A DNA stretch of 64,000 bases from Arcobacter arenosus (GTDB lineage: Bacteria > Campylobacterota > Campylobacteria > Campylobacterales > Arcobacteraceae), in the NCBI RefSeq assembly GCF_005771535.1, contig NZ_VANU01000002.1, positions 124,001 to 188,000 on the forward strand, in the 5' to 3' direction. A model generated the notes under the pieces. It was given only the letters and a program-made list of their open reading frames with translations, did not search any database and was not told the origin of the DNA. The position numbers and the translations under genes were made by a program. Below, piece by piece: positions 1 to 64,000 of the stretch; the stretch's first letter is position 1, and each line of letters starts with the position of its first letter.

Positions 1-59
1 TAATATAAGAAAATGAAAAACAAATTGCATATAAAAAAAGAAAAAATCCATTTAGCCAA

Positions 60-254
60 TTGCTTTTTAAATCTAAGGTGTTTTTTTTATTTATAAAAAG
101 AGATATTAAAAATAGTGTGATAACTCCAAAAAATAGTCTAAAAAAACTAAAAGAATATGGATCAATAGAATTATTTTGTAAGGCTGCTTTACAAAATATT
201 GAATTTAATGAGAAAAAAAGTATGGTTAATGTGCCAAGTAAAAAAAGATTTTGA
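60..254 (+). CDS. Doubtful small hypothetical ORF
   Basis: A 64-residue reading frame from a TTG at 60 stays open to the stop at 252-254. The same frame is open back to about position 9 without an ATG. The product is Lys-rich and basic with a short hydrophobic patch (VFFLFI) near the start. I recognise no family, and no clear ribosome binding site precedes the TTG. It could be a small gene, the decayed end of an older gene, or chance in A-rich DNA. If it is not real, 1-286 contains nothing I can support. Confidence 0.25.
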   Translation: MLFKSKVFFLFIKRDIKNSVITPKNSLKKLKEYGSIELFCKAALQNIEFNEKKSMVNVPSKKRF

Positions 255-286
255 TTAACTAATTTTTTTACTAACACAATATTAAC

Positions 287-1312
287 TTAGTGTTTAAACT
301 CTGGATTGTTTTTGAAATACTCTTCCACCTTGTCCGTATAGGCATAAATTTTTCCAGTCCTTTTTAAATAAGAGTTTACAATATGGTAACCATGATTAAG
401 AGCTGTTACAATTGAACCACCGGTATTAAATGCAATATCTCCTGCAACATACATACCTTTTACATTTGTTCTGTAGTGCTCATCATATATTGGTTTCCCT
501 TTATCATCAGTTTGGATACCAACTTTTTTTAGAAAATCAACAGGCGATGTTCCACCTATTGCATAAATAATTCTATCATATATTGTGTAGTAACCATCAT
601 CAAAATTCACTTTTACCTTTCCATGTTCATTCTCTAAGGATATTATATCTGTACCTAGTCTTAGTCTTAGTTTCTCTTGCCCATTGTATTGATACAAAAT
701 ATCTTCATTTTCAGGATTAAGTCTTGTGAATTCATCTTTTCTATAAACTAAAGTTATTATGTTGTTTTCATCAGCTAACTCGTAGGCATATTCTGCCGCA
801 CTATTTCCTCCTCCAACAACTAGTATCTTTTCCCCTTCACTACATTTATCTAAGTTAAAATTTACAAACTCTTTTATTGAAGGTGGTATTCTATAACTTG
901 GTTTATTTGGTTTTCCCATTTTTCCAATTGTTATTACTACAGCTTTTGCTTTAAAACCTTGAGTGGCAGTTGAGATTTGAAAAATTCCATTTTCATCTTT
1001 TTGTATATTTTCTACTTCTGTGTTAAATGCAGTATCAATTTTTTCATAATCTAAAAGTTGGTCAAAAAAGTCTAATGTTGTTTCTTTTGTTCCATCCATA
1101 AAAGGAATATTTCCTTCAATTTCTACTGTTTGACCCTTCCAATCTTTATCAACTCGTTTATTATCTTTATAAAATTTTCTAATAGTACTTGAGTGATTAT
1201 CTGCCTTATCAATTAGTAGTATTCTCTCTACTCCATGTACCGCTGCTTCTACGGCAGTACCTATGCCACCAGGGCCTCCGCCAATTATGGCAATATCATA
1301 AGTTGTATTCAT
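287..1312 (-). CDS. FAD/NAD(P)-dependent oxidoreductase, thioredoxin reductase fold
   Basis: A 341-residue two-dinucleotide-binding-domain flavoprotein. The FAD Rossmann motif GGGPGG is at residues 11-16, the NAD(P) motif GGGNSA at about 167-172, and a late AGD motif (about 290) closes the FAD site. The CxxC redox disulfide of thioredoxin reductase is absent; the only cysteine is near residue 157. It therefore resembles YpdA-like or flavin-monooxygenase-like proteins that pass NAD(P)H electrons to a small molecule or partner protein. The substrate cannot be read from sequence. It stands alone, divergent from queF across about 175 bases in which I see no other feature. Confidence 0.8.
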   Translation of the reverse strand: MNTTYDIAIIGGGPGGIGTAVEAAVHGVERILLIDKADNHSSTIRKFYKDNKRVDKDWKGQTVEIEGNIPFMDGTKETTLDFFDQLLDYEKIDTAFNTEVENIQKDENGIFQISTATQGFKAKAVVITIGKMGKPNKPSYRIPPSIKEFVNFNLDKCSEGEKILVVGGGNSAAEYAYELADENNIITLVYRKDEFTRLNPENEDILYQYNGQEKLRLRLGTDIISLENEHGKVKVNFDDGYYTIYDRIIYAIGGTSPVDFLKKVGIQTDDKGKPIYDEHYRTNVKGMYVAGDIAFNTGGSIVTALNHGYHIVNSYLKRTGKIYAYTDKVEEYFKNNPEFKH

Positions 1313-1488
1313 TAGTCTTTCCCCAAAGTATGAATTTTGTAAGCTATTATACTATAAACTATTCTTATAAAAAGGTTTTAAAAATTTATTAAGATATTTA
1401 TCTAAATTATGTAAGTAAAATTATGATAAAATGGCACTTTTAACAAAAAATATATCTAATATAAAAATATTAAAAGGATAAGAATATA

Positions 1489-1866
1489 ATGAAATATGGT
1501 GAAAAAGAGATTGTAGAATTTGACATCAATAATGAAGAAAATTTCTGGCCAAATAAAAATGAAAAAAACTATGTAATAAAAATTGAATTGCCAGAGTTTA
1601 TGGCAAAATGTCCAAGAAGTGGATATCCAGATTTTGCAACAATTTATTTAGAATATACGCCAGATAAATTAGTTATAGAATTAAAAGCATTAAAAATTTA
1701 TATTAACTCTTTCATGTTTAGAGAAGTTTCTCATGAAAATAGTGCAAATGAAATTTTTGATACACTTTATGAAAAATTACAACCAAGATGGATGAAAGTT
1801 GTTGCAGACTTTAAACCTCGTGGAAATGTACACACTGTTATTGAAATAGACAGCGATAAAATGTAA
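1489..1866 (+). CDS. queF: NADPH-dependent preQ0 reductase QueF
   Basis: A 125-residue type I (short, single-domain) QueF. It reduces 7-cyano-7-deazaguanine to preQ1 in queuosine tRNA biosynthesis. The catalytic Cys41 lies in KCPRSGYPD with Asp48 downstream, and the substrate-binding segment ELKALKIY (about 64-71) and the His82-Glu83 pair are present. Start ATG at 1489 follows AAAAGGA. The downstream HTH gene begins 9 bases after the stop and may be co-transcribed. I looked for a preQ1 riboswitch in the A/T-rich 1313-1488 leader and saw none. Confidence 0.95.
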   Translation: MKYGEKEIVEFDINNEENFWPNKNEKNYVIKIELPEFMAKCPRSGYPDFATIYLEYTPDKLVIELKALKIYINSFMFREVSHENSANEIFDTLYEKLQPRWMKVVADFKPRGNVHTVIEIDSDKM

Positions 1867-1874
1867 GGTATACT

Positions 1875-2504
1875 TTGGAGAGATTAGTTACAACAGCTCA
1901 AGCTGCTGAAATATTAGGTATTTCTCTCCAAGGGGTACATTATAGAATTAAAAAAAACCAATTAAAATCTATCAAAAAGTCTGGTAAGACTTATGTTTAT
2001 ATAAACGATACTCAAAAAATCTCTCCAACTGCTACAAACTCTGAAGAAGAACCAAAAGTTGAAATGATTACTTTTAAAGAGACTATAAAAGAAGTAGTTA
2101 AAGCAAAAGATGAACAGATATTATTATTAAAAAAGTCTATTAAATGGATGAGAAAGCAACATGGATCAGAGATTTTAAGGTTAGAGAATAATCAAAAAAG
2201 AATTATAGGTGTTTTTAATAGAGAGATTGAACTTTTACAAAGTGCTTTTAATGAGATGCGTTCAATATATAAACCCCAACTTATAAGTCAGCAAGAAAAT
2301 AAAGAGAAACCCCAAGAAAAAACAAAAGAAAAATTTATCTCTATTGTTGATTTTACTTTATATTTAAAAAGACACAATAAAAGTGAAAGAGAAATAAAAC
2401 TTATAATAATGAAAGCTATTGAACGAAAAGATTCAAGATTTATTTTTAATAAAAAAGATAGAAAACTTTTAATTTTAAATGAGGATTTTTCTGATTTAAT
2501 TTAG
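1875..2504 (+). CDS. Helix-turn-helix DNA-binding protein with coiled coil
   Basis: A 209-residue protein. Residues 1-45 form an excisionase/MerR-type helix-turn-helix (TTAQAAEILGISLQGVHYRI) followed by a small wing. Residues about 75-140 are charged and heptad-like, so probably a coiled coil. The basic C-terminal part (about 155-209) may be another nucleic-acid-binding fold. The TTG start at 1875 is preceded by AAGG inside the queF stop region. The DNA target and role are unknown; placement right after queF suggests a shared transcript but no shared pathway. Confidence 0.7.
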   Translation: MERLVTTAQAAEILGISLQGVHYRIKKNQLKSIKKSGKTYVYINDTQKISPTATNSEEEPKVEMITFKETIKEVVKAKDEQILLLKKSIKWMRKQHGSEILRLENNQKRIIGVFNREIELLQSAFNEMRSIYKPQLISQQENKEKPQEKTKEKFISIVDFTLYLKRHNKSEREIKLIIMKAIERKDSRFIFNKKDRKLLILNEDFSDLI

Positions 2505-2554
2505 TAAATGCCACGTTTATATCACTTTAATCTTTTATACTACGTTTATAAAGT

Positions 2555-2659
2555 AAATATTTATCTTAAGATTGAATGATATCTTTCCTTTTCATGCACT
2601 CTCCCTATTTTTTCATTTTCTTTTTGATAAATATTTAACTTTATTTGGTTATCATTCAA
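2555..2659 (+). repeat. Interlocked inverted repeats in the MATE gene leader
   Basis: Two inverted repeats overlap in an A-B-A'-B' order. Arm A AAATATTTATC (2555-2565) is complementary to GATAAATATTT (2626-2636), and arm B TTGAATGATA (2572-2581) to TATCATTCAA (2650-2659). A pyrimidine-rich tract (about 2583-2625) lies between them. This order gives either a pseudoknot or two mutually exclusive hairpins just upstream of the start at 2683. I know of no riboswitch class with these sequences. Confidence 0.5.
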
Positions 2660-2682
2660 AAAATTCAAGGCAGTGATGACAT

Positions 2683-4035
2683 ATGAAAACTAAATCAAAG
2701 CACCTTTTAACAGATGATATCCCATCACTTTTAAAACAAATAGCAATCCCTGCAAGTACAGGTATGTTTTTTAATACAATGTATAATGTAGTTGATACCT
2801 TTTATGCAGGACTTATTTCAACTCAAGCAATTTCTGCCTTATCTTTATCTTTTATGATATTTTTTACTATTATTGGACTTGGATATGGATTTTCTTCAGC
2901 AATTACTGCTTTAATAGGTAATGCATCTGGAAAAAGCAAAAAATTTCTTGCTTCATTATATGCCCATAAAGGGATATTTTTTATGCAAATTTTAGCAGTA
3001 GCCTTAACTATTATTGGTTTTATAATATCCCCTACTTTGTTTAAAATATTAGGGGCAAGCGGTGAGTATTTAGAAACCTCATTAAGTTATATAAATGTAA
3101 TACTTACAGGGACAATTTTTTTTATGACAAATTTTGCATTAAATGCAATTTTAGTCTCAAGGGGAGATACAAAATCTTATAGAAATACTTTGATTTTTGG
3201 TTTTTTTGCAAATTTAATTTTAAATCCACTTTTTATATATGGATTTTGGTTTATTCCTGCAATGGGAATTTCAGGAATAGCCTTTGCTACAGTGTTAATT
3301 CAAGTTTTAAATAATATTTATATGTTAAAAAAAGTATTAGAGACAAAACTTATTCATTTTGAGAATTTAAAATATTTTTATCCCCATTTAAAAATCTATA
3401 AAGATTTTATAATTCAAGGTATCCCCTCTTCTATGAATATGCTTATTATGGCGATTGGTTCTATTATCTTGATGTATTTTGTTACACTTTATGGGGTAAA
3501 AGCAGTTGCTGGATATGGAATAGGATTTAGAGTTGAACAGCTTATGCTTTTACCTGCCCTTGGACTTAGTTCAGCTGTTCTATCTATTATCTCAAACAAC
3601 TTTGGAGCAAAAAAATATGATAGGGTTCAAGAGACTTTAAATACAGCACTAAAATATGGCTTTTATATCTCTACTTTTGGGATTATATTTTTATATATAT
3701 TTGGGAAATTGATAATCTCACAATTTGATTCAGATTTAGAAGTTATTAGATATGGGCTTGATTATCTACTTGTTGAAGTATGGATATTTTATGCTTATGT
3801 GATTTTATTTATTTGTGTTTCAACTTTACAAGCTATAAAAAAACCTAAAATGATTTTATATATAGCTTTATATAGGCAGATTATTGCAAAATATTTAGTT
3901 GCTTATATTCTTGTAGTTTGGTTAGCACTTGACTATTTTTATTTATGGTTTGGTATTTTAGTTATGATTTATAGTGCAGCTATATTTGCTTACTTTTATA
4001 CCCAAAATCTGTTAAAAAATGTAGGAGTTAAATAA
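2683..4035 (+). CDS. MATE family multidrug/Na+ exporter
   Basis: A 450-residue integral membrane protein with about 12 hydrophobic segments arranged as two similar halves, the usual size for NorM/DinF-type MATE transporters. The N-terminus LLKQIAIPASTGMFFNTMYNVVDTF is typical, with a Pro in helix 1 and Asp near helix 1-2. MATE proteins export cationic drugs or metabolites using Na+ or H+ gradients; the substrate is unknown here. Its 3' end overlaps the convergent hvfC-like gene by 8 bases, so no separate terminator fits between them. Confidence 0.9.
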   Translation: MKTKSKHLLTDDIPSLLKQIAIPASTGMFFNTMYNVVDTFYAGLISTQAISALSLSFMIFFTIIGLGYGFSSAITALIGNASGKSKKFLASLYAHKGIFFMQILAVALTIIGFIISPTLFKILGASGEYLETSLSYINVILTGTIFFMTNFALNAILVSRGDTKSYRNTLIFGFFANLILNPLFIYGFWFIPAMGISGIAFATVLIQVLNNIYMLKKVLETKLIHFENLKYFYPHLKIYKDFIIQGIPSSMNMLIMAIGSIILMYFVTLYGVKAVAGYGIGFRVEQLMLLPALGLSSAVLSIISNNFGAKKYDRVQETLNTALKYGFYISTFGIIFLYIFGKLIISQFDSDLEVIRYGLDYLLVEVWIFYAYVILFICVSTLQAIKKPKMILYIALYRQIIAKYLVAYILVVWLALDYFYLWFGILVMIYSAAIFAYFYTQNLLKNVGVK

Positions 4036-4723
4036 AAACTTTATTTATATACAACTCTTCTAAAGCAGGGGCTAAAATCTTTTTAGCCTCTTTATAATCT
4101 ATATCATTTTCTTTACAAAGTTGTTTTAAAATTTTTCCAATGCTTTGTTTCTTATCAATTCTTTTAAACAATTCAAAAATCAATTGATTAATCTCTCTAT
4201 ATATTACATCATCAGCTTCAAAATCATAATAAATTACTAAGAAATTATCTCTTTTTTCTTGAATTTTTTTATTGATAATATCGTATTTAAAAGCTTTAAA
4301 CTTAGCACTTTTAGATACTTTATATCTATTTTCATAAGAAAATTTACCCTTTTTATATGTTTTGTATTCTTTCATAAAAAGTTCAATCTCTATCCAATCA
4401 TAATACATAAGTTCATACAAATATTTTCTATTTTCAAAAGCTTTTGTTTTTTTTACAAACTTTTTAAAATCTTTTGGAATTTTCCAAATAAAAGGGGTTG
4501 AAGGGGTGTTTTTCATAAATTTGTTTATTAATTTATCCAAAGTAATTTGATTAATATTTTTTATTAAAAGGGGGTAAGAGTTTCTTATAACCTCTTCATA
4601 TCTTGTGAAAACAAGTTTTTGATAAACTTCTATATTTGTTGTTTCATATCCTTTTTCTTGTTTTAATAAAATGTTAAAAAATCTATTTTGAATATCTTTT
4701 TCTAAACTATTATTTTTGGGCAT
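4028..4723 (-). CDS. hvfC: HvfC-like RiPP maturation partner (DUF2063 type)
   Basis: A 231-residue protein that I assign mainly by position: it directly follows the MNIO enzyme and overlaps it by 14 bases, as HvfC/BufC partner proteins do. The N-terminal half (QNRFFNILLKQEK, then YRxxV-like segments and a WKIPKDF region near residue 80) fits the DUF2063 helical domain thought to present the precursor peptide to the MNIO enzyme. The C-terminal part is charged and may be a winged-helix-like fold. It belongs to the yceI-hvfA-hvfB-hvfC operon and was probably under the copper-box promoter at 6529. Confidence 0.7.
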   Translation of the reverse strand: MPKNNSLEKDIQNRFFNILLKQEKGYETTNIEVYQKLVFTRYEEVIRNSYPLLIKNINQITLDKLINKFMKNTPSTPFIWKIPKDFKKFVKKTKAFENRKYLYELMYYDWIEIELFMKEYKTYKKGKFSYENRYKVSKSAKFKAFKYDIINKKIQEKRDNFLVIYYDFEADDVIYREINQLIFELFKRIDKKQSIGKILKQLCKENDIDYKEAKKILAPALEELYINKVFI

Positions 4724-5537
4724 CTCTAACTCTTTTTACAATCTCTTTCATTTGATTATATTCTAATTCTAATTCACTTAGTGGGGGAATATTATTATCC
4801 CTTTCAATCATAACAGGGGCATCAACTTGTTTAAGTGTATATTCTAATAACTTCCAAACTCCAGAGCATATTGGCATTCCATGGGAATCAATTTTTAATT
4901 TTGAGTCTTCATCATTATAATGTCCAGCCATATGCATATAGGCAATTTTGCTTTTATCTATCTCATCTATAAATTTTCTAGCTTTAAAACCATGATTAAC
5001 AGAGTTAACAAATACATTGTTTACGTCTAAAAGCATTTTTGCACCAGATTTTTCAAATACTTCATTAATAAAATCAACTTCCCTCATTTCGGCATAAGGG
5101 GCATAATAATAAGTTGCATTTTCAAGTATCAAATTTCTTTGAATAATATTCTCAACCTCTTTTATCTTATCGCTTATAAAATTAACCATGTTTTTTGTCA
5201 TTGGAACAGGAAGTAATTCATAGGATTGTTTCCCCTCAAGTGAGGAAAAAGATAGATGTTCAGAATAGTATTCTATATTATATCTGTCTAAAAAAGTTTT
5301 GATCTGTTTGACAAACTTTTTATTTAGCTTGTCAACAGAACCAATAGATAATGATAATCCGTGGGCTACAGTAGGTCTAGAATTAACTGCTTGTTCAAAT
5401 GCTTTTTCATAAAGTTTTGGCATATGCATCCAGTTTTCAGGAGTTACCTCCCACCAATCTGGTTGAAATTTACTTTTTTTTATATCAAGTAAAAAATCAC
5501 TTCTTAAACCTAAACCACAACCTCTAAGATTAATCAT
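4710..5537 (-). CDS. hvfB: MNIO (DUF692) RiPP peptide maturase, HvfB-like
   Basis: A 275-residue TIM-barrel multinuclear non-heme iron oxidase. Family members use an iron cluster to modify cysteine residues of a partner peptide, for example to oxazolone/thioamide or thiooxazole groups. Expected metal ligands are visible: His59 (VAHG), His94 (SEH), Glu139 (LEN), Asp171 and Asn174 (DVNN), His202 and His206 (MHMAGH), His219 (DSHG) and Glu245 (IERD). The substrate is very likely the Cys-rich peptide encoded 14 bases upstream. The exact modification cannot be predicted from sequence. Confidence 0.9.
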   Translation of the reverse strand: MINLRGCGLGLRSDFLLDIKKSKFQPDWWEVTPENWMHMPKLYEKAFEQAVNSRPTVAHGLSLSIGSVDKLNKKFVKQIKTFLDRYNIEYYSEHLSFSSLEGKQSYELLPVPMTKNMVNFISDKIKEVENIIQRNLILENATYYYAPYAEMREVDFINEVFEKSGAKMLLDVNNVFVNSVNHGFKARKFIDEIDKSKIAYMHMAGHYNDEDSKLKIDSHGMPICSGVWKLLEYTLKQVDAPVMIERDNNIPPLSELELEYNQMKEIVKRVRDAQK

Positions 5538-5551
5538 TATTGTTCACCATT

Positions 5552-5839
5552 TCACCCACATTTTCCAGCGCCACAAGCACCTTCAACTTTTTTCTTCATA
5601 TCTGCACCACATTTAGCCATTTCAGTTTTTTTACCTGAGTTCCCACTCATCTCATCAGCCATCTCTTTTTTCTTTTCTCCACCACATTTAGCAGAACCAC
5701 AAGAACCTTTTTTCTCTATTTTCTTTTCTCCACCACATTTTGAAGAACCACAAGAACCACTTCCTGCATAAGCACCTGTACTTGATAAAGCAGCTCCTAA
5801 AAGAACTCCAGCTAATTTGATTTTAGTATTTTTTTTCAT
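5552..5839 (-). CDS. hvfA: Cys-rich exported RiPP precursor, HvfA-like
   Basis: A 95-residue low-complexity peptide. A Sec signal (about 1-25, ending AYA) is followed by a Lys/Gly/Cys-rich core. All seven cysteines (30, 35, 47, 52, 77, 89, 94) are followed by Gly. Two near-identical units GSCGSxKCGGEKK start at residues 28 and 45, with a shortened GACGAGKCG at the C-terminus. This matches HvfA-family and bufferin-like precursors modified by MNIO enzymes and linked to copper sequestration. Copper as the ligand here is inferred from the neighbouring copper efflux operons. Confidence 0.85.
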   Translation of the reverse strand: MKKNTKIKLAGVLLGAALSSTGAYAGSGSCGSSKCGGEKKIEKKGSCGSAKCGGEKKKEMADEMSGNSGKKTEMAKCGADMKKKVEGACGAGKCG

Positions 5840-5876
5840 ATCTTTTCCTTTATTTTTAAATGGTATTTTATATTAT

Positions 5877-6455
5877 TTATTGTTCAACTGCTTGAACTTC
5901 TACAATTAATTTTACAGTTTCACTTACTGCAAAGCCACCAGCTTCTAAAACCTTATTCCATTTTAAATCATAATCCATTCTATTGATTTTACCTTCAATA
6001 GTAAATCCAACTCTATTATTTCCTTTTAAATCTTTTATTGTTCCAAGATCTTCAATTTTTAGTTTTACCTCTTTAGTGATTCCTCTAATTGTTAAATCAC
6101 CAATCATCATCCCTTCATCTCCATCAGGTTTATATGATTTCATTTTAAAAGTAATATTTGGATATTTTTCTGCTAGAAAAAAATCTTCACTTCTTAAGTG
6201 ATTGTCTCTTTTTTCAATTCCAGTATCAACTGATGCTGCTTTAATTGTTGCTTCAAGCATCTTAAAAGATTTTGTTTTATAGTCAAAATCTATCTTTGCA
6301 TCATAGTCAGTAAATTCACCCTTTACATTTGTAATCATCAAATGTTTTACAGAAAAACCAACTTCACTATGAGATTTATCAAGAGTATGAGGTGTGGCAT
6401 TTGCTAATGCTAAACCTAAAACTGATGTTAAAAGAAAAGTTTTAATAAGTTTCAT
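5877..6455 (-). CDS. YceI family periplasmic lipid-binding protein
   Basis: A 192-residue secreted protein: a signal peptide (about 1-20, ending ANA) followed by the YceI lipocalin-like barrel. It contains the family opening LDKSHSEVGFSVKHLMI and the RDxHLRSxDFF segment (about residues 82-91). YceI proteins bind isoprenoid or other amphiphilic molecules in the periplasm. It is the first gene of the operon with the hvfABC-like genes (37-base gap to hvfA), which hints at a role in envelope protection or delivery during metal stress. A good AAAGGAG lies 6 bases before the ATG. Confidence 0.9.
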   Translation of the reverse strand: MKLIKTFLLTSVLGLALANATPHTLDKSHSEVGFSVKHLMITNVKGEFTDYDAKIDFDYKTKSFKMLEATIKAASVDTGIEKRDNHLRSEDFFLAEKYPNITFKMKSYKPDGDEGMMIGDLTIRGITKEVKLKIEDLGTIKDLKGNNRVGFTIEGKINRMDYDLKWNKVLEAGGFAVSETVKLIVEVQAVEQ

Positions 6456-6511
6456 TTCGTGCTCCTTTATGTTTTGTTATTGGAAGTATAATTGAGTTTT
6501 GTTAAGTAAGT

Positions 6512-6529
6512 GTGTAGAGTATGTGTGGA
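6512..6529 (-). promoter_or_regulatory. Copper-box A, upstream of yceI-hvfABC
   Basis: Minus-strand TCCACACATACTCTACAC: two heptamers (6529-6523 and 6518-6512) with an 11 bp period. The site lies 57 bases upstream of the yceI start and upstream of the divergent response regulator gene. Unlike the other copies, the best -10 (TATACT, 6490-6485) is 21 bases away, so activation geometry may differ. Regulator binding is an inference from the repeated pattern. Confidence 0.5.
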
Positions 6530-6545
6530 TTAATTTTTTTATTAT

Positions 6546-6555
6546 GTGATATAAT
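6546..6555 (+). promoter_or_regulatory. Extended -10 promoter of a probably leaderless response regulator mRNA
   Basis: TGTGATATAAT-type extended -10, with TATAAT at 6550-6555. A start of transcription about 7 bases downstream would fall on or next to the ATG at 6563. No Shine-Dalgarno sequence is present before that ATG. Confidence 0.55.
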
Positions 6556-6562
6556 ATTTGCC

Positions 6563-7222
6563 ATGAAAATACTACTTTTAGAAGATGATTTAATACTTAA
6601 TGAAATAGTTGAAGAGTTCTTAATAGACCTAGGCTATGATGTAACAGTTGCTTATGATGGAATGCAAGCAAGTGAGATAATTTATGATGAGCAGTTTGAT
6701 TTACTTATACTTGATGTAAATGTTCCAAATATGACAGGTTTTGAGTTTTTAAAATCATTAAGAGAAAATAATATTACAACTCCAGCTATTTTTACAACCT
6801 CTTTAGATTCTGTTGATGATGTGGAAGAGGGCTTTAATTCAGGGGCTGATGATTATTTGAAAAAACCCTTTGAATTAAAAGAGTTAGAGCTTAGAATAAA
6901 CAATATAAAAAGACTTCTTCATATGGAAGATGACGAATTAGTTATAGGTGAAAATCTAAAGTTTAATACAAAACTAAATTTTATTGATAATGATTCAATC
7001 AAAACAAAACTTCCTTTAAAGGAAGCACAAATTTTAAAATATCTTTTAAATAATACAAATAGATGTGTATCACAAGATGAATTAAGTTCAAATATTTGGT
7101 CATATGAAGATTCACCAACTTCTTCTACAATTAGAACATATATAAAAAATATTAGAAAAATTGTGGGTGATGAGTATATAGAAACGATTAAAGGGGTTGG
7201 TTATAGATTTAACAAGAAGTGA
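6563..7222 (+). CDS. OmpR-family response regulator (copper-type TCS 1)
   Basis: A 219-residue response regulator. The receiver domain has the acidic pocket Glu7-Asp8-Asp9, phospho-acceptor Asp51 (LILDVNVP), a Thr/Ser switch near 79-80 and Lys101 (KKPF). A winged-helix DNA-binding domain occupies about 125-219. The start at 6563 is chosen because MKILLLEDD is the family N-terminus; an in-frame ATG at 6521 would add 14 atypical residues. It overlaps the kinase gene downstream by 26 bases. It is a candidate binder of the tandem heptamer boxes, like CusR/CopR, though this is inferred from context. Confidence 0.9.
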   Translation: MKILLLEDDLILNEIVEEFLIDLGYDVTVAYDGMQASEIIYDEQFDLLILDVNVPNMTGFEFLKSLRENNITTPAIFTTSLDSVDDVEEGFNSGADDYLKKPFELKELELRINNIKRLLHMEDDELVIGENLKFNTKLNFIDNDSIKTKLPLKEAQILKYLLNNTNRCVSQDELSSNIWSYEDSPTSSTIRTYIKNIRKIVGDEYIETIKGVGYRFNKK

Positions 7223-8372
7223 AAAAAATACCTTTAGAAGATTTTTAGGACTTTATCTAGGTTCTTCACTTATTTTACTTAGTATAATATTTTATTTATT
7301 TTATAAAATGGAATCAAAACTCCAATATGATTTAATCACTTCAAATATGCAAAATGTGGCAAGTAAAGTATCCTCAAGTATCATCTATGCCCATATGGCA
7401 AACTTAACAATAGATACAACAAAATTAGCAGATTTTATAAAATATGAATATGCTTTGTATGATAAGCAACATGAAAAGTTAATAGGAAATCTTTTAGTTA
7501 GTAAAGGCAAAGAGATTGACTTATCAAAAAAACTTCAAAAAATTGATGATAGTTATGTTCTCGTTGAAAGTTCACCTAAGGGTCATTTAGGGGTTTATCA
7601 TATTGTAATTAAAGAGAATATTTATCATGGGAGAATAGAAGAGTTACTTGAAAAACTCTATTTTTATTTCTTTTTAACTTTTTCAACTATAACTGTTATT
7701 GCTTATTATTTAGCAGGGATGTTTATTGCTCCAATTATTAATGAAAGAAAAAAATTGAACAATTTTATCAAAGATACAACCCATGAGTTAAATACCCCTA
7801 TTACAGCTATTTTAATGAGTACAGGAGCGGGTGCACCAGCAACAGAAAAAAATCTACAAAGGATAAATCTAAGTGCAAAAAGAATCTCTGAAATTTACAA
7901 AGATTTAGTATATCTATTTTTACAAGATAATAAAAAACCTAAGAAATTAACAAATCTAAACCTTGATGAGATAATAGTTGAACAACTTGAATATTTTGAT
8001 TCTTTTGCTTCTAAAAAAAGATTAAAAATCACTTCAAATTTAGAGCCAACAAAATTTATAATTGATAAAGAAAATTTTATAAGATTGTTTAATAATCTAG
8101 TTTCAAATGCTATAAAATATAACATTGTAGGTGGTTCTATTGATATAGAACTAAAAAATAGTGTTTTAAAAGTTAAAGATACAGGTATAGGTATTGCTGA
8201 AGAAAAACTTGAAGATATTTTTAATAGGTATTATAGAGCTACAAAAGAGCAGGGTGGTTTTGGTATTGGATTAAATATCGTTTATCATATTTGTAAATCA
8301 TATAATATAAAAATAGATGTTCAATCAAAAGAGAAAGAGGGAACTACTTTTACTTTAGATTTTAAAGGCTAA
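7197..8372 (+). CDS. Sensor histidine kinase (copper-type TCS 1)
   Basis: A 391-residue membrane kinase starting at a TTG inside the regulator gene. Transmembrane helix 1 is at about 17-38, a roughly 110-residue periplasmic sensor follows, and helix 2 is at about 154-180. The H-box KDTTHELNTP contains the phospho-accepting His196. The ATPase part shows N-box NNLVSNAIKYN, DTGIGI, and GGFGIGLNIV. His66-Met67 and His130 in the sensor are conserved in the paralogue at 14612 and could bind Cu(I), by analogy with CusS. The gene converges on the next regulator gene with an 11-base overlap. Confidence 0.9.
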   Translation: MVIDLTRSEKNTFRRFLGLYLGSSLILLSIIFYLFYKMESKLQYDLITSNMQNVASKVSSSIIYAHMANLTIDTTKLADFIKYEYALYDKQHEKLIGNLLVSKGKEIDLSKKLQKIDDSYVLVESSPKGHLGVYHIVIKENIYHGRIEELLEKLYFYFFLTFSTITVIAYYLAGMFIAPIINERKKLNNFIKDTTHELNTPITAILMSTGAGAPATEKNLQRINLSAKRISEIYKDLVYLFLQDNKKPKKLTNLNLDEIIVEQLEYFDSFASKKRLKITSNLEPTKFIIDKENFIRLFNNLVSNAIKYNIVGGSIDIELKNSVLKVKDTGIGIAEEKLEDIFNRYYRATKEQGGFGIGLNIVYHICKSYNIKIDVQSKEKEGTTFTLDFKG

Positions 8373-9021
8373 GTTTATACCCTATAGCTTTAATATTTAA
8401 AATTCTATCTTTACCCAATATTTTACGAAGATTTTTTATATAAGTTCTAATAGTAGTATCTGTTGGAGCTTCATCATAAACCCAATTATTGTTGGCAATC
8501 TCCTCAATTGATACAGCTTTATTTTTATTTTTTAAAAGGTATTCAAAAACCTTTGCTTCTATTTTTGAAAGTCTTGAACTAATCCCATTATTAAGTAATA
8601 TCTTACTATCAAAATCATATTCAATTGTATCTGATAATTTTGTTTTTCCATTACTCTCTATTTGTCTTAGTCTTTTTATATTGTTTATTCTAAGTTCTAA
8701 TTCACTTAAATGAAAAGGCTTTTTAATATAATCATCAGCTCCTGCTTCAAAACCATTTTTCATATCATTAGAAGTGTGTAAAGATGTGATATAAATTGTA
8801 GGGATATCAATAGAGTTTTCCTTTAAACTTTTTAGTAAGTCTAAGCCATTTATTGAAGGTACATTTACATCTAATAAAAGTAAATCAAATTTATTTTCAT
8901 ATATAGCTTCAAGGGCATCTTGACCATCATAAGTTGTTACAACTTCATAGTTTAAATCAAGTAAAAACTCTTCAATAATCTCATTTAATAAAGTGTCATC
9001 TTCAAGTAATAAAACTTTCAT
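8362..9021 (-). CDS. OmpR-family response regulator, orphan paralogue (TCS 2)
   Basis: A 219-residue regulator, strongly similar along its whole length to the one at 6563: same acidic pocket (Glu7-Asp8-Asp9), Asp51, KKPF and DNA-binding C-terminus. It has no kinase gene beside it in the same orientation. The most plausible partner is the lone kinase at 14612, a paralogue of the kinase at 7197. It is divergent from the cytochrome-copA operon, so the 9022-9143 gap probably serves both directions. It may recognise the same boxes as its paralogue, or a subset. Confidence 0.88.
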   Translation of the reverse strand: MKVLLLEDDTLLNEIIEEFLLDLNYEVVTTYDGQDALEAIYENKFDLLLLDVNVPSINGLDLLKSLKENSIDIPTIYITSLHTSNDMKNGFEAGADDYIKKPFHLSELELRINNIKRLRQIESNGKTKLSDTIEYDFDSKILLNNGISSRLSKIEAKVFEYLLKNKNKAVSIEEIANNNWVYDEAPTDTTIRTYIKNLRKILGKDRILNIKAIGYKLSL

Positions 9022-9086
9022 TTATTATCCTAAATTGTCCAATTTTTGTAAGTATATCATTAGTTTTATATTTAAATATTAAACTT

Positions 9087-9118
9087 TCCATACTTTCTCC
9101 ACGCTAAAAAGTCATAAT
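9087..9118 (+). promoter_or_regulatory. Copper-box B and -10, upstream of the cytochrome-MCO-copA operon
   Basis: Plus-strand TCCATACTTTCTCCACGC (9087-9104) is two heptamers with an 11 bp period. Exactly 8 bases later comes CATAAT (9113-9118), a fair -10. The box thus sits where a -35 would be, as at activator-dependent OmpR-family promoters. The first gene starts at 9144. Confidence 0.6.
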
Positions 9119-9143
9119 CTCAAAGATTTAAAAAAGGTATAAA

Positions 9144-9437
9144 ATGAAAAATCTATTAATTTTTTTTATATTCGTAACAAATTTATTTTCCTTTGATGAG
9201 GGAGCTGTTTTATATAGTTCATGTAAATTTTGTCATGGAAATAAAGCAGAAAAAATCTATATGAATGCAGTACCCTCATTAAAAGATTCAAATATTACTA
9301 CTTTGATTAAAAAATTAGAAGGGTATAAATCAGGGTCTATAAATGATTATGGTTTTGGGGAAATTATGAAACAACAAATGAAAAATATCCCTGATGAGAA
9401 AATACCAACTTTAGCAAAATATATAAAAAATTTATAA
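9144..9437 (+). CDS. Small periplasmic monohaem cytochrome c
   Basis: A 97-residue secreted class I cytochrome c: signal peptide (about 1-17), one haem motif CKFCH (about 28-32), and a late conserved Met region (KQQMKNIPDEKIPTLAKYI) that probably gives the axial ligand. It leads the operon cytochrome c-DUF411-multicopper oxidase-copZ-copA. In that setting it may accept electrons from the multicopper oxidase reaction or support periplasmic redox balance of copper. The precise partner is unknown. Confidence 0.85.
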   Translation: MKNLLIFFIFVTNLFSFDEGAVLYSSCKFCHGNKAEKIYMNAVPSLKDSNITTLIKKLEGYKSGSINDYGFGEIMKQQMKNIPDEKIPTLAKYIKNL

Positions 9438-9447
9438 AGGAAATAAG

Positions 9448-9876
9448 ATGAAAAAAACACTACTTGTAACTCTATTTGCAGCTACTTTAAGCTTCGCTCA
9501 AACAGCAAAAGAGATGATTGTATATAAAACTCCATATTGCGGATGTTGTACAAAATGGACTGAGATTATGCAAAAAAATGGGATTGATGTAAAAGTAAGA
9601 ATGGTAAACGATGTAAATAGTGTAAATAACGAACTAGGGATTAACCCCTCTTTAGCTTCTTGTCACACAGCTATTATTGATAATTATATAGTAATTGGTC
9701 ATGTTGATTATTCTGCTGTGAAAAAAATGTTAGAGGAAAAACCAGATATTGTAGGTATTACGGTTCCTGGTATGCCAATAGGAAGTCCAGGGATGGAACA
9801 AGGAGATGTAAAACAACCTTATAATGTTTTATCTATTAAAAAAGATGGTTCTACAGCAATTTATGAAAAACACTAA
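9448..9876 (+). CDS. DUF411 periplasmic metal-binding protein
   Basis: A 142-residue secreted protein (signal peptide about 1-17) of the DUF411 family found beside copper resistance genes. It has a thioredoxin-like motif CGCC in YKTPYCGCCTKW (about residues 28-38) and a conserved SCHTAII segment near residue 72, plus a Met/Gly/Pro-rich stretch (PGMPIGSPGMEQG, about 110-122). The Cys, His and Met residues suggest Cu(I) binding in the periplasm. It lies 10 bases after the cytochrome gene and 12 before the oxidase. Confidence 0.88.
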   Translation: MKKTLLVTLFAATLSFAQTAKEMIVYKTPYCGCCTKWTEIMQKNGIDVKVRMVNDVNSVNNELGINPSLASCHTAIIDNYIVIGHVDYSAVKKMLEEKPDIVGITVPGMPIGSPGMEQGDVKQPYNVLSIKKDGSTAIYEKH

Positions 9877-9888
9877 ATAGGGAATGTT

Positions 9889-11298
9889 ATGAAAAGAAGA
9901 GATTTTGTTAAACTAGGAATATTAGGGTGTTCAACTACATTTTTAAATGCTAATACAACAACAGTTAAAATATCATTATTTCCAGCTTTTTCAAAACCTC
10001 TTCCAATTCCACCAATTTTAGAGCCTAAGATTAGAGATGGTATTAAAGAGTTTAATTTAACCGTTCAAGAGGGAAGTGTTGAGTTTTTAAATGGTGCAAA
10101 AACAAAAACCTTTGGAGTAAATACAGATTTTTTAGGACCAACTATAAAAGTTCAAAGAGATGATACCGTTAAAATAAATGTGAAAAACTCTCTTAAAGAA
10201 AATACAGTTTTGCATTGGCATGGGTTAAAGGTACCTGGAATTAGTGATGGTGGACCAAACCGTTCAATTAAACCAAATAACTCTTGGACTACACAATATA
10301 AAATTGAACAAAGAGCTTCAATGTGTTGGTATCATCCCCATACCCATGAAAAAACTGGATACCAAGTGTTTATGGGAATTGCAGGATTATTTATTATTGA
10401 AGATGAAGATTCTAACTCTTTAAATTTGCCAAAGGAGTATGGAATAGATGATATCCCATTAGTTTTTCAAGATAGACGATTTGATATGAAAGGTCAGTTT
10501 TTATATAAACAATCTATGCATGATACTATGATGGGAGTTACAGGTTCAATCTCTTTAGTAAATGGCGTGATTGACCCTATTCTTGAAGTATCACCTAAAA
10601 CTATTAGATTTAGAATAATGAATGGTTCAAATGCAAGAATAAATAAGTTTATGTTCAATGACTTAAGAGAGTTTACTCAAATAGCTGGAGATTCAAGCTT
10701 CCTTCCTAAACCTGTAAAAATGAAAACCTTACTTTTAGCTTCTGCTGAAAGAGCTGAAATATTAGTAGACTTTTCAGATTTAGCTGGCAAAGAGATATAT
10801 TTTGGAGATGGTTTTAGTAACAAACCCCTTCTTAAAATTTTAGTAAAAAATGAAAAACCTCAAAAATTTTCTATACCAAGTACCCTTATTGAAATTGAAG
10901 AATATAAAAATGTTGCTACAAAAAATATAAGAGAGTTTACTTTAAATATGAGACCAGGATGGTTAGCTATAAATGGTAAACAAATGGATATGAATAGAAT
11001 TGATGAGATTGTACCATTAAATAAAGTAGAGATTTGGAGAATAAAAAATCAACAAAGGATGCCCCATCCTTTCCATATTCATGGTTGTAGTTTTAGGATT
11101 CTTTCTAGGGATGGAAAAGCTACATTTGAAAATGAAACTTGTTTAAAAGACACAGTTTTAGTTTATGGAAATGAAACGGTAGAGATTGCAGTTAAATTTG
11201 AACATGAATCAACAAAAGAGTTTCCATATATGTACCACTGCCATATTTTAGAACATGAAGATGCTGGAATGATGGGACAATTTATAGTAAAAAGATAA
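9889..11298 (+). CDS. Multicopper oxidase, Tat-exported, CueO/CopA type
   Basis: A 469-residue three-cupredoxin oxidase that probably oxidises toxic Cu(I) to Cu(II) in the periplasm. The N-terminus MKRRDFVKLG is a Tat signal. All copper-site motifs are visible: HWHG (His109, His111), WYHPHTH (His149, His151, His153), HPFHIHG (about 398-404), and YHCHILEHEDAGMM with Cys451 for type 1 copper and Met461 as axial ligand. It belongs to the copper operon. I see no long Met-rich insertion like that of CueO. Confidence 0.93.
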   Translation: MKRRDFVKLGILGCSTTFLNANTTTVKISLFPAFSKPLPIPPILEPKIRDGIKEFNLTVQEGSVEFLNGAKTKTFGVNTDFLGPTIKVQRDDTVKINVKNSLKENTVLHWHGLKVPGISDGGPNRSIKPNNSWTTQYKIEQRASMCWYHPHTHEKTGYQVFMGIAGLFIIEDEDSNSLNLPKEYGIDDIPLVFQDRRFDMKGQFLYKQSMHDTMMGVTGSISLVNGVIDPILEVSPKTIRFRIMNGSNARINKFMFNDLREFTQIAGDSSFLPKPVKMKTLLLASAERAEILVDFSDLAGKEIYFGDGFSNKPLLKILVKNEKPQKFSIPSTLIEIEEYKNVATKNIREFTLNMRPGWLAINGKQMDMNRIDEIVPLNKVEIWRIKNQQRMPHPFHIHGCSFRILSRDGKATFENETCLKDTVLVYGNETVEIAVKFEHESTKEFPYMYHCHILEHEDAGMMGQFIVKR

Positions 11299-11308
11299 GG
11301 AGATTAAA

Positions 11309-11515
11309 ATGAAACAAACTTATAAAGCACAAAACATATCTTGCAATAATTGTGCAAATATGATCAAAGCATCACTTGAAGATGAATTTGGTGAAATAGA
11401 AGTTAATTTAAATGTTACACCAAAAGAGGTAACTGTTAATATAGAAAATGAAACTAAAGAATCTGAATTTAAAAAAGAGATGGAAGAACTTGGATTCGAA
11501 ATTATAGAAGAGTAA
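11309..11515 (+). CDS. copZ: CopZ-like copper chaperone
   Basis: A 68-residue ferredoxin-fold heavy-metal-associated domain. The metal motif is ISCNNC (Cys12, Cys15), in which the usual Gly-Met before the first Cys is replaced. It would carry Cu(I) to the ATPase encoded 4 bases downstream. Its ribosome binding site AGGAGAT (11298-11304) has 7-base complementarity to the exposed segment of the candidate sRNA at 13742-13819. Confidence 0.9.
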   Translation: MKQTYKAQNISCNNCANMIKASLEDEFGEIEVNLNVTPKEVTVNIENETKESEFKKEMEELGFEIIEE

Positions 11516-11519
11516 TAAA

Positions 11520-13700
11520 ATGAAAACGGAGAAAATAAACCTAAATATTTCAGGTATGACATGTGTTAATTGCTCCAATGGAATTGAAAAATTTTTAAGT
11601 AAAAAAAAGGGAGTTATTGATACTAAAGTTAGTTTCGCTTCAAGTGAAGGTGAATTTAGTATAGACCCTGAACTTTTCAGTAAAGAGAAACTAATCTCTA
11701 GTATAGAAAAACTAGGATATAAAGTTGAAGAGGATTTTAAACATTTAGAAGAGGAGCAAAAAAGAAGTTTTAATCATCTTAAAAAACTTTTTTTTACATC
11801 TATTTTAATCACTTCTACAATTTTTATTTTTGCTTTTTTCAATATTTTAGATGAGACAATCAAACCTTATGTAATATTTGCTCTTGCTTCAATAGTTCAA
11901 TTTTATAGTGGAGCAAGATTTTATAAACTTGCATACAAAGCTGTGACAAATAAAAACTACGATATGAATGTATTAGTTGCACTTGGAACTAGTGCTGCAT
12001 ATTTTTATTCTACATTTGTTTTATTCTTACCATCTTTATTCCCTGAACATTTACGATTTATGTACTTTGATGGGGCAGCTGTTATTATAACTTTTATGAT
12101 TTTAGGAAGATTTTTAGAGGAAAATTCAAAACAAAAAGCAAGTGATTTTTTGAAAAATCTTATGAATCTGGCCCCTCAAAATGCTAATTTAATCAAAGAT
12201 GATAAAAGTGTTGAGACTGTACTAGCAAACACTCTTAAAATAGATAATATTGTTTTAGTCAAAACAGGAGATAAAATACCAACGGATGGAATTATTGTAG
12301 AAGGGAAAGCTGATATTGATACTTCTATGATAACAGGTGAATCAATGCCCGTATTTAAAAAAGTTGATGATGAAGTTTTAGCAGGTACATTAAACACAAA
12401 TGGAATTATCAAAGTTAAAGTTCAAAAAGAATTACAAGATACTACTTTATCGAAGATTATCTCTCTTTTAAAATCTGCACAAAGTAAACAAATACCTATT
12501 AGTAGGTTTGCAGATAAAATTGCAAATATATTTGTACCATCAGTTATAGCTATTTCTATACTTACCTTTTTTGTTTGGGGTATTTTAATAGGAGATTTCC
12601 AAAATGCGATTATTGCAAGTATTAGTGTTCTTATTATCTCTTGTCCATGTGCTTTAGGATTAGCAACGCCAATTGCGATAGTTAGTTCAGTTAGCAGGGG
12701 AGCAAAAGAGGGGATTTTGATTAAAAATCCAGAGATATTAGAACAAATAAAAGAGATAAAATATGCCATTTTTGATAAAACAGGAACCCTAACAAAAGGA
12801 AACATTAGTGTTTCAAAAACAAATATAGATGAAAAATATTTTCAAATTGTTGGTTCAATTGAAAGATATAGTGAACATCCTATTTCTAAGGCTATTGTAA
12901 ATTTTATAGAAAACAAAGATATAAATTGTTCATTGGAGATTCAAGATGTTCAAGTTATTCCAGGACATGGTATAAAAGCAAAGTTTGATGAAAAGGAGTA
13001 CTTTTTAGGTAATAAAAAACTTCTTGATGATGAAAATGTAATTATTTCAAAAGAGCATAATGAATATTATAATAAAGAGTTAAAAAATACAAATGGAGTA
13101 ATCTTTGTAGCTATAAATAAAGAAACAATAGGATCTATTTGTTTAGAAGACCAACTAAAAGATGAAGCAGTTGATGTAATTAAAGATTTAAAAAATATGA
13201 ATATTACTCCAATTTTATTGACAGGGGACAATGAAATTACGGCTTCAATTATTGCTAAAAGATTGGGTATAGATGAAGTTTATTCTCAAGTAATACCAAC
13301 ACAAAAATATGAAGTTATTAAAAAATTCCAAAAAGATGCAAAAGTTATGTTTATCGGTGATGGGATAAATGATGCACCATCAATCAAACAAGCAAATATT
13401 GGTATTACCCTTAATTCTGGAGCTGATATTACAAAAGATGCTGGGGATATAATTTTGATTAACAATGAGTTAAACTCTGTTGTAAAAAGTATAAAACTTT
13501 CACATCAAAGTATGAATATTGTAAAACAAAATCTATTTTGGGCCTTTGCTTATAATATTTTAGGAATCCCTTTAGCAGCAGGAATTTTATATCCATTCTT
13601 TGGAATAATGTTAAGTCCAATGTATGCAGGAATAGCTATGAGTTTTAGTTCTGTTACTGTTGTATTAAATTCTCTAAGATTAAAGGTTAAAAAGTTATAA
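11520..13700 (+). CDS. copA: Cu(I)-exporting P1B-1 ATPase CopA
   Basis: A 726-residue P-type ATPase with one N-terminal HMA domain (SGMTCVNC, Cys15 and Cys18). Eight transmembrane segments are expected. The transport site CPC (Cys375-Pro-Cys377), phosphorylated Asp419 (DKTGTLTKG), the HP motif (SEHPISK) and hinge GDGINDAP are all visible. YN in helix 7 (FAYNILGIP) and the M..SS pattern in helix 8 (MSFSSVTVVLN) define Cu(I) specificity. It pumps cytosolic Cu(I) to the periplasm and is last in its operon. Confidence 0.96.
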   Translation: MKTEKINLNISGMTCVNCSNGIEKFLSKKKGVIDTKVSFASSEGEFSIDPELFSKEKLISSIEKLGYKVEEDFKHLEEEQKRSFNHLKKLFFTSILITSTIFIFAFFNILDETIKPYVIFALASIVQFYSGARFYKLAYKAVTNKNYDMNVLVALGTSAAYFYSTFVLFLPSLFPEHLRFMYFDGAAVIITFMILGRFLEENSKQKASDFLKNLMNLAPQNANLIKDDKSVETVLANTLKIDNIVLVKTGDKIPTDGIIVEGKADIDTSMITGESMPVFKKVDDEVLAGTLNTNGIIKVKVQKELQDTTLSKIISLLKSAQSKQIPISRFADKIANIFVPSVIAISILTFFVWGILIGDFQNAIIASISVLIISCPCALGLATPIAIVSSVSRGAKEGILIKNPEILEQIKEIKYAIFDKTGTLTKGNISVSKTNIDEKYFQIVGSIERYSEHPISKAIVNFIENKDINCSLEIQDVQVIPGHGIKAKFDEKEYFLGNKKLLDDENVIISKEHNEYYNKELKNTNGVIFVAINKETIGSICLEDQLKDEAVDVIKDLKNMNITPILLTGDNEITASIIAKRLGIDEVYSQVIPTQKYEVIKKFQKDAKVMFIGDGINDAPSIKQANIGITLNSGADITKDAGDIILINNELNSVVKSIKLSHQSMNIVKQNLFWAFAYNILGIPLAAGILYPFFGIMLSPMYAGIAMSFSSVTVVLNSLRLKVKKL

Positions 13701-13703
13701 AAC

Positions 13704-13735
13704 TCCACACATAGTACACTTTATATTAATATAAT
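13704..13735 (+). promoter_or_regulatory. Copper-box E with consensus -10, no downstream protein gene
   Basis: TCCACACATAGTACACTT (13704-13721) carries the first heptamer perfectly and a degenerate second one at the 11 bp period. After 8 bases comes a perfect TATAAT (13730-13735). This is the same layout as boxes B and D, but on the plus strand here no coding frame follows. Transcription would start near 13742 and run into the hairpin at 13785-13815. Confidence 0.6.
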
Positions 13736-13741
13736 AAATTC

Positions 13742-13819
13742 AAGTTTTAGTAATATAAAACTTTTTCATTATCTCCTCCTAAAGAAACCTTAAAGAGTTA
13801 CTATCTTTGGGGTTTTTCA
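13742..13819 (+). ncRNA. Candidate copper-responsive small RNA
   Basis: About 75 bases lie between a box-plus-TATAAT promoter and a terminator. The predicted fold has three parts: a 5' hairpin (AAGTTTTA 13742-13749 with TAAAACTT 13756-13763, 6-base loop); an unpaired pyrimidine-rich linker 13764-13784 containing CTCCTCCT, complementary to Shine-Dalgarno sequences; and a 3' hairpin followed by a short U run. This modular form is typical of trans-acting bacterial sRNAs. It sits between convergent copA and a cytochrome c gene and overlaps neither. Expression and targets are untested; a mere 3' untranslated region of copA is the main alternative. Confidence 0.5.
13785..13818 (+). terminator. Intrinsic terminator after copA / candidate sRNA
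   Basis: AAACCTTAAAG (13785-13795) pairs with CTTTGGGGTTT (13805-13815), an 11-base stem with two G-U pairs and a 9-base loop, followed by T residues. Confidence 0.65.
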
Positions 13820-13834
13820 GTAGATGATAAAATT

Positions 13835-14278
13835 TTATTTCTTTTCTTTTAAACCTTTTAATTTAACATTCCAAAGTTCATAAATCTCATCTGACCAAAA
13901 GCTTTGAAAATATGCAATTGCTGCTTCTTTTTCTTCTTGGGTTAAAACTTTTTTAAATGATGGCATTTTGCCTCCATAAGCTGCACCTCCCTCATTTATT
14001 ATCTTCATAAGTTGCCATTTTGGATGGTGCCAAGCATGGGCTTTATCGTTTAGTGGAGGGGGAGGGTAAGAACCATCTGATAGTTTTGTTTTCCAATTAA
14101 CTGTTTTTTCTGCATTTTTTCCATGGCATGAAGCACAATTGTTTATAAAGACCTCTTTACCAAAGTTTACTTGTTCTTTTGTATACCATCTTCCTTCAAC
14201 TTTGTTATTTTCAACGCTTATACCATAGGTAAAAAGTCCAATGATTATAGTAGTAATTATTAAAAAAGGTTTATTCAT
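13835..14278 (-). CDS. Periplasmic monohaem cytochrome c
   Basis: A 147-residue cytochrome c with an uncleaved or cleaved N-terminal hydrophobic segment (about 3-20), one haem motif CASCH (about 48-52) and a probable axial Met in GGKMPSFKKVLT (about 104). It is longer than the cytochrome at 9144. It is the second gene of a two-gene operon with the SHOCT protein (16-base gap), apparently under a copper-box-like promoter at 14559. Its electron partner is unknown; context suggests envelope copper stress. Confidence 0.85.
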   Translation of the reverse strand: MNKPFLIITTIIIGLFTYGISVENNKVEGRWYTKEQVNFGKEVFINNCASCHGKNAEKTVNWKTKLSDGSYPPPPLNDKAHAWHHPKWQLMKIINEGGAAYGGKMPSFKKVLTQEEKEAAIAYFQSFWSDEIYELWNVKLKGLKEKK

Positions 14279-14294
14279 TCTATCCTCTTTATTT

Positions 14295-14507
14295 TTATTT
14301 TGACAAAGTCTTTTTTAGTTCGTCATACTCTTCTTTAGATATCTCACCCTTTGCTAATCTTTTTTTCAAGATATTTAAGGGAGTCTCTTCTTTTTTTTCT
14401 TTATCTTTTGAAAAAAATGAAAAAATTAAAAAGAAAACTATAAACCAAAAAATTAACATTCCTAAGCCATGAAACATTGTCATGTTCATATTCATATATC
14501 CATACAT
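14295..14507 (-). CDS. SHOCT-domain small membrane protein
   Basis: A 70-residue protein. A Met-rich N-terminus (MYGYMNMNMTMFHG) leads into one transmembrane helix (about 14-33), then a charged linker and a C-terminal SHOCT motif (about 42-69: LNILKKRLAKGEISKEEYDELKKTL). Such proteins are common beside metal-resistance genes. The Met and His residues on the outer side could bind Cu(I). SHOCT domains probably mediate oligomerisation. It is first in the operon with the cytochrome c downstream. Confidence 0.85.
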   Translation of the reverse strand: MYGYMNMNMTMFHGLGMLIFWFIVFFLIFSFFSKDKEKKEETPLNILKKRLAKGEISKEEYDELKKTLSK

Positions 14508-14527
14508 TTCATATCCTTTTATTTTTA

Positions 14528-14559
14528 ACTTTATTTAAATTATGAGGAAAGTGTGTGGA
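14528..14559 (-). promoter_or_regulatory. Copper-box C, upstream of SHOCT-cytochrome c
   Basis: Minus-strand TCCACACACTTTCCTCAT (14559-14542): perfect first heptamer, weaker second one at the 11 bp period. Eight bases downstream lies TAAAGT (14533-14528), a weak -10 in the same position as in boxes B, D and E. The divergent kinase gene promoter is 30 bases away. Confidence 0.45.
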
Positions 14560-14587
14560 AAACTTTTATAAACAAAAAAACCTATTA

Positions 14588-14596
14588 TGATATAAT
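14588..14596 (+). promoter_or_regulatory. Extended -10 promoter of the lone sensor kinase
   Basis: TGATATAAT (TATAAT at 14591-14596) precedes the kinase TTG start by 15 bases. It closely resembles the TGATATAAT in front of the regulator at 6563. The expected transcript begins near 14603, leaving a leader of about 9 bases without a Shine-Dalgarno sequence. Confidence 0.5.
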
Positions 14597-14611
14597 CTTC
14601 AAAATTTTATA

Positions 14612-15772
14612 TTGGAGTTTAATATCGATTTAACTAGAAATGAAAAGAGAACATTTTATAGGTTTTTTGCACTATATTTAGGTGGTTCGTTATTTTTGAT
14701 GATGTTAATTGCAATACTTTATTATCAAAATGAAAAAAAGTTATATTTTGATTTGACAAAAACAAGAATGCAAAATGTTGTTTCAAATATCTCTTCAAGG
14801 ATTATTTTTACTCATATGAGTGATAGCTCTTTAGACTTAAAACAGTTTTTAAAAAATGATATTTACAAAATCTCTTTTTATGATAAAGATAAAAATTTGA
14901 TTATTGGTAATTTAAATGAAAAAATTGATTTTACAAAACAATTTATTCAAAATGAACAAAACTTTACACTAGTTAATGACTCTACTTATGGGCATTTGGG
15001 TGTTGCTTATATTGTAATCCAAGAAAACCTTTTATTTAAAAGTTTAAAAAAAATGCAAGTAGATATTATCACTTTATTTTTAATTGTATATTCTATTTTA
15101 GCTTTAATTGGTTTTTACCTTGCGAAACTTCTTCTTAAACCAATAAAAGATGAAAGGGAAAAACTCAACAATTTTATAAAAGATACAACCCATGAGTTAA
15201 ATACTCCAATTAGTGCAATTTTGATGTCAAGTGAGAGTGAAGAATTGACTAAAAAACAGATAAAAAGAATTCAATTAGCAGCTAATAAAATTTCTGAAAT
15301 ATATAAAGATTTAACGTATATTTTTTTAGAAGATAACTCAGAAAAGGAAGATTTTAAAAATATAAATCTTAAAGAGGTAATAATTTTACAGTTAAAATAT
15401 TTTGAAGCTTTAGCAGAAAGAAAAAAGATATCTATTTCTACCTCTTTAGAGGATACAAACTATTTTATTGATGAAAATGATTTTATTAGATTATTTAATA
15501 ACTTGCTTTCAAATGCTGTAAAATATAATAAAATGAAAGGTTCAATTTTTATAGAACTAAAAAACAATACTCTTACAATAAAAGATACTGGAATAGGTAT
15601 AGAAGAAAAAAAAATAAATGATATTTTTAATAGATACTTTAGAGCCACAACTCAAAGTGGAGGCTTTGGAATAGGGCTTAATATTGTAAAAAATATTACT
15701 ACTCAATACAACATTGATATTCAAGTTGATTCTAAAGTTAACGAGGGTACAACTTTTATTTTAAAGTTTTAA
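14612..15772 (+). CDS. Sensor histidine kinase without adjacent regulator (TCS 2)
   Basis: A 386-residue paralogue of the kinase at 7197, with the same layout: transmembrane helix at about 17-38, periplasmic sensor, second helix at about 153-175, H-box with His194 (DTTHELNTP), N-box NNLLSNAVKYN, DTGIGI and GGFGIGLNIV. His68-Met69 and His128 match the possible metal ligands in the paralogue. The start is TTG. The opening residues IDLTRNE mirror the paralogue, where the same DNA also encodes the end of a regulator. The probable partner is the regulator at 8362-9021. Confidence 0.88.
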   Translation: MEFNIDLTRNEKRTFYRFFALYLGGSLFLMMLIAILYYQNEKKLYFDLTKTRMQNVVSNISSRIIFTHMSDSSLDLKQFLKNDIYKISFYDKDKNLIIGNLNEKIDFTKQFIQNEQNFTLVNDSTYGHLGVAYIVIQENLLFKSLKKMQVDIITLFLIVYSILALIGFYLAKLLLKPIKDEREKLNNFIKDTTHELNTPISAILMSSESEELTKKQIKRIQLAANKISEIYKDLTYIFLEDNSEKEDFKNINLKEVIILQLKYFEALAERKKISISTSLEDTNYFIDENDFIRLFNNLLSNAVKYNKMKGSIFIELKNNTLTIKDTGIGIEEKKINDIFNRYFRATTQSGGFGIGLNIVKNITTQYNIDIQVDSKVNEGTTFILKF

Positions 15773-15783
15773 TCTCATTTCCT

Positions 15784-15815
15784 TCCACACTTTTTCCCCA
15801 TTAGATTTTTATACT
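15784..15815 (+). promoter_or_regulatory. Copper-box D and -10, upstream of the cus operon
   Basis: TCCACACTTTTTCCCCAT (15784-15801) has two heptamers at the 11 bp period. Eight bases later comes TATACT (15810-15815), a good -10. The operon's first ATG is at 15842, preceded by AAAGGAG. This is the clearest protein-gene example of the box. Confidence 0.65.
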
Positions 15816-15841
15816 TCGTTAAATTTTTTAAAGGAGTAAAA

Positions 15842-16222
15842 ATGAAATTAGTAAAATTAATTTCTATTTTAGCGCTTACTGTTGGTCTTTTATGGGCTGA
15901 ACCTATTAATCTTTCTGGAAAAAAAGATGGATATGATGTAAATTTAGTATCAGAAAAATCATTAGTTGTTGGTGATAATATTTTTTATGTAACACTTTCA
16001 AAAGATGGTAAAGCATTAGAAGATGCAAAAGTTAAAGCAAAGTTTTTCATGCCAGAGATGCCAGGGATGCCATATATGGAACAAGTAGGAAAAGCAGAAT
16101 TAGTTGATGGTAAATATAAAATATTAATCAACTTTTCAATGGGTGGAACTTGGCAATACCATTTAATGTTTAAAACAGCAGATGGTGAAGTTCATAAAAT
16201 TAGATCAAGTGTAAATCTATAA
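15842..16222 (+). CDS. FixH/YtkA-like periplasmic protein with Met-rich motif
   Basis: A 126-residue secreted protein (signal peptide about 1-19) with an immunoglobulin-like YtkA/FixH fold: conserved segments DAKVKAKFFMPEMPGMPYM (about 60-78) and GGTWQYHLMF (about 101-110). The MPEMPGMP run offers thioether ligands for Cu(I). As first gene of the cusCBA operon it occupies the place of the CusF chaperone in other bacteria, and could deliver copper to the pump. That role is inferred. Confidence 0.8.
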   Translation: MKLVKLISILALTVGLLWAEPINLSGKKDGYDVNLVSEKSLVVGDNIFYVTLSKDGKALEDAKVKAKFFMPEMPGMPYMEQVGKAELVDGKYKILINFSMGGTWQYHLMFKTADGEVHKIRSSVNL

Positions 16223-16230
16223 GAGTTACC

Positions 16231-17433
16231 ATGTTAAAAAAATCTTTAGTTATCGCTTCATTTTTTGTAATAACATCAAATGCCCAAACCCTTGACAATT
16301 TAGTTAACTCTTTACTTGAGAAAAACTATACGTTAAAAGAAATTAGCAGCTCTACTGATGTTTTAAAAGAACAAATCTCTTTATCTTATAAGTGGAATAA
16401 TCCAATTTTATCTTTTGGAGCTACAGACTTACAATTAAATGATATAACAAAAAGGGATAAAGAGCCTATGCAGGCACATTTTGTAGGAATTACACAAAAT
16501 ATACCCCTAGGCGATAAACTAGAGATTTCAAAAAATATTGCAGTTGATGATTATGAAATATCTAAACTTCAACTGGAAGATAAAAAGTTAGAGTTAAAAG
16601 CTTTAGTTTATGAATACGCTTTTAAAATTAAGCTTATTGAAGAAAGATTAGCTTTATTTGAAGAGTTTAAAATAAATACAAAAAAACTTGAGTCTCTTCT
16701 AAAAAATCTTTATAAATATAATAAAGCTTCTCAAGAACAGATTATCAATACACAAATTATGTATAAAGAATTAAAATTAAACTCTTCAAAACTTACAAGG
16801 GCACTTAATAGCTTAAAACTAAAACTAGAAAAACTTACCTATGAAAAAATTGAAACAATTGATTTTGATACAAGTTTAGAAGAAAAGAATATTTCTATTG
16901 ATATCTCAAGTCATCCAAAAATTCTAGAACTAAATAAACTTATCGAAAAAAGTTCAAAAATCTCTTCATTAGAAGAGGAAAAAAAATATTCAGATATAAA
17001 AATGAATCTAACATATTTCCAAAGGGATGAAAAATTTGAAGATTATGTTAATTTATCTTTTGCCATTCCACTTTCTGTTTATGGAAGTGAAGATATAAAA
17101 GCTACAAAAGCAAAATTAAAATCTGTACAACTAAAACATAAATTAGAAGATATAAAATTTAATTTCAAAAATAAAATTGAAACAATTAAACAAAATCTAG
17201 ATGATTCACTAATAACTTTTAATATTATTCAAAAAGAGATTCTTCCAAAACAAGAAGAGTTACAAAAAATACTTGAAAACTATAATACAACTTTAATGTA
17301 TAAAAAAATTGATACAAGAGTATTAATAAAAAACCAAAATGAAATAATCAAATATAAATTAAAAGCAATTGATGAAAAAGAGAATTATTTTACTTCTTTG
17401 GCAAAAACTTACTATTTTGACAAGGATTTATAA
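16231..17433 (+). CDS. cusC: TolC-family outer membrane factor (CusC-like)
   Basis: A 400-residue secreted protein with a signal peptide (about 1-18) and the repeated long amphipathic helices of TolC-family channels (for example 95-160 and 280-395). It would form the outer membrane exit duct of the tripartite copper pump. It is shorter than the roughly 450-residue family average and lacks an obvious lipobox. Its stop overlaps the next start (TAATG). Substrate assignment rests on the CusA-type neighbour. Confidence 0.85.
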   Translation: MLKKSLVIASFFVITSNAQTLDNLVNSLLEKNYTLKEISSSTDVLKEQISLSYKWNNPILSFGATDLQLNDITKRDKEPMQAHFVGITQNIPLGDKLEISKNIAVDDYEISKLQLEDKKLELKALVYEYAFKIKLIEERLALFEEFKINTKKLESLLKNLYKYNKASQEQIINTQIMYKELKLNSSKLTRALNSLKLKLEKLTYEKIETIDFDTSLEEKNISIDISSHPKILELNKLIEKSSKISSLEEEKKYSDIKMNLTYFQRDEKFEDYVNLSFAIPLSVYGSEDIKATKAKLKSVQLKHKLEDIKFNFKNKIETIKQNLDDSLITFNIIQKEILPKQEELQKILENYNTTLMYKKIDTRVLIKNQNEIIKYKLKAIDEKENYFTSLAKTYYFDKDL

Positions 17434-18434
17434 TGAGAACACTCATAATATCCCTATTATTAGGCTTTGCAGTACTAAATGCTCAAATTCTTGAAGTTGA
17501 GCAGTTGTTCAATAAAAAGCTTACAGAAGTAAAAAAAGAGCAAATAGGTACCTTAAAAAGCTTTTATGGGCATATGAAGATTAATGAAACAAAAATTTAT
17601 GACGTTGTTACTAGATTTGATGGATATATAACAAAACTTGATGCTAATGAGCAATATAAATTTGTAAAAAAAGGTGAATCTTTATTTTCTCTTTATTCAG
17701 ATGAGATAAATTCAATTTCGCAAGAGATAAAGATTGCAAAAAGAATTAACAAGAATTTACTAAAGGGAAATATTGAAAAATTAAAATCTTTAGATTTAGA
17801 TAAAAAAACTATTAACAAAATTGTAAATTCAAAAAATATTATTGAAGAGATTTCTATTTATTCTCCAATTGATTCTATAATATTAAATAAAAGTATAAAT
17901 AATGGAAGTTTTGTAAAAAAAGGGAAGCTACTTTTACAACTTGCACCCTTAGATGAACTTTGGTTTATTGCTTCTGTTTATCAAAAAGATTTAACATTTT
18001 TAAAAGAGGGAATGGAAGCAAAAATCACTATTGATGGATTTGAAAAACCAGTTATTTCAAAAGTTGATAAGATTTATCCAAATATTGATTTAAAAACTAA
18101 AACTGTAGATGTAAGATTTATTGTTCCAAATAAAGATTTAAAACTATTTCCAAATATGTTTGCAAAAGTTTTAATAAGAGATACCCAAAAAGAGATTTTA
18201 ACTTTACCTAAAACTGCCGTTTTATCTAAAGGCGATAAATATTATGCTTTTGAACAACTATCAAAATCACAGTTTGAACCAATAGAGATAAAAGCAAAAA
18301 GAATCTCTTCAAATAAATATGAGATACTTGATGGTTTAAAAGAGGGACAAAAAGTAGTTGATAATGCATTATTCTTACTTGATTCAGATGCAATTACAAA
18401 TGGACTATATAGTTCAGATGATGATGACTGGTAG
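17433..18434 (+). CDS. cusB: RND periplasmic adaptor (CusB-like)
   Basis: A 333-residue membrane fusion protein: signal peptide (about 1-18), a lipoyl/barrel-sandwich half near 50-75, a short helical hairpin (about 85-130), the second lipoyl half (IYSPIDSIILNKSINNGSFVKKG, about 147-170), and a beta-barrel and membrane-proximal part to the end. The adaptor links the inner membrane pump to the outer membrane channel. The N-terminal metal-binding extension of larger CusB proteins is missing. The C-terminal tail is acidic (SSDDDDW). Confidence 0.87.
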   Translation: MRTLIISLLLGFAVLNAQILEVEQLFNKKLTEVKKEQIGTLKSFYGHMKINETKIYDVVTRFDGYITKLDANEQYKFVKKGESLFSLYSDEINSISQEIKIAKRINKNLLKGNIEKLKSLDLDKKTINKIVNSKNIIEEISIYSPIDSIILNKSINNGSFVKKGKLLLQLAPLDELWFIASVYQKDLTFLKEGMEAKITIDGFEKPVISKVDKIYPNIDLKTKTVDVRFIVPNKDLKLFPNMFAKVLIRDTQKEILTLPKTAVLSKGDKYYAFEQLSKSQFEPIEIKAKRISSNKYEILDGLKEGQKVVDNALFLLDSDAITNGLYSSDDDDW

Positions 18435-18443
18435 GATTAAATC

Positions 18444-21400
18444 ATGGTTGAAAGTATAATCTCTTATAGTATAAGAAATAAATTTCTTGTACTTTTTTCT
18501 GTAATAGTTTTAACATTTGCCTCTTTTTGGGCTGTTAAAAATACAAGTTTAGATGCATTACCTGATTTATCTCCACCACAAGTTATTGTACAAGTGAAAT
18601 GGCCAGGTCAAAGTCCAAAAACAATTGAAGAACAAGTTTCTTATCCACTTATTTCAAACCTTATGAGTCTTCCTGATATTGATACAGTAAGAGCTATGAG
18701 TTCATTTCAAAATGCTTTAATCTATATTATATTTAAAGATGGAACAGATTTATATGATTCAAGAAATAGAATTTTAGAGCAGTTGTCTCAATTACAAGGA
18801 ACTTTCCCTCAAGGTGTTAATGTTGCAATTGGTCCTGATGCTACAGGAGTAGGGTGGGCTTATGAATATGCTTTAAAATCAGATACAAAATCACTTGATG
18901 AGTTAAGATCATTGCAAGATTACTATTATAAATTTGCCTTACTTGGAGTTGATGGTGTTAGTGAAATAGCATCTATTGGTGGGTTTATAAAAAATTATGA
19001 GATTACACTAGACCAAGATAAAATGGTTCAATATGATATTTCTATAAATGAGATAAAAAAAGTTCTTACATCAAATAATGATGAAAAAGGTGGAAGAATC
19101 ATTTTAGAAAATGGTTTTGAACATATGATTCAAGCTAAAGGGTATTTAAAAAATAGATTTGACATAGAAAATATTACAATTAAAACTATCAATTCTATCC
19201 CTCTAAAAATAAAAGATATAGCAGATGTAAATATAACATCATCAAATAGACGAGGAATGGCTGATTTAAATGGTCAAGGTGAAACAGTTGGTGGTATTGT
19301 TGTTGTAAGATATGGAGAAAATCCATATGCTGTTATAAAAGCAGTTAAAGAAAAAATCAAAACTTTAAAGGTTGAGGGTGTTGAAGTTGTAGAAACCTAC
19401 GATAGAACTTCTTTAATTGATAAAGCTATTGATACACTAAAACACACATTAATTGAAGAGTCGATTATTGTTATGATTGTAAGTGCCTTATTTTTATTTC
19501 ACTTTAGAAGTGCACTTATTATAATTATTACTCTACCAATTACTGTATTATTAACTTTTTTACTAATGAAAGCTTTTGGACTTGGGTCTAATATAATGAG
19601 TTTAGGGGGTATTGCAATTGCTATTGGTGCAATGGTTGATGCAACTATTGTTATGGTAGAAAATGCCCATAAATATCTTCAAGGTAAAGAAAATATTTCA
19701 AATGAAGAAAGAATACAAATTATAATAAAATCTGCTAAACAAGTTGGTCGTCCAATCTTTTTTGCCTTGATTTTAGTTGTAGTTTCTTTTTTACCAATTT
19801 TTGCTTTAACAGGTCAAGAGGGAAGATTATTTTCACCTTTAGCCTATACTAAATCCTTTGCAATGATTGCAGGAGCAATTCTATCAATTACAGTTGTACC
19901 AATACTTATGATATTTTTTATCAAAGGTAAAATATTAAGTGAAGATAAAAACTTGTTAAACAGATTTTTTGTGAAACTTTATTCCCCTTTATTGAAAGTA
20001 TCCCTAAAACTTAGGTTTTTAGTTGTACTTATTTTTATTGGGACTTTATTGGCTTCATATCCAGTATATAAAAAACAAAACTGGGAATTTATGCCAATGA
20101 TGAATGAACAAACTTTTATGTATATGCCTGTAACACCATATGGTATTGGGGTAGATTTATCTAAAGAGTTAACACAAAAAACAGATAAGATTTTAAAATC
20201 ATTTCCAGAAGTTGATACAGTTTTTGGTAAAGCTGGTCGTGCAGATAGTGCAACAGATCCTGCTCCCCTTGCCATGATTGAAACAATTGTAACTTTTAAG
20301 CCAGAAGATCAATGGCGTCCTGGAATGACATATAAAAAACTTATGTCTGAGATGGATAAAAAACTTCAGGTTGCTGGACTTATAAATTCATGGACTTACC
20401 CAATTAGAGGTAGAATTGATATGCTTCTAACTGGTATTAGAACACCTTTAGGGATAAAACTTTATGGTAATGACCATCAAGCTTTAGAAGATAAAGCGGC
20501 AGAATTTGAAAAGATATTAAAAAAGTTTGATAAAACACTTTCAGTATCAACTGATAAAATTAACTCAGGATATTATTTAAATATAAATCTTGATGAAGAG
20601 ATGATAAGTAGGTTTGGTATTACAAAAAATGATATCCTTTCTACTATCTCTTTAGGTGTTGCAGGAGCTAAAATCTCTACCCTTTTAGATGGATTAGAAA
20701 GATATACTATTAGCTTAAGATTTGAAACTACACAAAGGGAAGATATAACTTCATTAAACAATCTTCAAGTTAAAACGAAACTTGGATTCCAACCTTTAAG
20801 TATGTTTGCTAAGTTAAAATATGAAGAGGGTCCTTCTGTAATTAAATCTGAAAAAGCTTTAAATGTTAACTTTATTTATATTACTCCTAAAAGTGATATT
20901 TCTGCAACAGCATATAAACAAGAGGCTAAGAACTTATTAAAAGATTTAAAGCTTCCAGAAGGATTTTATTATGAGTGGGCAGGGCAGAGTGAGTATTTAG
21001 AATCTGCAATGGAAAGATTAACTTATATTATTCCATTGACCTTTGTAATAATCTTTATTTTAATATATTTTGCCCTTAGAAATATTATATATACATTTAT
21101 AATATTCTTTACTCTACCATTTGCCTTAACAGGTGGTATATTCTATTTAGAGTATTTAAACTTTAATATTTCAATTGCTGTTATTGTTGGATTCCTTGCA
21201 TTACTTGGTGTTGCTGCTGAAACATCAATTGTAATGTTAGTTTATTTACATGAAGCTATGGATAATCTTGTAAAAAAATGCCCAGAACCGGAAAAAGAAC
21301 ATATCTCCCATGCAATTTATAAAGGGGCTGTTCTTAGATTAAGACCAAAACTTATGACCTTATTTGCAATTTTAGGGGGTCTTATTCCTATTATGTATAT

Positions 21401-21560
21401 TGACGGTGTAGGTAGTGAGGTTATGCAAAGAATTGCCGCACCTATGATAGGTGGTATGGTATCATCCGCCTTTTTAACTTTAGTTATCATTCCAGCAGTA
21501 TTTTATATATTAGCACTAAAAAAAGGTGGAAATATGGCAAAATGTGATTTATCCCATTAA
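18444..21560 (+). CDS. cusA: CusA/CzcA heavy-metal RND efflux pump
   Basis: A 1038-residue inner membrane proton antiporter with 12 transmembrane helices and two large periplasmic loops, the full family length. The opening (SLDALPDLSPPQVIVQVKWPGQSP) and the helix-4 proton-relay segment (GGIAIAIGAMVDATIVMVENAHK, about 387-409) are typical of heavy-metal RND pumps. A Met-rich stretch (EFMPMMNEQTFMYMP, about 549-563) fits the region of the CusA copper-binding Met triad, so Cu(I)/Ag(I) is the likely substrate. It is the last gene of the operon and ends the copper island. Confidence 0.93.
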   Translation: MVESIISYSIRNKFLVLFSVIVLTFASFWAVKNTSLDALPDLSPPQVIVQVKWPGQSPKTIEEQVSYPLISNLMSLPDIDTVRAMSSFQNALIYIIFKDGTDLYDSRNRILEQLSQLQGTFPQGVNVAIGPDATGVGWAYEYALKSDTKSLDELRSLQDYYYKFALLGVDGVSEIASIGGFIKNYEITLDQDKMVQYDISINEIKKVLTSNNDEKGGRIILENGFEHMIQAKGYLKNRFDIENITIKTINSIPLKIKDIADVNITSSNRRGMADLNGQGETVGGIVVVRYGENPYAVIKAVKEKIKTLKVEGVEVVETYDRTSLIDKAIDTLKHTLIEESIIVMIVSALFLFHFRSALIIIITLPITVLLTFLLMKAFGLGSNIMSLGGIAIAIGAMVDATIVMVENAHKYLQGKENISNEERIQIIIKSAKQVGRPIFFALILVVVSFLPIFALTGQEGRLFSPLAYTKSFAMIAGAILSITVVPILMIFFIKGKILSEDKNLLNRFFVKLYSPLLKVSLKLRFLVVLIFIGTLLASYPVYKKQNWEFMPMMNEQTFMYMPVTPYGIGVDLSKELTQKTDKILKSFPEVDTVFGKAGRADSATDPAPLAMIETIVTFKPEDQWRPGMTYKKLMSEMDKKLQVAGLINSWTYPIRGRIDMLLTGIRTPLGIKLYGNDHQALEDKAAEFEKILKKFDKTLSVSTDKINSGYYLNINLDEEMISRFGITKNDILSTISLGVAGAKISTLLDGLERYTISLRFETTQREDITSLNNLQVKTKLGFQPLSMFAKLKYEEGPSVIKSEKALNVNFIYITPKSDISATAYKQEAKNLLKDLKLPEGFYYEWAGQSEYLESAMERLTYIIPLTFVIIFILIYFALRNIIYTFIIFFTLPFALTGGIFYLEYLNFNISIAVIVGFLALLGVAAETSIVMLVYLHEAMDNLVKKCPEPEKEHISHAIYKGAVLRLRPKLMTLFAILGGLIPIMYIDGVGSEVMQRIAAPMIGGMVSSAFLTLVIIPAVFYILALKKGGNMAKCDLSH

Positions 21561-21646
21561 TTTGTGGATAAATCCCACGTTTACTACACAAAAAAAGTTT
21601 ATAATACTCTTACAGTTTTAGAAAAACGATGACAACAACCAACACA

Positions 21647-21728
21647 AATATAATGAAACTTGAAAATTTATTTTGACAGTGTGACAACCAACATAAAATT
21701 CTTCTCCTTAATCAAGTTTCATTATATT
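21647..21728. repeat. Perfect 17-bp inverted repeat with 48-base spacer
   Basis: AATATAATGAAACTTGA (21647-21663) is exactly complementary to TCAAGTTTCATTATATT (21712-21728). Beside each arm lies a related direct motif, GACAACAACCAACACA (21631-21646) and GACAACCAACATA (about 21682-21694). It sits between the convergent cusA and RRM genes. The spacer on the minus strand holds an 8-codon frame (ATG at 21693) behind AAGGAG. No U run follows either arm, so it is not a standard terminator. Function unknown. Confidence 0.6.
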
Positions 21729-21788
21729 AAACTTATTAAAAATCAAAATTTTACGTACAGTTGCTAGAAAATTAAAAAAAGAAAAAGA

Positions 21789-22055
21789 TTAGTATTGTCT
21801 TCTAGGTCTTTCTTCTCTTGGTTTTGCTTCATTAACTCTAAGCGATCTACCTTCAATTTCACTTCCGTTTAAAGATTCAATAGCTTCATTTCCAGCAAGT
21901 TCAGTCATCATTTCAACGAAACCAAATCCTTTAGATCTACCAGTTTCTCTGTCCATAATCACTTTAGCACTTTTAACTTCGCCAAATTTAGCAAAAACTT
22001 TCTCTAAATCACTATCACTCATTCTATATGATAGATTACCAACATAAATGTTCAT
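21789..22055 (-). CDS. RRM-type RNA-binding protein
   Basis: An 88-residue single RNA recognition motif. RNP2 is IYVGNL (residues 3-8) and RNP1 is KGFGFVEM (about 42-49), with the aromatic residues that stack on RNA. A short Arg-rich tail (REERPRRQY) follows. Such small cyanobacterial-type RRM proteins are widespread in Campylobacterota; many are cold-induced, and direct RNA targets are mostly unknown. It is monocistronic with a good AGGAAT-type site before the ATG. Confidence 0.95.
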   Translation of the reverse strand: MNIYVGNLSYRMSDSDLEKVFAKFGEVKSAKVIMDRETGRSKGFGFVEMMTELAGNEAIESLNGSEIEGRSLRVNEAKPREERPRRQY

Positions 22056-22127
22056 TATTCCTATTCCTTAATTAAAGTAATGAACATTATGCCCTATTTA
22101 TTGATAATTAGCAAGTATATTTTCTTA

Positions 22128-23534
22128 TTATTTATCGAAATTTCTCTCAATTGCGTTGTTTATTCTCTTTTTTACCTCTTCAAAACCTAAAATTGCCATA
22201 ATATCATAAACAGATGGAGCTTGTGTTCCTCCTGTTAATGCAATTCTAATTGGTTGGAAAAGTTGAGGGAATTTTAACTCAAATTCTTCAATAAATGGTT
22301 TTGTAATTAACTCATAATCACATGCTAAATGAAGAGTATCTTTTTTCTCTTCTAATAGTTGTAAATATGTTTCTAAGATTTTAATAGTATCTTCTTTTAC
22401 AAACTTTTTACTCCCTTTTGCTTCATATTCAGTTGGAACTTCAAGAATTTTATTTATTGCTTCTTTTAATTCAACTAAAGTTTGAGCTCTCTCTTTTGAA
22501 AGATCTAATATCATCTCTTTTTTATCATGACCTTCTAAATGACAATCAAAAAATTTCAATTCTTGAGCAAGTCTTTCATTAGAAACATTTTTGATATAGT
22601 GTGCATTTAACCATAAAAGTTTTTCTTCATTGTATGAAGATGCTGACTTGTTAATATTTGTTGGGTCAAAAAGTTCTAACATCTCATCCATTGAAAATAT
22701 CTCTTGATCACCATTTGACCATCCAAGTCTTACTAGGAAATTTAATAGTGCTTCAGGTAGATACCCTTTTCTTTTATAATCCATTACATCAAGTGCACCA
22801 TCTCTTTTTGATAACTTTTTCCCTTGTGGATTATTAATCATAGGCACATGGTAAAATTTTGGTACATTAAATCCTAATGCTTCATAGATAATGATTTGTT
22901 TTGCAGTATTTGTTAAGTGGTCATCCCCTCTAATTACGTCAGTCATCTCCATTAGTGCATCATCAATAGTTACAACAAAGTTATATGTTGGCATACCATT
23001 ACTTCTTGCAATTACAAAATCATCAACTTCTGAACATTCAAAATTCATAATTGATTTAACACCATCAATAAATGTAATTTTACCTTCAAGAGGAGCTTTA
23101 ATTCTTACAACAGGCTCAATTCCTTCAGGAATCTCAGGTAGAGTCTTACCATCTTCTGGTCTCCAAGTTCCATCATATCTTGGAGTTTGTTTATTTGCCA
23201 TTTGAGTTTCTCTTAAAGCATCAAGTTCTTCTTTACTCATATAACAATGATAAGCTTTACCTTCATCAAGTAGTTGCTGAATATATTTTTTATAGATTTC
23301 TAATCTTTGCGATTGATACTCAACTTCACCATCATAACTTAAACCTACCCACTCAAATGCTTCAAGTATTGCACTCATAGCTTGTTCATTGTTTCTTTGA
23401 GTATCTGTATCTTCTATTCTTAATCTAAATGTTCCATTATTTCTTCTAGCCCATAAAAAACTATATAAAGCTGTTCTTAATCCACCAATATGTAAATATC
23501 CAGTTGGGCTTGGAGCAAATCTAGTAATTGTCAT
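22128..23534 (-). CDS. gltX: Glutamyl-tRNA synthetase
   Basis: A 468-residue class I aminoacyl-tRNA synthetase. The HIGH motif appears as PTGYLHIGGLRTALY (about 9-23) and the KMSKS motif as KKLSKRDG (about 239-246); the C-terminal helical part binds the anticodon. Campylobacterota usually carry two gltX paralogues, one charging tRNA-Glu and one charging tRNA-Gln before amidation; which one this is cannot be told here. A tiny membrane-protein gene lies 8 bases upstream and then rlmN, in the same direction. Confidence 0.96.
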   Translation of the reverse strand: MTITRFAPSPTGYLHIGGLRTALYSFLWARRNNGTFRLRIEDTDTQRNNEQAMSAILEAFEWVGLSYDGEVEYQSQRLEIYKKYIQQLLDEGKAYHCYMSKEELDALRETQMANKQTPRYDGTWRPEDGKTLPEIPEGIEPVVRIKAPLEGKITFIDGVKSIMNFECSEVDDFVIARSNGMPTYNFVVTIDDALMEMTDVIRGDDHLTNTAKQIIIYEALGFNVPKFYHVPMINNPQGKKLSKRDGALDVMDYKRKGYLPEALLNFLVRLGWSNGDQEIFSMDEMLELFDPTNINKSASSYNEEKLLWLNAHYIKNVSNERLAQELKFFDCHLEGHDKKEMILDLSKERAQTLVELKEAINKILEVPTEYEAKGSKKFVKEDTIKILETYLQLLEEKKDTLHLACDYELITKPFIEEFELKFPQLFQPIRIALTGGTQAPSVYDIMAILGFEEVKKRINNAIERNFDK

Positions 23535-23542
23535 AATTTTCC

Positions 23543-23641
23543 TTATTTGTCTTTTTTGTTGTTATTCATAAAAAAGCCTATTGCTGAAAAAATTGCAACG
23601 GCTGCAATAAAAATTAACATTGCATAATCAAGAGCTTGCAT
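23543..23641 (-). CDS. Small single-pass membrane protein, 32 residues
   Basis: A 32-residue frame from ATG at 23641 to TAA at 23543. Residues about 5-24 (DYAMLIFIAAVAIFSAIGFF) are one hydrophobic helix, followed by a basic tail NNNKKDK. The start overlaps the 3' end of rlmN by 14 bases and the stop is 8 bases before the gltX start, as expected for a translated operon member. It is too short for usual gene finders. Family and role are unknown. Confidence 0.6.
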   Translation of the reverse strand: MQALDYAMLIFIAAVAIFSAIGFFMNNNKKDK

Positions 23642-24698
23642 TGGCGTCCTTCTCTTTTAGTTGACCACATGCCGCTGAGATATCAAGACCTTTTGATTCT
23701 CTAATCGTACATAGTAGTCCTCTACTTGTTAAATAATCCTGGAATTTTATCATATCGTTCCTTTCGGGTCTTTGATATGAAGTACCTGGATATGGATTAA
23801 AATAAATTAGGTTTACTTTAGCTTTAATTCCATCAAGTAGGTTTAAGAGTTTTTTAGCACTTGCTATATCATCATTTTTATCTTTTATAACTAGATACTC
23901 GAACATAACCTTCTTTCTAGCATCAACAGGAAACTTTTTAACTGCATCAATAATTGATTTAATATTGTATGCTTTATTCATTGGAATAAGTTCACTTCTT
24001 AATTCATCATCAACTGCATGTAAAGATATAGCAAGTTGAATTCCTAAGTTTTCATTACCTAGTTTTTCAATTTTTGAAGAAAGTCCAGATGTTGAAACAG
24101 TTTGTCTTCTTCTATTTATTGAAAGTCCTTCTTCTTCTGAAAAGACCTTTACTGAGTGAACAAAATTATTATAATTGTCTAAAGGTTCACCCATTCCCAT
24201 AAATACAATATTTAAAGATTTATTTTCAGCAATATTATTGTCTTTTTTTATTTCAACTATTTGGTCAACTATTTCTCCAACTGTAAGGTTTCTTACAAAA
24301 CCTCCTTTTGCTGTTAGGCAAAAAGTACAACCAACTTTACATCCAACTTGAGTTGAGATACAAACTGTAAACTGTTCACTTCTTTCAATTGAACCATCTT
24401 CATTTACTTTTTTCTTTTTCATAAGTAGTAAAACAGATTCAACTGTATGACCATCTCTTAGTTTAAATAGATATTTTATACTTCCATCAGTACTTTGTTC
24501 TTTTTTAACAATTTCAAGAATATTAATTGGATAATTTTCTTTTAGTGTTTGTTTCAAATCATTTGGAATATTTTTCATCTCATCATAAGAGTTTACATAT
24601 TTTTTATATATCCAATTATAAACTTGCTTTGCTCTAAAGCTAGGTTTTAATTGTTCCTTTAATTCATCTAGTGTGTAATCGTAAATTGAATTTTCCAA
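23628..24698 (-). CDS. rlmN: Dual-specificity rRNA/tRNA methyltransferase RlmN
   Basis: A 356-residue radical SAM enzyme that methylates C2 of adenosine in 23S rRNA (A2503) and some tRNAs. The iron-sulfur motif is CKVGCTFC (about 118-125), preceded by STQVG. The C-terminal catalytic Cys is in SAACGQL (about 344). The N-terminal HhH-like domain (LDELKEQL...FRAKQVYNWIYKK) is typical. It heads the rlmN-small protein-gltX operon, with a parS-like site just upstream at 24713-24728. Confidence 0.96.
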   Translation of the reverse strand: MENSIYDYTLDELKEQLKPSFRAKQVYNWIYKKYVNSYDEMKNIPNDLKQTLKENYPINILEIVKKEQSTDGSIKYLFKLRDGHTVESVLLLMKKKKVNEDGSIERSEQFTVCISTQVGCKVGCTFCLTAKGGFVRNLTVGEIVDQIVEIKKDNNIAENKSLNIVFMGMGEPLDNYNNFVHSVKVFSEEEGLSINRRRQTVSTSGLSSKIEKLGNENLGIQLAISLHAVDDELRSELIPMNKAYNIKSIIDAVKKFPVDARKKVMFEYLVIKDKNDDIASAKKLLNLLDGIKAKVNLIYFNPYPGTSYQRPERNDMIKFQDYLTSRGLLCTIRESKGLDISAACGQLKEKDANASS

Positions 24699-24712
24699 TT
24701 TTATCCTTTCCT

Positions 24713-24728
24713 TGTTTCACGTGAAACG
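24713..24728. other. parS-like centromere site 1
   Basis: TGTTTCACGTGAAACG matches the bacterial ParB-binding consensus TGTTTCACGTGAAACA at 15 of 16 bases, with a perfect 14-base palindrome GTTTCACGTGAAAC. It lies between rlmN and the phosphorylase gene. Confidence 0.8.
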
Positions 24729-24731
24729 TCC

Positions 24732-24755
24732 TAAAAACTATTATGTTAGTTTTTA
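24732..24755 (-). terminator. Candidate terminator after the phosphorylase gene
   Basis: TAAAAACT (24732-24739) and AGTTTTTA (24748-24755) form an 8-base stem with an 8-base loop. On the minus strand the A-stem, loop and T-stem follow the stop at 24771. It is A/T-only, so moderate support. Confidence 0.4.
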
Positions 24756-24770
24756 ACGTAAAAGTGTTTG

Positions 24771-25316
24771 TTATGCATCGTATTTGATAATATTTTTATC
24801 AATAAGATATTTCGTTAGTTTAGACATGGCCTCTTTATGGTTTTTCATAAAATCTTCATGTGCATTTTTATTTGTATAGTTTGTTATAACAAATATCCCA
24901 GCAACGGGTATTTCGAATTCACGAGCAACTTGTACAATAGAAAAAAACTCCATGTTTTCTATACCAATACCATAGTTATTATAGTTTTTTGCAAGCTCAA
25001 AATTAGTAGATATATAGTTTGAACTATTTACTATAGTATCATTTTTAACTAATTTATTCTCTGACTCTAAAACATTATCTAGGGGAGTATAAGAATCATC
25101 TCTTAAAAATGATATTTCTAAATTAGAAGCTCTTTTTGATTCAACTATATCAAAAATATTGTGTTCGCCATAGCTTCCTGCACTTCCTATAAACAATAAG
25201 AAGTCTGGTTTATCAAATAAACATCTTCTTGTTAAATTAATGGCAGACTCAATAAGTCCAACTCCCATTGGTTCTGCAAAACTAAAGGTTTCATTTCTTC
25301 CTGCACAAACAATCAT
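24771..25316 (-). CDS. Purine-nucleoside phosphorylase-like protein
   Basis: A 181-residue protein of the PNP/UDP nucleoside phosphorylase fold, shorter than the typical 230-280. Recognisable parts are FLLFIGSAGSYG (about 40-51, the phosphate/ribose-binding Gly-rich loop), GIGIENMEFFSIVQVAREFEIP (about 117-138, with the Met-Glu ribose contact), and VTNYTN (about 144-149). Expected chemistry is cleavage of a purine nucleoside or 5'-methylthioadenosine-like compound. Its start overlaps the upstream SIMPL-like gene stop by 4 bases. Confidence 0.75.
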   Translation of the reverse strand: MIVCAGRNETFSFAEPMGVGLIESAINLTRRCLFDKPDFLLFIGSAGSYGEHNIFDIVESKRASNLEISFLRDDSYTPLDNVLESENKLVKNDTIVNSSNYISTNFELAKNYNNYGIGIENMEFFSIVQVAREFEIPVAGIFVITNYTNKNAHEDFMKNHKEAMSKLTKYLIDKNIIKYDA

Positions 25317-25981
25317 TCACACTCCATTTTATAATTTGCAAATATAACTATATTTTCTTGTTTTGTATCAGGAATAGGGATTCTTTTATCTTTTATGTTA
25401 CTAGTTGAATATATTTTACCTGTATCGATACTCATTAATTGATTCTCTTTATCTATCTCTATACTTTTTAAAGTACATTTTTTATTTAAATCGTTAGTTA
25501 TATTATTAGTGTAATTTATTCCCCAATTTATAGCTTCTAATCTTAATAAGTCAAAAGTTACATTGTAAGTATCTTCAGGTACACTCCAAGCAAGATTAGT
25601 TAATGAAATTTCAGTATCTCTATTTCTTTTTAGTTTAGTTAGTTCTGAAATAAATTCATCCATATATTGTGCTTTATATGAATTTACTTTATATCTTAAT
25701 TCACCAATGTATCCTGATACCTTTGGTGTATTCATTGCATGCCTATACTTAGGTCTTACTGAAAAGCTTATGAACTTTTTTTCAACTTTATCATATTGTT
25801 TTATCTTTTCATTAAATTTGTTTAATCTTTCTTCTAATCTATTTTGCTTATCATCATCGATAGTTATTCTAATATTTGTTGTTAATGTGTCATGAGGAAG
25901 TTCATGCTTAAATTTTTTTTCAAATTTTAACTCAAAAGAGAAAAGAAAAATTGGAATAACAAGTAGACTCAATAGTTTCAT
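25313..25981 (-). CDS. SIMPL (DUF541)-like periplasmic protein
   Basis: A 222-residue secreted protein with a signal peptide (about 1-16, ending FSFE). The body has the alternating pattern of SIMPL-domain proteins: an early T-I-R-I-T strand, a helix with N-E-K-I-K repeats, and a late segment VIFANYKMECE. Function of the family is poorly defined; members are periplasmic or outer-membrane-associated. It lies between hisF (1-base gap) and the phosphorylase gene, so probably in one transcript. Assignment is tentative. Confidence 0.6.
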   Translation of the reverse strand: MKLLSLLVIPIFLFSFELKFEKKFKHELPHDTLTTNIRITIDDDKQNRLEERLNKFNEKIKQYDKVEKKFISFSVRPKYRHAMNTPKVSGYIGELRYKVNSYKAQYMDEFISELTKLKRNRDTEISLTNLAWSVPEDTYNVTFDLLRLEAINWGINYTNNITNDLNKKCTLKSIEIDKENQLMSIDTGKIYSTSNIKDKRIPIPDTKQENIVIFANYKMECE

Positions 25982-25982
25982 T

Positions 25983-26744
25983 TTATATCCTTACAGGTAT
26001 ATTATTTTCCCTTAAATAGTGTTTTAGTTCCATTATATCAATCTCTTTAAAATGGAAAATTGATGCAGCTAATGCTGCACTTGCACCATGAGTAAAGGCT
26101 TCTTTCATATGTTCCATTGTTCCTGCTCCACCACTTGCAATAACAGGAATATCAACTAAAGATGAAATTTTTTCAGTAATATTAAGTTCAAATCCAGATT
26201 TAGCACCATCAGTATCCATAGAAGTTAAAAGTATTTCACCAGCACCTCTATCATAAACCTCTTTTGCCCATTGTAAAGCATCAATTCCAGTATCCTCTCT
26301 ACCACCTTTTACAAAAACATGATAAGAGCCATCAGCAACTTTTTTTACATCAATTGCTACAACTATACATTGACTTCCAAATCTTTTTGCACCTTCATTA
26401 ATAAAGTCAGGATTAACAACTGCTGAAGAGTTTACTGAAACTTTATCACACCCAACATTAAGGAGTTTATAGATGTCATCAAGCTTTCTTATACCACCAC
26501 CAACAGTTAAAGGGATAAAGACCTCTTTAGCTACACTTTTTACAATATCAACTATAGTGTCTCTATTTTCATGACTAGCAGTAATATCTAAAAATGTTAT
26601 CTCATCTGCACCTTCATTATTATATCTTTTTGCAACTTCTACAGGATCTCCAGCATCTCTTAAACCCACAAAGTTTACACCTTTTACAACTCTACCATCT
26701 TTTACATCTAGACATGGGATGATTCTTTTTGCAAAATAACTCAA
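25983..26744 (-). CDS. hisF: Imidazole glycerol phosphate synthase cyclase subunit HisF
   Basis: A 253-residue TIM barrel. Catalytic Asp residues are present: Asp11-13 region in [14 protein letters not shown] and Asp131 region in VVAIDVKK. The two phosphate-binding loops (GGGIRK, about 81-86, and ASGGAGT, about 202-208) are intact. With HisH it converts PRFAR and ammonia to IGP and AICAR in histidine synthesis. HisH is not in this window. It heads a minus-strand operon and is divergent from rsmA. Confidence 0.97.
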
Positions 26745-26815
26745 ATTAGTTCCTTCATTTTTATGTAAAAATCTTATCTAATTGTAAGTTAAAAGCAGAT
26801 ATACTCTTGGTTCTT

Positions 26816-27616
26816 ATGGAAAAAGTTATAGCAAAAAAGAAATTTGGACAAAATTTCTTAAAAGATCATACCGTACTTAACAAGATCATCCAATCGATGC
26901 CCAATAATAATAATCATATTGTGGAAATTGGCCCTGGATTAGGTGATTTGACAAAAAATTTAGTCAAGTACAAAGACACGACTGCATATGAAGTCGATAC
27001 CGATTTAATCGGTATATTAAATTCTAAGTTTGCAAAAGAGATAGAAGAAAAGCGTTTTGAACTGATCCACACTGATGTTTTAGATGCTTGGGAGAAAAAA
27101 GGTAGTTTATATGAAGGCAAATATGACTTAATTGCCAATCTACCTTACTATATTGCAACAAATATTATATTAAGAGCATTTGAAGATGTTAACTGTGAAA
27201 ATATAATTGTAATGATTCAAAAAGAAGTGGCTGAAAAATTCTCCGCAAATGAGGGTGATAAAGAGTTTTCTTCCTTAGGGGTTATTACAAAACTGGTTTC
27301 AAAAGAGTGTAGGTTACTATTTGATGTACCTCCAGAATCTTTTGATCCCCCACCAAAAGTTACCTCTTCAATTCTATATGTGTCAAAAGATACAAATGTA
27401 GAATTAGATAAAGATTTTAAAAAGTTTTTGAAGGCATGTTTTTCTCAACCAAGAAAAAAACTATCTAAAAATCTTTCATCTGTTATTGATAAAGAATTTT
27501 TATCTAATATCTACAATGAACTTAATATAAAAGAGACTTTAAGACCTCATGAAGTAAGTGCGTCTTTGTATAGCCAAATGTATACAAAGGTTAAGAATGG
27601 AAAAAAACGAGGCTAA
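26816..27616 (+). CDS. rsmA: 16S rRNA dimethyladenosine transferase RsmA
   Basis: A 266-residue KsgA-type enzyme that dimethylates two adjacent adenosines in the 3' hairpin of 16S rRNA. The SAM motif IVEIGPGLGDLT follows KKFGQNFLKD (about 8-17). The catalytic motif is NLPYYIA (about 107-113). I choose the ATG at 26816 rather than the upstream in-frame TTG at 26807, because MEKVIAKKKFGQNF is the family N-terminus. The 3' end overlaps the rnj start by 20 bases, so the two are translationally linked. Confidence 0.95.
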   Translation: MEKVIAKKKFGQNFLKDHTVLNKIIQSMPNNNNHIVEIGPGLGDLTKNLVKYKDTTAYEVDTDLIGILNSKFAKEIEEKRFELIHTDVLDAWEKKGSLYEGKYDLIANLPYYIATNIILRAFEDVNCENIIVMIQKEVAEKFSANEGDKEFSSLGVITKLVSKECRLLFDVPPESFDPPPKVTSSILYVSKDTNVELDKDFKKFLKACFSQPRKKLSKNLSSVIDKEFLSNIYNELNIKETLRPHEVSASLYSQMYTKVKNGKKRG

Positions 27617-29609
27617 AAATCAAGAAGATATAGCTAAAAAAACTGTTTCTTCAAACGAAGAAAAACCAAAACAACAAAACAATAGAAGAAGACCTAGAAA
27701 TAACAATCAAGGTAACAAACAAGCTAATCAAAATAATACTACAACTAATGATTCTACTGAAGATAATGGTGAAAGAAAAAATACTAATAATCAACAAAAA
27801 AGAAGAAGATCTAGTAATAGTAATAGGGCAAAAACTCATACATCAAAAACAAATAGTGCTTGGATAAATGACTTAAAAAAAGCTCATATTATAAATGAAA
27901 AATCTCATAAAGATAGATTAAATCCACATAACAAGTTAAACCTTTCAACTAATGCAAAAGTTAGAATTACTCCTTTAGGAGGATTAGGTGAAATTGGTGG
28001 AAATATGATGGTAATTGAGACTGAAAAGTCTGCAATTATTGTTGATGTTGGTATGAGTTTCCCTGATGAAGATATGCATGGTGTTGATATTTTAATCCCA
28101 GATTTTACATATATTAGACAAATCAAAGATAAAATTGAAGCTGTTGTAATTACACATGGACATGAGGATCACATTGGTGCAATGCCTTATCTTTATAAAG
28201 AATTACAGTTTCCAATTTATGGTACTTCATTACCATTAGAGATGATTGGTTCAAAATTTGATGAACATAAAATCAAAGATCATAGAAAATTCTTTAGACC
28301 AGTAGAAAAAAGAGTTCCTATTAAAATTGGAGATTTTGAGATTGAATGGATTCATATTACTCACTCAATTATTGATGCTTCTTCATTAGCAATTAAAACA
28401 GAAGCTGGAACAATTATCCATACAGGTGACTTTAAAATTGACCATACTCCAATTGATGGTTTCCCTACAGATTTACATAGATTTGCACATTATGGTGAAG
28501 AGGGTGTTTTATTATTAATGTCTGACTCAACAAACTCTCATTCTCCTGGTTTTACAAAATCTGAGAAGACTGTTGGTCCTACTTTTGATAGATTATTTTC
28601 AACTGCAAAAGGTAGAGTTATAATGTCAACTTTCTCTTCAAATATTCATAGAGTTGCTCAAGCAATTGATCATGCTATGAAATATGGTAGAAAAGTTTGT
28701 GTTATTGGAAGATCAATGGAAAAAAACTTAGACTTAGCAATGAGTTTAGGTTATATAAAATTCCCAAAAGATCAATTTATTGATGCACATGAAGTTAATA
28801 AATATAAAGATAATGAAGTATTAATAGTAACTACAGGTTCACAGGGTGAATCTATGAGTGCTCTTTATAGAATGTCTATTCATGAGCATAGACATATTAA
28901 AATTAAGCCAGGTGATCAAATTATCCTATCGGCTAAAGCAATTCCTGGAAATGAAGCAAGTGTATCTCAAATAATTAATCACTTACTTAAAGCTGGTGCA
29001 CAAGTAGCATATCAAGACTTTAGCGAAATTCATGTTTCTGGACACGCTGCACAAGAAGAGCAAAAATTAATGTTAAGATTAGTAAAACCTAAATTCTTTA
29101 TGCCAATTCATGGGGAATATAACCATGCAGTTAAACATGCAAAAACTGGTATAGATTGTGGTGTTCTTGAAAGAAACACTTATATTATGAGTGATGGTGA
29201 ACAAGTTGAAGTTAGTCCAAAATATCTAAAAAAAGTTAAGTCAGTAAAAACTGGAAAAATTTATATTGACAATCAATTAAATAACAAGATTTCTAATGAT
29301 ATTGTTATGGATAGACAAACAATGGCAAACGAAGGTGTTGTTATGATTGTTGCTCAAATTAATGAAAATGATAGAAAAATGGAACAAAGACCAAGAGTTT
29401 CTTCTTTTGGTTTAGTACCAGATAAGTTAGATAAACAATTTTCAAAAGAGATTGAAGATTTATTATTAACTTTCTTAGAAAATGTAAAAGAGGGTATCTT
29501 CAAAAACAATAAAATTGTTGAAGATGAAATTAGAAAAGTTGTTAGAAAACATTGTGTTAGAAAATATAAAAAATACCCAGTGATAGTTCCAACAATTTTT
29601 GTTATATAA
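27597..29609 (+). CDS. rnj: Ribonuclease J
   Basis: A 670-residue metallo-beta-lactamase/beta-CASP nuclease, the main 5'-3' exonuclease and endonuclease in Campylobacterota, which lack RNase E. The N-terminal 110 residues are a disordered Asn/Gln/Arg/Lys-rich extension (for example RRRPRNNNQGN), as in Helicobacter. The zinc motif HGHEDHIG follows, then SDSTNS, the beta-CASP motifs and a late HVSGHA. The ATG at 27597 is preferred over an upstream in-frame start. Confidence 0.96.
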   Translation: MEKNEAKNQEDIAKKTVSSNEEKPKQQNNRRRPRNNNQGNKQANQNNTTTNDSTEDNGERKNTNNQQKRRRSSNSNRAKTHTSKTNSAWINDLKKAHIINEKSHKDRLNPHNKLNLSTNAKVRITPLGGLGEIGGNMMVIETEKSAIIVDVGMSFPDEDMHGVDILIPDFTYIRQIKDKIEAVVITHGHEDHIGAMPYLYKELQFPIYGTSLPLEMIGSKFDEHKIKDHRKFFRPVEKRVPIKIGDFEIEWIHITHSIIDASSLAIKTEAGTIIHTGDFKIDHTPIDGFPTDLHRFAHYGEEGVLLLMSDSTNSHSPGFTKSEKTVGPTFDRLFSTAKGRVIMSTFSSNIHRVAQAIDHAMKYGRKVCVIGRSMEKNLDLAMSLGYIKFPKDQFIDAHEVNKYKDNEVLIVTTGSQGESMSALYRMSIHEHRHIKIKPGDQIILSAKAIPGNEASVSQIINHLLKAGAQVAYQDFSEIHVSGHAAQEEQKLMLRLVKPKFFMPIHGEYNHAVKHAKTGIDCGVLERNTYIMSDGEQVEVSPKYLKKVKSVKTGKIYIDNQLNNKISNDIVMDRQTMANEGVVMIVAQINENDRKMEQRPRVSSFGLVPDKLDKQFSKEIEDLLLTFLENVKEGIFKNNKIVEDEIRKVVRKHCVRKYKKYPVIVPTIFVI

Positions 29610-29617
29610 GGTAGAAA

Positions 29618-30583
29618 ATGGATTTTAATAAAATTGCCCAAGAGGTATTAGATACAGAAGCAAATGAATTAATAAATGCTTCGAAAAATATTTCTGATTT
29701 TGATTTAGAAAAAGCTATTGAGTTAATAGTTAATTGTAAAGGTAAACTTATAGTTACTGGTGTAGGAAAATCAGGACTTGTAGGTGCAAAGATTGCTGCA
29801 ACATTAGCAAGTACAGGAACTTCATCTTTTTTCCTACATCCTACTGAAGCTATGCATGGTGATTTAGGTATGATTGGTAAAGATGATATTGTTTTAGGTA
29901 TTTCATATAGTGGGGAAAGTGAAGAATTGATTCAATTGCTTCCCCATTTAAAAAGATTTGATATACCATTAATTGCAATGGCAAAAAGTAAAAAATCTAC
30001 CTTAGGTAAATACTCAGATTTCTTTTTTGATATCTCAGTTTCAAAAGAGGCTTGTCCTTTAGATACTGCACCAACTTCTTCAACAACATTAACTATGGCA
30101 ATGGGTGATGTACTTGCAGTTTGTTTAATGAAAAAAAGAAATTTCCAAAAAGAGGATTTTGCATCATTTCACCCTGGTGGAAGTTTAGGTAAAAAGCTAT
30201 TTATTAAAGTTTCTGACCTTTTAAGAACTGAAAATCTTCCAATTGTTTCACGTGAAACAAAGCTAAAAGATGCAATTGTAATTATGAGTGAAGGTAGACT
30301 TGGAAATGTTTTAATTACTGACGAAGAGGGTAAGTTAAGCTCTGTATTAAGTGATGGAGATTTAAGAAGAGCTTTAATGAATGATGACTTTTCAATGGAT
30401 TGTGAAATTGAAGAGATTGCAACAAAAAATCCTAAAATTATTGATGACCAAAATATCTTGGCAAGTGATGCACTTAAGATTGTTGAAGATTTTAAAATTC
30501 AATTATTGATTGTTACTGATAAAGATAAAAAAATAGTTGGTGTTTTACACATTCATGACCTGATTGAAGCAGGTATAAAATAA
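29618..30583 (+). CDS. kdsD: Arabinose-5-phosphate isomerase KdsD/KpsF
   Basis: A 321-residue protein: a sugar isomerase (SIS) domain (about 30-180, with TGVGKSGLVGAKIAATLASTGT and the substrate loop SYSGESEE) followed by two CBS domains (about 200-321). It converts ribulose-5-phosphate to arabinose-5-phosphate, the first step to Kdo for lipopolysaccharide. Catalytic His in HPTEAMHGDLG and FHPGGSLGKKL are present. A perfect parS sequence is embedded in the coding region at 30244-30259, encoding VSRET. Confidence 0.95.
   Translation: MDFNKIAQEVLDTEANELINASKNISDFDLEKAIELIVNCKGKLIVTGVGKSGLVGAKIAATLASTGTSSFFLHPTEAMHGDLGMIGKDDIVLGISYSGESEELIQLLPHLKRFDIPLIAMAKSKKSTLGKYSDFFFDISVSKEACPLDTAPTSSTTLTMAMGDVLAVCLMKKRNFQKEDFASFHPGGSLGKKLFIKVSDLLRTENLPIVSRETKLKDAIVIMSEGRLGNVLITDEEGKLSSVLSDGDLRRALMNDDFSMDCEIEEIATKNPKIIDDQNILASDALKIVEDFKIQLLIVTDKDKKIVGVLHIHDLIEAGIK
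30244..30259. other. parS-like centromere site 2 (perfect consensus)
   Basis: TGTTTCACGTGAAACA, an exact match to the ParB-binding consensus, inside kdsD near the junction of SIS and CBS domains. It is 5.5 kb from the site at 24713. Two such 16-mers in 6 kb by chance is very unlikely. Confidence 0.88.
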
Positions 30584-30597
30584 ACCAAAGGAATGCC

Positions 30598-31395
30598 ATG
30601 AAAGGCAAAAATGAAGAGCAAGTTGAAGAAGAAACTAGATTAAATAAATTTATCTCTCATAATAGTAATTATTCAAGAAGAGAAGCGGATAAGATAATAG
30701 AAGAGGGCAAAGTTTCAATTAATGGTACTCCTGTAAAAAATCTTGCAACAAAAGTTAAACCTGATGACATTGTAAGGATTGGTAAAAAGATTATCAAAGA
30801 AGATAAAAATAGAATGTATACAGTAATAATGTATAATAAGCCAAAAGGGGAACTTGTAACTAAAAATGATCCTCAAGGTAGAAAAGTTATCTTTGATTCT
30901 TTAGATAAAAAATATAAACACTTTATGCCAATTGGAAGACTTGATTATTCAAGTGAGGGTTTAATACTTTTAACAGATTCAGTTGATGTTGCTAATAAAT
31001 TAATGCATTCAAAACTTGAAAGAATCTATAAAATAAAAGTAAATGGTGAAATCCATAAAAAAGTAGAAGAGGCCATGTTAAATGGTCTTGAACTTGAAGA
31101 TGCAACAACAGGTGCACATGAAAAATCGAAAATAAAATCGATGAATTTTGAGCCATTTATTGCATATCAAATTATCTCAAATAATAAAAATTTCTCTAAA
31201 CTAAAAGTTGCAATTGCAGAAGGAAAGAATAGGGAACTTAGAAGATTTTTTGGACATTTTGGTTTAGAAGTTATGGATTTAAAAAGATTTGAATTTGGTG
31301 GAATTTCACTAAACAATCTTCCTACAGGAAAATCAAGATATCTAACAAAAGATGAATATAAAGATTTAAGATTATTCCTAAACGAAAATGAATGA
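30598..31395 (+). CDS. rluB: 23S rRNA pseudouridine synthase, RluB/RsuA family
   Basis: A 265-residue protein: N-terminal S4 RNA-binding domain (about 14-60: RLNKFISHNSNYSRREADKIIEEGKVSING) and a RsuA-type catalytic domain with the active Asp in GRLDYSSEGLILLT (about 117-130). It isomerises a uridine in ribosomal RNA; RluB (position 2605 of 23S) is the best guess, but RsuA or RluE type cannot be excluded. It overlaps rarA by 8 bases. Confidence 0.88.
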   Translation: MKGKNEEQVEEETRLNKFISHNSNYSRREADKIIEEGKVSINGTPVKNLATKVKPDDIVRIGKKIIKEDKNRMYTVIMYNKPKGELVTKNDPQGRKVIFDSLDKKYKHFMPIGRLDYSSEGLILLTDSVDVANKLMHSKLERIYKIKVNGEIHKKVEEAMLNGLELEDATTGAHEKSKIKSMNFEPFIAYQIISNNKNFSKLKVAIAEGKNRELRRFFGHFGLEVMDLKRFEFGGISLNNLPTGKSRYLTKDEYKDLRLFLNENE

Positions 31396-32572
31396 TTTAG
31401 CTAACAAATTACGTCCACAAAATCTAAATGATTTTGTTGGACAAACTCACATTATTGGAAAAGACAAAGCTCTTTACAAACTAATAGAAAAAAAAGAGAT
31501 ACCCCATCTATTTTTTTACGGAAAACCTGGAACGGGGAAAACAACTCTAGCAAAAATTATTGCAAAACATATTGGAACAGATTACTATTACTTTAATGCA
31601 ACAACGATAAAAATTGATGATTTAAGAAAGATTTTTACAAGATATAAAGACTCACTGATAAAACCAATTATGTTTATTGATGAAGTTCATCGTTTGTCAA
31701 AAAACCAACAAGAGGTTTTACTTCCTATAATGGAAAACTATGAAGCTATAATTATAGGTGCAAGTACAGAAAATCCTTTTTTTACTTTAACAAGTGCAAT
31801 TAGGTCTAGGTCTTTTTTATATGAGTTTAAAGCCTTTACAAAAGATGATATGACTAAGGTTCTTGACAAAGCAATTGCCAATACACAAATAACGATAAAT
31901 AAAGAGGCTAGAGAGTACTTAATTTTATCAAGTAGTGGTGATGCAAGGGCTATGTTAAATCTTCTTAATTTTGCCATTAAAATTGATTTAGATGTAAAGT
32001 ATGAAACATTAAAAGAGTTAAGAGTAAATGTAATTGGTGATGGAGTTAGTTCTAAAGATACCCATTATGATTTAGCAAGTGCAATGATTAAATCCCTTAG
32101 GGGTTCTGATGTAGATGCAGCATTATATTATTTAGCAAGGTTAATTGATGGTGGAGAGAGTGTTGAATTTATTACAAGAAGATTAGTAATATTTGCAAGT
32201 GAAGATATTGGTAATGCTAACCCTAATGCTTTAAATCTTGCAGTAAGTACTATGTTAGCAACATCAAAAATTGGATATCCTGAGAGTAGAATTATATTAG
32301 GACAGTGTGTTGTATATTTAGCATCATGTCCCAAATCAAATTCTGCATATGTGGGAATCAATAAAGCGCTTAATGAAGTAAAAAATGGTAAAATTTTGGA
32401 TATACCAAAACATCTAGATAGTCAGCATGTTGGATATTTGTATCCACACGATTTTGGAGGATGGGTAAAGCAAGAGTATTTGACAAAGCCTTTAAGAGTA
32501 TATGAATCGTCAAATGTAGGGTACGAAAAAACATTAAATGAATGGCTTTTAAAAATAAAAAATCAAGATTAA
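31388..32572 (+). CDS. rarA: Replication-associated recombination protein RarA (MgsA)
   Basis: A 394-residue AAA+ ATPase related to clamp-loader proteins and RuvB. Walker A is GKPGTGKTTLA (about 45-55), Walker B MFIDEVHR (about 97-104), sensor 1 GASTENPFF, and the arginine finger is in SAIRSRS. The C-terminal part forms the tetramerisation domain (GLxLAVSTMLATSKIGYPE region). It acts at stalled forks and single-stranded gaps. It belongs to a plus-strand housekeeping run. Confidence 0.95.
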   Translation: MNDLANKLRPQNLNDFVGQTHIIGKDKALYKLIEKKEIPHLFFYGKPGTGKTTLAKIIAKHIGTDYYYFNATTIKIDDLRKIFTRYKDSLIKPIMFIDEVHRLSKNQQEVLLPIMENYEAIIIGASTENPFFTLTSAIRSRSFLYEFKAFTKDDMTKVLDKAIANTQITINKEAREYLILSSSGDARAMLNLLNFAIKIDLDVKYETLKELRVNVIGDGVSSKDTHYDLASAMIKSLRGSDVDAALYYLARLIDGGESVEFITRRLVIFASEDIGNANPNALNLAVSTMLATSKIGYPESRIILGQCVVYLASCPKSNSAYVGINKALNEVKNGKILDIPKHLDSQHVGYLYPHDFGGWVKQEYLTKPLRVYESSNVGYEKTLNEWLLKIKNQD

Positions 32573-32588
32573 AACTATAAGGGCGCAA

Positions 32589-33119
32589 ATGGACATTTTT
32601 CTAGAGTACTATCTATGGATAGTTGTTTTTCATGTTATGGCAATGATGTCATGGATGGCTATGTTATTCTATCAACCAAGACTTTATGTTTATCATACAG
32701 AACATAAAAATAAAAAAGACTTTGTAGATGTAGTGAAAATTCAAGAATATAAAATGTACAAATATATTGGTTTACCTGCAATGTGGGCAACCTTTATTAG
32801 TGGTGTTTTTATGATTTATCTAAGACCAGATTTATTGCAAGGTGACGGTTGGATGGAAGCTAAAATTGTTACTGTGCTAATTTTAATGGCATATTCTTTT
32901 TCTTTAGAATATCATAGAGTTCAATTGGAAAAAGGGAATTTTACAAAAAGTGGTAATTACTTTAGAGCATATAATGAAGTTCCTACTGTATTATCTATTT
33001 TAATTGTAGGTTATGTAATTACAAAAACTTTTTCTATTTTGTTTACTATTATCACACTAATTTTTGGAGCATTTATAATATACAAAGTATTAAAACAAAC
33101 ACCAAAAGATGCTGAATGA
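32589..33119 (+). CDS. hemJ: Protoporphyrinogen oxidase HemJ
   Basis: A 176-residue membrane protein with four or five helices, assigned to HemJ (once called CopD/UPF0093). Conserved features: His15 in VVFHVMAMMSWMAMLFYQPRL, and later RxxxFNEVPT-like FRAYNEVPTVLSIL (about 125-138), with haem-ligating His and Lys/Arg residues. It oxidises protoporphyrinogen IX to protoporphyrin IX in haem synthesis. It overlaps phoH by 4 bases (ATGA). Confidence 0.92.
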   Translation: MDIFLEYYLWIVVFHVMAMMSWMAMLFYQPRLYVYHTEHKNKKDFVDVVKIQEYKMYKYIGLPAMWATFISGVFMIYLRPDLLQGDGWMEAKIVTVLILMAYSFSLEYHRVQLEKGNFTKSGNYFRAYNEVPTVLSILIVGYVITKTFSILFTIITLIFGAFIIYKVLKQTPKDAE

Positions 33120-34534
33120 ATTTCGATAAAATTTATGTACTAGACACTAATATCCTACTTGAAGATGCTACAAATATTTTCAAACTTAGTGATGAAAATA
33201 AAAATCTGATTGTATTACCTGAGACTGTATTAGATGAAATTGACACAAAAAAAAGTGGTTTTGATGAGATAAACTTTCAAGCAAGAGAGTTTGCAAGAAT
33301 ACTTGAGAATTCTGATATCATAAGTTCTAACAATGAAGATGGACATAAAATTGTTAGACTTGAAATTTATGGAAATAAAAATGCAACAATAGATGTAATC
33401 TCAAAAGAAGATTATGAAGTTAATACAAAAAATGTTGCACCAAATATCATAAATGATAGAAAGATTTTAGAAGTTGCAAAGTATTGTTTTAAACACTATA
33501 AAAATTCTGATATTACATTTTTATCACTTGATATAATGGCAAGAACAAGAGCTGTAAGCCTAGATATAAAAACAGATTCTTTAATTGGTTCAGATAAAGA
33601 AGAGTTTAATTATGAGTTTATAAAGAGTATTGAAATTCCATTTGAAAAAACAGAATTTTTAGAGGATTCATTAATAACAGATTTTGATGAAGATTATAAA
33701 CCATATAATTTTTGTTATTGTTTTAAGGTTAAAAGTTCTGATCAAGTAATTTTAACATATATACAAAATAAAAGAATCTATCTTTTAGATGAAAGTGAAA
33801 TTAGAAATCAAATAATTGTTCCACTTAATAAAGAGCAACTTTTCTTCTCAAATGCCATACTTTCACATTTTCACAATGTTTTAATTGTAGAGGCTAAAGC
33901 TGGATCAGGTAAAACTTTATTAGCTTTAAGTGGAGCATTAAAACTTATTAGACAAAAATTTTTCCAAAGAATTATATATATTAGAAATTCAATAGAATCA
34001 TTGGATAAGGGTGAAGATGTTGGTTATCTTCCAGGTTTAGAAGAAAAATTTAAAATCTATAATCATCCTTTGATGGATAGTTTAGATTATATTATTAGAA
34101 CTGAATATAAAAAGAAACAATCAAATAGAAAAAACAACGAAAATATTCAAGAATTAGATGATCAAGAAGTTAGTCAAAGAGTGGAACAACTTATTCAAAA
34201 CTATGGGATAGAAACCATGTGGGTTGGAGAGATGAGAGGACGAACTTTATCAAATGCTTTTGTAATTATTGATGAAGCTCAAAATATGTCAAATAAAACT
34301 ATGCAAATGGTATTGTCTAGAATTGATAACTCATGTAAAGTTGTTGTATTAGGAAGTAATAAGCAAATTGATAACTTTTATGTAAATAAACATACAAACT
34401 CATTAACTACACTTTTAAACTCAACAAAAAATGAAAGTGAATTAGTTAACACTTTTGCAATTAAACTACAAAAGGTTCTTAGAGGTCCAATTACTGAATG
34501 GGCAGAACAAATTTTCTCGAGTAAAAACAAATAA
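33116..34534 (+). CDS. PhoH family protein with N-terminal PIN domain
   Basis: A 472-residue PhoH2-type fusion. The PIN ribonuclease domain (about 1-140) opens with YVLDTNILLED and carries Asp8 and the ETVLDEID acidic residues. The PhoH ATPase/helicase half (about 240-440) has Walker A EAKAGSGKTLLALSG and Walker B AFVIIDEAQN, plus VGEMRGRTL. In other bacteria PhoH2 proteins unwind and cut RNA. It is last of the rsmA-rnj-kdsD-rluB-rarA-hemJ-phoH run. Confidence 0.92.
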   Translation: MNFDKIYVLDTNILLEDATNIFKLSDENKNLIVLPETVLDEIDTKKSGFDEINFQAREFARILENSDIISSNNEDGHKIVRLEIYGNKNATIDVISKEDYEVNTKNVAPNIINDRKILEVAKYCFKHYKNSDITFLSLDIMARTRAVSLDIKTDSLIGSDKEEFNYEFIKSIEIPFEKTEFLEDSLITDFDEDYKPYNFCYCFKVKSSDQVILTYIQNKRIYLLDESEIRNQIIVPLNKEQLFFSNAILSHFHNVLIVEAKAGSGKTLLALSGALKLIRQKFFQRIIYIRNSIESLDKGEDVGYLPGLEEKFKIYNHPLMDSLDYIIRTEYKKKQSNRKNNENIQELDDQEVSQRVEQLIQNYGIETMWVGEMRGRTLSNAFVIIDEAQNMSNKTMQMVLSRIDNSCKVVVLGSNKQIDNFYVNKHTNSLTTLLNSTKNESELVNTFAIKLQKVLRGPITEWAEQIFSSKNK

Positions 34535-34557
34535 TAGCTTATTAAAATAAATTTTGG

Positions 34558-34587
34558 TACCTTTACTAAATAAAATATGTAAAGGTA
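34558..34587 (+). promoter_or_regulatory. Hairpin covering the dehydrogenase ribosome binding site
   Basis: TACCTTTAC (34558-34566) pairs with GTAAAGGTA (34579-34587), a perfect 9-base stem with a 12-base loop. The right arm contains the Shine-Dalgarno AAAGG for the ATG at 34594. It could be a translation switch or an operator palindrome. Confidence 0.4.
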
Positions 34588-34593
34588 TACAAA

Positions 34594-35523
34594 ATGAAAA
34601 TCGTATTTTTAGACAGAAAAACAATTGGTTATGATATTGATATAAGTAAATTTGAAACCCTTGGTGATTTAACTATATATGACATAACAAATGAAGATGA
34701 AACTCTTGATAGAGTTAAAACTGCAGATATAGTAATTACAAATAAAGTAGTAATAGATAAAAAAATAATGGAAAACTCTAATTTAAAACTTATATGTATC
34801 ACAGCTACAGGAACAGATAACATTGACCTTAAATTCGCAAAAGAAAAAGGTATAGTAGTAAAAAATGTTGCTGGTTATTCAACAGCAAGTGTAACACAAG
34901 TAACTTTTGCCCATGTATTCCATTTTGTGCAAAAATTAAATTATTATATTGACTATGTTAAAAAAGGTAATTGGGGAGAGTCAGATATCTTCACACATAT
35001 TGACAAACCTTTTTATGAATTAGAAAACAAAAACTGGGGAATTATTGGTTTAGGTGAAATTGGAACAAAAGTTGCATCTATAGCAAAAAGCTTTGGTTGT
35101 AATGTGAGCTATTACTCTACTTCTGGTAAGAATTCAAATACAAATTTTGAGCAAAAAAGTTTAGAAGAATTATTATCACAATCTGATATTGTAACAATAC
35201 ATGCTCCATTAAATGATGCAACTTTTAATTTGATTAATAAATCAAATCTAAATTTGTTTAAAGATGGAGCAATATTAGTAAATGTTGGACGAGGTGGAAT
35301 AATAAATGAAAAAGATTTAGCGGATAGACTAGATAGTGATAAATCACTATATTGTGGGCTTGATGTAGTAAGTAAAGAGCCAATGTTAAAATCTAATCCA
35401 CTAAATAATGTACAAAATAAAGATAGACTTATAGTTACACCACATATTGGATGGGGTTCAACTGAAGCAAGAAATAGGGTAATGGATTTAGTATTTGACA
35501 ACATACAAGAATACATAGTATAA
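34594..35523 (+). CDS. D-2-hydroxyacid dehydrogenase
   Basis: A 309-residue NAD-dependent enzyme of the glycerate/hydroxypyruvate/lactate family. The NAD motif GLGEIGTKVA is at about 151-160. Catalytic residues are visible: Arg in NVGRGG (about 232-237), Glu in KEPM (about 263-266) and His in TPHIGWGS (about 284-291). The exact substrate (glycerate, D-lactate, other) cannot be read. Its own gene lies alone between phoH and the next small gene. Confidence 0.9.
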   Translation: MKIVFLDRKTIGYDIDISKFETLGDLTIYDITNEDETLDRVKTADIVITNKVVIDKKIMENSNLKLICITATGTDNIDLKFAKEKGIVVKNVAGYSTASVTQVTFAHVFHFVQKLNYYIDYVKKGNWGESDIFTHIDKPFYELENKNWGIIGLGEIGTKVASIAKSFGCNVSYYSTSGKNSNTNFEQKSLEELLSQSDIVTIHAPLNDATFNLINKSNLNLFKDGAILVNVGRGGIINEKDLADRLDSDKSLYCGLDVVSKEPMLKSNPLNNVQNKDRLIVTPHIGWGSTEARNRVMDLVFDNIQEYIV

Positions 35524-35552
35524 TACATACTACAATTCGCATAGGAGTAATT

Positions 35553-35984
35553 ATGGATCCTTTACACTACACTTCGGAAGAGATGTATTCATCTACAGAG
35601 TTAATAAGAAAGAGTAAAAAAATATTTGACAGGTTAAATAAAAAAGAGATTGAAAAAGCAATAATTTTACGTGATGGTAAACCTGGTTTTATGTTATTAG
35701 AATTTTCAGAATATGAAAAAATGATGAAAGATTATCTAAGATTAAAACAGATGAATACAAACTCAAATAAAAAAATTAATGAAGAGATAAAAGTTACTAA
35801 AGATGAGAAACAAACTAAAATTGAACAACAAAAAGTAGAACTTAGTGAAATGGATTTGGAAGCAGCTTTAAAAGAGATTGAGAATTTAAATATAGGAGAA
35901 GAATCTAGTATATCAATTAAGGATTCTTCAATTACAGAAAAAACTATAGAACAAAAAGAAGCTTTAAAAGAGTTTTGGGAGTAA
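35553..35984 (+). CDS. Phd/YefM-like N-terminal domain protein, no toxin partner
   Basis: A 143-residue protein. Residues about 5-60 (TSEEMYSSTELIRKSKKIFDRL...AIILRDGKPGFMLLEFSEYEKMM) resemble the Phd/YefM antitoxin dimerisation and DNA-binding fold. The rest (65-143) is charged, Lys/Glu-rich and probably disordered. No toxin gene follows: the next gene, 1 base later, is SdhA-like. It may be a stand-alone regulator of that operon. Assignment is moderate. Confidence 0.6.
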   Translation: MDPLHYTSEEMYSSTELIRKSKKIFDRLNKKEIEKAIILRDGKPGFMLLEFSEYEKMMKDYLRLKQMNTNSNKKINEEIKVTKDEKQTKIEQQKVELSEMDLEAALKEIENLNIGEESSISIKDSSITEKTIEQKEALKEFWE

Positions 35985-35985
35985 A

Positions 35986-37590
35986 ATGATTGATGTATTG
36001 ATAATTGGTTCAGGGGGAGCAGGTTTAACTGCCGCACTAAACGCAAAAAAAAATGGCAGTGAAGTACTTGTAGTATCTAAAACATATCCTACCCATTCTC
36101 AAACTTGTCAAGCTCAGGGTGGAATAAATGCTGTTTTAAATGAAACCAATGATGATAACAATCAAAATTATATAAATGATACCTATAAAGCGTCCCATAA
36201 TTTAGGAAATCAAAAAAATATTAAATATTTATGTGAAAATTCAAAAAATACATTAATGTGGTTAGATTCAATAGGAGTTCCTTTTAGTAGAAATAAAAAT
36301 TATGGTATTGCCCAAAGAAAATTTGGAGGTACAAAAGCTAAAAGAACCTGCTACAGCTCAGATTATACAGGTTTAAAAATACTTCATACACTTTATGACC
36401 AATGTATTAAAGAAGAGATAGAGTTTTTAAATGAACACTATTTATTAGATTTAATAGTAGAAGAAAATTGTGTAAAGGGTACAATTGTACTAAATATGCA
36501 AACTTCTGAACTTATTCAAATAGCTGCTAAAACTGTAATACTAGCAACAGGTGGATATGCTGGTCTTTATCATCAATTTACAACTAACTCTTTTGTATCA
36601 ACTGGTGATGGAATAGCAGCAGCATTTAGAGCAGGAGCAAAATTATCGAATATGGAGTTTATTCAATTTCACCCAACTACATTAGAAAATAAAAACATTT
36701 TAATAAGTGAAAGTGCAAGGGGTGAGGGTGGTTATTTAGTTGATAAAGATGGAAATAGATTTATTGATGAATTAAAACCAAGGGATGAAGTAGCAAGGGC
36801 AATCTTTAAAAAGAATCATGATGGGGAAAAAGTCTATTTAGACCTAAGGCATCTTGGTATTGAGAAAATACAAGAGGCTATGCCCCAAGAAAGAAGACTC
36901 GTAATCGACTTTTTAAATCTAAAAATGGAAGAGGATTTAATACCAATTAATCCATCAGCACATTATACTATGGGTGGTATTGAGACAGATATTGATGCAA
37001 AAACAAGTATAAAAAACTTATATGCTTGTGGTGAGTGTTCACAAAGTGGAATTCATGGGGCAAATAGACTCGGAGGAAACTCTTTATTAGAAATTATTAC
37101 CTTTGGACAAGTTGCAGGTAAAAATGCAAGTGATAGTGCAAAAGAAATTGATGATTTAAGTATATCTGACATCCAATATAAAAAAAATGAAAAACAAATA
37201 GAAGAGATATTTGAAAAAGAAACTAATTTAGACTATTTAAAAATAAAAAAAGAGATAGGGAAACTTTTTTTTGTAAATGTAGGATTATTTAGGGAAGAAA
37301 AGAAATTAATAAAGGCATTAGATTATATAAATAAAAAGAAAGAAGAGATTTCAAAAATTGGTATTAAAAACAAAGATAAAATATATAATAAAAATCTCAT
37401 TGAACTATTAGAACTAAAAAATCTAATTACCCTATGTGAACCTATTCTTTTATGTGCAATTGAACGAAAAGAGAGTCGTGGAGCCCATTATAGAGTAGAT
37501 TTTAAAGATAAATCTTTAGAGTATGAAAAAAACAGTGTTTGTTTATTAAAAGATGGCAAAATAAAAAACTACTTTGAGGATGTTCTATGA
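35986..37590 (+). CDS. SdhA/FrdA-like flavoprotein subunit
   Basis: A 534-residue succinate dehydrogenase/fumarate reductase flavoprotein. FAD motif GSGGAGLT is at 8-15. Fumarate-site residues QFHPTTLE (about 225-232), RGEGG, RDEVARAI (catalytic Arg, about 266-273) and SAHYTMGGI (about 324-332) are intact. In the covalent-FAD region the sequence is PTHSQTCQAQGG: the usual His of SHT is Gln here, so FAD may be non-covalent. It is shorter than typical 560-600-residue SdhA. It overlaps the iron-sulfur gene by 4 bases. Confidence 0.88.
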   Translation: MIDVLIIGSGGAGLTAALNAKKNGSEVLVVSKTYPTHSQTCQAQGGINAVLNETNDDNNQNYINDTYKASHNLGNQKNIKYLCENSKNTLMWLDSIGVPFSRNKNYGIAQRKFGGTKAKRTCYSSDYTGLKILHTLYDQCIKEEIEFLNEHYLLDLIVEENCVKGTIVLNMQTSELIQIAAKTVILATGGYAGLYHQFTTNSFVSTGDGIAAAFRAGAKLSNMEFIQFHPTTLENKNILISESARGEGGYLVDKDGNRFIDELKPRDEVARAIFKKNHDGEKVYLDLRHLGIEKIQEAMPQERRLVIDFLNLKMEEDLIPINPSAHYTMGGIETDIDAKTSIKNLYACGECSQSGIHGANRLGGNSLLEIITFGQVAGKNASDSAKEIDDLSISDIQYKKNEKQIEEIFEKETNLDYLKIKKEIGKLFFVNVGLFREEKKLIKALDYINKKKEEISKIGIKNKDKIYNKNLIELLELKNLITLCEPILLCAIERKESRGAHYRVDFKDKSLEYEKNSVCLLKDGKIKNYFEDVL

Positions 37591-38339
37591 ATATCAAAAT
37601 AAAAAGATTTAACAGTGAACAAGATATTGATGAGATAGTAGATTATGATATAAAAGATAATAAAACTATTTTAGAATCACTTATTGAAGTGAAAATAAAA
37701 TATGATGAATCTTTAGCTTTTAGATGTGGATGTAGAACAGGTATTTGCGGAAGTTGTTCCCTTAGAGTAAATGGAGTAGAAAAATTAGCTTGTAAAAGTA
37801 AATTAAATGAAAATGATTTAATAGAACCCATTAAAAATACAAAAGTTATAAAAGATTTAATTGTTGATTTAGAACACGAATCAAAACTTTTAAAAAAATC
37901 AAACACTTTTTTAAATAAACTAGAAGAAACTACAATTAGTAAAGAAGATGAAAAATTAATAGACACACAAAGTAATTGTATCCTTTGTCAAAGTTGTTTC
38001 AGCTCTTGCCCTATATATGAAGTAAATGATAAATTTTTAGGCCCATATGCCCTAACAAGAGCTTTAAGATATGTTGATGATAAAAAAGAGTCACACAAGG
38101 TACAAACCTTAGAAAAAATACAAGATAATGGAGTATGGGACTGTACCTTATGTGGAAACTGTACAATGGTATGCCCACAATTTATAGACCCTAAAACAGA
38201 TATAATGAATTTAAGAATGAAATCTGTTCAAAATGGCTTTGAGGATAGGTCAATGCAATATATGACTGGAGCAGGTTTTGCAGGTGGATTTGACACAGGT
38301 TTTGATCCAACAGGTGGTTTTAATCCAAATGGTTTTTAA
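37587..38339 (+). CDS. SdhB/FrdB-like iron-sulfur subunit
   Basis: A 250-residue protein with a plant-type [2Fe-2S] domain (CGCRTGICGSC...C, about 47-72) and two ferredoxin motifs: CILCQSCFSSCP (about 132-143) and CTLCGNCTMVCP (about 185-196). The second has four close cysteines, which suggests [4Fe-4S] instead of the usual [3Fe-4S]. A Gly/Phe-rich tail (GAGFAGGFDTGFDPTGGF) ends the protein. No membrane anchor or CCG-domain subunit follows; the next gene is unrelated. Confidence 0.88.
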   Translation: MNIKIKRFNSEQDIDEIVDYDIKDNKTILESLIEVKIKYDESLAFRCGCRTGICGSCSLRVNGVEKLACKSKLNENDLIEPIKNTKVIKDLIVDLEHESKLLKKSNTFLNKLEETTISKEDEKLIDTQSNCILCQSCFSSCPIYEVNDKFLGPYALTRALRYVDDKKESHKVQTLEKIQDNGVWDCTLCGNCTMVCPQFIDPKTDIMNLRMKSVQNGFEDRSMQYMTGAGFAGGFDTGFDPTGGFNPNGF

Positions 38340-38358
38340 TAAATAAAAAAGAATAAAG

Positions 38359-39891
38359 ATGGAAGATATTGAACAAATTGACAAAATAGAATTGGTTTAT
38401 CTAAAAAAAGAGGACCATTTAGAGATTGTACGATTGATGGAAAATGAATATAGACATCTTGATGATTCGACATGGACTCAAGAGGAGTTTTATTCATTAA
38501 TTGAAAAGTTTCCCGAGGGACAAGTTGGAATCAAAATAAATGATGAATTAGCAGGATTCGCTTTATCCATTATTGTTGATTATAATAAATTTGATGATAC
38601 CCATAGTTATAAAGAGATTACGGGCAATTATAGTTTTAATACCCACGATATAAATGGAAATATGCTCTATGGAGTAGATATTTTTATTAATAAAAAATTT
38701 AGGGGTTTAAGGCTTGGACGAAGGCTTTATGAGTTTAGAAAAGAGCTATGTGAAGAAAAAAATCTAAAGGGTATTATTTTTGGTGGAAGAATACCAAATT
38801 ATGCAAAATATGCAAATGAGATAAGTCCTAAAGAGTATATTCAAAAGGTAAAATCACGGGAAATCTATGACCCAGTTTTAAATTTTCAATTATCAAATGA
38901 TTTTTATGTAAAAAGGGTTATAAAAAACTATCTTGAAGGGGATATTGAGAGTAAAGAGTATGCTTGTCTTCTAAGATGGGATAATATTTATTATACTAAA
39001 GCAACAACAAAACCTATGCAAGAAAAGCTAGTAATTAGGTTAGGACTTATTCAATGGCAAGTAAGACCTTATAAAAATATTGATGAGGTTTTAGAACAAG
39101 CAGAGTATTTTGTAAAATCTGTATCAAGCTATAGAAGTGACTTTGCACTATTCCCAGAGTTTTTCAACGCACCTTTAATGGCTAAATACAATCACCTTAG
39201 TGAAGCAGATGCTATTAGAAAACTTGCAGAATATACTCCACAATTTAAAGATGCATTCTCTGCCCTTGCAATATCTTATAATATAAATATTATCACTGGA
39301 AGTATGCCAGAGTTAGTTGATGGTATTCTTCAAAATGTTGGATTTTTATGCAAAAGAGATGGGACGATTGAAAGATATGCAAAAATCCACGTTACACCTG
39401 ATGAAGAAAAAGTTTGGGGTTTACAAGGTTCAAATGAGATTAAAACTTTTGATACTGATTGTGGAAAAATTGGAATTTTGATTTGTTATGATTCTGAATT
39501 TCCTGAATTAAGTAGATTACTTGCCAATGATGGAATGAATATACTTTTTGTTCCTTTTTTAACGGACACCCAAAATGGTTACTCAAGAGTTAGAGTTTGT
39601 GCACAAGCAAGAGCCGTTGAAAACGAATGTTATGTTGCAATAGCAGGTTGTGTTGGTAACCTTCCAAAAGTTACTAATATGGATATACAGTATGCACAAT
39701 CTGCAGTATTTACCCCTTGTGATTTTGCTTTTCCATCAAATGGTATAAAAGCTGAATCTACACCTAATACCGAGATGATTTTAATTGCTGACGTTGATTT
39801 AGAGCTTTTAAAAGAGTTGCATAATATTGGAAGTGTAAATAATCTAAAGGACAGAAGAACAGATATTTATGATGTGATTAGAAAAAACTAA
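38359..39891 (+). CDS. GNAT acetyltransferase-nitrilase fusion
   Basis: A 510-residue bifunctional protein. The GNAT domain (about 10-210) has the acetyl-CoA loop RGLRLGRRLYEFR (about 115-127). The carbon-nitrogen hydrolase domain (about 225-510) has the full catalytic triad: Glu267 (FPEFF), Lys342 (KIHVTPDE) and Cys376 (ICYDSEF). It presumably acetylates one substrate and hydrolyses an amide in a related one; substrates are unknown. The stop codon lies within the hairpin 39871-39898. Confidence 0.92.
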   Translation: MEDIEQIDKIELVYLKKEDHLEIVRLMENEYRHLDDSTWTQEEFYSLIEKFPEGQVGIKINDELAGFALSIIVDYNKFDDTHSYKEITGNYSFNTHDINGNMLYGVDIFINKKFRGLRLGRRLYEFRKELCEEKNLKGIIFGGRIPNYAKYANEISPKEYIQKVKSREIYDPVLNFQLSNDFYVKRVIKNYLEGDIESKEYACLLRWDNIYYTKATTKPMQEKLVIRLGLIQWQVRPYKNIDEVLEQAEYFVKSVSSYRSDFALFPEFFNAPLMAKYNHLSEADAIRKLAEYTPQFKDAFSALAISYNINIITGSMPELVDGILQNVGFLCKRDGTIERYAKIHVTPDEEKVWGLQGSNEIKTFDTDCGKIGILICYDSEFPELSRLLANDGMNILFVPFLTDTQNGYSRVRVCAQARAVENECYVAIAGCVGNLPKVTNMDIQYAQSAVFTPCDFAFPSNGIKAESTPNTEMILIADVDLELLKELHNIGSVNNLKDRRTDIYDVIRKN

Positions 39892-39898
39892 TCACATC
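39871..39898. terminator. Hairpin between convergent genes
   Basis: GATGTGATTAG (39871-39881) and CTAATCACATC (39888-39898) form a perfect 11-base stem with an A6 loop. On the minus strand the loop is T6. It lies between the convergent nitrilase fusion and TRAP binding-protein genes and may stop both transcripts, although no long U run follows. Confidence 0.5.
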
Positions 39899-39910
39899 AA
39901 TAGATTAGAT

Positions 39911-40963
39911 TTATATATTATCTTTAATATATAAATAGTCAGACATTTTTGTCCATTCTCTTACTTTTTTAATATATTCATCTTGAGAATCTAAAACCTC
40001 TTTTAATTCAGGAGATTTAGCTGATAACTCTTCCCTTAATTCTTTATTCGCTTTTTTCATAGCATCCATAACCTCTTTAGGGAAAGTTTTTACTTGAATT
40101 GAAGGATACTCTTCTTTCATCTTTTTCCAAGCAGTAGCATTCATATCATAGTTTTGTGCATACATATTATAAGCTGCTAATTTCATAGAATTCTCTAAAA
40201 TTGCTTGAAGGTGTTTAGGTAATTTATCAAAAACTTTTTTATTAACCATAAAATGCATTTCTGATGCTGGCTCATGCCATCCAGTATAATAATATGGAGC
40301 TACTTTATGAAATCCCATATTTATATCCATTGATGGTCCAACCCACTCTAAAGCATCAATATTATTTCGCTCTAATGCTGTATAAAGTTCACCTGGAGCA
40401 ATATTTGTTACTTGTACACCAAGTTTTGCCATAATTTCACCTGCAAATCCTGGGATTCTCATTTTAATACCATTTAAATCATCTACGCTATTAATCTCTT
40501 TTCTAAACCATCCACCCATTTGAACTCCAGTACTTCCCCCTGGATAAGAATAAAGGTTGTGTCTTGCATATACTTTTTGCATCAATTCTAAACCGCCACC
40601 ATAATAAAACCATGCATATTGCTCAGGTGCAGTTAAACCAAAAGGCATAGATGTAAATGGCAGTGTTGCAATATCTTTACCTTTCCAATAATATGAAGCA
40701 GAGTGTCCTAAATCGTATTGACCACCCTTTACCATATCTAAAACTCCAAATGGTGCTTTATGCTTATTAGCAGCATCAATCCTAATTTTCAATTCACCAT
40801 TTGACATCTCTTCAGCCATTTTAGCCATATTAACTGCTGCATCAAACAATGGAGATAGGGTTGGTCCCCATGTAGTAGCCATTTTTAGTTTGTAAACTTT
40901 TTTTGCAGAAGAAAAACTTACAACTAAAGATACTATAACTAGTATTTTCACTAAATTTCTCAT
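39911..40963 (-). CDS. Orphan TRAP transporter substrate-binding protein (DctP type)
   Basis: A 350-residue periplasmic binding protein with a signal peptide (about 1-20). It is a close paralogue of the DctP at 58212: shared runs include ATTWGPTLSP, GGQYDLGHSASYYWKGKD, MRIPGFAGEIMAKLG and NIAPGELYTALER. No membrane subunits are beside it, so it probably shares the DctQM encoded at 59408-61407 or those elsewhere. Likely ligands are small carboxylates such as 2-oxo or hydroxy acids. Confidence 0.88.
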   Translation of the reverse strand: MRNLVKILVIVSLVVSFSSAKKVYKLKMATTWGPTLSPLFDAAVNMAKMAEEMSNGELKIRIDAANKHKAPFGVLDMVKGGQYDLGHSASYYWKGKDIATLPFTSMPFGLTAPEQYAWFYYGGGLELMQKVYARHNLYSYPGGSTGVQMGGWFRKEINSVDDLNGIKMRIPGFAGEIMAKLGVQVTNIAPGELYTALERNNIDALEWVGPSMDINMGFHKVAPYYYTGWHEPASEMHFMVNKKVFDKLPKHLQAILENSMKLAAYNMYAQNYDMNATAWKKMKEEYPSIQVKTFPKEVMDAMKKANKELREELSAKSPELKEVLDSQDEYIKKVREWTKMSDYLYIKDNI

Positions 40964-41018
40964 TTTTTCCCTTTTTTAAATAGATTAAAAAATTTTAACA
41001 GATTATTAATTAAGAATG

Positions 41019-41294
41019 TTATTTATTTTTGATGTCAAAGTTAGAAATTTCTGATTCTGTGAGGCTTGGGTTATCTTTTTCGTTATTATCTATTTCAAAA
41101 CCATTTTCATCATAAGTTACATCAGTATTATCAATATTTTGTGAGGCAGTTGGATGGTTTTGGATTTCATTTTCAATCATTAATGCTAAGTGATCTTTAG
41201 ACTTTTCGATACTATTAACTATAAATAGATTAATGCCAAGAAATAAAGAGATGGCAATGGCAATGAATAAAGTAGTAAGTTCAAAATATCTCAA
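41019..41294 (-). CDS. Small membrane-anchored hypothetical protein
   Basis: A 91-residue protein with one N-terminal transmembrane helix (about 6-28: ELTTLFIAIAISLFLGINLFIV) and an acidic, Asn/Asp/Glu-rich tail. I recognise no family. The acidic tail is probably disordered and extends to the periplasm or cytoplasm. It stands alone between tRNA-Val and the orphan DctP gene. Confidence 0.55.
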   Translation of the reverse strand: MRYFELTTLFIAIAISLFLGINLFIVNSIEKSKDHLALMIENEIQNHPTASQNIDNTDVTYDENGFEIDNNEKDNPSLTESEISNFDIKNK

Positions 41295-41404
41295 GTCGGT
41301 CCTTAGTCATAAATAAAGTAAATCTTACGTATTATGATTAAATTTTACTTAAAATAAAATATCATAAATATATATTTTAATTATTAAAAATTATTATATG
41401 AAAA

Positions 41405-41479
41405 TGGTGGTCGTAACTGGATTTGAACCAGTGACCACCACCATGTCAAGGTGGCACTCTACCACTGAGTTATACGACC
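41405..41479 (-). tRNA. tRNA-Val (GAC anticodon)
   Basis: The minus strand gives a complete cloverleaf of 75 bases. Acceptor GGTCGTA pairs with TACGACC; the D-arm is ACTC-AGTGGTA-GAGT; the anticodon stem CCACC/GGTGG encloses loop TTGACAT (anticodon GAC); the T-arm ACTGG-TTCAAAT-CCAGT is standard. The terminal CCA is encoded (41407-41405). Confidence 0.97.
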
Positions 41480-41508
41480 AAAAGAGTGAAATATTATCTT
41501 ATTAGAAC

Positions 41509-41811
41509 TTAAATACTTAAATCATGTAGTTCACTAAATAAAAAAGCTTCTACAATCTCATCAATACTTCTTTGTTTTGGTGCAACTAAAATTGCAATAC
41601 CTTCTTCTTGGAATTGCCATACATATTCAGCTTCATTAATTACAACTACCGTTTCAATGAAAGCTTGAATTTCATTTCTGTCTTTATAAAACTTACAACT
41701 TGAGATTTGTCCTTCATCTAGTTCTACAAAAGCCCAATATGTTGAGGTGTCAAGTGTTGTAATTAAAGCTTCATGCCTTTTATTACTATCAACAGGGATT
41801 AATAAATTCAT
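41509..41811 (-). CDS. Conserved hypothetical protein, 100 residues
   Basis: A 100-residue cytosolic protein with mixed alpha/beta pattern: MNLLIPVDSNKRHEALITTLDTSTYWAFVEL at the start, a helix around 50-62, and VAPKQRSIDEIVEAFLFSELHDL at the end. The opening resembles NifX/NifB-type dinitrogenase cofactor-binding folds, but I see no diagnostic residues, so the family is left open. The tRNA-Val gene follows 29 bases downstream and may be on the same transcript. Confidence 0.6.
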   Translation of the reverse strand: MNLLIPVDSNKRHEALITTLDTSTYWAFVELDEGQISSCKFYKDRNEIQAFIETVVVINEAEYVWQFQEEGIAILVAPKQRSIDEIVEAFLFSELHDLSI

Positions 41812-41856
41812 GCATCTATCCTTTCAATCTTGCGTATTATATAGTTTTAAGACTTA

Positions 41857-43638
41857 TTAAAAAATATAATTCTTTTTATACCAAATTGAGAAAATAAATA
41901 AACTCCATAAATGTTGTTTAAATTTTCTATTTTTAGATAAATTGTAGATTTGTTTTATATATTCTTCATTGAATAATGAAGTTTCTTTATTAACAAATAA
42001 AATAGTATCTAAAATTGAATCTTTATATTCTTCATGAATCCATTCATTAAATGGAGAATTAAAACCTTTTTTAGTTCTATTAATAATTTGTTCAGGGATA
42101 TATTTAGATGCAATTTTTTTAAGAAGATATTTGTTTGTATCCCCAACTTTTATTTTTGAATCAATAGAAAAAACTAAATCAACTAATCTGTAGTCTAAAA
42201 ACGGCGTTCTAACCTCTAAAGAGTTTCTCATAGAGATTCTATCAACTTTACTTAATAAAGCCTCTCCTAGCCAAATTTTAAGATCTATATAACTCATCCA
42301 GTCAACAGGGTCTTTTTTAGGATTTTCTGCTTTAAAAGTTGGAACTTTGTTAAACAATCTTTTTTTCTGTGAATCTGAAAAAATTTCTCCAAATGAATTG
42401 TATAAAGTCTGTTTCTTAACGATTCTTCTTAAATATTCACTCTCTTTAGTGTTATTTTGTAAAGCACTAATTATAGAGTTTAAAAATCCATTTTGATCTT
42501 CACTTAAAGTTTTTTCAAAATCATAATATTTTAAAAATTTTGCATAATTGTCATATCCTAAAAACAGTTCATCAGAACCCTCACCACTTAAAACTGTTTT
42601 TATTCCCATATTGTGAATTTTATTTGTTAAAATATTCAAAGGAATTGCCGCACTATCCCCATGGGGTTGTTCTAAGGCTAATAAAGTATCTTCAAAATAT
42701 TCTATAAAATCATTTTTTGAAATACTTACAGGATGATGATTAGAATTAATGTGTTCTGCTGTAATTTTTGCAAAATCAAGTTCACAATAGTTTTTATATT
42801 CATCATACCCAATTGAAAAAGTATTGATTTTTCTATTTGTTATTTTTGAATAGAGTGCTGAGATTAACGAACTATCAATACCCCCACTTAATAAACTTCC
42901 AACTTCCACATCAGAGACTAGTCTAGATTCAACGCATTTAAATAGAAGTTCTTCAATTGAAGATAAAGCCTCATCTTCTGTTTTAATTCTTTTATATGTA
43001 TTTATTTTATAATACTTTTTCTGTGAAAGGGTATTATCTTTTAAAATCATATATGTTGAACTTTCTAGGGCATTAATTCCTTGATAAAAACTATTTTCAC
43101 CTAAAGGGACAAAATACTGTAAATATTGAGATAGAGCAACTTTATTTAACTTTGGAGTTGTCCCAAGTATTTGAATAATCGATTTAATAGAACTTGAAAA
43201 AATAAAATTTTTTCCATCAAAATGATAGAAAAAAGGTTTTTTACCATATCTATCTCTAGCACAAAAATATTTATCCTCTTTTATATCATAAATACAAAAG
43301 CTAAACATTCCGTTTATTTTATTTAAAAATTTTTCTTGATATTTTTGATAAAGTCTAATTAAAACCTCAGTATCTGAAGCAGTTTTAACTTCTAGCTTTT
43401 CCTTTTTTATCAGCTCTTTATAGTTATATATTTCCCCATTAAAAACAATTAAAATATCATCAAAAACCATAGGTTGATTTGCTTCATTATCTAAATCAAT
43501 TATTGATAATCTTGTATGCCCAAAAAGTTTATTATCTAGTTGAACTTTTTTATTAAAATCAGGACCTCTGTTATTTAAATTCTCTAAGGCCTTATCGAAA
43601 TTTGAATTAAGAAAATTTGTACCTAAAATTCCACACAT
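41857..43638 (-). CDS. asnB: Asparagine synthase (glutamine-hydrolysing)
   Basis: A 593-residue two-domain enzyme. The N-terminal class II glutaminase begins MCGILG, with Cys2 as nucleophile and Arg/Asn residues in GHTRLSIIDL and FNGEIYN. The synthetase part has the ATP P-loop SGGIDSS (about 246-252) and downstream SGEGSDELFLGY. It makes asparagine, or amidates a sugar or peptide in some paralogues; the complete first-residue Cys supports glutamine use. It starts 3 bases after the AEC transporter gene. Confidence 0.93.
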   Translation of the reverse strand: MCGILGTNFLNSNFDKALENLNNRGPDFNKKVQLDNKLFGHTRLSIIDLDNEANQPMVFDDILIVFNGEIYNYKELIKKEKLEVKTASDTEVLIRLYQKYQEKFLNKINGMFSFCIYDIKEDKYFCARDRYGKKPFFYHFDGKNFIFSSSIKSIIQILGTTPKLNKVALSQYLQYFVPLGENSFYQGINALESSTYMILKDNTLSQKKYYKINTYKRIKTEDEALSSIEELLFKCVESRLVSDVEVGSLLSGGIDSSLISALYSKITNRKINTFSIGYDEYKNYCELDFAKITAEHINSNHHPVSISKNDFIEYFEDTLLALEQPHGDSAAIPLNILTNKIHNMGIKTVLSGEGSDELFLGYDNYAKFLKYYDFEKTLSEDQNGFLNSIISALQNNTKESEYLRRIVKKQTLYNSFGEIFSDSQKKRLFNKVPTFKAENPKKDPVDWMSYIDLKIWLGEALLSKVDRISMRNSLEVRTPFLDYRLVDLVFSIDSKIKVGDTNKYLLKKIASKYIPEQIINRTKKGFNSPFNEWIHEEYKDSILDTILFVNKETSLFNEEYIKQIYNLSKNRKFKQHLWSLFIFSIWYKKNYIF

Positions 43639-43641
43639 AAT

Positions 43642-44559
43642 TTATAAACCAAAAAAATGTTGAATAATCATAATATAAAAATACATCAGTAAAACAAATA
43701 TCCCAGAACCAACTAACACAGAAAAAGTTGTATCAATGGGTTTACAATTGTATAAAGAAGCTAAATTTATATTATTAACTGCAAGGGGGACTGTCAATTC
43801 TAAAAAGATAACTGCAGCAATCATAGGGTCAATTTCAAATTGTAAAATTACAAAAAGTCCAACTAAAGGTAAAATAATGTGTTTAAATAAAGAGATATTA
43901 AATGCTAATTTCCAATTGGCAGTTCGTACTTTAACTTGAGCAATAAAAATACCAAAAATTACAAGTTGAATTACAATTGCAGCATAAGCTCCCATGGTAA
44001 AAAGTTTTTCAAAATCATCATTCATAGTAAAGCCATTGTAGTTATAAACTAAAGCCAAGATTGAAGCATGAATTGCTGGGATTTTTAATATCTCTTTAAT
44101 TGAATCTTTAAAGTTAAATTTATCCCCTGCAAAGAAATAAACAGAAAAAATATAGATATAAAATACATTTGCGATATTTATAATTGAGGTATAAGGAACA
44201 CTTTGAATACCAAATAAAGCAATACCAAGGGGAATCCCAAGGTTTCCAGTATTACCCACTAAAGAAGTTGCTAAAAATATTGATTTATCTTGATATTGTT
44301 TTTTAAAAGCTTTTAGTGAATAAAGATATACAAAAAATAAGCATATAAAAATTGCAATATAATATATTAAGGGTGCAGTTAAAAACTCCATTGTAATAGG
44401 AGCTCTTGTTAATCCCCAAAATAAAAGAATTGGTGATAAAAAATATAGACTTAAAAGTACAAGTGTTCTATCGTTTACTTGCTCTTTAAATACTTTTTTA
44501 AATGTAAATCCAATAATAATAAATAGATATATAGTTGAAACTGAAATAAGTGCTTCGAT
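43642..44559 (-). CDS. AEC family transporter with unusual (ATC) start
   Basis: A ten-helix AEC (auxin efflux carrier-type) permease. From the first ATG (44391) only 249 residues are made, and the conserved first helix is lost. The frame is open upstream to 44559 and encodes EALISVSTIYLFIIIGFTFKK, typical of the AEC N-terminus. This gives 305 residues, the family length. The codon at the expected Met position is ATC, preceded by AAAGGA with a 6-base gap. It is either a rare ATC start or a start-codon mutation. Substrates of AEC proteins include malate and malonate. Confidence 0.75.
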   Translation of the reverse strand: MEALISVSTIYLFIIIGFTFKKVFKEQVNDRTLVLLSLYFLSPILLFWGLTRAPITMEFLTAPLIYYIAIFICLFFVYLYSLKAFKKQYQDKSIFLATSLVGNTGNLGIPLGIALFGIQSVPYTSIINIANVFYIYIFSVYFFAGDKFNFKDSIKEILKIPAIHASILALVYNYNGFTMNDDFEKLFTMGAYAAIVIQLVIFGIFIAQVKVRTANWKLAFNISLFKHIILPLVGLFVILQFEIDPMIAAVIFLELTVPLAVNNINLASLYNCKPIDTTFSVLVGSGIFVLLMYFYIMIIQHFFGL

Positions 44560-44564
44560 AAAAC

Positions 44565-44583
44565 GTCCTTTAATAAAAAGGAC
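44565..44583 (-). terminator. Hairpin between pit and the AEC gene
   Basis: On the minus strand GTCCTTT pairs with AAAGGAC (5-base loop) and is followed by GTTTTAT. It fits a terminator for the phosphate transporter, and its right arm holds the Shine-Dalgarno AAAGGA of the AEC gene. Confidence 0.5.
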
Positions 44584-44614
44584 ATTTTATCATAATGTAG
44601 TAGTACCTAAGCTT

Positions 44615-46195
44615 TTAAGCCATAATACCTTTAATCATAAAGAAAATTGCAGCAGATAATAATGCAGCAGCAGGAACAGTAATAATCCATGCAGCTATAA
44701 TTTTTTTAACTGCATCTCTTTTTACATATTTTACTCTTTTTGCAAGTTTGAACTCTCTTTTTTCTTCTCTTACTTGATCAATTTTTTCATCAATAAGTCT
44801 ATATAGTTCTGCAATTCTTACATAGTCTGCTTTACTTTTTTTCTCTAAATTTTCAAGTTTTACTAATTCTAGTTCATAGTTTTCTAGAATCTTTTTATCT
44901 TTTTTAAATTTCTTTCTAGTATCTGCAATAAATTTTGATTCTGATGAGTCAAGAAATTCCCTCAAAAAACCAACACCAAAAACACCACCAACTGCAATGT
45001 GTGTAGAAGATACAGGTAATCCTAATTGTGAAGCTATAATAACAGTAATAGCAGCAGCCATTGCGATTGAAAAGGCTCTTACTTGGTCTAGTTCTGTAAT
45101 TTCTGATCCAACAGTTTTAATTAATTTAGGTCCATATAAAGCAAGTCCTATAGAGATACCTACAGCACCAACTGCCATTACCCAAAAAGGAATACCAACT
45201 TTAGTATTAATTCCTGCACTCATAACAGCATCACTAATTGCTGCTAATGGTCCGATAGCATTTGCAACATCATTTGCACCATGGGCAAAAGATAAAAGTG
45301 CAGCTGCAAAAATTAAAGGAATAGTAAATAAAGTATTTACACCCTCTCTATCATTTGAAATCTTTTTTGAAGCTTTTGCAATAGCTGGTTTAACTAAAAC
45401 ATAACAAATTACAGCAATAACAATACCGATTCCAGCTGCTGTAAAGAAATCAAGTTTAATAAGTTTTTTAATACCTTTTAAAATGATATATGTAGAAAAA
45501 GCCCATGTCATAACAGCAACTAAAATGGGTACAAATTTATTTGCGGCTTCTATTAAATCTTTTTTATACATTATATTACGCTTAATATAGTATAAAAATG
45601 AAGCGGCAATAATACCACCTAATACAGGAGAGATTATCCATGAAGCAGCAATTTTACCCATTGTTCCCCATGAAACAATCGCGAATCCAGCCGCTGCAAT
45701 TCCTGCACCCATTACTCCACCAACAATTGAGTGAGTAGTTGAAACAGGAGCTCCAATAGAAGTTGCAAAGTTTAACCATAAAGCAGCAGATAACAGTGCC
45801 GCTGTCATTGCCCAAATAAAGATATCAGGATTTGAAATCATAGCAGGGTCGATAATACCCTTTTTAATTGTCTTAACAACATCACCACCAGCAATAAAAG
45901 CTCCAGCAGCTTCAAATATTGCAGCTATAACAATAGCCCACATTAATGTAATTGCTTTAGAACCAACTGCTGGCCCAACATTATTTGCGACATCATTTGC
46001 ACCGATATTCATAGCCATATATGCACCAAAAACTGCACCTATAACTAAAAACATGTGATTTTGAATTCCACCATGAGAATTGTAAGACCATAAAAATACC
46101 ACTACCATAAATAAAAGTGCCAGTGATAATTTTGCAAAACCTGGTAAGGTTTTTTCCCTAGCCCTGTCAAAACTTTCCATTGTGTTAATATCCAA
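44615..46195 (-). CDS. pit: Inorganic phosphate transporter, Pit family
   Basis: A 526-residue membrane protein with duplicated Pit signatures: GANDVANNVGPAVGSKA (about 65-81) and GANDVANAIGPLAAISDA (about 309-326). Each is followed by a GxPVSTTH motif (GAPVSTTHSIVGG; LPVSSTHIAVGG). A charged coiled-coil insert (about 425-495) separates the last helix. The N-terminus is long. It couples phosphate uptake to protons or Na+. No phoU-like partner is adjacent. Confidence 0.95.
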   Translation of the reverse strand: MDINTMESFDRAREKTLPGFAKLSLALLFMVVVFLWSYNSHGGIQNHMFLVIGAVFGAYMAMNIGANDVANNVGPAVGSKAITLMWAIVIAAIFEAAGAFIAGGDVVKTIKKGIIDPAMISNPDIFIWAMTAALLSAALWLNFATSIGAPVSTTHSIVGGVMGAGIAAAGFAIVSWGTMGKIAASWIISPVLGGIIAASFLYYIKRNIMYKKDLIEAANKFVPILVAVMTWAFSTYIILKGIKKLIKLDFFTAAGIGIVIAVICYVLVKPAIAKASKKISNDREGVNTLFTIPLIFAAALLSFAHGANDVANAIGPLAAISDAVMSAGINTKVGIPFWVMAVGAVGISIGLALYGPKLIKTVGSEITELDQVRAFSIAMAAAITVIIASQLGLPVSSTHIAVGGVFGVGFLREFLDSSESKFIADTRKKFKKDKKILENYELELVKLENLEKKSKADYVRIAELYRLIDEKIDQVREEKREFKLAKRVKYVKRDAVKKIIAAWIITVPAAALLSAAIFFMIKGIMA

Positions 46196-46397
46196 TGAGT
46201 ATCCTTTTTTGTAATTGTTTTGAAATTTAAGTTTGATAGGATTTTACTGGGAACTTATTTACAAATTCTTTAATAAAGCTTAAAAAATTTATTACTAAAA
46301 TACTTAAATACATTCAAAAGTCTATATTTTATTCCTTATAAATTTTAAAATTTGCGAGGGATTATCTCCTAAAAAAATCATTTATTTTAAGTAATCC

Positions 46398-46426
46398 TTG
46401 ACAAAATGAAAAATTTTATGTAATAT
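46398..46426 (+). promoter_or_regulatory. Near-consensus sigma-70 promoter
   Basis: TTGACA (46398-46403), a 17-base spacer ending in TG, and TAATAT (46421-46426). It is the strongest housekeeping-type promoter seen in the window and drives the 70-residue gene at 46467. Confidence 0.75.
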
Positions 46427-46466
46427 AGGCATAAAATATAGAGAAAATAAATAAAAAGGAGACAAA

Positions 46467-46679
46467 ATGAGTATTTCAATCATTAGAGAACAAGATTCTC
46501 ACACTATCTCTAAAATTAAAAAGAAGTATGATGTATTTAGAGTAATTACTATGAAAAAAGGTAACTTAAATACTATTGAGTTTTTTAATAAAGATGGTGC
46601 TTTTAGAGGATTTGGGAAAAGTTCAAAGGAAGCTTATAAAAAAGCAAAGAAAACACTTAAAAACTATTATGGTATTTAA
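46467..46679 (+). CDS. Small basic hypothetical protein
   Basis: A 70-residue basic protein (about 16 Lys). It has a beta-strand-like middle (YDVFRVITMKKGNLNTIEFFNKDGAFRGFG) and a Lys/Tyr-rich helix at the end (SSKEAYKKAKKTLKNYYG). I recognise no family. A strong promoter and a good AAGGAG 6 bases before the ATG suggest high expression. The charge suggests RNA or ribosome association, but this is only a guess. Confidence 0.7.
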   Translation: MSISIIREQDSHTISKIKKKYDVFRVITMKKGNLNTIEFFNKDGAFRGFGKSSKEAYKKAKKTLKNYYGI

Positions 46680-46697
46680 GTGTAAAAGAGGAAGAGT

Positions 46698-48182
46698 CTA
46701 AGCTCTTCTACCTCTTCTTTCTGATGAATTTCTATCAGATGAATTTCTATTTCTAGATCTTCCACCTCTGTCGTTTCTATCGCTTCTGTTTCTACCACCT
46801 CTGTTGTATCCACCTCGACCTCTACCTCTAGAGTTTCTATCTCCACCTCTATCATTTTGAAGTCTATCAAAAAGTCTTTGGATATCATTTTCTGATTTCC
46901 CGATGTAGTTTCCACCTTTAACATATGTGTCATTTGTTAAAATAGAAGCTAATTTATGAGCAATTGTTGATAAGTCATAGGCTTCTTTTAAAGATTCTAC
47001 TAATTCAATTCCCGAATCATAAACTTTTTGTTCAATAATTTTATTTTTTAAAGAATCAGTTTTTTTCTCTTTTACAGAATTGATTGTTGGAATAACTTTT
47101 GCTTCAAGTTTTCCACCTGTATCTTTTTGAATTTTTTGTAACATTCTAAATTCATGTGGAGTAACAATTGAAACTGCCATACCTTCTTTACCAGCACGTC
47201 CTGTTCTTCCGATTCTATGAACATAAGATTCAGAATCAAATGGTAAATGGTAATTAAATACGTGAGTTACATCATTAACATCTAGTCCTCTAGCTGCAAC
47301 ATCTGTAGCAATTAAAATCTCTAATTTACTTTTTTTAAATGCCTTAATAGCCTCTTCTCTTTGTCTTTGTTCCATATCTCCATGAAGTCCCTTTGCAGAG
47401 AAACCTTGAGATACTAAAAAAGTAGAAAGTCTATCAACCTCTTTTTTTGTTCTACAAAAAATAATAGATTTTTCTGGATTTTTAAAATCATATAATCTAA
47501 TTAATGCATCATCTCTCTCATGTTCGTCAACTACATAAAATGATTGAGTGATTTTTGAATTTGTAACTTCACTTTGTGTGATTGTAATAAATTCCGGCTC
47601 TTTTAAAATAGATTTAGCTAAGTTTTTAATAGCTGTTGGCATAGTTGCCGAAAACAATAATGTTTGTCTTTGCTCAGGAAGATATGTAAAAATCTCTTTT
47701 ATATCATCAAGAAATCCCATATCTAACATCTCATCTGCTTCATCTAAAACAACAAAAGATGGTTTAATATTGATTTTTTCACCTTTTAAAAGATCTAAAA
47801 ATCTTCCTGGAGTGGCAATAATAATACCTGCATTTTCAATATGTTTTAATTGTCTTGAGTATGATTGTCCACCATAAACAGTTGCTGTATTAATTTTTAG
47901 ATTTTTACCAAATCTAAATAACTCATCTGAAACTTGCATTGCAAGCTCTCTAGTTGGAACAATAACAACAGCTTCAACACTACCATTTGCTTCCATCATA
48001 TTTAATAATGGAAGTCCAAATGCAGCAGTTTTACCTGTACCTGTATGTGCTTGTCCAACAATATCTTTCCCCTCTAAAACTACAGGGATTGCATCTCTTT
48101 GAATTGGACTTGGTTCTTTAAACCCAGCTTCTGCAATTGAAGCTTGTAGTTTTTCTTTAAAATTAAACTCGTTAAAAGTCAT
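46698..48182 (-). CDS. DEAD-box RNA helicase
   Basis: A 494-residue helicase with all core motifs: Q motif (FKEPSPIQRDAIP), Walker A AHTGTGKTAAFG (about 41-52), PTRELA, DEADEM (about 147-152), SAT, and HRIGRTGRAG (about 320-329). The tail (about 440-494) is rich in Arg/Gly/Asp/Ser (RGRGGYNRGG, RSDRNDRGG), a nonspecific RNA-binding extension. It likely aids mRNA decay with RNase J or ribosome assembly. An upstream leader of about 125-150 bases is predicted. Confidence 0.93.
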   Translation of the reverse strand: MTFNEFNFKEKLQASIAEAGFKEPSPIQRDAIPVVLEGKDIVGQAHTGTGKTAAFGLPLLNMMEANGSVEAVVIVPTRELAMQVSDELFRFGKNLKINTATVYGGQSYSRQLKHIENAGIIIATPGRFLDLLKGEKINIKPSFVVLDEADEMLDMGFLDDIKEIFTYLPEQRQTLLFSATMPTAIKNLAKSILKEPEFITITQSEVTNSKITQSFYVVDEHERDDALIRLYDFKNPEKSIIFCRTKKEVDRLSTFLVSQGFSAKGLHGDMEQRQREEAIKAFKKSKLEILIATDVAARGLDVNDVTHVFNYHLPFDSESYVHRIGRTGRAGKEGMAVSIVTPHEFRMLQKIQKDTGGKLEAKVIPTINSVKEKKTDSLKNKIIEQKVYDSGIELVESLKEAYDLSTIAHKLASILTNDTYVKGGNYIGKSENDIQRLFDRLQNDRGGDRNSRGRGRGGYNRGGRNRSDRNDRGGRSRNRNSSDRNSSERRGRRA

Positions 48183-48314
48183 TTGTTACCTTAATATGTA
48201 AATTTAATACACACCAATATAACCTTTAACTCAAAACTAAGTGTTAAATTAAAAAACTGTGTAAATCGATATTTAAACAGGACCTTGAAATTGCAGACTC
48301 AAAGTAAACTATAG

Positions 48315-48344
48315 ATTATATTTTCGTGTAAGTGGCGGATTATA
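48315..48344 (-). promoter_or_regulatory. Two candidate -10 elements for a long helicase leader
   Basis: Minus-strand TATAAT occurs at 48344-48339 and at 48320-48315. Starts from these would leave leaders of about 150 and 125 bases before the helicase ATG at 48182. The leader itself shows no recognised riboswitch. Confidence 0.35.
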
Positions 48345-48375
48345 TCTAAATTAAGATAAATATAAGCTTTTATAG

Positions 48376-48401
48376 AATAAGAGTGGTTCCCCACTCTTAT
48401 T
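48376..48401 (-). terminator. Strong hairpin at the end of accC
   Basis: AATAAGAGTGG (48376-48386) pairs with CCACTCTTATT (48391-48401) around a 4-base loop and overlaps the accC stop. No long U run follows, so it may be an atypical terminator or a transcript-end stabiliser. Confidence 0.5.
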
Positions 48402-49753
48402 TATAGGTCTTCTAAACCTTTGTAGTTTTCTAAATATTTTGTATCGTAGTTATTTGAAATAAAGTCTTTATTTTCCATCATTTTTTGATGGAATGGAATT
48501 GTTGTTTTAATCCCCTCAACTTCAAATTCATTTAATGCTCTTTTCATAATATTGATAGCTTTTTCTCTATCTCTTCCCCAAACAATTAGTTTTCCAATCA
48601 TTGAGTCATAGTATGGAGGAACTACATATCCAGCATAAACATGAGAATCAACTCTTACATTTCTTCCACCTGGAACAAACCATTGTTTAACTTTTCCAGG
48701 ACAAGGTAAGAAGTTATTTGGGTCTTCTGCTGTGATTCTAACTTCAATTGCATGACCTCTAAATTTAATAGATTCTTGAGAAGGTAATTCTTCACCCTCA
48801 GCAACTCTAATCATCCACTCAACAATATCAAGACCTGAAACCATTTCAGAAACTGGATGTTCAACTTGAAGTCTTGTATTCATTTCCATGAAATAGATAT
48901 TTTGTTTATCATCTGCTAAGAATTCAAATGTACCAGCACCTTCATATTTTAAATATTTAGTTGCTTTAACAGCAACTTCATGTAAATGTTTTCTTGTATC
49001 ATCATTTAATAAAATTGCTGGTGATTCTTCAATAACTTTTTGGTGTCTTCTTTGTAAAGAACAATCTCTTTCCCCAACATGAATTGCATTACCATGTGAG
49101 TCACCAATAACTTGAACTTCTATATGTCTTGGGTTATTAATAAATCTTTCTAAGTACATAGTCCCATCACCAAAAGCAGCTAATGCTTCAGAAGATGCAG
49201 CAGTAAATAGGTTTTCAAATTTATCCTCAGACTCAATAAGTCTCATACCTCTACCACCACCACCTGCAGCAGCTTTAGCCATAATTGGATATCCAATCTC
49301 TAAGGCAACTCTTTTCCCCTCTTCAACAGAGTGTACAGCTCCATCAGAACCAGGAACAACTGGAACACCAGCTTTAATCATTTCATCTTTAGCTTTTGAT
49401 TTATCAGCCATTTTTTCCATAACTTCTGTTGATGGACCAATAAATTTAATTCCATGTAATTTACAAATTTCTACAAAATCTTGATTTTCAGATAAAAATC
49501 CATATCCTGGGAAAATTGCATCACATCCTGTAATTTCAGCAGCAGTAATAATTGCTGGAATATTTAAATATGAATCGATAGATTTAACATCCCCGATACA
49601 AATAGCTTCATCTGCATGTTTTAAATAAGCTGCATTTTTATCTCCTGCAGAATAAACAGCAACAGATTTTTTGCCCATTTCTCTAATAGTTCTAATAGCT
49701 CTTTGAACTATTTCACCTCTATTAGCGATTAATATTTTTTTTATTTCAGCCAT
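48401..49753 (-). CDS. accC: Biotin carboxylase subunit of acetyl-CoA carboxylase
   Basis: A 450-residue ATP-grasp enzyme. Visible features: Lys in KIMAKAAAGGGGRGMR (about 155-172) for ATP binding, ERDCSLQRRHQKVIEESPA (about 230-248), FMEMNTRLQVEHPVSE (about 284-299) with catalytic Glu and Arg. It carboxylates the biotin on AccB in the first step of fatty acid synthesis. It lies 14 bases downstream of accB in a two-gene operon. Confidence 0.97.
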   Translation of the reverse strand: MAEIKKILIANRGEIVQRAIRTIREMGKKSVAVYSAGDKNAAYLKHADEAICIGDVKSIDSYLNIPAIITAAEITGCDAIFPGYGFLSENQDFVEICKLHGIKFIGPSTEVMEKMADKSKAKDEMIKAGVPVVPGSDGAVHSVEEGKRVALEIGYPIMAKAAAGGGGRGMRLIESEDKFENLFTAASSEALAAFGDGTMYLERFINNPRHIEVQVIGDSHGNAIHVGERDCSLQRRHQKVIEESPAILLNDDTRKHLHEVAVKATKYLKYEGAGTFEFLADDKQNIYFMEMNTRLQVEHPVSEMVSGLDIVEWMIRVAEGEELPSQESIKFRGHAIEVRITAEDPNNFLPCPGKVKQWFVPGGRNVRVDSHVYAGYVVPPYYDSMIGKLIVWGRDREKAINIMKRALNEFEVEGIKTTIPFHQKMMENKDFISNNYDTKYLENYKGLEDL

Positions 49754-49767
49754 ATGAAACTCTCAGC

Positions 49768-50241
49768 TTATATTTTTTCTACTAAGAAAAGTGGCATATC
49801 ATATTCAACTGGTGCAGAATTCTCAACTAATACTTTTAAGATTTTACAATCAAATTCAGCTTCAACTTCATTCATAATTTTCATAGCTTCAAGGATACAT
49901 AAAGTTTGACCTTTTTTAACTGTATCTCCCTCTTTAACAAATGCAGGTGCTTCTGGAGATGGTGAAGAATAATAAGTTCCAACCATAGGTGCATTGATTG
50001 TATCACCACATACACTTGGATCTTCAGTAGAGCAAGTTACTGTATTATTTGCAGTAGAAGCTGGTGCAGGAACTGCAACTGGTGCAGGTGCAGCTACAGC
50101 AGTTGGTGCTTGAGTTACAACAGTACCACCTTCAAAACCTTTTTGCATAGCTAATTCAAATTCACCCTCTTTTAATTTTAATTTACTTAATTCACTTTTA
50201 TCAAAAATTCTTATTAATTCTTTTACTTCTTTAAAATCCAT
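49768..50241 (-). CDS. accB: Biotin carboxyl carrier protein AccB
   Basis: A 157-residue protein. The N-terminus DFKEVKELIRIFDKSELSKLKL is typical. A mobile Ala/Pro/Val/Thr-rich linker (about 45-75) leads to the biotinyl domain, where the lysine in EAMKIMNEV (about 128) carries biotin. I choose the ATG at 50241 over an upstream in-frame start at 50280, which would add 13 untypical basic residues. AAAGG precedes the chosen start. Confidence 0.95.
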   Translation of the reverse strand: MDFKEVKELIRIFDKSELSKLKLKEGEFELAMQKGFEGGTVVTQAPTAVAAPAPVAVPAPASTANNTVTCSTEDPSVCGDTINAPMVGTYYSSPSPEAPAFVKEGDTVKKGQTLCILEAMKIMNEVEAEFDCKILKVLVENSAPVEYDMPLFLVEKI

Positions 50242-50460
50242 ATTTAACCTTTTCTTTTTAAATTTAGGCAATAATACCATAAAATTTGTTATAATTTCTT
50301 TTTTAAAAATTGATTTTTTTAAAAAATCTACTCTTTTTAAAGTAAAACTAGTATGAAATTTACTAAAATTTACTAAAAATATACAAAAAAATAGAAGTTT
50401 TTATTTTTGTAATTAATCTATGATTTTATTGCAATTAATATATAACTTTAAAGGAAAATC

Positions 50461-50904
50461 ATGATTAGTGACCTAAACTTTATCAACATAGCCCATGAAA
50501 TTGCAAGTGCTTCAAAATGTGTATCAAAACAAGTTGGTGCAGTTATAGTAAAAGATGGAAGAATTTTATCAACAGGATATAATGGAACCCCAGCTGGATA
50601 TATAAATTGTAGTGAACATTGGAATGAAGAATATACAAAAGAACATCATGATTGGTCAAAAACTTATGAGATTCATGCAGAAATGAATGCTATTATTTGG
50701 GCAGCTAGAAAAGGTATAAGTATAGAAGATGGTACTATTTATGTAACTTTGGAACCATGTAGTGAGTGTTCAAAAAATTTAATTGCTGCTGGAATAAAAA
50801 GAATTGTTTATGATAGAGCTTATGAACATACAAATTCCGAAGTTGTATCTAAATTTATTAAAGATAACGGCGTTACTATAGAAAAACTAAATAGAGATGT
50901 CTAA
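50461..50904 (+). CDS. dCMP/cytidine deaminase family protein (ComEB type)
   Basis: A 147-residue zinc deaminase. The zinc motifs are HAEMNAI (His77-Ala-Glu) and PCSEC (about 104-108). The length and C-terminus (YDRAYEHT) fit dCMP deaminase, which feeds dUMP for thymidylate synthesis. It overlaps the following methyltransferase gene by 8 bases and is divergent from accB across 219 bases, where I see only A/T-rich sequence and two tandem copies of AAATTTACTA (about 50356-50380). Confidence 0.92.
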   Translation: MISDLNFINIAHEIASASKCVSKQVGAVIVKDGRILSTGYNGTPAGYINCSEHWNEEYTKEHHDWSKTYEIHAEMNAIIWAARKGISIEDGTIYVTLEPCSECSKNLIAAGIKRIVYDRAYEHTNSEVVSKFIKDNGVTIEKLNRDV

Positions 50905-51463
50905 TTTAAACCATAAGTTTTATAAAACTTCTTATGAAAAATTTGGAGTTACAGCTAGGGGAGTTCACTGGAACTCAATGAAAAATCAGTATATTAGATT
51001 TGAAGTTTTGACAAAGTTTTTTCAAAAAGATTTAGAAAACTCTTCAATTTTGGATTTGGGTTGTGGTTTTGCTGATTATTTATATTTCTTACAAAATAAA
51101 GAGCTTATACCTAAAGAATATTTAGGTATTGATTGTGAAGATTTTATGATAAATGAATCGAAAAAAAGATTTCCTAATCATAAATTTAAGATTTTAAATT
51201 TTTTACAAGAAGAGATACCCCACAAAGATTATATTATTTGTAGTGGAGCTTTAAATATATTAAAAGAGAAAGAGTTTTTTTATTCAATAGAAAAATGTTT
51301 TAATTCTTCAACTAAAGGTTTTGCCTTTAATTTTCTAAAAAAAGACTCCTTTAATAAAATAAAAGAAGAATCAATTATCAATTTTTGTAATAGTTTAAGT
51401 AACAAAGTAACTATTTCAAATCCATATTTACCCAATGACACAAGTATATTTATTGAAAAATAG
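50897..51463 (+). CDS. Class I SAM-dependent methyltransferase
   Basis: A 188-residue Rossmann methyltransferase. Motif I is ILDLGCGFADYLYFL (about 49-63), the acidic residue of motif II is in YLGIDCEDFM (about 75-84), and motif IV resembles YIICSGALNIL (about 108-118). The substrate is unknown. The overlap with the deaminase suggests co-translation but gives no functional link. The region near 51464-51478 separates it from the convergent AraC gene. Confidence 0.8.
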   Translation: MSNLNHKFYKTSYEKFGVTARGVHWNSMKNQYIRFEVLTKFFQKDLENSSILDLGCGFADYLYFLQNKELIPKEYLGIDCEDFMINESKKRFPNHKFKILNFLQEEIPHKDYIICSGALNILKEKEFFYSIEKCFNSSTKGFAFNFLKKDSFNKIKEESIINFCNSLSNKVTISNPYLPNDTSIFIEK

Positions 51464-51478
51464 ATTTTCAAAACTTTC

Positions 51479-52363
51479 TTAAACATATTGTATTGGAAGA
51501 TATAAAGTTGCTTCAAACCTTCCACTTGAATGAGTATAATGGTTTTGTCTTAGTACAGTATGTGCGGGGTTTGTCGTAGTCTCAAATCCACTTTTTGGAA
51601 GCCAATCTTGATACACCCATTGTAATAATCTTAAAATATCCCCATGAACTCCACTAATCTCAAAGGAAGCATATAATCCTCCAGAAATTTTAAAATGGGG
51701 CAGGTTTGTATTAGATAAATCTATTTTATCTTCAACAAAAACTGCCGCAACATATACACAATCATTTGCTGGTGTGATTACAGGATTATCGTGGTAAAAA
51801 GCTAATTCCTTATAGTTTGTTATATTATTGGTGTAAATCCAAGCTTGAATTTTTTGCCATGTTTTTTTTAATGACTCTTTACTGTACCCTTTGTTTCTTA
51901 GATAATAAATTTTCATAGGATTAAGTTTTACGATTTTTGGTTCACTTTTGTCAAGATTTTTAATTTCATCAAAATTGATATCAATATCTTTTAAAATATT
52001 ATTAGAATAGTTCTTATGACCACCATTTCTCCACTCTTTAGGAGTTTGATTAAACCTTAGTCTAAATGCTCTTATAAACGAAGTTTGTGAAGAGTAACCA
52101 CACATATTAGCAATTTGCTTAATTGTAGATGACTTATTAGTAAGTAGTAAATTAGAAGCTTTATACAATCTTATATCTTTAATCGCTTCGTAAATATTTT
52201 TTCCTATTTGATTTTTAAATATATTTTGAAAGTAAACACGACTAATTTCAAATTTATTTGCAAGTTTATCGATATTTATATCTGTATCTATATAATTGTA
52301 TATATAGTTCATTGTATAGTTTGCTATTTGTGTATGTTTTTCTTGAGTTGTCTTTTTTTGCAT
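51479..52363 (-). CDS. AraC-family regulator with GyrI-like effector domain
   Basis: A 294-residue regulator of the Rob type. Two helix-turn-helix motifs occupy about 20-115 (INIDKLANKFEISRVYFQNIFK; IKQIANMCGYSSQTSFIRAFRLRFNQTP). The C-terminal half (about 135-294) is a GyrI-like ligand-binding domain (PMKIYYLRNKGY at its start). It is divergent from lutABC and may regulate it or an efflux pump; the binding half often senses hydrophobic compounds. The ligand is unknown. Confidence 0.9.
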   Translation of the reverse strand: MQKKTTQEKHTQIANYTMNYIYNYIDTDINIDKLANKFEISRVYFQNIFKNQIGKNIYEAIKDIRLYKASNLLLTNKSSTIKQIANMCGYSSQTSFIRAFRLRFNQTPKEWRNGGHKNYSNNILKDIDINFDEIKNLDKSEPKIVKLNPMKIYYLRNKGYSKESLKKTWQKIQAWIYTNNITNYKELAFYHDNPVITPANDCVYVAAVFVEDKIDLSNTNLPHFKISGGLYASFEISGVHGDILRLLQWVYQDWLPKSGFETTTNPAHTVLRQNHYTHSSGRFEATLYLPIQYV

Positions 52364-52505
52364 TTTTCCTTTATTATATTAAAAATAGATATAAAAAATA
52401 TTAAAAATAGATAACTTTTTATTCTAAATTATCACACCTTTCTTATATAATGATATTAGAATGACTTAAATAATGAAAAAGCCAAAAGGCAGACTAGGAG
52501 AGAAA

Positions 52506-53246
52506 ATGAAAGTAGGTTTGTTTATTCCCTGTTTTATGAACGAACTTTACCCTAATTGTGGTATTGCAACATTAAACATTTTAAAAAAATTAGATATTGA
52601 AGTTGAATATCCAATGGAGCAAACATGTTGTGGTCAAGCAATGTCAAATTCGGGATGTTCAAAGGATATGAAAGTATTAGCACAACAGTTTGTAGATATT
52701 TTTAAAAAATATGATTATATTGTAGCTCCAACGGGATCTTGTGTAGTAACAGTAAAAGATCATTATAAACCATTTTTTGAAGAAGATGATAAAGAGTACA
52801 ATAAGGTAAAAACATCAATATATGAGATTAGTGAGTTTTTACATGATGTTATAAAAGTTGAAAAATTAGATGCTAAATTTCCACACAAAGTTGGTCTTCA
52901 CAATTCATGTCATGGACATAGAATGTTAGATTTAGGGACACCAACTGAATTAAATATCCCATATAACAATAAACTAAGAAACTTACTTGAGATGGTTGAA
53001 GGTATAGAACTTGTTGAATTAAATAGAGAAGATGAGTGTTGTGGTTTTGGGGGAACTTTTTCCGTAACAGAACCTGATATCTCTGTGGCTATGGGAAAAG
53101 ATAGAATTAAAGATCATATTGATTCAGATGCACAAATTATAACAGGTGCAGATATGTCTTGTTTAATGCATATGGAAGGTATCATTAATAGAGAAAAATT
53201 ACCAGTAAAAGTTATGCATATAACTGAAATTTTAGTAGGGGAGTAG
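52506..53246 (+). CDS. lutA: LutA-like Fe-S oxidoreductase subunit (lactate utilisation)
   Basis: A 246-residue protein with two CCG-type cysteine-rich motifs (EQTCCGQAMSNSG and EDECCGFGGTF), each preceded by further Cys residues, that ligate iron-sulfur clusters. With LutB and LutC it oxidises L-lactate to pyruvate. The ATG at 52506 has a strong AGGAG 7 bases upstream; an upstream in-frame ATG at 52473 would add 11 untypical residues. It opens the lutABC operon. Confidence 0.93.
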   Translation: MKVGLFIPCFMNELYPNCGIATLNILKKLDIEVEYPMEQTCCGQAMSNSGCSKDMKVLAQQFVDIFKKYDYIVAPTGSCVVTVKDHYKPFFEEDDKEYNKVKTSIYEISEFLHDVIKVEKLDAKFPHKVGLHNSCHGHRMLDLGTPTELNIPYNNKLRNLLEMVEGIELVELNREDECCGFGGTFSVTEPDISVAMGKDRIKDHIDSDAQIITGADMSCLMHMEGIINREKLPVKVMHITEILVGE

Positions 53247-53249
53247 AAA

Positions 53250-54629
53250 ATGAGCGTACATAATCACCCACTTAAAGCAAAAGAGTTTGTTGCAAATGAT
53301 GAAAGAATGCATTGGCATGATAAAGCTTTATGGTTTGTAAGAGAAAAAAGAGATAGAGCTTCTAAATCTATTCCTGAATGGGAACAATTAAGAACTTTTG
53401 CAGATCAAGTAAAAACACATACTATGGCAAACCTTGATAAATATCTTTTAGAGTTTGAAGAGAACGCTTCTAAAAAAGGGATTAAAGTTCATTTTGCAAA
53501 GGATGCACAAGAGCATAATGAAATAGTATATAAGATTTTAAAAGAAAACAATGTAAAAAAAGTTGTTAAATCAAAATCTATGTTAACGGAAGAGTGCCAC
53601 TTAAACCCTTATTTAGAGGGTAAAGGTTTAGAGGTTGTTGATACAGACTTAGGTGAAAGAATTGTTCAATTTAGAAAAGAGGTTCCTTCACATATTGTTC
53701 TTCCTGCAATTCACTTAAAAAAAGAGGATGTTTCTGATACTTTCCATAAAGAATTAAATACTGAAAAGGGAAATTCTGATCCAACATATTTAACAAGAGC
53801 AGCAAGGGCTCACTTAAGAGAAAAGTTTTTAAATGCAGACGCAGGAATAACTGGGGTTAACTTTGCTATAGCACAAACAGGTGGAGTAGTTGTTTGTACA
53901 AATGAGGGAAATGCAGATATGGGTGCTTCTTTACCCAAACTTCATATTGCATGTATGGGAATAGAAAAAATTATTCCAAGACTTGAAGACTTAAGTGTAT
54001 TTACAAGATTACTTGCAAGAAGTGCAACGGGACAACCTATAACTTCATATACATCACATTTTCATGGACCAATTGAAGGTGGACAGATGCATATTGTTAT
54101 TGTTGATAATAAAAGAAGTCCCTTCTTACAATCTAAATCTTATAAAAAAGCTTTAAACTGTATTAGATGTGGGGCTTGTATGAATACTTGTCCAATTTAT
54201 AGAAGAAGTGGTGGTCATTCGTATGATTATGTTATTCCTGGACCTATTGGTTCTACATTAGGGACATTTAGAGATCCTAAAAAACATAAAACTTTATCAT
54301 TTGCTTGTTCATTATGTGGTTCTTGCTCAAATGTGTGTCCTGTTAAAATTGACCTTGATTCTCAACTATATACACACAGACAAGATTTAAGGGAAAAAGA
54401 TATCATATCAACTAAGAAAAAACTTATTATGCAAGCTGCTGTTTGGTTAATGACAAAACCAAAACTATTTACATTTGCAGGAAAAGTTGCAAGAAAATTA
54501 GTGCCAATTATGCCAAGGGCACTTTTATACAATAAATTTAATGTTTGGGGAGAGGGACGAGAGTTACCACCTTTTCCAAAGAAAAGTTTTAAAGAGATTT
54601 ACAAAGAAGGATTAGAAAATGACAAGTAA
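53250..54629 (+). CDS. lutB: LutB-like iron-sulfur subunit (lactate utilisation)
   Basis: A 459-residue protein. The N-terminal LUD domain (about 60-300, with SKSMLTEE and AIAQTGGVVVCTNEGNADM) is followed by two ferredoxin motifs: CIRCGACMNTCP (about 304-315) and CSLCGSCSNVCP (about 354-365). The C-terminal segment has the helix typical of LutB. It passes electrons from lactate oxidation toward the quinone pool. It starts 3 bases after lutA and overlaps lutC by 11 bases. Confidence 0.95.
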   Translation: MSVHNHPLKAKEFVANDERMHWHDKALWFVREKRDRASKSIPEWEQLRTFADQVKTHTMANLDKYLLEFEENASKKGIKVHFAKDAQEHNEIVYKILKENNVKKVVKSKSMLTEECHLNPYLEGKGLEVVDTDLGERIVQFRKEVPSHIVLPAIHLKKEDVSDTFHKELNTEKGNSDPTYLTRAARAHLREKFLNADAGITGVNFAIAQTGGVVVCTNEGNADMGASLPKLHIACMGIEKIIPRLEDLSVFTRLLARSATGQPITSYTSHFHGPIEGGQMHIVIVDNKRSPFLQSKSYKKALNCIRCGACMNTCPIYRRSGGHSYDYVIPGPIGSTLGTFRDPKKHKTLSFACSLCGSCSNVCPVKIDLDSQLYTHRQDLREKDIISTKKKLIMQAAVWLMTKPKLFTFAGKVARKLVPIMPRALLYNKFNVWGEGRELPPFPKKSFKEIYKEGLENDK

Positions 54630-55203
54630 AGAGCAAATTTTACAAAGCATTAGAAACAATAATGTAGTTGTTGATACAGAGTTACCTTCTTATAAAAATA
54701 TTGGGATTAAATATGAAAATCCCTATGAGCAGTTTTCTACAATGCTTGAAAGTGTAGGGGGGAAAGCCCTTTTTATAAAAAAAGAGGAATTGGATAAAAC
54801 AATTTCTGAGTTATATCCAGAAGAGAAACAAATAGCTTCAAATGTTGATGGTTTTACCCTTGGAAATTTCGATGCTAATGGAGAAAATGACCCTCACAAT
54901 TTAAAAGATATAGATCTAGCAGTTGTAAAAGGTGATTTTGCAGTTTCTGAAAATGGGGCGGTATGGTTAAATAATCCAGAGAATAGACATAGAAGTTTAT
55001 ATTTTATTGCTCAAAATATTGTTATTGTAGTAGATAAGAATAATATTGTTCATAATATGCATGAAGCCTATGAGCAAATAAACTTTGATAAATCAACATA
55101 TGGTGTATTTGTAAGTGGTCCATCTAAAACTGCAGATATTGAACAATCATTAGTAATAGGAGCCCATGGACCAAAATCAGGATATGTAATTTTTATTGAT
55201 TAA
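54619..55203 (+). CDS. lutC: LutC-like subunit (lactate utilisation)
   Basis: A 194-residue LUD-domain protein. The conserved parts are GDFAVSENGAVWLNNPENRHRSLYFIAQN (about 111-139) and FVSGPSKTADIEQSLVIGAHGP (about 168-189). It completes the three-protein LutABC L-lactate oxidation complex. The following sensor kinase gene starts 15 bases after its stop, so the regulatory pair may be co-transcribed with lutABC. Confidence 0.93.
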   Translation: MTSKEQILQSIRNNNVVVDTELPSYKNIGIKYENPYEQFSTMLESVGGKALFIKKEELDKTISELYPEEKQIASNVDGFTLGNFDANGENDPHNLKDIDLAVVKGDFAVSENGAVWLNNPENRHRSLYFIAQNIVIVVDKNNIVHNMHEAYEQINFDKSTYGVFVSGPSKTADIEQSLVIGAHGPKSGYVIFID

Positions 55204-55217
55204 TGATATAATCTTTT

Positions 55218-57425
55218 ATGAAAAAAACAATCCTATTTTTATTACTTTTTTTAAACTTTTTATATGCACAAAATAAAGAGGTGTTACTGATTCATTCTTA
55301 TCATAAAGGGTATAAATGGACAGATGACATCTCTAAAGCAATAGAAAAAAACTTTGAACCCTACGATAATATTGAACTTACAACTTTTTATATGGATACA
55401 AAAAGGGTTGCGGGGGAAAACTATTTTTATAAATTAGCAAATTTATATAAAGAAAAAATTGCAAACAGAAAATTTGATTTGGTTATTGTAAGTGATAACA
55501 ATGCTTTTGATTTTTTAGTTAAATACCACGATTTTTTATTTCCCACCTCCCCAGTACTTTTTTGTGGAATTAATAATTTTAATAAATCAATTTTAGATGA
55601 AAATTTTGTAACCCACTATATGAGTGGAGTTGTAGAGCAAGTTGATTTAGAAAAAAACTTTGAACTGATTTTAAATCTCCAACCACATTTACAGAAATTA
55701 ATAATTATCAATGATAAATCTAAAACTGGTATGGCCATGAAAAAAGATTTAGAACCAATTATGAAAAGATATAAAAATAGATTAAAAATTGAATATATAG
55801 ATGATTTAGATATAAAAAATATTCAAAATGAGATTACAAAACTAGATTCGAATAGTGCCATTTTATTGGTTTTACTGTTTAAAGATAAAACAGGTAAATA
55901 CTTTACTTATAGACAAAGTGTAAAAGAGATTAGAAAGGTAGCTAAAGTTCCCCTTTATGGACTTTGGGATTTTTACTTAGATTATGGGATTGTTGGAGGT
56001 TTATTAACGTCTGCAAAAGCTCAAGGAGATGCTGTTTCTAAAATGGCTTTACGGGTTTTGAATGGTGAAAAAGTTTATGATATTCCAGTTTTAGAAAAAT
56101 CTCCAAACAAATATCTTTTTGATTATAATGAGTTAAATAGATTTGATTTAGATGTTTCAGAGATTTTAAAAGATTACACAATAATAAATGAACCCCATAC
56201 ATTTATTAGAAAATATACAAAGTTAGTAATAATCACTGTAACTATAATTGCGGTTTTACTTATTATGGTATTTTCAATGAAGGCAAATATTCAAAGAAGA
56301 AAAATTGTTGAAAAAGATTTACAAAATAGAATCAAATTTGATAAAGTATTACTTGATACCTTGCCTAATCCAATCTATTATAAAAACAAAGATGGTAAGT
56401 TTTTAGGTTGTAATAAAGCATTTTGCGAACTTTTAAGTGTTCCTAAAAAAGAGGTTATTGGGAAAACAGCTAAAGATTTTTTTGACCCAGCAGTAGCAAA
56501 GAAAAATAAACAAGTAGATGAAGAACTTCTAAAAACCCATGGAACTAATACATCTGAAGTTACACTTCATCTACCAAACAATCATATGCGTCATATAATT
56601 ATAAATAAAGCGGTATATTTAGACAATGATGGTTCTATTGGTGGAATTGTTTGTATAATGGATGATATAACAGAAAGAATACAACAAAAACAATTTTTAA
56701 TACAGCAAGGAAAACTAGCTGAAATGGGTGATATGGTAGCTGCCATTGCCCACCAATGGAATGAGCCTTTAGTTGAATTATCAGCGCAAGTTCAAGATAT
56801 ACAAACCTCATTTTTATTAAATGAATTAAAAGATATTCAAGTAAAAGAGTTTGTAAATGATTCAATGGTTCAAATAAAATATATGTCAAAAACCCTAAGT
56901 GACTTTAGGAACTTTTTAAAACCCTCTACTAGTAAAAAACTATTTGCTATTAGAAAAGCCTTTGAAGATATTTTTGAAATCATCGGTAAACAAATATTTT
57001 ACTCAAATATAAATCTTCATTTCAATTATGAGTATGATAAAGAGGAACTTTTAATTTATGGGTATGAAAATGAGTTTAAACAGGTTTTACTAAACTTGAT
57101 AAATAATGCTAAAAATAAAGTTTTAGAAAAAAACAGTTCAAAAAAATACAATATTACTATAAATATCTCAAGTTGTAATACCTATACTACAATTGAGATT
57201 ATTGATGATGCTGGAAATATAAATGAAAATATCATTGACAAAATATTTGAACCATATTTTACTACTAAAAAAGATGGTACAGGTTTTGGACTTTATATGG
57301 CAAAGGTAATAATTGAAGACAAGATGAATGGTATAATTAATGTAAAAAATAAAGACAAACATGTTATATTCACAATTAAACTTCCTCATAATAAAAGGTT
57401 AGCAAATGAAAATAATGCTTCTTGA
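55218..57425 (+). CDS. Sensor histidine kinase with periplasmic ABC-type ligand domain and PAS
   Basis: A 735-residue kinase. After a signal segment (about 1-17) comes a periplasmic substrate-binding-like domain (about 20-320, opening LLIHSYHKGYKWTDDI), one transmembrane helix (about 335-355), a PAS domain (about 375-490) and the kinase core. The H-box is AAIAHQWNEPLVEL, of the HQW type frequent in Campylobacterota; the N-box is NLINNAKNKVLEKN and the G-box GTGFGLYMAKV. It probably senses a carboxylate and controls the TRAP genes downstream. Confidence 0.9.
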   Translation: MKKTILFLLLFLNFLYAQNKEVLLIHSYHKGYKWTDDISKAIEKNFEPYDNIELTTFYMDTKRVAGENYFYKLANLYKEKIANRKFDLVIVSDNNAFDFLVKYHDFLFPTSPVLFCGINNFNKSILDENFVTHYMSGVVEQVDLEKNFELILNLQPHLQKLIIINDKSKTGMAMKKDLEPIMKRYKNRLKIEYIDDLDIKNIQNEITKLDSNSAILLVLLFKDKTGKYFTYRQSVKEIRKVAKVPLYGLWDFYLDYGIVGGLLTSAKAQGDAVSKMALRVLNGEKVYDIPVLEKSPNKYLFDYNELNRFDLDVSEILKDYTIINEPHTFIRKYTKLVIITVTIIAVLLIMVFSMKANIQRRKIVEKDLQNRIKFDKVLLDTLPNPIYYKNKDGKFLGCNKAFCELLSVPKKEVIGKTAKDFFDPAVAKKNKQVDEELLKTHGTNTSEVTLHLPNNHMRHIIINKAVYLDNDGSIGGIVCIMDDITERIQQKQFLIQQGKLAEMGDMVAAIAHQWNEPLVELSAQVQDIQTSFLLNELKDIQVKEFVNDSMVQIKYMSKTLSDFRNFLKPSTSKKLFAIRKAFEDIFEIIGKQIFYSNINLHFNYEYDKEELLIYGYENEFKQVLLNLINNAKNKVLEKNSSKKYNITINISSCNTYTTIEIIDDAGNINENIIDKIFEPYFTTKKDGTGFGLYMAKVIIEDKMNGIINVKNKDKHVIFTIKLPHNKRLANENNAS

Positions 57426-58050
57426 AGACAATGTTAAGCTAAATTCAACAATAAAAAAAAGGCTTGAATTAAAAGGATACAAGGTATTTAGTTATGTTGA
57501 TGGTAAAGAAGCCTTCAATAATATAATGGAAGGTTTTTCTTGTTTTATATTAGATATTAATGTGCCAAATGTTGATGGGATAAAAATTTTAAAAAAAATT
57601 AGAGAATTTTACTCAGAAGTTCCAGTTATCATAATTTCAGCTTCTGTTGAGCTTGATGTGATAAAAGAATCATATGATTTTGGATGTAATGATTATCTAA
57701 AAAAACCATTTTTTATAGATGAACTTGAAATAAAAGTTGAAAGACTTTGTCAAATAACAGATGATATAATCACCTTTGATAAAGATTGTTACTTTGATTA
57801 TAAATCTTCAACAATAACAATTGATGGTGAAACTCAAAGATTAACAAAGAAAGAGAGACTCTTAATCAATCTATTTTTAACAAAAAAGAATCAAGTATTA
57901 ACTTATGAGGCAATAGAAAATTATGTTTGGGAAGGTTCTTTTGTATCAATTGAATCAATTAGAAGTCTTGTTAGACGTTTAAGAAAAGTTGTAAAAAAAG
58001 ATTATATTGAAACAGTAGTTGATACTGGATATAAATTTAAAGTGGACTAA
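57406..58050 (+). CDS. OmpR-family response regulator (lactate/TRAP region)
   Basis: A 214-residue regulator with receiver domain (Glu6-Asp7 acidic pair, phospho-acceptor Asp50 in FILDINVP, Lys near 98 in KKPFF) and a winged-helix output domain (about 120-214). It overlaps the kinase gene by 20 bases and so is its cognate partner. The dctP gene 160 bases downstream is the obvious target. The terminator at 58070-58090 ends this transcript. Confidence 0.9.
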   Translation: MKIMLLEDNVKLNSTIKKRLELKGYKVFSYVDGKEAFNNIMEGFSCFILDINVPNVDGIKILKKIREFYSEVPVIIISASVELDVIKESYDFGCNDYLKKPFFIDELEIKVERLCQITDDIITFDKDCYFDYKSSTITIDGETQRLTKKERLLINLFLTKKNQVLTYEAIENYVWEGSFVSIESIRSLVRRLRKVVKKDYIETVVDTGYKFKVD

Positions 58051-58069
58051 ATAGTCAAAAATAGCATGG

Positions 58070-58090
58070 AAATAGCAATTTGCTATTTTT
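58070..58090 (+). terminator. Intrinsic terminator after the response regulator
   Basis: AAATAGCA (58070-58077) and TGCTATTT (58081-58088) with a 3-base loop and trailing Ts. Confidence 0.7.
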
Positions 58091-58211
58091 ATGAACATAT
58101 GCTCACAAAGCCCGATTTATAGGGATTTTATCATGAAATTTTACTAAAATGTCATATCATTATCATGTATGATTGTTACAATTTTTTCGAGACACAAAAA
58201 AAGGAGATCAC

Positions 58212-59285
58212 ATGAATATGTTTGGTAAAACTACTAAACTACTTGTAGCAACTGCATTAGTTGCTGGATTAGCAACAACAGATGCTATGGCAAAAAAAGT
58301 ATACAAATGGAAATTAGCAACAACTTGGGGACCAACTCTATCACCATTTATTGATGCACCTAAAAAATTTGCAGCAATGGTTGAAGAGATGTCTGATGGA
58401 AGACTTAAAATTAGAGTTGATGCATCAAATAAACACAAAGCAGCACTTGGTATCTTAGATATGGTTAAAGGTGGTCAATATGAAATGGGTCACTCTGCAT
58501 CATATTACTGGAAAGGTAAAGATATCAATACATTACCTTTAAGTACTATGCCATTTGGTTTAACTACACCAGAACAATATGCATGGTTTTACTATGGTGG
58601 AGGTAAAGAATTAACTCAAAAAGTATATGCACCACATAAAGTATTATCTTATCCAGGTGGAAGTTCAGGAAACCAAATGGGTGGATGGTTCAGAAAAGAG
58701 ATTAATACTGTTGATGACTTAAAAGGTCTTAAAATGAGAATCCCAGGATTTGCTGGTGAAATCATGGCTAAATTAGGATTAACTGTTACTAATATTGCTC
58801 CAGGTGAATTATATACTTCACTTGAAAGAGGAACTATTGACGCTCTTGAATGGGTTGGGCCTGGAATGGATATCAACATGGGATTCAACAAAATTGCTCC
58901 ATATTATTATACAGGATGGCATGAACCAGGATTAGATTTACAATTCTTAATCAATGAAAAAGCGTTTAATAAATTACCAAAAGATTTACAAGCAATCGTT
59001 GAAACTGCAATGAAAGCTGCAGCACATGATATGTATTTACAAAACTACCATATGAGTGCAGAAGCTTGGGCATCAATTGAGAAAGATTATCCAAATATTA
59101 AAATCAAAACTTTCCCAAAAGAAGTTATGGATGCTATGAAAAAAGTTAACTTAGAATTAAGAGAAGAGATGAAAGCTAAAAATCCTTTATTAAAAGAGAT
59201 TTTAGATTCACAAGAAGCATATCAGAAAAAAGCTAGAAAATGGACAGAGATGTCTGATTATCTTTACTTAAAAGATAACTTATAA
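58212..59285 (+). CDS. dctP: TRAP transporter substrate-binding protein DctP
   Basis: A 357-residue periplasmic binding protein with a signal peptide (about 1-27, ending AMAK). The ligand-binding Arg lies in KMRIPGFAGE (about 175-184), and WVGPGMDINMGF (about 215-226) lines the site. The family includes proteins that bind lactate, pyruvate and other 2-oxo acids; the lactate genes around it favour lactate or a close relative. The ATG at 58212 is preceded by AAGGAG. It is a paralogue of the protein at 39911. Confidence 0.92.
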   Translation: MNMFGKTTKLLVATALVAGLATTDAMAKKVYKWKLATTWGPTLSPFIDAPKKFAAMVEEMSDGRLKIRVDASNKHKAALGILDMVKGGQYEMGHSASYYWKGKDINTLPLSTMPFGLTTPEQYAWFYYGGGKELTQKVYAPHKVLSYPGGSSGNQMGGWFRKEINTVDDLKGLKMRIPGFAGEIMAKLGLTVTNIAPGELYTSLERGTIDALEWVGPGMDINMGFNKIAPYYYTGWHEPGLDLQFLINEKAFNKLPKDLQAIVETAMKAAAHDMYLQNYHMSAEAWASIEKDYPNIKIKTFPKEVMDAMKKVNLELREEMKAKNPLLKEILDSQEAYQKKARKWTEMSDYLYLKDNL

Positions 59286-59298
59286 TATCTTTTTACTT

Positions 59299-59327
59299 CA
59301 ACCCCTTTTTTAGGGGTTGCTTTATTT
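59299..59327 (+). terminator. Terminator/attenuator between dctP and dctQ
   Basis: CAACCCC (59299-59305) and GGGGTTG (59313-59319) with a 7-base loop, then CTTTATTT. Such a stem after the binding-protein gene gives extra binding protein compared with membrane subunits. Confidence 0.75.
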
Positions 59328-59407
59328 AAAAATAGGTAAGATAAATGTAAGAAGGATATGTTTTTCTTACCTATTAACATATACACAATATACCCAAAGG
59401 AATTTTT

Positions 59408-60037
59408 ATGTTATTAAAACTAGAACGTGGTTTTGATAAGTTTGCAGATATAATCGGTCTTGTGACAGCTTTTGCAATGGTACTTATGATTTTAAATGTA
59501 TTTTATGATGTTGTTATGAGATACTTTTTTAAATCTGGTTCTATTGCAATGCAAGAGATGGAATGGCACCTATTTTCAGTAATTATTTTAATCGGAATCA
59601 GTTATACACTAAAAGAGGATGGACATGTTAGAGTTGACTTAGTTTATGATAGATTAAGTCCAAGAAAAAAAGCAATGATTAATATGTTTGGGGCAATAGT
59701 ATTTATTCTACCTATTTCTATTTTAGTTGGAATTGATTCTTTGGCTCCTGTAAGAGAAGCATTAAATACAATGGAAGGGAGTGGAGACCCAGGTGGATTA
59801 CCATACAGATGGATAGTTAAAGCACTTATTCCGCTATCTTTTTTACTTTTAATTATCACTACAATTGGATTTTTTATCAAAAATCTTAATATATATAAAG
59901 GTTATAGTGTACTTGATGAGTATAACTTAAAAGGTGAAATTGAGAACTTAAAATGTGATTTAGAAAGACATGAACATCATATTGTAAATATTGATGGTAC
60001 AGATGATGAAAAAATAGAGAAAGGAGAATCTAAATGA
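59408..60037 (+). CDS. dctQ: TRAP transporter small membrane subunit DctQ
   Basis: A 209-residue protein with four transmembrane helices (about 20-42, 55-75, 96-115, 138-160) and a charged C-terminal tail containing HEHH. The motif around EMEWHLFSVIILIGISYTLKEDGHVRVDL (about 48-76) is typical. It forms the small subunit with DctM. It overlaps dctM by 4 bases. Confidence 0.92.
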   Translation: MLLKLERGFDKFADIIGLVTAFAMVLMILNVFYDVVMRYFFKSGSIAMQEMEWHLFSVIILIGISYTLKEDGHVRVDLVYDRLSPRKKAMINMFGAIVFILPISILVGIDSLAPVREALNTMEGSGDPGGLPYRWIVKALIPLSFLLLIITTIGFFIKNLNIYKGYSVLDEYNLKGEIENLKCDLERHEHHIVNIDGTDDEKIEKGESK

Positions 60038-61407
60038 TTGGTATAGTTATGTTTTTTACTGCTTTGTTTATGCTAATTATAGGTTTTCCTGTAGCTTTTA
60101 CATTTGCAGCTGTTTCTGTATTTTTTGGTATAGCAGCTGGGTTTATTGAAATATTCTCAAATGCAGGTGAGGGTGAATTATTCATGGATTTATTAAGTCA
60201 AGGTTGGCTTGAAGGTATATCTATGTTTGAGTTTATGCCTTTTAGAATCTTCTCTATTCAACAAAGTACAATTTTAATGGCGATTCCTATGTTCATTTTT
60301 ATGGGTATTGTTTTACAAAAAACAGGTCTTGCTGAAAAACTTTTAGAATCTATGGGGTTTTTATTTGGAGAAATTAGAGGTGGTGTTGCAATTTCAACAG
60401 TTTTAGTTGGAACATTATTAGCAGCATCTACAGGTGTTGTTGGAGCATCAGTTGTAGCAATGGGTGTTATTTCACTTCCTGTTATGATGAAATATAAATA
60501 CAATACCCCAATGGCTTGCGGAACTATATGTGCTTCAGGAACATTAGGACAGATTATCCCTCCATCTATTGTATTAATTATTTTAGGTGACGTGTTTCAA
60601 GTTCCTGTTGGGGACCTTTTTGCTGCTGCAGTTTGGCCTGGTCTTGCACTTGTTGGAGCTTATATTTTATATATTTTGATTTTATCATTCGCAAATAAAA
60701 ATATGGCGCCTGCAATTCCATCAGATCCAAATCGTGGAAGCAAGAAAAAACAAGTATTTAGAGCTTTAATTGATATTATCCCTTCATTAACTCTTATTAT
60801 TCTTGTACTTGGTTCTATCTTTGCAGGTGTTGCAACTCCTACTGAATCAGCTGCAGTTGGGTGTATTGGTGCGATTGCATTAGCTTTAATGTATAAAACA
60901 TTTACTATTAATATGGTAAAAGAAGCTGCTTTAGAATCTGTAAAAGTAACATCTATGGTATTTGGTATCTTAATTGGTGCTACAGCATTTTCTATGGTAT
61001 TTTCATATACAGGTGGAGAAGAGATTGTTGAACATGCAATGTTAAGTTTACCGGGTGATGAAAAATGGGGATTTGTAATATTTACAATGCTTGCAATTTT
61101 AGTATTAGGTTTCTTTATTGACTTTATTGAAATTTCATATATTATTGTTCCAATTTTAATTCCAGTAGCAGAAACACTTGGAATAAATCCAGTATGGTTT
61201 GCTATTTTAATTGCAATGAACTTACAAACATCGTTCTTAACCCCACCATTTGGGTTCTCATTGTTCTATTTAAAAGGATGTGCCCCAGCTGGTGTTACAA
61301 CGGGACAAATTTATAAAGGGGTAGTTCCTTTTATTGCAATACAAATTATAGTATTATTTATAGTTGCATTCTATCCAGAATTTTTCGGTATGAGTGCAGA
61401 TATGTAA
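60034..61407 (+). CDS. dctM: TRAP transporter large permease subunit DctM
   Basis: A 457-residue permease with about 12 transmembrane segments, the transport subunit that uses a Na+ gradient. Family signatures include AIPMFIFMGIVLQKTGLAEKLL, GASVVAMGVISLPVMMKYKYN, ASGTLGQIIPPSI and NLQTSFLTPPFGFSLFYLKG. It completes dctPQM. A perfect-palindrome terminator follows directly. Confidence 0.94.
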   Translation: MIGIVMFFTALFMLIIGFPVAFTFAAVSVFFGIAAGFIEIFSNAGEGELFMDLLSQGWLEGISMFEFMPFRIFSIQQSTILMAIPMFIFMGIVLQKTGLAEKLLESMGFLFGEIRGGVAISTVLVGTLLAASTGVVGASVVAMGVISLPVMMKYKYNTPMACGTICASGTLGQIIPPSIVLIILGDVFQVPVGDLFAAAVWPGLALVGAYILYILILSFANKNMAPAIPSDPNRGSKKKQVFRALIDIIPSLTLIILVLGSIFAGVATPTESAAVGCIGAIALALMYKTFTINMVKEAALESVKVTSMVFGILIGATAFSMVFSYTGGEEIVEHAMLSLPGDEKWGFVIFTMLAILVLGFFIDFIEISYIIVPILIPVAETLGINPVWFAILIAMNLQTSFLTPPFGFSLFYLKGCAPAGVTTGQIYKGVVPFIAIQIIVLFIVAFYPEFFGMSADM

Positions 61408-61410
61408 TTA

Positions 61411-61436
61411 AAAGAGAGTTTTAAAACTCTCTTTTT
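61411..61436 (+). terminator. Intrinsic terminator after dctM
   Basis: AAAGAGAGTTTT (61411-61422) and AAAACTCTCTTT (61423-61434) are a perfect palindrome ending in T5. Confidence 0.8.
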
Positions 61437-61446
61437 AAAGGTGAAA

Positions 61447-61560
61447 ATGTCATTAGTTATTGATTTAATTGAAAATATTATCTTACAAATTTGTGATAGG
61501 ATGAACAGTTTTATTGATGATCCTCAACAAAGAATCTACACGGTCCCACGCCTTGAATAG
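61447..61560 (+). CDS. Possible 37-residue protein
   Basis: A frame from ATG at 61447 to TAG at 61560 encodes an amphipathic peptide: SLVIDLIENIILQICDRMNSFID, then DPQQRIYTVPRLE. A Shine-Dalgarno-like AAAGGTG lies 3 bases upstream, overlapping the tail of the dctM terminator. Acidic and hydrophobic residues alternate with helix periodicity. I recognise no family. The terminator just before it argues that expression needs read-through or its own promoter. Confidence 0.45.
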   Translation: MSLVIDLIENIILQICDRMNSFIDDPQQRIYTVPRLE

Positions 61561-61630
61561 CCCTAAAATAACATATTAATATCACACAAAAAATATATAA
61601 TTAATAAAAATGAAGAAATAAGGAAAGATA

Positions 61631-64000
61631 ATGTTAGAAGGGAAATATCTAGATTTTTTTAATCAAATTTCACAAAAACTAAAAAAAGAGAATATCTTTA
61701 CAGATAAATTACACACTTATGCGTATGGCACTGACGCCTCATTTTACAGACTAACTCCTAAAATTGTTATCAAAACTGATAATGCAGATGAGGTGGCGAC
61801 AATTTTAGAATTGGCACATGAAATGGAACTAAGTTCTACATTTAGAGCAGCTGGAACTTCTCTTTCAGGTCAAGCAATCTCTGATTCAATTTTAATTGTT
61901 ACATCAAGAAACTTTAGAGACTTTAGAGTTTCAGATGATAAATCTTTAATCTCATTAGAACCAGGTTTAACTGGACTTGAAGCAAATAATATCTTAGCAC
62001 CATTTGGTAAAAAAATTGGGCCAGATCCAGCTTCAATTAATGCCGCGATGATTGGTGGAATTGCCGCAAATAACGCTTCTGGTATGTGTTGTGGTATTTC
62101 ACAAAACTCATACAAGACTTTATCATCAATGAAGCTTATTTTTAAAGATGGTACAAAATTAGATACAGCTTGTGAAGAATCAAAAAAAGCATTTAGAAAA
62201 TCACATGGTGACTTTTTACAAGGTTTAAAACAAATTGCATCTGATACTGTAAATGACGAAGAATTAAGAGCAAAAATTGAGAAAAAATTTAAAATCAAAA
62301 ATACTTGTGGGTATTCTTTAAATGCATTAATTGATTTTGAAGATGAGTTTGAGATTTTACAACACCTAATTATTGGAAGTGAAGGAACATTAGCTTTTAT
62401 TGAAGAGATTACTTACCAAACAGTTGAAGATTTAAAAGATAAATCAAGTGCCTTAATCTATTTTAAAGATGTTGAAGAGGCATGTAATGCTGTTACAAAA
62501 TTAAAACTTGCAAGGGAAGCAGGAACAATTATTGTTGATGCTGTTGAGTTAATGGATAGAGCAGGGCTTAGAAGTATTGAAAATGACCCAGCTATGCCCG
62601 AATACATCAAAGATTTTGATGAAAATGTCACTGCCTTATTAATTGAAACAAGAGCAGTTAGCGATGAAGCACTTGATGTACAAATTAAACAACTAGAAGA
62701 ATTATTAGCTGAATTTAAAGTAGTACGAGATATCTATTTTACTAAAGATGTAGCTGAGTATACTTTATATTGGAAAATTAGAAAAGGTTTATTTCCAGCA
62801 GTTGGAGCAGTTAGAGAACTTGGAACTACTGTTATTATTGAAGATGTTGCTTATCCTATTGAAAGATTAGCAGAAGCAACTTTAGAACTTCAAGAACTAT
62901 TTAAAAAACATGGTTACAATGAAGCACTTATTTTTGGCCATGCTTTAGAAGGGAATTTTCACTTTGTATTTACTCAAGATTTTTCAATTGAATCAGAGGT
63001 GAAAAGATATGATGCGTTTATGAATGATGTTGTAAATTCTGTTGCTGTTAAATATGAGGGAAGCTTAAAAGCTGAACATGGTACAGGAAGAAATATGGCA
63101 GCTTTCATTGAGGTTGAATGGGGTAAAACTGCATATGAAATGATGAAAAGAATTAAAAATCTTTTTGATCCAAAAAACTTGTTAAACCCAGGTGTAATTA
63201 TCAATGATGATGCAGAAGCTCACTTGAAAAATTTAAAACCAATGGCTGCAACTAACGATTTAGTAGATAAATGTATAGAATGTGGATTTTGTGAACCAAC
63301 TTGTCCTTCAAATGATATAACACTAACTCCAAGACAAAGAATTACACTAAATAGACTTATTTCACAACTAGAAAGTGAAGGAAAATTAGAAGAAGCTAAA
63401 GAGTATAAAGATCTATACCAATATGATGGAGTTGATACTTGTGCAGCTTGTTCTTTATGTGCAACAGCATGTCCTGTAAAAATTGATACAGGAGCATTAA
63501 CAAAACATCTAAGATACGAACAAATTACTCCTAGAGCAAACTCTATTGCAACAAAAATTGCAAACAATTATGCTTCAACATTAAGTGGAATGAGATTTGG
63601 TTTAGGTGGAGCAAATTTAGTTCATAAGATATTAGGAACTGCTTCTATGAATTCACTTACATCAACATTTAGAGAATGGTCAGGTGGAGCAATTCCAAAA
63701 TGGTCACCATATCTACCAAAGGCTACCAATATTGATATTACATTTGAACAAAAATCAAGTGATAAAAAAATTGTATATTTCCCATCTTGTTTAGCAAGGT
63801 CTATGGGTAAAAGTAGCGAAAGTAGCGTGGAAGAAGAACTATTTGATGTAACAGTTAGAGTTCTTAAAAAAGCTGGTTTTCAAATTTTATTTCCAGATAA
63901 TTTAAATGAACTTTGTTGTGGTACCCCTTTTGCTTCAAAAGGGTTTAAAGAACAAGAAAAAATGAAGTCGGATGAATTAGAAAAAGAGTTATTAAAAATC
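61631..64000 (+). CDS. D-lactate dehydrogenase-like FAD/Fe-S oxidoreductase (partial)
   Basis: The frame from ATG at 61631 (AGGAAAG upstream) is open to the right edge: 790 residues and incomplete. Domains: FAD-binding PCMH (about 30-220, with AAGTSLSGQAISD and NNASGM), FAD-linked oxidase C-terminus (about 250-530, with HALEGNFHF and EHGTGRN), then two ferredoxin motifs (CIECGFCEPTCPS and CAACSLCATACPVK) and the start of a CCG domain (NELCCGTPF). The D-lactate assignment rests on this layout and on lutABC and the TRAP genes; glycolate or 2-hydroxyglutarate is possible. Confidence 0.9.
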   Translation, partial: MLEGKYLDFFNQISQKLKKENIFTDKLHTYAYGTDASFYRLTPKIVIKTDNADEVATILELAHEMELSSTFRAAGTSLSGQAISDSILIVTSRNFRDFRVSDDKSLISLEPGLTGLEANNILAPFGKKIGPDPASINAAMIGGIAANNASGMCCGISQNSYKTLSSMKLIFKDGTKLDTACEESKKAFRKSHGDFLQGLKQIASDTVNDEELRAKIEKKFKIKNTCGYSLNALIDFEDEFEILQHLIIGSEGTLAFIEEITYQTVEDLKDKSSALIYFKDVEEACNAVTKLKLAREAGTIIVDAVELMDRAGLRSIENDPAMPEYIKDFDENVTALLIETRAVSDEALDVQIKQLEELLAEFKVVRDIYFTKDVAEYTLYWKIRKGLFPAVGAVRELGTTVIIEDVAYPIERLAEATLELQELFKKHGYNEALIFGHALEGNFHFVFTQDFSIESEVKRYDAFMNDVVNSVAVKYEGSLKAEHGTGRNMAAFIEVEWGKTAYEMMKRIKNLFDPKNLLNPGVIINDDAEAHLKNLKPMAATNDLVDKCIECGFCEPTCPSNDITLTPRQRITLNRLISQLESEGKLEEAKEYKDLYQYDGVDTCAACSLCATACPVKIDTGALTKHLRYEQITPRANSIATKIANNYASTLSGMRFGLGGANLVHKILGTASMNSLTSTFREWSGGAIPKWSPYLPKATNIDITFEQKSSDKKIVYFPSCLARSMGKSSESSVEEELFDVTVRVLKKAGFQILFPDNLNELCCGTPFASKGFKEQEKMKSDELEKELLKI

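Follow-up and report, generated by a model that had tools for sequence, protein, structure and literature searches.

A candidate small RNA gene with a copper-operon-type promoter downstream of copA in Arcobacter arenosus and related species

Small RNA (sRNA) arms are well known in iron regulons, and pairing of an exposed C-rich segment with Shine-Dalgarno (SD) sequences is known from the Firmicutes sRNAs RsaE and FsrA, which respond to other signals. sRNAs of the MicL kind form the type I category of 3′UTR sRNAs, and the gene cutC was named for copper tolerance. MicL of Escherichia coli is a stress-induced sRNA that lies inside cutC and blocks translation of the envelope protein Lpp; it depends on sigma-E, is processed to 80 nt from 308 nt and is associated with Hfq (PMC6737893). 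In the Campylobacterota, RepG of Helicobacter pylori is described as an sRNA that has two or more stem-loops and whose C/U-rich pairing site, in the terminator loop, binds a G-repeat of tlpB (PMC8295292). The role of sRNAs in the copper response has been called insufficiently studied (PMC7563307), and orphan transcripts or sRNAs that change with copper, some of them near metal-resistance genes, are described in Cupriavidus metallidurans (PMC7563307) and in Caulobacter, where the sRNA ChvR answers ChvGI, a sensor of several stresses (PMC8224329).

The element described here occupies positions 13704–13819 of a 64,000-nt stretch of the Arcobacter arenosus genome (referred to as the window; the genome is G000). 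As in the case of MicL, a putative stress sRNA is tied to a copper-named gene; unlike MicL, the element is preceded by a promoter of the copper-regulon type. It resembles RepG in phylum, in its stem-loops and in its C/U-rich segment, but the CU stretch here is a linker and is anti-SD-like, and no copper link of RepG appears in the account consulted (PMC8295292). The Cupriavidus and Caulobacter candidates belong to other phyla, and no structure, operator or anti-SD segment in common with the element was found in the consulted parts of these accounts (PMC7563307, PMC8224329). A search of the published literature on Arcobacter, Aliarcobacter and Campylobacterota sRNAs in connection with copper or start sites found nothing on this element or on any other copper sRNA of Arcobacteraceae; Arcobacter-only intergenic motifs are mentioned, without names, in the consulted part of one account (PMC6429828). 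We consider that 13704–13819 is probably an autonomous, regulator-activated sRNA gene, whose product would act without Hfq and, through pairing of its linker with SD sequences, lower the translation of its targets at high copper.

The copper locus and its promoters

Copper is taken as the signal because the surrounding genes encode a multicopper oxidase, an HMA chaperone, CopA, RND efflux, a response regulator and histidine kinases. The features of the locus are as follows.

8362–9021, minus strand: response regulator of the OmpR family and putative activator acting at the operator
9087–9118, plus strand: promoter of the cytochrome c-DUF411-multicopper oxidase-copZ-copA operon (matrix rank 3)
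11520–13700, plus strand: copA, Cu-exporting P-type ATPase, named from homology and context, directly upstream of the sRNA
13704–13721, plus strand: operator with half-sites TCCACAC (13704) and TACACTT (13715), 11 bp apart; its geometry is that of the copper-operon promoters, and the same matrix fits both
13730–13735, plus strand: −10 box TATAAT; the second half-site starts 15 nt ahead of it
13742–13819, plus strand: putative sRNA of about 76–78 nt, its start placed from the −10 box and its end from the terminator
13742–13763, plus strand: 5′ hairpin of 8 pairs (predicted fold)
13764–13782, plus strand: single-stranded linker UUUCAUUAUCUCCUCCUAA with the anti-SD CUCCUCCU at 13773–13780 (predicted fold)
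13783–13817, plus strand: intrinsic terminator with a 14-pair stem and a 7-nt loop, which may also end the copA mRNA
14528–14559, minus strand: promoter of the SHOCT-cytochrome c genes (matrix rank 2)
14612–15772, plus strand: histidine kinase, candidate copper sensor
15784–15815, plus strand: promoter of the YtkA-RND efflux (Cus-like) operon (matrix rank 1)

The next gene downstream, encoding a cytochrome c (13835–14278, minus strand), converges on the sRNA unit. A further histidine kinase gene (7197–8372, plus strand) overlaps the response regulator gene tail to tail by 11 bp, and besides the kinase gene at 14612–15772 the window holds another response-regulator-like ORF at 6521–7222.

The TCCACAC box (13704–13710) and the TATAAT sequence (13730–13735) reported in a first-pass annotation of this DNA are both present, and the 26-nt distance between them, which it had compared with that at neighboring promoters, recurs at the promoters at 9087 and 15784. 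It had overlooked the second half-site, TACACTT at 13715; TCCACAC is one half of an 11-bp direct repeat. TCCACAC occurs eight times in the window against 2.9 expected (none of 100 shuffles held as many), and TTCCACACA with one mismatch showed no enrichment (10 against 12.8). A generic promoter scan misses the promoter at 13704, which has no TTGACA-like −35 sequence. A hand-made operator score, which is circular in that it was drawn up after the sites had been seen, gave seven sites at a score of ≥17 in the window against 0.63 per shuffle, and at a low threshold gave no enrichment in the first 30 kb (37 against 41 expected). A cleaner test, although its sites too were picked by hand, is provided by a matrix trained on 18 protein-gene sites from six related species (five from G011, four each from G020 and G024, three from G001 and one each from G003 and G008), with no G000 site and no sRNA site among them. 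By this matrix the site at 13704 scores 20.7 and ranks fourth of 127,936 window positions, behind the promoters of the YtkA-efflux operon (30.4), the SHOCT-cytochrome genes (28.6) and the oxidase-copZ-copA operon (24.3), and the best score in 40 shuffled windows was 16.5; because of these ranks and the shuffled windows, 13704 is placed with the copper-operon promoters. With a 21-site matrix, whose sites were hand-picked from the operator survey and include one that fits poorly (leave-one-out score 8.0), the promoter sites of six sRNA homologs score 17.7–28.2. The same layout, with an 11-bp repeat and 15 nt from the second half-site to the −10 box (11/15), precedes the start codons of copper-cluster protein genes by 51–62 nt here and in relatives. 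In a wider pattern search, a strict form of the operator gave 28 matches against eight in a backward control, ten places being read, and a relaxed form (about 142 against about 114) was of no use on its own. By sequence comparison, the sRNA unit has a predicted promoter of its own, with an operator common to the copper operons.

An 11-bp repeat period is known for binding by OmpR/PhoB-family regulators, and the layout of two half-sites and a −10 box fits a regulator of this family. Such regulators bind direct repeats head to tail (PMC8345958). The gene content points to copper as the signal and, as the protein that would bind the direct repeat, to the OmpR-family response regulator encoded here as part of a copper two-component system; the TATAAT promoter, which comparison assigns to the set, would be switched on together with the copper operons. 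The segment could instead be no more than the tail of the copA operon, a 3′UTR plus terminator, with a promoter-like site that is fortuitous or silent, and this would suit an operator that starts 4 nt downstream of the copA stop codon at 13700, a terminator that copA can use and the related endings found behind other genes of the cluster. We regard this as unlikely, since a matrix from other species places 13704 among the top promoters of the regulon and the geometry is identical in six species.

In G005 and G008, this operator layout is also found ahead of a DsbB-like gene (assigned by reading; L042 829 and L043 1114, minus strand). Upstream of a SHOCT-like gene in G120 (L048 647–800), two operator-like sites flank a 12-bp inverted repeat, TGTCGAAGTAAT.

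Structure and distribution of the putative RNA

An autonomous sRNA gene would here yield a non-coding RNA of about 77 nt, composed of a 5′ hairpin, an exposed CU-rich linker and a terminator in common with copA. The hairpin at 13742–13763 and the unpaired CTCCTCCT linker at 13773–13780 were recovered as the first-pass annotation had described them; the terminator arms that it had placed at 13785–13815 are also present, but the stem has 14 pairs and spans 13783–13817, in place of the 11 bases given there. The segment 13742–13822 folds at −19.1 kcal/mol, compared with −10.8 kcal/mol (sd 2.6) for shuffled sequences (z = −3.26; none of 200 as good), and a slightly longer piece gave z = −3.18, with three of 500 shuffles as good. 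A generic terminator scan misses this terminator, the stem of which is A+U-rich and contains G-U pairs. Two of the stem pairs are of the G-U type in a plus-strand RNA, whereas a minus-strand transcript would oppose A to C at these positions, which argues that the structure is built for a plus-strand RNA. In Rfam 15, no family scored above its gathering score for the element, the only such match in the window being a tRNA elsewhere, and one match lay below threshold (E = 0.18).

The segment 13761–13780, the first three bases of which lie inside the 5′ hairpin, is complementary, base for base, to an ideal start region, AGGAGGAGAUAAUGAAAAAG. This raises the question of whether the product is a micro-ORF, on the plus strand or on the minus strand, where in G000 the SD-like AGGAGGAG is followed by MKKFYITKT and the linker reads as an ideal start region. 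No plus-strand frame is common to the six homologs, however, and the RNAs of G000, G011 and G024 contain no ATG; the minus-strand peptides differ between species (by reading), and promoter, terminator and stems all lie on the plus strand, so that a micro-ORF is very improbable.

Among 20 copA orthologs compared (56–100% identity), a unit consisting of the operator, CUCCU and a terminator, with no common ORF, lies directly behind copA at five loci, those of G000, G003, G008, G011 and G020, of which G020 belongs to another genus. A sixth carrier, G024 from a third genus, was found by an RNA model; its unit is located between a cytochrome-type gene (by reading) and a multicopper oxidase gene, the 3′ end of which it overlaps. 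Because the G024 unit sits away from copA, the sRNA is not merely a copA 3′ end, which also bears on the 3′UTR explanation given above. The arrangement typical of type I 3′UTR sRNAs, a promoter of its own within the 3′ region and a common terminator, is found at five of the 20 copA loci and not in G024. All six homologs, which were recognized partly by eye, keep the 11/15 operator, TATAAT, CUCCU and terminator, and their lengths from the −10 box to the end are about 77–89 nt. Their folds have z values of −3.6 to −5.8, and 8 of 17 pairs changed on both sides, against a shuffle mean of 2.9 (none of 500 had as many), in a structure drawn from the same six sequences, which favors it; slid structures gave 0–3 double-change pairs. 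For the other species, a 5′ hairpin is likewise predicted, weakly in G011, and it cannot be aligned with the hairpin of G000. CUCCU is present in all six with an unpaired probability of 0.63–1.0, and is found in 5–23% of shuffles per RNA. The RNAs of G003, G008 and G020 have, in this order, a 5′ tail that is the complement of AUGAAA, the hairpin and CUCCUUU; by their sequences, tail and CUCCUUU might together hold a start region while the hairpin bulges out. The first-pass proposal of an independent sRNA unit is thus well supported at the level of prediction, by a copper-regulon promoter, retention in six species, covarying stems and an unpaired CUCCU.

The distribution is patchy. A comparison of copA 3′ regions, as proposed in that annotation, gave a mixed picture, since 15 of the 20 loci have no element behind copA and one of these 15 has it elsewhere in the cluster; in G001, copA and operators are present and the sRNA is absent. 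A second RNA model, which includes the operator and was built from the six matching genomes themselves, matched those 6 of 40 chosen genomes (E = 2e-12 to 4.1e-9; next best 0.0072), leaving 34 with no strong match. Within the family, an RNA model gave matches in 51 of 104 genomes at E ≤ 0.5, mostly resembling plain terminators; 23 matches were seen with their flanks, of which five are the training set, and by eye only G024 of the other 18 has the operator. A pattern of half-site, −10 box and CU-linker was found in 7 of the 104 genomes, including G000 and G008. A search of 298 genomes drawn from the taxonomic order, under strict filters, returned only G000 and G024, from a draw that may lack the other four carriers, and the element was seen in none of 5 loci inspected by eye at the copA 3′ end, out of 80 further loci.

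Several side observations were made in these clusters. In Poseidonibacter lekithochrous, the copA 3′ end has a terminator together with an operator-like site and the gene of a small protein. sRNA-like 3′ halves, CU-rich with a similar terminator and some with a hairpin, were seen at L041 447–555 and 969–1088, L049 570–634 and L014 2410–2474, where they follow a porin-like gene and small-protein genes (by reading); these are possibly further 3′UTR RNAs, and a general tendency of these genomes may account in part for CU-rich DNA ahead of terminators. Small exported-looking proteins with YPxENxDTPDYL-like repeats are encoded behind operator-like promoters at L041 665–1024 (the G024 cluster) and L093 8325–8759 (behind copA).

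Hfq, pairing potential and candidate targets

Hfq was found in none of the six carrier genomes, and the same search was positive in 5 of 14 control genomes. Most likely, the element encodes an Hfq-independent sRNA that belongs to a copper two-component regulon and pairs with the ribosome-binding sites of mRNAs. Its linker would pair with SD sequences without Hfq; in G000 and a number of relatives, the pairing may extend into a following AUG-AAA-AA. Ribosome binding would thereby be blocked, and less of the target mRNAs would be translated under high copper. A copper-regulon sRNA with an anti-SD and a conserved promoter, where Hfq was not found, would offer a compact test system for chaperone-free target choice by SD-directed sRNAs.

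Instead of acting on chosen mRNAs, the RNA might serve as a decoy or sponge that binds another sRNA, a protein or bulk SD sequences, in the manner of the 16S tail. The presence of CUCCU in all six homologs would agree with this, as would the G008 linker, AUCACCUCCUUU, which we take to resemble the 16S rRNA 3′ tail; outside CUCCU, however, the linkers diverge between species, and we hold a decoy to be improbable.

The first-pass annotation had named the copZ ribosome-binding site as a pairing partner, and AGGAGAT is indeed present at 11298–11304. Were copZ the main target, the RNA would exert feedback on its own operon by blocking this site, and in G000 the linker alone reaches −13.8 kcal/mol with copZ, through 14 pairs with a 3-nt bulge covering the SD and AUG, which beats the other cluster genes so scored. 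With a longer RNA segment, however, the response-regulator gene outranks copZ in G000, and the SD of copZ is weaker in the relatives. Among nearby start regions in five species, copZ ranks 7 of 32, 5 of 17, 15 of 25, 13 of 23 and 15 of 22, these ranks being rough in that the gene caller mis-starts several genes, misses copZ once and cuts the window copA. Given this inconsistency, copZ was set aside as the target despite its strong pairing in G000, and feedback on copZ as the main role has a low probability, similar to that of a decoy. No gene of the cluster was consistently the best by pairing, and no target group stood out.

The mRNAs of exported proteins that begin Met-Lys-Lys, that of a small cytochrome c among them, are no more than candidate targets. 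In G000, 18 start regions have the form AAGGAG-N2-9-ATGAAAAA, one of which opens a frame of three residues. CxxCH cytochromes account for two of the 18, with pairing ranks of 3 and 7, and exported c-type cytochromes were rejected as a target class on this count; L236, considered as a third cytochrome, has no Pfam match. One small cytochrome c, at G000:C1:509001, has a similar start region in G003, G008 and G011; it is a lead only, given that the search pattern itself selects signal peptides. Of the start regions scored (7 of 22 matches in G003 and 3 of 15 in G008), one that is common to both genomes, AAGGAGAGATGAAATGAAAAA, belonging to a small exported-looking protein, was the best for their own sRNAs.

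A second element behind a cusA-like gene

Another orphan promoter is followed by a structured RNA in the same window:

21574–21734, plus strand: a further orphan promoter, leading to a structured RNA with an anti-SD in its loop, after a cusA-like gene

The cusA-like gene upstream belongs to the AcrB family by Pfam. The matrix score at 21574 is 15.4, which is rank 5 and within the shuffle range, and five operators of this element score 5.3–14.9 with the full matrix, below the copper set. The RNA has a 15-pair stem, AAUAUAAUGAAACUU/AAGUUUCAUUAUAUU, around a loop with CUUCUCC. By model it is present in 14 of 16 genomes of the genus, eight of which built the model, with a weak match in G124 from one other genus (E = 9e-4); it follows the cusA-like gene in the window and at seven other loci (six of the genus, and G124). 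In the stem, double-change cells number 12, compared with 4.0 for shuffled sequences (none of 500), and a count of double-change pairs is less decisive (5 against 3.1; 24 of 500). We consider it possible, with considerable doubt, that the copper clusters of Arcobacteraceae carry two unrelated anti-SD sRNAs, one mostly behind copA and one behind a cusA-like gene, with OmpR-type promoters of the same geometry, which would form an Hfq-free, copper-triggered brake by which exported proteins, c-type cytochromes among them, would be translated less during production of the export machinery. In the window, the second element is convergent to a gene for an RRM RNA-binding protein.
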